The notes below the pieces were generated by a model, which made no database searches, had not been told where the DNA came from, and worked only from the letters and a program-made list of their open reading frames with translations. From contig CAIQJJ010000729.1 in NCBI GenBank assembly GCA_903872065.1, positions 1 to 32,091 on the forward strand: DNA of 32,091 nucleotides, given 5' to 3'. The translations under genes were made by a program, and so were the position numbers. Shown here one piece after another: positions 1-32,091 of the stretch. The first letter of the stretch is position 1. Each line of letters starts with the position of its first letter. This DNA comes from an uncultured Anaerolineales bacterium. Lineage in GTDB: Bacteria > Chloroflexota > Anaerolineae > Anaerolineales > UBA4823.

Positions 1-1680
1 GGCCAGAATACCGGTCGGGGCCATAATTGCAGCCTGGGGGCGCAAGGCAGAGGGCGGCGCAGGCTGAACATCGGCGGAAGGAGATGCGCTCTGGTCGTCA
101 ACAACGGGGACGTCAGCCGGCGCTTCCACGAGCGGCGACGCGGGCTGAGCATCAACGGAAGGAGATGCGCTCTGGTCGTCAACAACGGGGGCGTCAGCCG
201 GCGATTCCACGGGCGGCGGCGCGGGCTGGACATCAGCGGGCTGGCGAATAACCATGAGCATACCCAACGCCGCCACTACGGTCTTGCCTGAGCCAACATC
301 GCCCTGGATCAGCCGATTCATCGGACGACCCGAAGCCAGATCGCTGCGCATATCTTCCAACACACGGCGCTGGGCGCGGGTCAGCGGGAAGGGCAAGCGA
401 GCGATCTGCGCCTCCAACCAGTCATTGGGAACTTCAAAAACACGGGCCGCGCGGGCCTGCCAGAAACGTTTCTGACGCAGCACGCCCAGTTGCAGCAGGA
501 AAATTTCATCGAAGGCCAGGCGGAAGCGAGCAGCCTGAAGCTGCTCTTTGCTATCTGGGAAATGGGCTTGCGCCAGGGCCAGTGATAAATCCATCAAGCC
601 TGCCAGGCGGCGCGTCGTTTCTGGCACATAGTCGCGCACACGCGAGGACCAATAGGAGACTACCTGATGCATCTGTCTGCGTAACCAGTGTTGGGTAATC
701 TTAGAAGTCAACGGATAGACCGGCACAATGCGATTGGTGTTCAGGTTTTCTTGTTCGAGCGGCTCAACTTCCGGGTTCACCATGACCAGGCGGCCCAAAT
801 ATTGATCCACTTTTCCCGAAAGCACTACCTGCATTCCACTGCGCAGGCGTTTGCCAATATAAGGATTCCAAAAAGTCAAGCGCATGGCCCCTGACCCATC
901 ACTGACTACCGCCTCGGTGAACTGCGCCCGCCCGCCGCGCACCGGGCGCATGCTGAGGCTCTGCAGTAAACCAATCACGGTCACTTCTTCACCATATTGC
1001 AAGCGGCTGATAGGTTTAAGTTGGGTGTAATCATCATAGCGCCGCGGGAAATAATAAAGCATATCGCCCAGGGTATGAATGCCCAGGTGGGCAAAAGTAG
1101 CGCCATGCGACTCCCCAATGCCCGAAAGGACCGTCACCGGCGCATCCAGCGCGGCGGGCGGCTCTTCAGGAACAGGCTGCGCCGGGGGCCGCGGAGGCTG
1201 CGAGCGGGCGGCAGGTTGAGGGACGGAAACTGACGGCGGGCTGGCAGCCGGGGGGGTGAGCGCCGGCGCAGGTTCTTCCACCGCTCTGGGCGGCGGGGGC
1301 TCGCCCCGGACTGGCTCTGGTTTCGGCGGGCGCGGTCGCTTGGGAAGCGGCAGGCGCGGCTCAGGCGCGGTCAGATCCAATTTGGGCGGCTCAACAAGCA
1401 CATGAATGGCTAAGGAGGGCAGTTTCTCGCCAGCATTCTGCTGCAGTTGGCGCCAGAGCTGGATCAAAGCCTCGGCGCGCGCCGGCGGCTCTAAACTGCC
1501 ATAGGTGCGAAAACAAGCCACAACACACTGGATGGCCGGCTCCGGCACGCCACCCAGGCGAGCCTCGTTTTCCCAAACGCCCAAGACTTTTTCTAACCCG
1601 CCGATCACGGCGCGGTTGCTGTAGTCGTTTTGGACTTCAAGTTTAAGGAATTTGTAGAGTTTGTTAAGCGAAGGATTCAT
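1..1680 (-). CDS. recG: ATP-dependent DNA helicase RecG, N-terminal part (runs off the left window edge)
   Basis: Minus-strand open frame from ATG at 1680 to the edge (absent from the ORF track because it has no stop in the window). Contains a Pro-rich N-terminal extension, wedge-type 'VTVLSGIGESHGATFAHLGIHTLGDMLYYFPRRYDDYTQLKPI', and helicase motifs 'RLIQGDVGSGKTVVAAL' and 'AAIMAPTGILA'. Confidence 0.93.
   Translation of the reverse strand, partial: MNPSLNKLYKFLKLEVQNDYSNRAVIGGLEKVLGVWENEARLGGVPEPAIQCVVACFRTYGSLEPPARAEALIQLWRQLQQNAGEKLPSLAIHVLVEPPKLDLTAPEPRLPLPKRPRPPKPEPVRGEPPPPRAVEEPAPALTPPAASPPSVSVPQPAARSQPPRPPAQPVPEEPPAALDAPVTVLSGIGESHGATFAHLGIHTLGDMLYYFPRRYDDYTQLKPISRLQYGEEVTVIGLLQSLSMRPVRGGRAQFTEAVVSDGSGAMRLTFWNPYIGKRLRSGMQVVLSGKVDQYLGRLVMVNPEVEPLEQENLNTNRIVPVYPLTSKITQHWLRRQMHQVVSYWSSRVRDYVPETTRRLAGLMDLSLALAQAHFPDSKEQLQAARFRLAFDEIFLLQLGVLRQKRFWQARAARVFEVPNDWLEAQIARLPFPLTRAQRRVLEDMRSDLASGRPMNRLIQGDVGSGKTVVAALGMLMVIRQPADVQPAPPPVESPADAPVVDDQSASPSVDAQPASPLVEAPADVPVVDDQSASPSADVQPAPPSALRPQAAIMAPTGILA
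63..240. repeat. 81-bp (27-codon) tandem repeat inside recG: two full copies (63-143, 144-224) plus a partial third (225-240)
   Basis: 'gctgaacatcggcggaaggagatgcgctctggtcgtcaacaacgggg...' at 63 recurs nearly identically at 144 and begins again at 225; the period of 81 keeps the reading frame. Confidence 0.9.
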
Positions 1681-1775
1681 CAGATCAATTGTACCAAAAC
1701 GAATCCGGTTGGGGGCTAACCAAAATTAAAATTCTCATTCTTCCATCACATTTCCCAGGAAAAAGACCAGCCAGT

Positions 1776-2666
1776 TTACGCCTCACGCTTGACAACAACG
1801 ATCCCCAGGGCATTTGGCCCGACATGAGCGCCGATCACCGTCGTCACATTGGCGATCAAGGGCAGTTCAGGCGCTAAGGTTCTAACCGCGCGCTGGAAAT
1901 TGTGGGCGTCATCCACAGCATTGGTGTGTAAGACCGCCAGGCGCTCCACCGGCCCGATATCCTCAACCAATTTCTGCAAACGCTCGATCCCCTTTTGCCG
2001 TGTGCGCGCCTCACCCATGCGACGCACAACCCCCTCGCGCAGTTCAATAAAGGGTTTGATATGGAGGAAGGTTCCCAGGCTGGCCCTGGCCCATGAAATT
2101 CTGCCACTGCGGCGCAAATACTCCAGTGTATCCAGCATGGCTAAGACCACCACACGGCAGCGCATACTATCCAGGCCGGCGCGCACCTGGGACAAAGTCA
2201 TACCCTGGCGCAAGGCTTCGACCGCCCACAGCGCTTGAAACCCCAATCCGAGGGTGGTCTGCCCACTATCAATCACAGAGATGCGCGAGCCAAAAGATTG
2301 CGCCGCCAGGTGAGCAGCGTTGTAAATTCCACTCAAAGCGCTGGAAATGTGGATCGAAAGAATGTGCGTGACGCCCTGGGCGAAAATGTGCGCATACAAT
2401 TCTTGAAAAGCGCCCGGCGAGGGCGCGGCGGTGGTGGGCAGCGGCCGCAAAGTCGGCAAATTTTGATAAAACTCAGTTCGCGAAACATCCGCTCCATCCT
2501 GCAAACTTTGACCATGAATTATTAAAATCGCCGGGACAATATAGATGCCATAACTCTGGACGATTTCGGTAGGAATATCGGCGGTGCTATCTGTAACAAC
2601 AGCAATTTTCTCAGCACTTGTGCTCACAAGCCCTCTCATAATGCCATCAGGAAAAACTGCCGCCAT
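1776..2666 (-). CDS. DegV family (fatty-acid-binding, FakB-like) protein
   Basis: 'KIAVVTDSTADIPTEIVQSYGIYIVPAILIIHGQSLQDG...', 'ILSIHISSALSGIYNAAHLAAQ', 'VIDSGQTTLGLGFQ', C-terminal 'VIGAHVGPNALGIVVV'. The start may instead be the Met at about 2639. Confidence 0.9.
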   Translation of the reverse strand: MAAVFPDGIMRGLVSTSAEKIAVVTDSTADIPTEIVQSYGIYIVPAILIIHGQSLQDGADVSRTEFYQNLPTLRPLPTTAAPSPGAFQELYAHIFAQGVTHILSIHISSALSGIYNAAHLAAQSFGSRISVIDSGQTTLGLGFQALWAVEALRQGMTLSQVRAGLDSMRCRVVVLAMLDTLEYLRRSGRISWARASLGTFLHIKPFIELREGVVRRMGEARTRQKGIERLQKLVEDIGPVERLAVLHTNAVDDAHNFQRAVRTLAPELPLIANVTTVIGAHVGPNALGIVVVKREA

Positions 2667-3543
2667 GCGAGAGGAATTTTAAATAACCAGATAATTCGGG
2701 CGCATTTTCCAACACTGCGACCCCCAAACAACGCGGACCAAACAAACCCGCCACTGGCAGGCTGAGTGGATGCTCGCTGATCGAAATGGATGAATTCGCG
2801 GCCATTAAACGCTCACGCAAGGTACGCCCTTCCTGGTCATAGGGAGACGCGCCTTCGATCACTGCCACATGACGCACGCACTCGAACTCAGAGACAAATT
2901 CGTAAAATGTATCCAGGAGGTGACGTGAACTGCGCGCTTTTTGAATCGGGATCAATCCGCCGCCATCCAAAACAAAGAAGGGAATAACCCCCAGCATCTC
3001 GCCGGCAATGGCCTGGGCCGGATCCAGCGCCCCGGCGCGCGCCAGGTAAGTGAGGCCCTGTGCGCAAAAGAGTGAATAAACATGCGGCGCAAGCCCTCGC
3101 AGCAACCGACTGATCGCGCCCCCACTCATACCGTTCGCCGCCGCTTCCGCCGCGACCTGCACCATCAATCCCAAACCGACAGCCGTATTGCCCGAATCGA
3201 TCAGATGGAGCGTCGCGGCGGATTTGACCGCTGCGGCAGCCTGGCACGCGTTGGCATAGGTTGCGCCAAGCCGGGCCGAGGGCAGTAAGACAACGATCTC
3301 TTGATATTTGCGTTCCAGCGCCAAAAAAGCCTGGCGGAAATCTTCAGGCAGCGGAGGCGAAACCCGCGCCGAGTTTGGCCGGACGGTCGGCGGCAGAAGG
3401 CCCAATTTGAGCATGCGCGCATCCGTCAACGAGGCGCCGTTGGCGTGAACATGATAGGGCAAGATACTCACCAGATCGCTGCCCGGAAATTTGTTTCCCA
3501 GGCACTGTGCAGCATTATCAGTAAGAATAACAACCGATGACAT
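2647..3543 (-). CDS. Divergent DegV-like protein (second copy)
   Basis: 'VVILTDNAAQCLGNKF...', 'LHLIDSGNTAVGLGLMVQVAAEAA', 'VAGLFGPRCLGVAVL'; DegV fold signature with a degenerate lipid-binding loop. Start chosen at MSSVVILTDN (3543). Confidence 0.75.
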   Translation of the reverse strand: MSSVVILTDNAAQCLGNKFPGSDLVSILPYHVHANGASLTDARMLKLGLLPPTVRPNSARVSPPLPEDFRQAFLALERKYQEIVVLLPSARLGATYANACQAAAAVKSAATLHLIDSGNTAVGLGLMVQVAAEAAANGMSGGAISRLLRGLAPHVYSLFCAQGLTYLARAGALDPAQAIAGEMLGVIPFFVLDGGGLIPIQKARSSRHLLDTFYEFVSEFECVRHVAVIEGASPYDQEGRTLRERLMAANSSISISEHPLSLPVAGLFGPRCLGVAVLENAPELSGYLKFLSHGGSFS

Positions 3544-3589
3544 GGAAATGCAACTATCAAAGAAAGGGTAACAGCACGGCGCAGAGACT

Positions 3590-5260
3590 CTATTCGAGTG
3601 CAAGAATCAAGGGATAATAGGGCTGGCCGCCATATTGCACTTCCACCTCTTGCGATGGATAAGCCTCACGAATGGCGGCCGCGATCACATCCACCTCGGG
3701 GCCAGAAATTTCGGCGCCTGAGAAGAGCGTAATCAATTCGCGCTCAGCGGCGTCAATCATTTGCAATAAAGCCAGGGTCGCCTCTTGCACCGTGGCCGCC
3801 GATAAGACCAGCTTTCCATTGTGCAAGGCGATCACCTGCCCCTCTTGCACCGCCACCCCATCAATCTCTACGCTGCGGGTGGCAGTGGTGATTTCGCCTG
3901 TTTCGACATCGCTGAGTGCAGATTGCATATCCGCCACAACCGCATCCAGATCGCCCTCTGGGATCAGGCGCAGCATGGCCGCCAGGCCTTGCGGCACAGT
4001 CCGGCTGGGAAGGATGACCACTTTTTTCTCTATTCCCAAATGCAGCGCTGCCTGAGCCGCGGCTTGCGCCGCCAGGATAATATTTTTGTTGTTGGGAAGG
4101 ATGATTACCTTGTCGGTCGGCAGGTCTTTGAAAGCAGAAAGAATCTCTTGCGTGCTGGGATTCATCGTCTGTCCCCCTTCAACCACCGCGGCCACGCCCA
4201 GGCTGGCAAAGACGCGGGCAATCCCTGGCCCAGGCGCGACGACAATGACGGCGATCTGGCCGGGCGTAAACTGCATAAGTTCTAGTTTATCGGTGAGCAG
4301 GGACGGCGCGGCGGTTTCGATCTGCGCCAGCAAATTCTCCATCGCCACTTTCGTCACCGTCCCTACCGACATCGTGTAATCAATCGGGACATACCGGCGA
4401 TCGGTGGGGACGTGAATGTGCATACGGTAAATGCCATCCCCCTCGCCAAGCTGAATCGAGGTACCAATCAGTTCAAGATCAGCGTAAAGCTTGGGAAGGT
4501 CTAATGGGGCAAAAGGACGAAAATCCACCACCACTTCATAATCTTGCCCTGGTTCAATGGTTTCAAGGGTGTTTTCGAGACGCATGGCGCCCAGAGGCTG
4601 GACGGTCATTATGGGGGTTTCCAGAGACTGGCCCTGAATATAGCGCACCATGCCTTCAAGAATAAAATACAAGCCTTTGCCGCCTGAATCGACCACACCG
4701 GCATCTTTTAAAACGGGCAGCAGGTCAGGGGTGCGCTGCACTGAGGCGTCAGTATCAGGGAGAATTTTCTCTAAGATTTGGTAAGGATTGTCGGTTTCAA
4801 GCAAGGCTCGTTCAGCGGCGGCAGCCATGTCTTTGGCGACGGTCAAGATCGTGCCTTCGACCGGGCGCACCACCCCCTTATAGGCCGTATCGCGCCCGGC
4901 GGCAAACGCCTGCACCAGAGCCTGTCCGTCCATCTCATCCTGCTTGTCCAACGAGCGAGCAAACCCGCGCCACAATTGTGAGAGAATGACGCCGGAGTTG
5001 CCGCGCGCGCCCATCAGTGCGCCATGCGCCACCGCATGAGCTACCTTGCCAATATTTTTCTCATTGGAATTGGCAACTTCATCACAGGCTGCCTGCATGG
5101 TCAACACCATATTCGTGCCTGTGTCGCCATCTGGCACAGGGAAAACATTGAGGGCATTGACCGTTTGTTGATTCGTCTTCAGCCAACTAAGGGCTGCATG
5201 AACCAGGTGTTTGAATACCTGACCATCCACCGGATAGACTGGGTTTACCGCTAACTCCAT
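3590..5260 (-). CDS. DAK2 domain kinase, FakA/YloV-like (fatty acid kinase catalytic subunit)
   Basis: 'NALNVFPVPDGDTGTNMVLTMQAA', 'GARGNSGVILSQLWRGFA', 'DAGVVDSGGKGLYFILEGM', C-terminal 'ELITLFSGAEISGPEVDVIAAAI'. Confidence 0.93.
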   Translation of the reverse strand: MELAVNPVYPVDGQVFKHLVHAALSWLKTNQQTVNALNVFPVPDGDTGTNMVLTMQAACDEVANSNEKNIGKVAHAVAHGALMGARGNSGVILSQLWRGFARSLDKQDEMDGQALVQAFAAGRDTAYKGVVRPVEGTILTVAKDMAAAAERALLETDNPYQILEKILPDTDASVQRTPDLLPVLKDAGVVDSGGKGLYFILEGMVRYIQGQSLETPIMTVQPLGAMRLENTLETIEPGQDYEVVVDFRPFAPLDLPKLYADLELIGTSIQLGEGDGIYRMHIHVPTDRRYVPIDYTMSVGTVTKVAMENLLAQIETAAPSLLTDKLELMQFTPGQIAVIVVAPGPGIARVFASLGVAAVVEGGQTMNPSTQEILSAFKDLPTDKVIILPNNKNIILAAQAAAQAALHLGIEKKVVILPSRTVPQGLAAMLRLIPEGDLDAVVADMQSALSDVETGEITTATRSVEIDGVAVQEGQVIALHNGKLVLSAATVQEATLALLQMIDAAERELITLFSGAEISGPEVDVIAAAIREAYPSQEVEVQYGGQPYYPLILALE

Positions 5261-5288
5261 GAAGTGGCTCCTAAAATAATGAGGGGGA

Positions 5289-5642
5289 TTAATCTAAATT
5301 GCTGACCCGAAGTCCTTGTACGTGGACATTGACCTGATTGACCGGCATCCCAAGCGCCTTCTCAACCTGATAGCGCACGGTGTTCGACACACTCCCCGCG
5401 ACCGATGTAATGCGCGTTCCATATTCGACAATGATATACAAGTCAATACTCAAGTTGTGGCCGTCAAAATGAATGTCGACACCGCGCGTTGGGTCCTTGA
5501 CCAGAACATGCGCCAGGCCATCCATCAGATTCTTGCTGGAAAGCCCCACCACGCCATAGGACTGAAGCGCAGCCTGATAGGCGATTGTGGCAATCGCCCG
5601 TGGAGAAATATTGATATTACCAAGACTGGTTTCTTCTGTCAT
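5289..5642 (-). CDS. Asp23/Gls24 family envelope stress response protein
   Basis: 'LGNINISPRAIATIAYQAALQSYGVVGLSSKN...VDIHFDGHNLSIDLYIIVEYGTRITSVAGSVSNTVRYQVEKALGMPVNQVNVHVQGLRV'. Confidence 0.9.
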   Translation of the reverse strand: MTEETSLGNINISPRAIATIAYQAALQSYGVVGLSSKNLMDGLAHVLVKDPTRGVDIHFDGHNLSIDLYIIVEYGTRITSVAGSVSNTVRYQVEKALGMPVNQVNVHVQGLRVSNLD

Positions 5643-5789
5643 ACGCAAAACCTTTGGATTCCTTTTGGAATATTAAACCCGTGGCTTGTAGGAGGATACG
5701 ATTTGTGGTAAGATTGCCCCGCCCTGGGAAGGGCATATTTTGTGTTCATTGCCACAGTACCGGTGGCGGTAAGGAAAGGAAAGAGAATT

Positions 5790-5972
5790 ATGGCAAAGTG
5801 CGCACACTGCGGAAAGACAACTAGTTTTGGCCGCAACAAACCCTGGTCGAAGAAATCCACCCGGCGCACCTTCCGGCCGAACCTGCAAACGATCAGTGTG
5901 ATGGTGCAGGGGCAAATGGTTCAGAAGGTTCTTTGCACGAAGTGCATTCGCACCATGGTGAAAACGAGTTAG
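5790..5972 (+). CDS. rpmB: 50S ribosomal protein L28
   Basis: 'MAKCAHCGKTTSFGRNKPWSKKSTRRTFRPNLQTISVMVQGQMVQKVLCTKCIRTM'; Cys-containing L28; AAGGAAAGGAAAG purine-rich RBS upstream. Confidence 0.95.
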   Translation: MAKCAHCGKTTSFGRNKPWSKKSTRRTFRPNLQTISVMVQGQMVQKVLCTKCIRTMVKTS

Positions 5973-5994
5973 GCAATCCAAAATTCGACGAAAG

Positions 5995-6020
5995 ATCGCG
6001 GCGCAAGCCGCGATTTTTCT
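5995..6020 (+). terminator. Rho-independent terminator after rpmB
   Basis: Hairpin atcgcggc-gcaa-gccgcgat followed by tttttcttt. Confidence 0.85.
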
Positions 6021-6701
6021 TTATGCGGGGGTTTCTTCCGCCGGGAGGCAGGCGCGCAAGGCGCGCACGCCGGCCGCAATGCCCTGCGGATGTTTAAAGA
6101 CGGCGTAAGCGGCCACTGCCACCCGCACCCCGGCGCGGTAAGCGGCGGGCAAAGTCTCAGCGGTCAGGCCGCCATCCATTTCGATCACTGCCTGGGGGTT
6201 CACCTGATCCAGTTTTTGGCGAATTGCGGCGACTTTCGGCAGAACTTCGGGAATGAAGACCTGCCCCGAATAGCCCGGGTTGACGCTCATCACCAGGACC
6301 AGATCCACCAGGTGCAGCACAGCGTCAAGCGCGGCCGCGGGCGTACCGGGGTTAATCGCCACTCCCGCTTTGCAACCCGCCTGGCGGATGGTTTGCAAGG
6401 TGCGATATAAATGTGGACAGGTTTCGACATGCACAGTCAGCCAGCTCGCTCCTGCAGCGACAAAATCGGGCAGCAGGTGATCGGGTTGTTCGACCATCAA
6501 GTGAACATCAAGCGGCAGGCGGGTGATCCGTTTGCAGTGGGCGACAATAAACGCACCCATTGTCAAGTTGGGGACAAAGCGCCCATCCATCACATCTACA
6601 TGCACCCAGTCTGCCCCGGCGGCTTCGACCTGGGCCAGTTGATCGGCCAGGTGAGCAAAATCAGCCGAAAGTATTGAGGTGGAAATTAGAGGCAGACTCA
6701 T
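6021..6701 (-). CDS. rpe: Ribulose-phosphate 3-epimerase
   Basis: 'STSILSADFAHLADQLAQVEAAGADWVHVDVMDGRFVPNLTMG', 'LPLDVHLMVEQPDHLLPDFVAAGASWLTVHVE', 'VLVMSVNPGYSGQVFIPEVLPKV', 'IEMDGGL'. Confidence 0.97.
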   Translation of the reverse strand: MSLPLISTSILSADFAHLADQLAQVEAAGADWVHVDVMDGRFVPNLTMGAFIVAHCKRITRLPLDVHLMVEQPDHLLPDFVAAGASWLTVHVETCPHLYRTLQTIRQAGCKAGVAINPGTPAAALDAVLHLVDLVLVMSVNPGYSGQVFIPEVLPKVAAIRQKLDQVNPQAVIEMDGGLTAETLPAAYRAGVRVAVAAYAVFKHPQGIAAGVRALRACLPAEETPA

Positions 6702-6839
6702 CTAGGCGACCTTTTTCAATGCAAACGGAGCAAAACGCGTGCGATAGCCTGTCCCGCAGCGGTCGCAATAAAATTCAAACTGAAAACCCTTGTCAGTAGA
6801 TTGGTCAGAATAATTACGGGTAAATTCGATCTTGCTCAT
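6702..6839 (-). CDS. 45-aa CxxC protein, possibly a truncated zinc-ribbon protein
   Basis: 'MSKIEFTRNYSDQSTDKGFQFEFYCDRCGTGYRTRFAPFALKKVA', only one CxxC knuckle; stop abuts the rpe start. Confidence 0.6.
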   Translation of the reverse strand: MSKIEFTRNYSDQSTDKGFQFEFYCDRCGTGYRTRFAPFALKKVA

Positions 6840-7061
6840 TGCCGATTCTCCTATTACAGAAAACGCTCTAACGCAATTATACAACAGCCTGCAGAGCCCT
6901 GGAGCGGCTAAAGGTTGCTTTTTTTTCTATGTAAAAAGAAACCGCAGCTCACAGCCGCGTCAAGTATAACATAAGGAATGCTCAACCTTTGGTAAAATAT
7001 CAGGTAGTAGAATCTGGTAATCCGATTTTGCAGATTTTGTTGATTTGCAATTTACGGTTTA

Positions 7062-7078
7062 TATAGCTATGCTATAAT
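7062..7078. promoter_or_regulatory. Candidate promoter -10 (TATAAT 7073-7078) overlapped by an inverted repeat TATAGC-TAT-GCTATA
   Basis: Direct reading of 'atatagctatgctataataa' upstream of the kinase module. Confidence 0.45.
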
Positions 7079-7163
7079 AAAATGATTGTGAGCAGATTGA
7101 ATATCTGACGTTCGGTTTTTGGCCATGCGACTCCAGCTTTGCTTAAGGCTCAACTGGGCATAG

Positions 7164-9073
7164 ATGGATACGGAGGATGCTCTGGAAACACAACGAATCA
7201 CCCAAAATTTGGACTATTCCACCAGCAGTCTCGATCAGCAACTTCAACCAGGCGTTACGCTGGTTAACCGTTACCTGATCCAGAATGCGATTGGAATCGG
7301 CGGAATGGGGGCTGTTTATCGCGCCCGCGATTTACATTTCCCCAATGTCATCAAGCGCGTCGCGGTGAAAGAGATGATCAACCAGGCGCGTGACCCTATT
7401 GTACGCGAAACCATCGTGCGCAACTTCGAACGTGAGGCGAACATCCTGGCCACACTGGATCATCCATCCATTCCGCGCATCTATGATTACTTCACCCATA
7501 ATGAACGCTCTTACCTGATCATCGAGTTCATTGATGGTAAGGATTTGGAGGCGCTGCTCAGCGATATGAACGGATTCTTCCCCGAGGCGCAAATTGTCAC
7601 CTGGGCGATTGAATTGTGCGATGTGCTGCGCTACTTGCACAATCACAAGCCTGATCCAATCGTATTTCGGGATATGAAGCCTTCAAATGTGATGATCAAC
7701 CAACACAATCATGTGATGTTGATTGATTTTGGCATCGCCAAACCCTTTGAAACCGGTCAAAAAGGCACCATGATCGGTACGGAAGGGTATTCGCCGCCCG
7801 AACAATACAAAGGAGAAGCGACTCCTCTGGCCGATATTTACGCCATGGTGCAACCCTGCACCACATCCTCACGCGGCGCGATCCCCGCCTCGAGCCGCCT
7901 TTCTCGTTTGGCGAGCGCCCGATCCGGCAGTTCAACCCCAGTGTCTCGCTTGAATTAGAGACGGTCGTCAACACGGCGCTGCAATACAACGCGGAAAGCC
8001 GCTTTCCCAACGCGGATGCAATGAAACAGGCGCTGCTCAGCGTAGCGCAAAAGACGGGTACTCTGCACCCCATGCCCAATAACAACGTCGCCAAAAAAGG
8101 CAGCAGCAGTAGTGAAGGAACACGCTGCTTGTGGAGTTTCGAGTGCGAGGACGAGGTGCGCGGGACGCCCACTTATGCCAACGGCGTTGTTTATGTGGGT
8201 TCCTACGACAATAATCTGTATGCGCTAAAAGCCAGCAATGGGGAGTTTTTGTGGAAATATCCCACCGAAGGGGGGATTGTTAGCAGGCCTGCCTTTGCAG
8301 ATAATAATGTCATTGTTGGCTCTGAAGACAAGTCGCTGCATGTGGTTTCGGCGCGCATGGGCAAAAGTATCTGGACTTACCAAACGGATGGGCCCATTCG
8401 CTCCTCGCCTGCAGTGGCCGAGGGGCATATCTTTGTCGGCTCAGATGACGCCTGCTTGCACGCCATCAATATACTCACGGGGCGGCGCGCCTGGCGCTTC
8501 GACGCCGGCGAGATGGTACGCTCGACGCCGGCGGTGTCCGCTGACCGTATCTACTTTGGCACTGAAAGCGGCGAACTTTTCTGTTTGGATTTTAGTGGGA
8601 CGACCAAGTGGCGTTTCAAGGCAAAGCGAGCATTCACCTCTTCGCCAACCGTGGCGCAAGGCGCGGTCTATATCGGCTCACTGGATGCGATGCTCTACGC
8701 CGTAGATGCGAAATCGGGATTCAATATCTGGCGCTTCCGGCTGGGGAAAGGCTCGATTTCATCCCCCTGCACGAGCGACAAATATGTTTTTACCGGCGCG
8801 ATTGACGGAGTGATCTACTGCCTGGATGCCCGTTCTTCAAAAGAAATCTGGCGCTTTACGGCTGAACAGCAAGTAACCAGTTCTCCCATCCTTTTCCGCG
8901 ATTCAATCTACTGCGGCTCAGTGGATGGCAACCTGTACGCGCTGGAATATCGCACCGGACGATTACGCTGGAAGTATCAAATCGGGAAACCGATCACCGG
9001 TACTGCCGCAGTTGGCGAAGACATTATTTTTGTCGGCGCCACCGATCATCGCGTTTATGCTCTGACGGCTTGA
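7164..9073 (+). CDS. Ser/Thr protein kinase fused to a PQQ-type beta-propeller (about 8 blades), interrupted by an apparent 1-nt frameshift near 7848
   Basis: Kinase ORF 7164-7958 has 'NAIGIGGMGAVYRARD', 'PIVFRDMKPSNVMI', 'LIDFGIAKPF', 'GTEGYSPPEQYKGEATPLADIYAM', then goes out of frame. Adding one G at 7847-7848 gives '...ADIYAMGATLHHILTRRDPRLEPPFSFGERPIRQFNPSVSLELETVVNTALQYNAESRFPNADAMKQALL', joining the 8021-9073 frame of repeated 'SSPAVAEGHIFVGSDDACLHAINILTGRRAWRF'-type blades. Confidence 0.85.
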
Positions 9074-9101
9074 AATCACCGTTCAGCGGGAGGTTTTCTC
9101 T

Positions 9102-10049
9102 GTGATCAGCTTTTTGAAAAAACTCTTCGGCGTCAATACTGCTACCCTTCAGCAAAATGCTCTCGCGGTCGAGACACCTTCTGCGCCCGAAAAACCCCCA
9201 TTAGGGGAACTTGCCACGTTACCGCTGGAAGATCGGTGCAACGAAGTGATCTCCTCCGCTGAAGCCTGGCCGCCTTCGCCGCAAATCGCCGTTGGCTGGG
9301 GACAATCTGTGGGACGACAGCGTGAGCAAAACGAAGATTCGATCTTTGTCCTGTCCACCATGCTCATGACCAACAATACGCAAACACCGTTTGGTTTTTT
9401 TATCATTGCAGATGGAATGGGCGGACACCAGCACGGCGAAATTGCCAGCGGATTGGCTGTACGCGCCCTTTCTACCCATGTACTGCGCAAGTTGTATCTT
9501 CCCATGTTCAACGCAAATCCAGAGCCTCCTGATCAATCTTTACAAGAAATCCTTGAGGACGGCATCTACGAAGCACACCGGACAATTATCAAAAGCTTTC
9601 CAGGCAGCGGCACTACTCTGACTGCGGCATTGATTATGGGTGAGCAAATGACCCTGACTCATGTGGGCGACAGCCGGGCTTACTTATTCCCGGCCAACAG
9701 CCCAGGCCAGGTGTTGACACGCGATCACTCACTGGTCAAGCGTTTGGAAGAGTTGGGCCAGATCACAGCCGAGGAAGCCGTGCAGCACCCACAGCGCAAT
9801 GTATTGTACCGCGCGCTGGGCCAGGGTGAACCTTTCGAACCAGATGTAAGCACTTTTCCACTGCCCCATCATGGACATCTCCTCCTTTGTTCTGATGGGT
9901 TATGGGGGGTAATCCCTGAAAAAGAGATCATGGCGATCATCTGTTCAACCCCCGATCTACACCTGGCTTGTCAGGCTTTATTAGATGCAGCGAACGCAGC
10001 AGGAGGACCCGATAATATTTCGGCCATCCTGCTGCGTTTAACCAACTAA
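9102..10049 (+). CDS. PP2C-family Ser/Thr protein phosphatase
   Basis: 'VGRQREQNEDSIFV', 'FFIIADGMGGHQHGEIAS', 'GSGTTLTAALIMGEQMTLTHVGDSRAYLF', 'LLLCSDGLWGVIPE', 'GGPDNISAILL'. In-track M may be preceded by a GTG start (MISFLKKLF). Confidence 0.95.
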   Translation: MISFLKKLFGVNTATLQQNALAVETPSAPEKPPLGELATLPLEDRCNEVISSAEAWPPSPQIAVGWGQSVGRQREQNEDSIFVLSTMLMTNNTQTPFGFFIIADGMGGHQHGEIASGLAVRALSTHVLRKLYLPMFNANPEPPDQSLQEILEDGIYEAHRTIIKSFPGSGTTLTAALIMGEQMTLTHVGDSRAYLFPANSPGQVLTRDHSLVKRLEELGQITAEEAVQHPQRNVLYRALGQGEPFEPDVSTFPLPHHGHLLLCSDGLWGVIPEKEIMAIICSTPDLHLACQALLDAANAAGGPDNISAILLRLTN

Positions 10050-10065
10050 AAGATCGGGGAGAACT

Positions 10066-11544
10066 ATGCCCAAAGAAACCTCTCTGTATTCCCGTCTTGG
10101 CGTCCCCACAGATGCGTCTCCTGAGGAAGTCCGGCGAGCTTATCGTGAGGCAGCGCGCAAACTGCATCCTGATATCAACCAAAAGCCCGGCGAGACTGAA
10201 CTTTTCATCGGAATACAGGAAGCTTACGATATTCTATCCAATCCTGACCAGCGGATGGCGTATGACAACAACCTTTCGCCAGATGTTTTTGCCCAGCCTG
10301 TGCAGGTCAACACGCTCTACAGTCGCGCCAGCCTGACACGCAGCAAAGAACCACAGCTAATCTATGTCTTGCTGGAACTGACCGCGCGGCCAGACTCTAA
10401 AAAACCCATCGGCGCGCCGCCGCTGAATACTTCGCTGGTGATTGACTGTTCGACCTCAATGCAAGGCGTGATCATGGATACCGTCAAGTCCACTGCCATT
10501 GAGCTTTTGCACCAAATGCGCGCCGAGGATATCATCTCCATCGTGGCATTCAGCGATCGAGCTGAGGTGGTGCTGCCAGCGGGGTCGCAGCTCAACGCCA
10601 AGCAGATCGAGATGGGGATTCGCATGCTGCAATCGCGAGGAGGGACTGAGATTTTTCGCGGGTTAGAGGCTGCTTATCACGAGATCGCTCGTTTTCGCGA
10701 TGATAAGCACACGAATCAGATTATTTTGATCACGGATGGGCGCACTTACGGTGATGAAGCGGACTGTATCAAGTTGGCGCAACAGGCTTCTATCGAGGGG
10801 GTTGAGATCAGCGGGTTGGGGATCGGGGATAAGTGGAATGATGAATTTATGGACAAGCTTACTTCGATCACTGGCGGCAGCAGCATCTATGTCACCACTC
10901 CCAAAGACATTCGCGATTATCTGAAAGATAAGTTTCACAACTTAAGTCAACGTTATGCCGAAAATGTCAAACTGGATTACAATAAACCGGCAAATGTTGA
11001 CTTGAGGTATGTCTTTCGGATACAACCTGAGACGATGCATCTCGCTACCGGCTCTCCGATCCAGATTGGCAGCATCCCCCGCGAAGCCAGCGCCAATCTC
11101 TTAATGGAGTTTTTGGTCACCTCACTACCCGCCGCCGATCGCGCAGTCCTGCTGCCGGGCCGTTTTTTTCTCGAAGTGCCATTGCAGGCCAAGTCGCAGA
11201 TTTCAATCCGTCTGGAATTGGAGCGCCCAATCACTAAGGAGCCAGATCGTACACCGCCGCCAGCGGCTTTAGTGCAAGCAATGTCCAAACTTACTATTTA
11301 TCGCATGCAAGAGCGGGCGCGGCAAGAGATCTCTCAGGGGAAAGTGAAGGATGCCACCCGCCATCTGCAAAACATCGCCACCCGTCTCATGGCAGACGGC
11401 CAAAATGATCTGGCGCGCACCGTCTTGAAAGAGATCGGCCATGTTGAGAAAAAACAGGCTTTGAGTGATGGTGGTGGAAAACGTATCAAATATGGCACAC
11501 GCGGATTGGTTATGTTGCCAGCCACAGTGAAGCAGAATGAGTAA
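10066..11544 (+). CDS. J-domain (DnaJ) - VWA domain fusion protein
   Basis: N-term 'SLYSRLGVPTDASPEEVRRAYREAARKLHPDINQ...AYDILSNPDQRMAYD' (HPD present); then VWA MIDAS 'TSLVIDCSTSMQGVIMDTVKSTAIELL', 'RGGTEIFRGL', 'IILITDGRTYGDE'. Confidence 0.92.
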   Translation: MPKETSLYSRLGVPTDASPEEVRRAYREAARKLHPDINQKPGETELFIGIQEAYDILSNPDQRMAYDNNLSPDVFAQPVQVNTLYSRASLTRSKEPQLIYVLLELTARPDSKKPIGAPPLNTSLVIDCSTSMQGVIMDTVKSTAIELLHQMRAEDIISIVAFSDRAEVVLPAGSQLNAKQIEMGIRMLQSRGGTEIFRGLEAAYHEIARFRDDKHTNQIILITDGRTYGDEADCIKLAQQASIEGVEISGLGIGDKWNDEFMDKLTSITGGSSIYVTTPKDIRDYLKDKFHNLSQRYAENVKLDYNKPANVDLRYVFRIQPETMHLATGSPIQIGSIPREASANLLMEFLVTSLPAADRAVLLPGRFFLEVPLQAKSQISIRLELERPITKEPDRTPPPAALVQAMSKLTIYRMQERARQEISQGKVKDATRHLQNIATRLMADGQNDLARTVLKEIGHVEKKQALSDGGGKRIKYGTRGLVMLPATVKQNE

Positions 11545-11547
11545 TCC

Positions 11548-12078
11548 ATGATTGTATGTCCAAGCTGTAAACATGAGGAATTTGAGGGCGCTTTGTTCTG
11601 TAACGAATGCGGGGCGCAATTGCCGGGGACGCCGCAAACAGGCACTAAAAACATCCAACGTATGGCGGCTACCGAAACGCTGCAGCCCTTGCGCCCCAAA
11701 CCAACAGAAACACGTTCATCCTCCGGCGCTCCGCCCACCACTTCGATCGACGCGCCGATCGCAATTTACGTTATGGATGCAGGACAAATCATCCCCCTGG
11801 CCGGGCGAGATGAATTTACCCTGGGGCGAAGTTCTGAACAACAGACCGTTTTGCCCGATCTAGATCTCTCTCCCTTCCAGGCGTACGAAAAAGGCGTCTC
11901 GCGCCTGCACGCCTCAATTCGCGTCAATAGCAATCCCGTCACAGTAACAGACTTGGGCTCAGTCAACGCCACGCGCTTGAACGGCCAGCGCATCCCCCCG
12001 TCAAAACCGATTCCTGTGCAGCATGGCGATATCCTCACACTGGGCAAGCTTAAGTTACAAATGATCATTCGAAAATAA
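11548..12078 (+). CDS. Zinc-ribbon + FHA domain protein
   Basis: 'MIVCPSCKHEEFEGALFCNECGAQLPG' (two CxxC) followed by FHA 'EFTLGRSSEQQTVLPDLDLSPFQAYEKGVSRLHASIRVNSNPVTVTDLGSVNATRLNGQRIPPSKPIPVQHGDILTLGKLKLQMI'. Confidence 0.92.
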   Translation: MIVCPSCKHEEFEGALFCNECGAQLPGTPQTGTKNIQRMAATETLQPLRPKPTETRSSSGAPPTTSIDAPIAIYVMDAGQIIPLAGRDEFTLGRSSEQQTVLPDLDLSPFQAYEKGVSRLHASIRVNSNPVTVTDLGSVNATRLNGQRIPPSKPIPVQHGDILTLGKLKLQMIIRK

Positions 12079-12135
12079 CCCTCTGGCAGAAGCATTGATG
12101 CTCTTTGCTGCTGCCTCGATCTTACGGAGAATAGA

Positions 12136-12378
12136 ATGGCTCAGACAGTAATTATCCACATTCAAGGTGAAGATGCGGTAATGGGTGAGGTAGAACAACT
12201 GCCGGCCCCCACCGATGTTCTGGTCACATTAACCAACCCTCGCCGGATTGACGGTAAAGACCTGTATTACCTGGCCGAAGGCGTCGTTACAGTGGCATGG
12301 CCGCTGCATCGCTTGAACTTCATCGAAATCACATCCGCGCGCGATGAAGATGAGATCATGGGCTTCGTACGCGAGTAA
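12136..12378 (+). CDS. Conserved-looking small protein of unknown function (80 aa)
   Basis: ATG preceded by 'cggagaat' RBS; same strand and spacing as the preceding genes; acidic, no recognised domain. Confidence 0.65.
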   Translation: MAQTVIIHIQGEDAVMGEVEQLPAPTDVLVTLTNPRRIDGKDLYYLAEGVVTVAWPLHRLNFIEITSARDEDEIMGFVRE

Positions 12379-12467
12379 ATCCCTGGCGCGGGAAAGGCTG
12401 CGTTTTTCCTTATCAGGACGTAATTTACGCCCGCGCCACGGCTATCTTGTTTCTGACGAAAAAATGT

Positions 12468-13211
12468 ATGATGGCTGAAACGAGCTTTAGAAATCGCCGC
12501 ATCCTGGTCGTGGACGATGAAGAGCGCATGGTGCGTTTTATTCGTCTCAACCTGGAACATGATGGATTCCAGGTGATTGAGGCTTTTCGCGGCGCCCAAG
12601 CGCTTGACAAGTTACGCAGTGCGCTGCCAGATTTGATCATTCTGGATGTCATGATGCCCGATATTGATGGGTTTGAGGTGCTGCGCAACATTCGCGAAAA
12701 TAACTCAACACCAGTGATCATGCTGACCGCCAAGGGAGAAGAGGATGACCGGGTGCACGGGCTGGAATTGGGCGCCGATGATTATATTACCAAACCGTTC
12801 AGCCCGCGCGAACTGGTCAGCCGGGTGCGGGCGGTGCTGCGCCGGGCTGAAATGGGCGGCGGCGGCGGCGGCAGTATGCACGGGTTGATCGAAGTAGATG
12901 ACCATTTAAAACTTGATTTTGATCGCCATGAAATTTGGCTGAATGGTAAACTGGTCAACCTGCGCCCCACCGAATATCGCATGTTGTATTACCTGGTACA
13001 AAATGCAGGTTGGGTAGTTTCGCATGATCAAATCCTGGTCAATGTTTGGGGTTACGAGTATCGCGATCAGCCGCATTATGTGCGTTTGTACATCAATTAT
13101 TTGCGCGAAAAGCTAGAAAAAGACCCGGCCAACCCGCAATACATCCTGACTGAGCGCGGCGTCGGCTACCGTTTTGTTGATTTTCGCCGCGAGAAACCGT
13201 CGTCCTTATGA
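12468..13211 (+). CDS. OmpR/PhoB-family winged-helix response regulator
   Basis: '[29 protein letters not shown]', '[19 protein letters not shown]', '[45 protein letters not shown]', C-term '[53 protein letters not shown]'. Confidence 0.95.
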
Positions 13212-13873
13212 GTATAGAAACCCCCAAGCAACGTATTTTACTGGTGGATGATCACGAAGTCGTCCGCCTGGGTCTAAAAGCCCTATTGGAACGTCACCCA
13301 ACGTTTGAGGTGGTCGCTGAAGCCAGCACTGCGCGTGAAGCAATCGAACGCGTGATTGCGTTTTCCCCGGATGTAGTGGTGATGGATATCCGTCTGCCGG
13401 GCGGATCTGGCATTGAGGCCTGCCAGGAAATTTCAGAAAAATATCCGAATGTGAAGGTCATTATGTTGACCTCATACGCCGAAGATGAGATGCTCTTCTC
13501 AGCAATCCGCGCCGGGGCGTCGGGCTACGTGCTGAAGCAGATTGGGGGGGAAGACCTTGTACGGGCGATTGAGGCGGTGGGACGCGGCGAAGCGCTGCTC
13601 GACCCGGCTGTGACGCAGCGCATTTTTCAAGAAGTGCGCAAAGCTGCTCGTGATGAAGAGGCCTCTGCATTTTCGATCTTGACTCAGCAAGAACGGCATG
13701 TCCTGTTATTGGTATCCGAAGGGAAAACCAACCGCGAGATCGCGAAAGCGCTGTTTCTGGGTGAAGGCACAGTGCGCAACTATGTCAGCAGTATCCTTTC
13801 CAAATTAGGCGTCAGCAACCGCGCCGAGGCCGCCGCCTACGCAGTAGAGCACAATTTGAAGGATTACTTATAA
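13208..13873 (+). CDS. NarL/FixJ-family response regulator (LuxR-type HTH)
   Basis: '[32 protein letters not shown]', '[18 protein letters not shown]', '[62 protein letters not shown]'. Overlaps the upstream regulator by 4 nt (ATGA). Confidence 0.95.
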
Positions 13874-13880
13874 AAAAGCC

Positions 13881-14408
13881 CTAATGCTTTTTCTCGTCCT
13901 CGCTGCGCGCCATCTGATAAGCTACCCCCCACATCCAATCTTGCAAATAGATTTCAATGTCTTTGAGCAAGCGTTGGTGATGCGCCAGGTTTTTGATTAA
14001 AGAACGGCTCTCTTGCAGCATCTTCAAACAGACTTCTCTCGCCTCTTCATCGGCCAAAGCCTGCGAATCGATCAGGGTGAGAAAGCGCGCCGGTGTGAGA
14101 CGGGTGATGGATAGGGGAGTGCGCAACCCCGTCAAACGCACACCATAGCTTTTTAGGCCCTTTTGAAACTCTGAAAATACCTGCTGGATATCGTCTGCAA
14201 CCTGCGCTTTGCGCTCACCTGTTTCGGCCAGGATTTCGCGCAAAACTCCCAGGCTTTGCGGCCCGGCCAAGACCAACTCCTGCACAATCTGCTGCATCGG
14301 CAGAGGTGAATCTTCTTCAATGCAACGCATTAATACATCCCCCGCCTGCATCCGCAGGTAGGCATGCTCTACAAACGCTTCGACAGACGAATCAGCGGGA
14401 TCATTCAT
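13881..14408 (-). CDS. Hypothetical protein, mainly helical
   Basis: Start at MNDPADSSVEAF (14408), ATGAATGA overlap with the upstream DUF971 gene stop; no domain recognised. Confidence 0.7.
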   Translation of the reverse strand: MNDPADSSVEAFVEHAYLRMQAGDVLMRCIEEDSPLPMQQIVQELVLAGPQSLGVLREILAETGERKAQVADDIQQVFSEFQKGLKSYGVRLTGLRTPLSITRLTPARFLTLIDSQALADEEAREVCLKMLQESRSLIKNLAHHQRLLKDIEIYLQDWMWGVAYQMARSEDEKKH

Positions 14409-14748
14409 AAGCTTGACGGCAGGCCTGGCAAGGACAGATTTCACGTAAATAACGCCAGTTGTAGATTCCGAAGTGATGACCATCTTCCCAGGCAATCGTC
14501 AACGCATAAGCGCCGACGGCCTCGATCTGCGCCAGGCGCGTGGCCGGGGTATTTTCATCGGGCAAAGCAAAGACTTCGGGTTCAGGCAGCGACCCCATCT
14601 TCTCATGCCCGCCCTTACACTCCGCGCACGGGCAGGCGCGCCGCAGCAGCGCAAAAGGATATTGGCTGACATGCCCATCTTTCCAGGTAAGAACCAAAAG
14701 GCGTGTCTGGCGGTTGGCAGTAATACTGGCGGGATTAAAATCAGACAT
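14401..14748 (-). CDS. DUF971 / gamma-butyrobetaine hydroxylase-like N-terminal domain protein
   Basis: 'ASITANRQTRLLVLTWKDGHVSQYPFALLRRACPCAECKGG...VGAYALTIAWEDGHHFGIYNWRYLREICPCQAC'. Confidence 0.9.
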   Translation of the reverse strand: MSDFNPASITANRQTRLLVLTWKDGHVSQYPFALLRRACPCAECKGGHEKMGSLPEPEVFALPDENTPATRLAQIEAVGAYALTIAWEDGHHFGIYNWRYLREICPCQACRQAYE

Positions 14749-14801
14749 AAAAGTTCCTTACAATTACTATATACCCAAATTCCAATTTGGGCAATTCTTC
14801 T

Positions 14802-15293
14802 TCAAGGGTTTTGCACAATTGCCAGGTAGTTGGAAACCGCCCAACCATGAATCGCCTCATCATAAGGGCCGACCAGGTACCACCAGGTGTAGCCATCGGT
14901 TTCGCGCGGCCCATCCTCAATCCGAAAGACCTCCGATTCGAGCGCCACACGCAAAATCTCGCCCTCCAATCCTGGCGCAGCGCGCAGCCGCAATCCGTCT
15001 GTGCCGGTGCCGCTGACCTGGACATAAGCCCCCACCATGATCACCCCCGGAATAGGCGAGGGGGGAACCGCCGAAGTTGCAGTAGGTGTATGATGGGGGG
15101 GAGTAGGGGTTTGCACAACAGGCGTCAAGGTGGGGGCCGGCATCAGGCTGACGATGGCTGTCGTCACGCCAGAGGGCGCAGCCGGATTACGCATCAGGTT
15201 GATCATAAAGAGCGTTAAGATCAACAGGACGGCCGCGATCGCTGCTGAAGCAATGAAGACCCAAGGATTGAACCAATCGCGTATGGTTTGCAT
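14802..15293 (-). CDS. Membrane-anchored protein with extracellular SH3b-like domain
   Basis: Start MQTIRDWFNPW at 15293; TM 'WVFIASAAIAAVLLILTLFMINLM', Pro/Thr-rich linker, then 'GAYVQVSGTGTDGLRLRAAPGLEGEILRVALESEVFRIEDGPRETDGYTWWYLV'. Confidence 0.75.
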   Translation of the reverse strand: MQTIRDWFNPWVFIASAAIAAVLLILTLFMINLMRNPAAPSGVTTAIVSLMPAPTLTPVVQTPTPPHHTPTATSAVPPSPIPGVIMVGAYVQVSGTGTDGLRLRAAPGLEGEILRVALESEVFRIEDGPRETDGYTWWYLVGPYDEAIHGWAVSNYLAIVQNP

Positions 15294-15336
15294 GGCAGGG
15301 TTGAGAATGAGACCCAAACAAGAAATGGACAAGCGG

Positions 15337-16430
15337 TTACATGACCACCGGCAGGAGGAAGAAAGCCAGGCCCAAGATAATGTAAATGGCGAGCAGTTCG
15401 GCGCCCTCCAGCCAGTTCGATTCGCCATCCGCCGAGACGAGGGCGGCGATCATAACGCCGGCAATCAGCGCCAAAAGCTCAAACTGGTCAAAAGTCAAGG
15501 TGAGGTGATGACCGAAAAGCAAACTGACAAAGACCAGCACCGGGGCGACAAACAAAGCTATTTGCAAACTGGAAGCGATCGCAATTTCGACGCTGAGCGT
15601 CATCTGATTTTTCAGGGCAACCTGCAGCGCCACCAGATGTTCCGCCACGTTCCCAATGATGGGGATAAAGATGATGCCGATGAAGAATTCCGAAATGCCC
15701 AATGCTTCAACCACCGGTTCGACCGAGCCAACCAGCAGTTCAGAGAGAAAGGCGACTCCAACCGTAGACAGGCCCAAGACGATGATTGCAGTGCGCAGCG
15801 GCCAATGGGAAACTGCGTTGACATGTCCAGTCTCTTCGACCGTCAGCGGGCTTTCCACTGTCCGCAAACTGTAGATGAGTCCAAGTGCATATAGGATAAT
15901 CATCACCCCGCCACTCCCAGGCTGAGCGCCTCTACCTGTGGACTTGGGGGATCGATATTGCCGATGGAGTGGCTGAACAACGATGGCACCAGAAGGGTCA
16001 ACACTGTCATGACCAACAAAACCGAGTTATGCCCGGCCTGGCGGCGATCAAATTTCTGCGCGCCGTGGCGCAAACCGCCAAGCAGCATGGACATTCCCAA
16101 CACTAGCAGCAAGTTCCCCAAGATGGAGCCAATGATGGAGGCTTTGACCAGATCAAGCAAGCCTTCACGGATGGCGAATATGGTGATGATCAATTCTGCG
16201 GCATTGCCCAGGGTGGCATTGAGCAAGCCGCCGATGCGCGGCCCGGTGTAATGCGCCAGGGATTCGGTCGCTTCACCAATATAGCCCGCCATGGGGATGA
16301 CCGCAACGGCGGATAAGGCAAAGACCCAAATTGCCCCCCAATCCGTCATTTCAGCCAGGATGGCCAGGGGCAAAAAAACGAGCAGGATAGCAATTGGTTG
16401 GTGTTTGAGGTAAGTAAGAAGTTTCTTCAT
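15337..16430 (-). CDS. Ca2+/H+ antiporter (CaxA-like), split into two overlapping ORFs (15903-16430 and 15337-15906) by a probable 1-nt frameshift
   Basis: N-half 'GGLLNATLGNAAELIITIFAIREGLLDLVKASIIGSILGNLLLVLG', C-half 'GISEFFIGIIFIPIIGNVAEHLVALQVALKNQMTLSVEIAIASSLQIALFVAPVLV' are the two GNxxE alpha-repeats of CaCA antiporters. One extra G in the run at 15906-15909 gives continuous 'LSLGVAGVMIILYALGLIYSLRT'. Confidence 0.85.
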
Positions 16431-16549
16431 TTTTTGGTCTCTTACAGCGACGTTTTGACGACGCAGTCTGATTGGGTTTGAATACAATTGGTAGTCTAAT
16501 TGTACCAAGTTTGAGCAACAGAGGAGGGGAATCGTGCTAAAATCAACCC

Positions 16550-17689
16550 ATGGTCTTGCTCAATAATCGCTACCAACTCGAACAACGCCTGGGCGCAGGC
16601 GGCATGGCCAGCATTTTCCTGGCGCAGGATTTAACGCTGGAACGCCGTGTGGCGATTAAGCTGCTGCGCGAAGATTTTTCAGGCGATGCGGCCTTTCGGG
16701 CGCGCTTCCATCAGGAAGCAAAAGCCGCCGCCAACCTCACCCACCCCAACATCGTCACCGTCCACGATTTCGGCCTGGACACGGTTTCGGGACGTTTGTT
16801 CATTGTGATGGAATACGTCCCCGGCCCCGACCTGAAGGCGCTGCTGCGGCAGCGTGGGCGGTTCACGGTGGAAGAGGCCATTCCACTGCTGATCCAGGCT
16901 TGCGCCGGTATAGGCTATGCGCATCGCGCCGGGTTGGTGCATTGCGACGTGAAACCGCACAACCTGATCGTAACGCCCGATCAGCGCTTGAAAGTCACCG
17001 ACTTCGGCATCGCTCGCGCCCTGGCTTCGATCCAGCCAGATGAAAAGAACAGCGTCGTGTGGGGGTCGCCGCAATATTTTGCGCCAGAACAGGCCGCCGG
17101 CGGGGCCCCATCGCCGGCATCCGACGTGTATTCGCTGGGGGTCATCTTATATGAGCTGCTCTGCGGACAACTGCCTTTTATCTCTGAGTCGCCGGGCGAG
17201 TTTGCGCGCCTGCATCGCGAGACGCCCCCGCCTCCACCGCGCCAGATCAATCCGGCCATCCCGCCAGTGCTGGAAGAAATTATTCTTAAAGTGCTGTCCA
17301 AAGAGCCGGCAGCCCGCTACCGCACCGCCGACCAATTGGGACGGGTGTTGATCGCGTACACCAAAGGAGGGCAGAGCGTTCAGGCGTCTCAGACGATCAG
17401 TTCTGCGGCGGCGACCTCTGCATCCGCCGTCGCAGTCACGCGGCAAGCCCCCGTTCCGCCGCCACCTCCGCCGCGCACTGCCGCCCCCCCTCTGCGGCAG
17501 CCTCCGCCGGCGGAAAGGCCGCTTCCACCGGCGCAGGTAGAGGAAGAGGGTGAGGAAGAAGAACCGGCGGAGAACCCACTCGATATTGATTGGATTACCT
17601 GGGGCCTGGCTCTTTTGGCTTTGCTGGCGGTAGGGGGATTAATCCCACTCTGGCTGTGGGTCTACCTGGTTTACAACCCGCCGCGCTGA
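16550..17689 (+). CDS. Ser/Thr protein kinase with Pro-rich juxtamembrane segment and C-terminal TM
   Basis: 'YQLEQRLGAGGMASIFLAQDLTLERRVAIKLLRE', 'GLVHCDVKPHNLIVTPDQRLKVTDFGIARA', 'GSPQYFAPEQAAGG', TM 'WITWGLALLALLAVGGLIPLWLWVYLV'. Confidence 0.95.
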   Translation: MVLLNNRYQLEQRLGAGGMASIFLAQDLTLERRVAIKLLREDFSGDAAFRARFHQEAKAAANLTHPNIVTVHDFGLDTVSGRLFIVMEYVPGPDLKALLRQRGRFTVEEAIPLLIQACAGIGYAHRAGLVHCDVKPHNLIVTPDQRLKVTDFGIARALASIQPDEKNSVVWGSPQYFAPEQAAGGAPSPASDVYSLGVILYELLCGQLPFISESPGEFARLHRETPPPPPRQINPAIPPVLEEIILKVLSKEPAARYRTADQLGRVLIAYTKGGQSVQASQTISSAAATSASAVAVTRQAPVPPPPPPRTAAPPLRQPPPAERPLPPAQVEEEGEEEEPAENPLDIDWITWGLALLALLAVGGLIPLWLWVYLVYNPPR

Positions 17690-17708
17690 TCCAGAGCGGG
17701 GCAAAGTT

Positions 17709-18950
17709 TCAAATGGAATGGTTGAGGCGCTGCAAAACATCCCTGGCGCACGCCAGACCATCTTCGGCGCGCAGTTGCTGGCCCAAACGGTCGGCGCGCT
17801 GGCGCATGGATGGCTGCCGCGCGTCCTGGACGGCCTGCGCCAGGCGCTCGGCTGTCAAGACACTGCGGGGGATAGGACGCGGCCCGACGCCAAGCGCAGC
17901 CACTTGCCGCCCCCAAAAGAATTGATCTTGCATGTGAGGGATGAGGATCGAGGGTTTGCCGGCGCGCAGCCCGGCGGCGGTGCTGCCGGCCCCGCCATGA
18001 TGGACAACCGCCGCCATGTATTCAAAAAGCCAGGCATGGGGAGCAGAATCCAGTAAAAAGACCGTCTTAGGCAACTGCTCTCCTGCCAGGCCGCCCCAAC
18101 CGCGCGCCAGCACCGCGCGCTGGCCGGTCTGGCGCAGCGCCTCCAGCACCAGGCGAGTCATCTCCGCGGCTGAACGGTTGGCCATGCTGCCAAAACCGAT
18201 ATACACCGGCGGATCGCCGGCCTCAAGGAAAGCGGACAGGGCAGAGGGCGGCTTCCAATCGTCGGGAGCGGGCAAAAACCAATAACCGGTCTGATGCACC
18301 CAGGCTGGCCAATCCGCCGGCCTGGGGACGACCAGGGGGCTGTAGGCATGCAATTGGGGAATGTTCAAGCGCTGCAAGATGCCAGGCGCGCCAGCAAGGT
18401 GCAAAACCTCCTGCCGGAAACGCGTCAGAGCGCCGCGATAGAGCATTTGCCAGACCAATGCTAAGAGCAGCCAATGCGTCGTGCGATTGAAAACGCCGCC
18501 CAGGTTGGGAATTGTCCCCTGGGGTACAGGAAAAGCGCGCGTTGGATAGGCAGGAATCAAAAGCGCCGGCGCTCCCACTGCGCCCAATTTCTCAGCAATG
18601 TCATAGCCCCACAAAGAAATAAAGCTGTAGACCAACACGTCTGTATCCTGGCAAGCCTGCCAGGAATCAAGCTGAATTTGCATGGTGTAACGGCTGGTTT
18701 CACGCAAGAAATAAAGCAGCGCATCCCACAGACGGCCGGAATGGATCATTGCCTGGCCGGCGTCGGTTTCCAATAAGCTTTGGATGCCAAATGGCAAAGG
18801 GCGAAACGCCAACCCATGCGATCGCGCCAGGGCTTCAAAATCGGCGTTCGCAACCAGGCGCACTGCGTGGCCGGCGCGTTGTAAACCAAGCGCCAGAGCA
18901 ATGAAAGGCTGGACATCGCCGCGTGAGCCATGCGCTAAGACTGTAATCAT
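17709..18950 (-). CDS. GT1-family glycosyltransferase (macrolide/sterol glucosyltransferase-like)
   Basis: 'MITVLAHGSRGDVQPFIALALGLQRAGHAVRLVANADFEALARSHGLAFRPLP', C-term 'VFLLDSAPHAWLFEYMAAVVHHGGAGSTAAGLRAGKPSILIPHMQDQFFWGRQVAALGVGP'. Confidence 0.93.
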   Translation of the reverse strand: MITVLAHGSRGDVQPFIALALGLQRAGHAVRLVANADFEALARSHGLAFRPLPFGIQSLLETDAGQAMIHSGRLWDALLYFLRETSRYTMQIQLDSWQACQDTDVLVYSFISLWGYDIAEKLGAVGAPALLIPAYPTRAFPVPQGTIPNLGGVFNRTTHWLLLALVWQMLYRGALTRFRQEVLHLAGAPGILQRLNIPQLHAYSPLVVPRPADWPAWVHQTGYWFLPAPDDWKPPSALSAFLEAGDPPVYIGFGSMANRSAAEMTRLVLEALRQTGQRAVLARGWGGLAGEQLPKTVFLLDSAPHAWLFEYMAAVVHHGGAGSTAAGLRAGKPSILIPHMQDQFFWGRQVAALGVGPRPIPRSVLTAERLAQAVQDARQPSMRQRADRLGQQLRAEDGLACARDVLQRLNHSI

Positions 18951-19846
18951 ACGGAACTTCCTTCCACCGCTTCAAGCGGCGTCGGGTACCAAAATGGGCC
19001 AAGACGCGTCCCAAGTCCCAAAATGGGGGCGCTCTGCCAGGCCTGGCGATAAGCCAGGGACTGTTCGGCGCGGCCAGCTTTGTCCGCTCGCCAGGTGCGA
19101 CGCAGATAGACATCATCATAAAGCACCTGGCGCAGGCCGACTTCATCCAGACTGTAGCCGGGTTTTTGATGCCAATAGCCTTGCAAGGGGCCGCGCGCCA
19201 GCAGCGGCGGCAGTTGCAGCGAGGACAGCTGCGGCTTACCTGTCCCCAGGTATAAAGTGACAGGGGGGATCGCCTCGCCATAGAGAACTCTCTGCACCGC
19301 GGGAATGCTTTCGGAGGCGGTTTCCACAACCGCGCGGCGGGCCGCTTCAATCAGCCATTGCAGCGGCGCATCGTAATCAGGGACGGCGTAACACCACAAG
19401 GTAAAAGAAGCTTCAGGGGGGGTCTCTGCCGCAAGAAGTTGGCCGGCCTGGCGCAGGGCAGGGATAAACTCGCTGCATGCCAGGCGAACCCGCCAGCCCA
19501 TGCGCCTGTAATGGGCGAGCGCCGGCGCGCCGGTCAGGCCTTGCAAATACCAACGCCACAAATGCTCGCGATAATCTGCCGTGACCTCATCGAACTGGCT
19601 GGGGCCCAACATGGGCATGATTAAATGACGCGCCCCACAACGCTGGAATAACTCCACCGTGCGCCATAATTCCCCCTGTGTCCAGGCGGCAAACGCATCG
19701 CCCTGGGTGGGAACTCCGGCCAGGGCGGCGGCGCGGCGCGTGCCAGAAGCAGCGTAGATCAGCGCTTCTGGCAGCAGAGGGCGCAAGGCGTCGAGCGGCA
19801 GCACGAGAAATTCAGCGAAAGAGGGAATCGAGGCTTCGGGGTTCAT
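18947..19846 (-). CDS. Rv3378c-like diterpene synthase (tuberculosinol/kolavelool synthase family, cis-prenyltransferase fold)
   Basis: 'GTRR' at residues 35-38 and C-terminal 'VTLYLGTGKPQLSSLQLPPLLARGPLQGYWHQKPGYSLDEVGLRQVLYDDVYLRRTWR...ILGLGTRLGPFWYP' resemble recalled M. tuberculosis Rv3378c '[53 protein letters not shown]...VFGVGCVHDGIWFAE'. Lies next to an Rv3377c-like gene. Confidence 0.8.
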   Translation of the reverse strand: MNPEASIPSFAEFLVLPLDALRPLLPEALIYAASGTRRAAALAGVPTQGDAFAAWTQGELWRTVELFQRCGARHLIMPMLGPSQFDEVTADYREHLWRWYLQGLTGAPALAHYRRMGWRVRLACSEFIPALRQAGQLLAAETPPEASFTLWCYAVPDYDAPLQWLIEAARRAVVETASESIPAVQRVLYGEAIPPVTLYLGTGKPQLSSLQLPPLLARGPLQGYWHQKPGYSLDEVGLRQVLYDDVYLRRTWRADKAGRAEQSLAYRQAWQSAPILGLGTRLGPFWYPTPLEAVEGSSV

Positions 19847-21333
19847 TCGCCGCCCCCGACCGCCTCCGCGCCATTGGCCTGATCCCCATCCATAACCGGC
19901 AGGAAAATAGTGAAGGTCGAACCGCTCCCCAACTGGCTGGCAATTTCAATGCGGCCTTTGTGCGTTTCGACAATTTCTTTGGTAATCGAGAGGCCCAGGC
20001 CAGTGCCGGGGATGGAGGACTGGCTGGCTTGCGCGCCGCGATAAAAACGCTCAAAGATATGCGGCAGATCTTCCACATGAATCCCCATGCCGGTATCTTC
20101 CACCTGCAAGACAGCGTGTTTTTGTCCTGCATCGTAAAGGGTGCGGATTTTGATCTCGCCTTTTGGGGTGTAATTGACCGCATTCCCGATCAGGTTGGTC
20201 GCCACCTGTTTCAACTGACTGGCATCAGCCCAAAGGGGAGGCATGTAGGCCGCCGGCTCAAAAGCCATCTTTAAACCCTTGACCTCCGCCCTCAAGTGAT
20301 TGGCAATAAAGACCTGATCGATCACTTGGTTAAAATCAATCCAATGAAATTCAGTCTTACGTGTGCCAAGTTCCATGCGGGTCAAATCAAGCACATCCTG
20401 CACCAACTGCGCCAGGCGGTTAATCTCTTCTTCCAGCACCTTAATATAGCGTTCCTGCCGTTCCGCTTTGCCCAGGCGCAGCATCTCCATATAAATGGTC
20501 AGATTGCTGATCGGCGTACGCAGTTCATGCGTAACGTCAGAAACAAATTTGGATTTCAAACGATCGAGGCTCTTAAGTTTCTCGTTGGCGCTGGAAAGTT
20601 CCTGGGTCTGTCTCTCCAGGCAGGCATTGGCGTTCGACAAGTCATCGGCCTGCTGCGCCAGTTGCAAATTGGCCTGCGCCAGTTCATAAGCCTGTGCGCC
20701 CAGCTGCTGGTTGGCCTGCGCCAGCTCTTGAGTGCGGCGAATGACGCGGGCGTCCAGTTCCTGGTTGATCAAGCGCAGGTCAGTGAGGGCATTTTCCAGG
20801 CTGCGCGCCGTTAACCATGACACCAGAGCAATCGCCAGCAGGGGAAAGGTGGATAAATAAAACCCGGCGGAGACATTGTATAAGAAACCGATCACGCTGA
20901 TCATTGCCCCTATGCTCAAAGCAGTCACAAAACTGGCAGAAGGCGTGAGCAAAACACTGGAGACCATCACCGGCACCACGAAATAAAACATGCTTTCGCC
21001 AGCCACCAATAGATTAATATTCGCGGTGGCAATCGAAATCGCCAACATGATCAAAAACAGGATGCTGGCAAACCGAATTTTCCCCGCCCGGTTCAGGCGA
21101 ACAATCAAAAGCGTGCTGATGGAGTAAGCAATACAGGTCCACAAAGTGGGATAAAGCATCTCCCAGCCAGGAAGTTTAAACGCGATGTCGAACAGCAAGA
21201 CAATGATCATCAAAATGACCAATGGTAGAAGGCCCAACAACAAAATATTCAGCAATCGCGCGCGGCGCGACTCATCCGGGTCCAATGAAGGCACTTCGAT
21301 CATCTTCCACAAACGTCTGAAAAGCTCCATCAT
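19843..21333 (-). CDS. Multi-pass membrane sensor histidine kinase
   Basis: Several N-terminal TMs, coiled coil of 'QELAQANQQLGAQAYELAQANLQLAQQADDL', H-box 'KFVSDVTHELRTPISNL', 'NLIGNAVNYTPKGEI', 'DTGMGIHVEDLPHIFERFYRG', 'GTGLGLSITKEIVETHKGRIEI'. Start ATGATG at 21333 preceded by 'gcaggaggaactatt' RBS. Confidence 0.94.
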   Translation of the reverse strand: MMELFRRLWKMIEVPSLDPDESRRARLLNILLLGLLPLVILMIIVLLFDIAFKLPGWEMLYPTLWTCIAYSISTLLIVRLNRAGKIRFASILFLIMLAISIATANINLLVAGESMFYFVVPVMVSSVLLTPSASFVTALSIGAMISVIGFLYNVSAGFYLSTFPLLAIALVSWLTARSLENALTDLRLINQELDARVIRRTQELAQANQQLGAQAYELAQANLQLAQQADDLSNANACLERQTQELSSANEKLKSLDRLKSKFVSDVTHELRTPISNLTIYMEMLRLGKAERQERYIKVLEEEINRLAQLVQDVLDLTRMELGTRKTEFHWIDFNQVIDQVFIANHLRAEVKGLKMAFEPAAYMPPLWADASQLKQVATNLIGNAVNYTPKGEIKIRTLYDAGQKHAVLQVEDTGMGIHVEDLPHIFERFYRGAQASQSSIPGTGLGLSITKEIVETHKGRIEIASQLGSGSTFTIFLPVMDGDQANGAEAVGGGE

Positions 21334-22901
21334 AATAGTTCCTCCTGCACGCCTAACATTAACGCGCTCAAAATGGCCGAGCGCACCACCAATACCGGCA
21401 CATACAGACATTTGCCAATCCACAACGGGGGATAGGGATCAAAACGATGTTCCGCCAGCCAACGCAGCCCGCGCTGCAAAACCTGCTTTGAAATCATTTT
21501 GCCAGAACGTCGCCAGAGCAAGAGCGCCTGCAAACAATAGGCGGTCTCTTCGGCGGTAGGGCCATAATAGCCCCAAGAGCCATCCACATTTTGCGTTTCC
21601 AAAATCCAATGTACTGCGTTCAGGGCAAAACTGTCCGCATACCCGGCGCAAGCGATGACAGCATGGGTGGTCGGATAATATGGCGAAGCGTGCCATTTAT
21701 CGAACCAGAGCATATCCAACATCAAACGCCGCTGCAAAAAAGAAAGCACTTTTTGCACCTGCGGCGCGTTGGCGGGCAGCCCCGAACGACGCAGCGCCCC
21801 CAAGACATGGACATTGGCGCTAACCGAGGGATTTGACTCAACCTGAAAGCAGCGAAAATACTGCTCCTGCTCATAATATGAAAAATCGAACTGGATAGGA
21901 CGACCGTAAAGCGACAGTACCTCATACGCCAGGCTGGTGACATCTGAATCAGTGGGAGCATAGCTGGCAGCAAACCCCACCCCTTTGCCGGGCATCCAGG
22001 CATCTTGCAGAAATTCCAGCCGCGGTTGGCAGAGCGCCAGGGCTTCGTCGTCCATTTGGCCGGCCAGGGCCAGGTTCCAGAGCGTCCAACTCAGTTCAAA
22101 GGTATCAAATGGGGCTACATCTGGAATACCGCCGTTATCGCGGTTGCGGGCCGCGACCTGGCGCAAATATGCCATCGCCGGCTCGTAGCCCGGACGAACG
22201 TATAAGACAAAGTAGGCGGTGGCTGAGGGGCTGTAGCTGACTGAGCCATTTGCCTCCAACAAGTGTTCGACATCGAAGAGATTGACGCTATCGGTGCCGG
22301 CCATCTCCGCCGAAAAAGCGACCGTCACTGCCCGGTTGACCTTGCCCATCGGCAGCCGCTCGAGGCGGGCGACCCGCTGCAGCATCAGGCGATCAAAGTA
22401 ATCGCCATCGCGAAAGAAATTCTGCCGGCGGTCGAGGCGCGACGGATCTTCCGGTGGAACCAAAGCCCCGGTTTGCCGCCAAAAGCCAACCTCTTCCCGG
22501 TGGATAGCGCCCAACGCCCTGGCTTCGGAGAGCAAGGTCGGGATGATCATCTCAAAACCAATCGTCTCGCCAACGATATCGGAGCGCAGGCCGCGAATGG
22601 CTGTATCCATGCCCACCAGGGCGCGGCGCAAACGATTTTGATCACGACGTTCGCCGCGCCGCGCCAGGGTGGTCAGAGCGGCCAGGGTGCAAATCAAGCG
22701 ATCATGGTGATACTTGGGCTGCATCGCGCCCCAACTGCCATCGGGAAGTTGGTGCGCCCGCAGCCATTCCAGCGCTTGCTCCCCTACTGGTTCCCCCAAT
22801 TCTGCCAGGCGAGCCACCCAGGCGGTGTCATAAGCGGTGCTTAACATCCGACCAGGGCCAGTCTCTCTGAGTAACGCGAGAACCTCTGAGTGCAAATCCA
22901 T
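21330..22901 (-). CDS. Class II (type B) diterpene cyclase, Rv3377c / halimadienyl- or kolavenyl-diphosphate synthase-like
   Basis: 'LSTAYDTAWVARLAELGE...ALEWLRAHQLPDGSWGA', 'AFSAEMAGTDSVNLFDVEHLLEANGSVSYSPSATAYFVLYVRPG', 'TDSDVTSLAYEVLSLYGRP', 'PSVSANVHVLGALRRSGLP', 'VDGSWGYYGPTAEETAYCLQALLLWRRS', 'PPLWIGKCLYVPVLVVRSAILSAL' match Rv3377c (as recalled) along the full length. Confidence 0.93.
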   Translation of the reverse strand: MDLHSEVLALLRETGPGRMLSTAYDTAWVARLAELGEPVGEQALEWLRAHQLPDGSWGAMQPKYHHDRLICTLAALTTLARRGERRDQNRLRRALVGMDTAIRGLRSDIVGETIGFEMIIPTLLSEARALGAIHREEVGFWRQTGALVPPEDPSRLDRRQNFFRDGDYFDRLMLQRVARLERLPMGKVNRAVTVAFSAEMAGTDSVNLFDVEHLLEANGSVSYSPSATAYFVLYVRPGYEPAMAYLRQVAARNRDNGGIPDVAPFDTFELSWTLWNLALAGQMDDEALALCQPRLEFLQDAWMPGKGVGFAASYAPTDSDVTSLAYEVLSLYGRPIQFDFSYYEQEQYFRCFQVESNPSVSANVHVLGALRRSGLPANAPQVQKVLSFLQRRLMLDMLWFDKWHASPYYPTTHAVIACAGYADSFALNAVHWILETQNVDGSWGYYGPTAEETAYCLQALLLWRRSGKMISKQVLQRGLRWLAEHRFDPYPPLWIGKCLYVPVLVVRSAILSALMLGVQEELL

Positions 22902-22907
22902 TTGGGG

Positions 22908-24185
22908 CTACTCCATCAGACGTGGATACTTACGCATTAATAAGGCTGCCGCGAGCATAAAAACTCCCCCTGCCACCCCCGCCAGGCGCACCCCCAACGG
23001 CCCATAGGGATCACTGCGCCCGCGCCCGACAAGCAGCAGCAGTGGCAGCAATAAAGAAGCCGCGCCCACAAAAATTTGCTCCAATACTTTGGAAGCTGCC
23101 ACATACATGCCCTCGCGGCGTTGACCGGTGCGGTAGGCGTCTTCATCGGTGATCTCGGCCAAAAACGCCGACGAAAGCACTACTGCTCCTGAAATGGCGG
23201 CCGCCTGCAAAACCGCCCATGAAATGCACTGCGCCTTCAACGAGAAAAGCCAACGATCAGAGATCAGCCAGATACATGGAAAGATGCAGGCCGCAGCAAC
23301 CAATGAGGCGATGTACACGCGCCGCTTGCCCAGGCGCCGCGTAAGGCGCGTCACCAACGGGTAACAAAGCAGCGAAACAAAGACAGAGGGCAAGTAAAAA
23401 TAGATGGTATCGGCCTGGTTGAGCAAACAGACCTCGGTGATCAAAAATGAGGAGATATTTTGCACCAACATGGAAGTCATCATGTACAATGACCAGGCCA
23501 GGGCAAAATACAAAAAGGCGCGGTTGACCAAAATCAGGCGCAAGGCCTGCAAAAAGTGCAGCGGCTGGCGAGGAGCCGAGGCCAGGCCCTGACCTCTGGA
23601 CAGCCAGACCGCGCCGGACGGGGACAGGAAAGCCAGCAAGGCAATCAACGCATACGTTAAAGCCATGCGCTGAGTCCCCCAGGCTTCTAACAAAATGCCG
23701 GACATACCGCCGGCAATAAACCCCAACAACAACAATCCCGACTGCCAGGCCGAAAGCTGCGCCCGCTGCACATCCGTGACAGCCAATTCAGGCAGAAGCG
23801 CCTGGTAAGGCACCTGGTAAAAGGCCAGCGCGACACGGTACAACACCATCATAACCAAAAGATAGACCAGATTCCAGGCTGATTGCCCCGCCAGGGGGGG
23901 CAGCCACAGGGAAAAAAAGAGCGCCGCGACCAGAAAGGCAAAGCCGAATAAGAAAGGCAGCCGCCTGCCCCAGGCCGAACGGAAATGGTCGGAGAAATAT
24001 CCGATCCAGGGGGTAATTAAGGCCGCAACCAGGTAGCCGCAAAAGAAGGCCAGGCCATATAAACTGGCGGGCAAGCGCGCCTGGCCATTGGGAGGTAAAT
24101 AAAAGTATAACAACCAGTTTCCTATCACCAGGCTGGTGACAGACAGACCAAAAGAGCCAAAACCGTACAGCAAAGAACGCAGCAT
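22908..24185 (-). CDS. MFS / GPH-type transporter (12 TM)
   Basis: 'PASLYGLAFFCGYLVAALITPWIGYFSDHFRSAWGRRLPFLFGFAFLVAALFFSLWLPP' with D-x-R-S-x-W-G-R-R signature loop; repeated hydrophobic spans. Confidence 0.9.
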   Translation of the reverse strand: MLRSLLYGFGSFGLSVTSLVIGNWLLYFYLPPNGQARLPASLYGLAFFCGYLVAALITPWIGYFSDHFRSAWGRRLPFLFGFAFLVAALFFSLWLPPLAGQSAWNLVYLLVMMVLYRVALAFYQVPYQALLPELAVTDVQRAQLSAWQSGLLLLGFIAGGMSGILLEAWGTQRMALTYALIALLAFLSPSGAVWLSRGQGLASAPRQPLHFLQALRLILVNRAFLYFALAWSLYMMTSMLVQNISSFLITEVCLLNQADTIYFYLPSVFVSLLCYPLVTRLTRRLGKRRVYIASLVAAACIFPCIWLISDRWLFSLKAQCISWAVLQAAAISGAVVLSSAFLAEITDEDAYRTGQRREGMYVAASKVLEQIFVGAASLLLPLLLLVGRGRSDPYGPLGVRLAGVAGGVFMLAAALLMRKYPRLME

Positions 24186-24205
24186 AAAATAATTCTACAT
24201 CATTT

Positions 24206-24230
24206 AAGCTTTTCGGAGAAAGCTTTTCGG
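24206..24230. repeat. Direct repeat AAGCTTTTCGG x2 (14-bp period) in the divergent intergenic region
   Basis: 24206-24216 and 24220-24230, immediately upstream of the 'tataat' at 24232-24237. Confidence 0.85.
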
Positions 24231-24231
24231 C

Positions 24232-24237
24232 TATAAT
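24232..24237 (+). promoter_or_regulatory. Perfect TATAAT -10, predicting a leaderless transcript for the REC gene at 24244
   Basis: 'ggctataataaagatATG': only 6 nt between the -10 box and ATG. Confidence 0.6.
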
Positions 24238-24243
24238 AAAGAT

Positions 24244-24618
24244 ATGGATACTACGAAACCTCTTGCTTTAATTGTTGAAGACGATAAAAACCTGGCGCTG
24301 GCTTTTGGCGAAGCGTTGGAGGATGCCGGCTACGAAGTAGAAATCATCTTCGATGGGCAAACCGCGCTGGATCGCCTGGCAGTGGTTACGCCGGCGATGG
24401 TTGTGCTGGACCTGCACATCCCGCATGTGCGCGGTGCGGATGTGCTGCGTCACATTCGCCGCGAGGCGCGCCTGGCAAAGATCAGGGTGATCGTCGCAAC
24501 GGCGGACGATATGGAAGCTTCTCGCCTGGGTGAACTGGCCAACCTGGTGCTGCTCAAGCCGATCGGCTACCAACAACTGCGCGATTTATCCGCGCGCTTA
24601 CGTCCACGGCAACTGTAG
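24244..24618 (+). CDS. Single-domain (REC-only) response regulator
   Basis: 'PLALIVEDDKNLALAFGEALEDAGYEVEIIFDGQTALDRL', 'AMVVLDLHIPHVRGADVLRHIRRE', 'IRVIVATAD', 'LLKPIGYQQLRDL'; no output domain. Confidence 0.92.
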   Translation: MDTTKPLALIVEDDKNLALAFGEALEDAGYEVEIIFDGQTALDRLAVVTPAMVVLDLHIPHVRGADVLRHIRREARLAKIRVIVATADDMEASRLGELANLVLLKPIGYQQLRDLSARLRPRQL

Positions 24619-24647
24619 AGTGCAAACTGCGCCCCAAGGAAAATTGT

Positions 24648-25409
24648 ATGTACGATACCTTCAGCAGCGATTATGACCGCTTTGTCAATTGGAAGGCGCG
24701 CTTGAGTTTTGAGCTGCCCTTTATTGAACAATTGGTGCAGCCGCTAGGCGCGCCGCCGCGCCTGCTGGATGCGGCCTGCGGCACAGGCATGCACGCGATT
24801 GCTCTGGCGCAGCGCGGCTACCCCACCTGCGGAGCAGATTTAAGCGCGCCGATGATCGAGCGCGCCAGAGAAAACGCGGCTGCCGGTTCCAGCAAAGTGC
24901 GCTTCGAGACAGCCGGTTTTGGGCAACTGGCGCAAACTTTTGGCCGCCAGCAGTTTGACGCCGTGTTATGCCTGGGCAACTCACTGCCGCATGTAATCAC
25001 GGCTGAGGCGCTGACCGGCGCTCTGGCAGATTTCGCCGCCTGCCTGCGCCCTGGCGGGCTGCTGCTGGTGCAAAACCGCAATTTCGATGCGGTGATGGCC
25101 AGCAAAGAACGCTGGATGGAACCGCAAGCGCACCGCGAGGGGGATGCGGAGTGGATTTTCCTGCGCTTTTACGATTATGAACCAGAGGATTTAATCAGCT
25201 TCAATATCGTCACGCTGCGGCGAAAAGGCAGCGCGCCCTGGGAACAGCAGGTAACAACAACCCGCCTGCGCCCCCAACTGCAAGCGGGTCTGGTCACTGC
25301 ACTGCAAAGCGCCGGATTCGAACAGATAAACTGCTGGGGCAGTATGAATGGGGCGGCGTTCGAGGCGCTAAAGAGTGGGAATTTGATTGTGACGGCGTAT
25401 CGCGCGTAG
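24648..25409 (+). CDS. Class I SAM-dependent methyltransferase
   Basis: 'RLLDAACGTGMHAIALAQRGYPTCGADLSAPMIERAREN', 'FDAVLCLGNSLPHV', 'LRPGGLLLVQNRNF'. Confidence 0.92.
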   Translation: MYDTFSSDYDRFVNWKARLSFELPFIEQLVQPLGAPPRLLDAACGTGMHAIALAQRGYPTCGADLSAPMIERARENAAAGSSKVRFETAGFGQLAQTFGRQQFDAVLCLGNSLPHVITAEALTGALADFAACLRPGGLLLVQNRNFDAVMASKERWMEPQAHREGDAEWIFLRFYDYEPEDLISFNIVTLRRKGSAPWEQQVTTTRLRPQLQAGLVTALQSAGFEQINCWGSMNGAAFEALKSGNLIVTAYRA

Positions 25410-25420
25410 GCTGGATACAA

Positions 25421-25459
25421 CCCCTAAAGGTCTTTGCAGACCTTTAGGGGTTTTTATTT
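25421..25459 (+). terminator. Strong rho-independent terminator after the methyltransferase gene
   Basis: 13-bp perfect stem cccctaaaggtct-ttgc-agacctttagggg followed by tttttattt; overlaps the 3' end of the convergent gene. Confidence 0.92.
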
Positions 25460-26670
25460 GCGGCGATTGCCGCGGCAATCGCGGCGCGAATCTGCTCAAG
25501 ATGGGCATGAGTATGCGTCTCGCCCAGCATCAGGCCATAGGCCATGCGCCAATAACTGCCTTTGCGGGCGGCAAACTCAGGCGGCCATAGACTGATAAAG
25601 GCCAAAGCTTCTGCCTGCGCTTTCTGAAATTGATCGAGCAGTTCGGGCAGGGTGGGATAGACGCTCAACAAAGCTTGAATTTGCGCCAGCACATTGCCGC
25701 CATAGTCATCCGCCCAGCGTTCGTGGCCGCCAATCACATCACTGACATAGGCGGTAAAGCCGCGCTCGCCCAGGATGAGGTGGGCCATAATCTGCTTGGC
25801 GCTCCATTCGCCAGGCGCGGGGATGAAGGAGGCTTCGGACTCGGCAACGCCGGCAAAGCACGCTTGCAGCGCGGCCAAATCCTCGGCGTACCTGGGGCGC
25901 AGCGTCTCGACAAAGACAGTGGGATCAAAAGAAATGTTGGGAATGGGACGCCCCCCCAGCCGCATGGCGACCGTTTTTTGCTCAACGCCGCGATAGAAGG
26001 CTACCTCAACCACATCGCCGGCCTGCTTGCCCTGGATGACGGAATGCAAGCTGGCAAAGTCGCTGGTGATCGTCTTCCCATCCACTGCGACGATGACATC
26101 ATTCTGCTGCAACCCGGCGGCGTGCGCCCCCAGGCCCTCCATCGTCCCGTCCAGGCGGATGCCCTGCGTGACTGGTACACCCAACCTGGCGGCGACTTGC
26201 GAATTGAACTCGCCGACCATAATCCCCAACATCGGGCGCTGCGTGATGCGCCGGTCGAGGCCGGTTTCCAAGACCGAGGCCAGGTTGAGCAGGCTGCCGC
26301 GCCAGTGACCCTGGTACATCTCGGCCTGGCCTTCCCATTTCTTGCCCAGAGGCACTTCCTGCAACAGGCGCACCAATGCGCCGCCATCCTGTTCCGTCAG
26401 TGTCACCGTGACCTGCGTCGGCCCTGGATTAGAACGTCCCGCCCAAATAAAGGTCAAGGCCTGGTTGGGCGTCAGGCTCACATAACTGCCGCTGGAGAAA
26501 AAGTCGCCTTCCCACCACAAATACATGCGCCCCCCCGGGCGCGGCAGGACGGTGGCGACATCGCACAGCCACTCGCGCAAGGCGGTAGCATTGGTGAACG
26601 CGTAATACACCTGGGCTGGCGCAGCTTTGACCCACTGTTCGACAACAACGGTTTGTTTCTTGGGAGACAT
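25444..26670 (-). CDS. SRPBCC (AHSA1-like) - PDZ - DinB-like three-domain fusion protein
   Basis: N-term 'VVEQWVKAAPAQVYYAFTNATALREWLCDVATVLPRPGGRMYLWWEGDFFSSGSYVSLTPNQALTFIW'; middle PDZ 'GLGAHAAGLQQNDVIVAVDGKTITSDFASLHSVIQGKQAGDVVEVAFYRGVEQKTVAMRL'; C-term DinB-like 'PAPGEWSAKQIMAHLILGERGFTAYVSDVI...YGLMLGETHTHAHLEQIRAAI'. Confidence 0.88.
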   Translation of the reverse strand: MSPKKQTVVVEQWVKAAPAQVYYAFTNATALREWLCDVATVLPRPGGRMYLWWEGDFFSSGSYVSLTPNQALTFIWAGRSNPGPTQVTVTLTEQDGGALVRLLQEVPLGKKWEGQAEMYQGHWRGSLLNLASVLETGLDRRITQRPMLGIMVGEFNSQVAARLGVPVTQGIRLDGTMEGLGAHAAGLQQNDVIVAVDGKTITSDFASLHSVIQGKQAGDVVEVAFYRGVEQKTVAMRLGGRPIPNISFDPTVFVETLRPRYAEDLAALQACFAGVAESEASFIPAPGEWSAKQIMAHLILGERGFTAYVSDVIGGHERWADDYGGNVLAQIQALLSVYPTLPELLDQFQKAQAEALAFISLWPPEFAARKGSYWRMAYGLMLGETHTHAHLEQIRAAIAAAIAANKNP

Positions 26671-26735
26671 AGAGAATCCTTTTTGCATTTGCTCAGGCGG
26701 AGATTCTACAAACACCGCTGATGCAATCAGCTATC

Positions 26736-27173
26736 TTAACTTCCCAGCTTGAGCTTCAAATAGTTGAGAACGTAGACGATATCGGTCTCGTTGATCTTGG
26801 CAACCACAATCTCGGCCAATTTGCCGAGCAGCGGGACAGGCACTTCATACACAATATCCAACAGGAGCCTGGTTTGCGCCCCATTCATGAGCGGTTCGAA
26901 TGTCCAGGTCAAGGTGCTGGTCAAACCGCCGGTGGTCTGCGTCACCAAGCGGCGAGGGCGGACATATTCGAGATCAACACTGGAACCCTCGAGGCGCACC
27001 CCAGCCATGGCGTAATCAAATTGAAAACTATGCCCGCCATTGGCAATAATCTTAAGGTTGCGAATGTTCGACAGATTGCGCCAGATCTGCGGCAGGTTGG
27101 CGGTATCACAGATCAAATCAAACACTTTTTCAGGCGCAGCGGCAATGATGAGGTTCTTAGATAATCTGACCAT
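26736..27173 (-). CDS. SRPBCC family protein
   Basis: 'SKNLIIAAAPEKVFDLICDTANLPQIWRNLSNIRNLKIIANGGHSFQFDYAMAGVRLEGSSVDLEYVRPRRLV'. Confidence 0.85.
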   Translation of the reverse strand: MVRLSKNLIIAAAPEKVFDLICDTANLPQIWRNLSNIRNLKIIANGGHSFQFDYAMAGVRLEGSSVDLEYVRPRRLVTQTTGGLTSTLTWTFEPLMNGAQTRLLLDIVYEVPVPLLGKLAEIVVAKINETDIVYVLNYLKLKLGS

Positions 27174-27221
27174 GGCTATTTCTCCAACATCATTTATCCT
27201 ATCACCAAAATAATTTTTGCG

Positions 27222-28574
27222 CTATAGCCCCATTCCCTGAAGATCGCGCTGCTCCACCTGGCGCAGCACGGAACGGCTGCGCAACCAGAGCCAGAAGGTC
27301 TGCGCCAGTTGGCTGGTCAAGATACCCACCATACCCACGTAGAGGCCCACCACTTGTCCCCAAAGCACCCCTCCTCCCAAAATCAAGACGCTGCTCCCCA
27401 GGTATAAAACCACCGCTTCAGTAATGCCGCGTGTCTTGCGCCCATACATAATCGAACCCTGGTACCAGGATTGCAGGACACTCAACAGCGGCAAGGGCAG
27501 GGCCAGCCACAAAGCCAGCACCGCCAGGTTGGAAAGATCGCCTTGCAGGGCGGCGACCTGATCAAACCAGAAGCGCGCCAGAGGGGTGGAGACGAAGACC
27601 AACAAGGCCAGTGTGGTGGCTGCGGCAATGGCAATGGCGAAGCGCCGCAAGCTGGCAAAGGAGCCGCGCTCGTCCATCATTGCCACCACGACCTCGTTAT
27701 AGGCGGTACCTAAGCTGCGGAACATAAAGATCAGCCCGGTCAGCGGCGACCAGGCGGCCAATGAATCAATGGCCTGGGGCATACGGCTGAGGGCGGCGCT
27801 GACGAGGGGAGTCGCCAACAGCGAGATGAGCGAGGTCATGACCAATGGAAAGTAAAACGCCAAAAAACTGCGCAGGGTGAGCGGCGGTTCAACCCGCGGC
27901 GCAAAGCGTAGTTCGTTCTTCAGCACCGGACGAACCACCAGGCCGGCGTAAACCGCCTCAGCGGTGACGCCAACTGCCACCGCTGAGGCGGCGGCGACGA
28001 TGCCGGGCAAATGCAGCAGGTAGCCCACCAGAAGAGTCACGATATTGCTGCTTAAGCGGACAATCGTGCCAACGCCAACGGTGCGCGAATGGCCAAAGCG
28101 GATCAAGACCCCCTGGTGAAAGCGGCGATAAGCAATCGTCCACGTCCAGGGCAGCATGATCATCAATCCCACCCGCCCTGGTTCAATGATTTCAGCCGGC
28201 GGGCCAAACAGGGTGTGGACAAGCAGGTAATACAAAGGGGTAAAGGCGATCAGGGCGTGCAGAACGGTTAGCGCAGCGCTGACGACCATCATGAAACGAT
28301 AGATTTTGCGATAGGAGGCCCAATCTTTGCTCAAGGCGGTGCTGGCCGAGAGCAGCATGATGATCGGCGATTCGATGATCATCGCCAGGGGGAAAACGAT
28401 CCCGCCGTAAGCCGCCAAATGAATCTTGGGATCGGGCAGCCGGGCGACCGCGGCGCTCACGGCGGGCAATTCCGCGCCCATCAACAGCCAACTGGCAGCC
28501 AATGGCCACCAGGTGGCAAAGATGCGGGGGACGAAATGAGTAGCTAAAGGGCGAGGGGGTTGGGAGGATGACAT
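27222..28574 (-). CDS. Multi-pass membrane protein, probably MOP superfamily (MATE/ANK-like)
   Basis: About 12 hydrophobic spans, two-fold similar halves, 'AYGGIVFPLAMIIESPIIMLLSASTALSKD', 'IAYRRFHQGVLIRFGHSRTVGVGTIVRLSSN'. Confidence 0.65.
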   Translation of the reverse strand: MSSSQPPRPLATHFVPRIFATWWPLAASWLLMGAELPAVSAAVARLPDPKIHLAAYGGIVFPLAMIIESPIIMLLSASTALSKDWASYRKIYRFMMVVSAALTVLHALIAFTPLYYLLVHTLFGPPAEIIEPGRVGLMIMLPWTWTIAYRRFHQGVLIRFGHSRTVGVGTIVRLSSNIVTLLVGYLLHLPGIVAAASAVAVGVTAEAVYAGLVVRPVLKNELRFAPRVEPPLTLRSFLAFYFPLVMTSLISLLATPLVSAALSRMPQAIDSLAAWSPLTGLIFMFRSLGTAYNEVVVAMMDERGSFASLRRFAIAIAAATTLALLVFVSTPLARFWFDQVAALQGDLSNLAVLALWLALPLPLLSVLQSWYQGSIMYGRKTRGITEAVVLYLGSSVLILGGGVLWGQVVGLYVGMVGILTSQLAQTFWLWLRSRSVLRQVEQRDLQGMGL

Positions 28575-28620
28575 GGGCGGAATTATACCCCGCCCTACTC
28601 CCGCTTAAGACACCTGAAAA

Positions 28621-28812
28621 TCATTCGCTGGGAATGACGATCCAGCCGATCAGGTAAAGCAAGAAGCCCGGCACGCCGCCAGGGAGCAGAGCGAGCAGCA
28701 TGGCAAAGCGGAACCAAAAGGGTGAAATGCCAAAGAACTCGCCCAGGCCGCCACAGACGCCAGCCAGGATGCGGTTGCGACGCGAACGACGTAAAACTTT
28801 GTTATCAGACAT
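28621..28812 (-). CDS. PspC domain protein
   Basis: 'KVLRRSRRNRILAGVCGGLGEFFGISPFWFRFAMLLALLPGGVPGFLLYLIGWIVIPSE'. Confidence 0.92.
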   Translation of the reverse strand: MSDNKVLRRSRRNRILAGVCGGLGEFFGISPFWFRFAMLLALLPGGVPGFLLYLIGWIVIPSE

Positions 28813-28937
28813 GGGGAACCTCCATAAAAACTTTTCTCTTGTGTTTCTATTCAATCTTACGCTCTCGGCAGAGAAAAGTTGCAATAAATCCTGAGATACC
28901 CTATTGGAAACAGGCTTAAATCGTACGCGTAAGGCCA

Positions 28938-31829
28938 TCACTCGATCACGGCCGGGATGCGTTCCAATCCCAATGTCACTGCCGCCTTGAGGCGGTACAA
29001 CCCATCCTGCAGCAGGTAGCCGTCGCGCACGCGGCGCAGGGCGATCGGTGGGGTAATGCCCATGCGACGGGCGCGCTCGACGGCTTTGAGCAGCTTTTCG
29101 GGATCCAGCGGGATGGCCTGTTGGGCAGGGCGCAAACGGATCAGGGACACTGGCACTTCTACCACCGCGGCGGCAGGCAGAGGGCGAACTGGCGAAGGGT
29201 TGTCCGCGGGCAGGGCGGCTGACGGCTGAGGCGGGCGCGGCGTCTGCAAGACCAGGCGAAAGCCGGTCTGCTGCTCAAACGCCTGCCCCAGGGAGGCGAG
29301 CGCCTCTGGCGAGAGAGAATTTTGCAGATGGCCGGTCGCCTCGCCGCGCTCAGGATAGATGCTCAACCCCTTGCTCAATTCGCCGCCGGCAAACTGGATC
29401 AGGGAGCGCCCTATTTCCAGGATAGCGCCCTGGTTCGGCGTGGGATTGATCTCCAACGGCCAACCGGTCTGCTGCGCCAGGCCGGCCATTTGCGACTGCC
29501 AGCGCGCCCCGACCTGCGGCGAGATAAACGAAAGCACAATGGTCTCGCCCTTTAAACTGAGGCGGTAGAGGGTTGAACCAGCCAGGGCAGCTTTAATGAT
29601 GGCATAGGCGGCGTTGATCTCCAGACGAGCGCCAGGCGAAAGCGGCCCGGCGGAAGGCGCGCCAGGCAATGGCAAGACCGACGCCGGGCCAGCGCCCGAG
29701 GCGAGAAAGGGGGTCAACTGATAGCCGGAGATGGAGAGAAAGCGCGCTGCCAGGGCCGCGCTGTGGGCCTCGGCCTGTGACGCATACGCCGGGGAGGGAA
29801 GGAGTGTGACACTGAGGCGTTTTTGCTCGCGGTGGATGGCCGGGCCTTTGGCGATCTGCCAGCCGGCCGGCAGCAATTCTCGCAGCAGGGCGTTCAAGGC
29901 GCTCTGATTGACTTCAGGGGCCACATCTATCTGCCAGCCGGTGCGCTCCGCCAGTTCTGCCAACAGAGAGGCATACTCCTGGCCGGCGGCGTCGGGAAAA
30001 TCAAAGGTCAAGAGCAGGATTTTCTCCGCCAGGCGATACCCGGTCTTGCGCAAACGCGCCGCGGGAGGGAAGAGCGCATTGGCGGCTTGCAGCGCCTGGT
30101 TGGGTTCCATACTGCGGCTGGAGGACGGCGCGCCGCCCGGCTGGGCAGCGGCGTAACGGCTCAACAATTCGGACGCGGGTGGGGCGTCGCCCAGGATGGT
30201 CAAAATATCTTCTGGCCAGGCCGGTTCAGCCGGCTCATCCTCCGCCTGCACCAATAAATATTCTTGTTCCACCGCCACACAGCGCGCCGGGCGCACCTGC
30301 CCGGCGGGGGCTTTGAGCAGCAGCCACTGCCCAACAGCAGAGGCGTAACCGGCCACCTGGCTGCGCCGGCGGGTCTGGCGCTCAACCGCCTGCGGCAGGC
30401 GCGGGGCAGGCTGCAGATCAAGCGTCTGACCGGCGTGCGGCAGGGTGACGCGACGCTGGCGCTCAGCCAGGGCGCGCCCCAGGCTCGCGCGCGCCTGGTC
30501 ATCGCCGTGGACGAGAATCACCTCACCTGGGTTGAGCATCTCTACCAGGCTGACGATCTGGGCTTCGTCGGCGTGGGCCGAGAGCGAATAAGACCCCAGG
30601 CGGCACTGCACATCTACGCTCTCTTTGCCCAGGCGGATGGATCCCTTGCCGCGCTGCGCCAGGTCTTGCAGACGGCGGCCGGGCGATTCCTCATCTTGAT
30701 AGCCGGTGAGCAAAATGGCGTGCTGCGGCTGGCCGGCCAGGGTGCGGGCATACTCCAGCGATGGCCCGCCGGCCAGCATGCCCGAACTGGCGACGATCAC
30801 GGCCGGGTCTGGCCCCCACAGGATGGCGTTGCGCTGCTGACGGCCGGATATGGGTTGGATATGAGCGTCGAAAAAGATGCCGCCAGATTGAGAAAACTGC
30901 CCGGCTAAAACCGGAGAGGGCGCGGAGGAGGCGTCCTGGCTGGTAGAGAGGCGCTCCTGCAATGCCAGGGGCAGCGACTGCGGGAAAGCAGTGTACGCCT
31001 GGCAAATTGCCCGCACCATGCCATCCGCCCACACCGAAACGGGCGGCAGCTCGCCGCGCTGGCGAAACTCAGCCAGGATGAGCAAAATCTCTTGGGCGCG
31101 GCCCAAGGCAAAGGCAGGGATCAGTACTTTACCCCCGCCGCTGACAACTTCAGCGACCGCTTTGACCAACAGACGCTCCTGGACCGCGCGGTTGGCATGC
31201 AAGCGCCCGCCATAGGTGCTTTCGACGATCAGCACGTCGGGCGCAAAAGGCGGCGGCTTGGCCCCATCCACTGTGCGCTGCGACGAGATCGAAATATCGC
31301 CGCTGATCAAGATGCGCCCTTCAGCGCTTTCGATACCGATCATGGCCGCCCCGGCAATATGGCCGGCGGGGTAGAATACTGCGGTGAGGCGTTCGCCCAA
31401 TGTCAATGGGGTGTGAAAAGCGACGGGTTGAAAGCCAGCCAGCAGGCGCTCCACCGCCACATCATCAAACAGAGGTAGTTCGCCCTCTTCATCCCAGCGG
31501 GTTTGCATAATCCGGCGCGCGTCCTGGTGTAAGACGCGGATTAAGGCCAGGGTGGGCGGCGTGGCAATGATGGGAATGTGAGGATAGCGCCCGGCGACCA
31601 GTTCTAGCGCCCCCGTGTGGTCAGTGTGCGCATGGGTGACGAGGACAGCGTCCAGCCCACCCAGAGCGTCAATGCGACTGAGATCGGGCAATTGATCGCC
31701 TTCCAACCCCCAGCGCGCTTTGGGCGAGGGGCGGATGCCGCAATCCACCAAAATGCGCTTGCCGCCAACGTGCAGCAAGACGCCGCTGGCTCCAACTTCA
31801 TCTGCGCCGCCAAGAAAGGTGATTTTCAT
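28938..31829 (-). CDS. MBL-fold beta-CASP RNA-processing-type nuclease with long C-terminal extension and terminal ParB-like domain
   Basis: 'MKITFLGGADEVGASGVLLHVGGKRILVDCG', 'VTHAHTDHTGAL', 'GHIAGAAMIGIE', 'VESTYGGRLH', 'ASSGMLAGGPSLEYA', 'YSLSAHADEAQIVSLVEMLNPGEVILVHGD'; C-term 'VEVPVSLIRLRPAQQAIPLDPEKLLKAVERARRMGITPPIALRRVRDGYLLQDGLYRLKAAVTLGLERIPAVIE' is ParB/sulfiredoxin-like. Confidence 0.9.
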   Translation of the reverse strand: MKITFLGGADEVGASGVLLHVGGKRILVDCGIRPSPKARWGLEGDQLPDLSRIDALGGLDAVLVTHAHTDHTGALELVAGRYPHIPIIATPPTLALIRVLHQDARRIMQTRWDEEGELPLFDDVAVERLLAGFQPVAFHTPLTLGERLTAVFYPAGHIAGAAMIGIESAEGRILISGDISISSQRTVDGAKPPPFAPDVLIVESTYGGRLHANRAVQERLLVKAVAEVVSGGGKVLIPAFALGRAQEILLILAEFRQRGELPPVSVWADGMVRAICQAYTAFPQSLPLALQERLSTSQDASSAPSPVLAGQFSQSGGIFFDAHIQPISGRQQRNAILWGPDPAVIVASSGMLAGGPSLEYARTLAGQPQHAILLTGYQDEESPGRRLQDLAQRGKGSIRLGKESVDVQCRLGSYSLSAHADEAQIVSLVEMLNPGEVILVHGDDQARASLGRALAERQRRVTLPHAGQTLDLQPAPRLPQAVERQTRRRSQVAGYASAVGQWLLLKAPAGQVRPARCVAVEQEYLLVQAEDEPAEPAWPEDILTILGDAPPASELLSRYAAAQPGGAPSSSRSMEPNQALQAANALFPPAARLRKTGYRLAEKILLLTFDFPDAAGQEYASLLAELAERTGWQIDVAPEVNQSALNALLRELLPAGWQIAKGPAIHREQKRLSVTLLPSPAYASQAEAHSAALAARFLSISGYQLTPFLASGAGPASVLPLPGAPSAGPLSPGARLEINAAYAIIKAALAGSTLYRLSLKGETIVLSFISPQVGARWQSQMAGLAQQTGWPLEINPTPNQGAILEIGRSLIQFAGGELSKGLSIYPERGEATGHLQNSLSPEALASLGQAFEQQTGFRLVLQTPRPPQPSAALPADNPSPVRPLPAAAVVEVPVSLIRLRPAQQAIPLDPEKLLKAVERARRMGITPPIALRRVRDGYLLQDGLYRLKAAVTLGLERIPAVIE

Positions 31830-31890
31830 AGGCAAATTATACCCGGCGCGGACAAATTGGACGAAATAGAAAAGTCATGCCTTTGCCCAA

Positions 31891-31918
31891 TTGACAAGCA
31901 AGGCCTTCGCGGTATAAT
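31891..31918 (+). promoter_or_regulatory. Near-consensus sigma70-type promoter (TTGACA - 16 bp - TATAAT) for tRNA-Lys
   Basis: TTGACA at 31891-31896, TATAAT at 31913-31918, tRNA starts at 31939. Confidence 0.88.
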
Positions 31919-31938
31919 AGCCGTCGCTTTTGATAGTT

Positions 31939-32010
<72 letters not shown>

Positions 32011-32091
32011 CAGTAAGTTTTCTTGGGGCTATTCAAGGGTTGTGGATGAGGATCAGGCAATTTGCCATGATGGAAGGATCTATGCCAAGGA

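Follow-up and report, generated by a model that had tools for sequence, protein, structure and literature searches.

The window, which is the whole 32,091-nucleotide contig (C729) analysed here, begins inside a recG gene read on the minus strand, and the contig end cuts this gene at residue 560 of 962 (Table 1). The assembly comprises 927 contigs, and the remainder of recG is found on another of them, C607, whose start, when reversed, reproduces window bases 1-137 in an exact 137-bp overlap. C607 continues recG in the same frame (a 447-aa frame) to a normal RecG C-terminus. Joining the two contigs yields a 962-aa RecG without a stop, in which GDVGSGKT, APTGILA, VIDEQHRFG, TATPIPR and QFRGRVGRG are intact and the C-terminal RecG segment is present. 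A relative's contig (L141; G007:C445 10300-11980) also ends in recG, and exactly at motif Ia, which there reads MAPTSILA.

The joined protein contains the RecG wedge followed by two RecA-like helicase domains. Pfam assigns RecG_wedge (PF17191) at 97.2 bits, with DEAD, Helicase_C and RecG_dom3_C on the C607 part. The NCBIfam model NF008168 scores 316.6 and 585.8 bits for the two recG parts, where the cut-off of 718 applies to the whole protein, and mfd scores far lower. The closest solved structure is that of RecG, 1gm5. By the agreement of NCBIfam, Pfam and 1gm5, the gene is recG, as a sequence-only reading of this DNA had proposed. Because the helicase motifs are intact, this fork-remodelling helicase is probably an otherwise ordinary, working enzyme.

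Table 1. Coordinates of the recG features in the window.
Feature	Window position	Strand	Basis
recG 5' part, residues 1-560 of 962	1..1680	-	Pfam/NCBIfam models, 1gm5; rest on C607
Motif Ia APTGILA, residues 554-560, at contig end	1..21	-	sequence
Exact overlap with C607 start (C607 = rest of recG)	1..137	.	sequence identity
Low-complexity insert, residues 479-549 (71 residues, net +66 vs relatives)	34..246	-	
81-bp repeat copy 2 (sense direction)	53..133	-	
81-bp repeat copy 1 (sense direction), 90% identical to copy 2	134..214	-	
Walker A GDVGSGKT, residues 460-467	280..303	-	sequence
Pro/Ala-rich linker, residues 104-178, N-terminal region to wedge domain	1147..1371	-	relatives with similar linkers

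Elsewhere in the window, the kinase-like sequence of a Ser/Thr kinase frame (7164-7958) breaks off near 7845; its expected continuation, GATLHHILTRRDPRLEPPF..., lies in the adjacent frame and leads into a PQQ-repeat frame ending at 9073. The stretch 7164-9073 is apparently one kinase-propeller gene broken by a frameshift or a sequencing error. A tRNA-Lys (ctt) is located at 31939-32011, near the other contig end.

In the region that links the helix following Walker A to motif Ia, the protein reads GDVGSGKTVVAALGMLMVI, then 71 residues (RQPADV...LRPQ), then AAIMAPTGILA. The insert peptide quoted in the sequence-only reading is the exact translation of window 246-34, and its placement between the two motifs is borne out; the strand needs correction to minus. 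The insert is rich in proline, alanine and acidic residues, as had been described, with 17 P, 13 A, 10 V, 9 D, 9 S and 7 Q and a net charge of -9. Its frame is open throughout and continues in frame into C607, so the frameshift within the repeat that had been named as a refutation is not found.

The tandem 81-bp repeat reported earlier is likewise present, and TRF assigns it a period of 81, 2.3 copies, 88% matches and a score of 311; no other array in the window is nearly as strong. Only two of the 2.3 copies are complete, which qualifies the earlier description. As the units are in frame, a change by whole units would preserve the reading frame, again as had been stated. Since the array coincides with a break in the assembly, the number of units is uncertain. 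Between the full copies there are 7 base differences, which fall in 6 codons and change the residue in every one; the partial third copy shows both synonymous and residue-changing differences. The 6/6 pattern would be expected under weak constraint and is not significant. Positive selection could likewise leave the full copies without synonymous differences, but six codons are too few to tell. DNA and protein searches of the genome for other copies of the insert returned only the insert itself and the overlapping contig end, and no inverted repeats were found in window positions 1-400.

An AlphaFold model of residues 165-560, built with 54 relatives, has a mean pLDDT of 84.7. In it, the helix following Walker A (model residues 302-314, RecG 466-478) is confident and ends where the insert starts. 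Over most of the insert the pLDDT stays below 50; model residues 336-368 are in this range and have no predicted structure. The insert is thus predicted to be disordered. The turn that connects this helix with the following strand lies, in RecA-like domains, at the edge facing away from where ATP and DNA bind.

The comparison with relatives that the sequence-only reading called for was made by counting the residues that separate the close of Walker A (G-x-x-G-S-G-K-T) from the motif Ia PT. This spacing is 87 residues in the window; 152 other RecG loci have 21, and one (G020, L156) has 26. These loci are drawn from genomes of the family, the order and other phyla, all outside the genus, and some perhaps represent the same genome in two collections. 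The window RecG therefore carries a net insertion of 66 residues, and the turn that it replaces is about 5 residues long rather than the approximately 8 given earlier. The five extra residues of G020 occupy the same turn. In a search of 75 genomes from across the class, about 72 RecGs (two of them already counted) matched without interruption, and, contig-edge pieces apart, the match stopped at the insert only in the window's own genome. Of these class RecGs, 30 were read directly and all had 21 residues; the homologous Mfd translocases in the class search were also uninterrupted. Altogether, none of about 220 other RecGs checked has more than 5 extra residues at this site, and a literature search for such an insert in RecG found no report. 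Since the site is invariant in every other sampled RecG but the one with five added residues, it is not freely variable, and the insertion may have carried a cost or a benefit.

Other segments of low complexity occur in the same protein, in its relatives and in its genome. RecA domain 2 of this RecG has a second insert, a 23-residue excess between YPLVEES and AVEEH, a distance of 57 residues here versus 33-36 as a rule. This second insert (L169, contig C607, 690-730) contains short-period repeat-like text, AEHSAERNAERSADR. Long N-terminal linkers are common to the relatives' RecGs, and in several relatives (L025, L126, L156, L038) the loop between motifs Ia and Ib is enlarged by Pro/Ala/acid-rich text. 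Derivation of the insert from the protein's own N-terminal linker was considered and is not claimed, as the best local score, 30, barely exceeds the highest value from 40 codon shuffles (29) and is marginal. In the genome, an in-frame 78-bp repeat of 5.3 copies, with DWFSQMGAASTPAASEPAQEADQGGL units, lies within a 1119-aa frame (L193, contig C106, 13670-14079). TRF rows with a period of at least 12 number 49 in 361 kb of this genome versus 40 in 490 kb of relatives, a rough comparison only because the 361 kb was picked partly from contigs weakly matching the insert. With several in-frame arrays in the genome, the RecG insert reads as one of a number of in-frame repeats in a fairly repeat-rich genome, in an unusual place.

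Taken in sum, the data favour, with a probability of about 0.7, a lineage-specific disordered loop that grew through tandem duplication in a surface turn able to tolerate it and probably has no dedicated function. What is established is that the insertion exists, has a repeat structure, keeps the frame open, is unique and is predicted to be disordered. On this reading, an 81-bp unit would have been duplicated in tandem and in frame at the turn, through slippage or unequal recombination, with subsequent divergence of the copies. The known RecA-like topology would put the loop at an edge of domain 1, remote from the sites for ATP and DNA, and the motor could therefore fold and work around it with activity retained. 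The loop would then persist as a tolerated, near-neutral feature of a lineage whose RecGs have Pro/Ala/acid-rich linkers and loop expansions. The relatives' expanded loops and long linkers, the five residues added in G020 and the other minisatellites all speak for this reading.

If functional, the loop would act as an acidic, Pro-rich tether, recruiting a partner such as a replisome or repair protein or regulating the motor. Its charge, its 17 prolines in 71 residues, its disorder and the presence of other disordered segments in the same protein are consistent with such a role. However, no relative conserves the loop, no defined motif is recognised in it, and SSB, the best studied RecG partner, uses other contacts: in E. 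coli the SSB C-terminal tip binds a pocket in RecG helicase domain 2, and PxxP motifs of the linker played no part in that study (PMC10164576). Mimicry of the SSB linker through PxxP was also considered and set aside, the linker model being contradicted by the same study (PMC10164576). The tether or interaction arm suggested by the sequence-only reading is unsupported, given that the insert is unshared by relatives, has no related sequence in the genome and is predicted to be disordered, and a functional role is judged unlikely. If the loop were functional, it would represent a new way to regulate RecG; nothing here points that way. It is highly improbable that the insert is a selected, lineage-specific acidic arm whose length changes by 27-residue units to give a tunable helicase; if true, an ATPase core would hold a module of variable length at a position that is otherwise fixed across bacteria.

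The repeat itself, and its position at a contig end, bear on three further readings. In a contingency locus, slippage would alter the number of units and tune RecG activity across the population. The units are in frame and near-identical, and the assembly breaks exactly at the array, which is compatible but not specific because other contig ends overlap similarly (141, 141 and 123 bp). Against this, slippage should be slow with only 2.3 copies and 7 mismatches per unit. Loss of one unit from the 6-bp tandem repeat in mutL inactivates that protein (PMC2955026), whereas all RecG relatives do without any unit; such a locus seems extremely improbable here. The contig break was also considered as a copy-number branch, since the copies do not share the same base just ahead of the C607 start, which would fit a variant allele; this was dropped because the 141/141/123-bp overlaps elsewhere show that such breaks are general in this assembly, and 137 is not the usual length. 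An assembly artefact, or a wrong copy number, is suggested by the location of the insert within the first 246 bases of a contig that parts from its neighbour at the array, and identical units could have been collapsed. Nevertheless, the whole insert and both flanks lie inside one contig, C607 carries an identical copy of the last 104 bases of the insert, and the joined frame stays open as far as a normal C-terminus; a chimaera is not expected to keep the frame and both gene halves. An artefact is accordingly very unlikely. Lastly, an in-frame mobile repeat element would account for a foreign-looking, in-frame insert in a core gene, and the RecG of another bacterium (isolate E14_metabat.bin.303) does carry a dispersed palindromic-type repeat, GTCATTCCCGCGGAGGCGGGAATCCAG (PSVIPAEAGIQ), in frame in its Ia-Ib loop (L057, 3484-3560). 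The insert, on the other hand, is single-copy at both DNA and protein level and has no inverted repeats; it shows neither the many copies nor the inverted repeats of a dispersed element, the single copy largely refutes that origin, and only the slightest chance is left to it. An intein requires a splicing domain, for which 71 low-complexity residues leave no room, and is ruled out.

The insert marks a spot of otherwise fixed spacing at which the RecG motor domain has accepted 66 residues. The site provides a natural test of helicase-core tolerance and a possible place for tags, and it illustrates a route by which disordered segments can enter core enzymes of repeat-rich genomes.

Compared with known RecG (TIGR00643; Thermotoga maritima RecG, 1gm5), the protein has the same wedge, both RecA-like domains, the main motifs and the C-terminal segment; it differs in its 66 extra residues, the 23 in RecA domain 2 and a long, Pro-rich N-terminal linker. 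The Ia-Ib expansions of the four relatives resemble the insert in being Pro/Ala/acid-rich and disordered-looking, and they occupy a neighbouring loop of the same domain. The Ia-Ib loop, however, varies in length among RecGs, whereas the insert site otherwise does not. The mutL repeat of Salmonella and E. coli, proposed as a switch for Salmonella, is similarly an in-frame tandem repeat in the gene of a DNA-repair ATPase (PMC2955026). In contrast to that 6-bp repeat, the RecG units are 81 bp long, diverged and present in 2.3 copies, in a dispensable extra loop and not in a conserved fold. Rickettsia palindromic elements also insert in frame in conserved, unrelated genes (PMC10969869); they form dispersed palindromic families, whereas the RecG insert is single-copy and non-palindromic.
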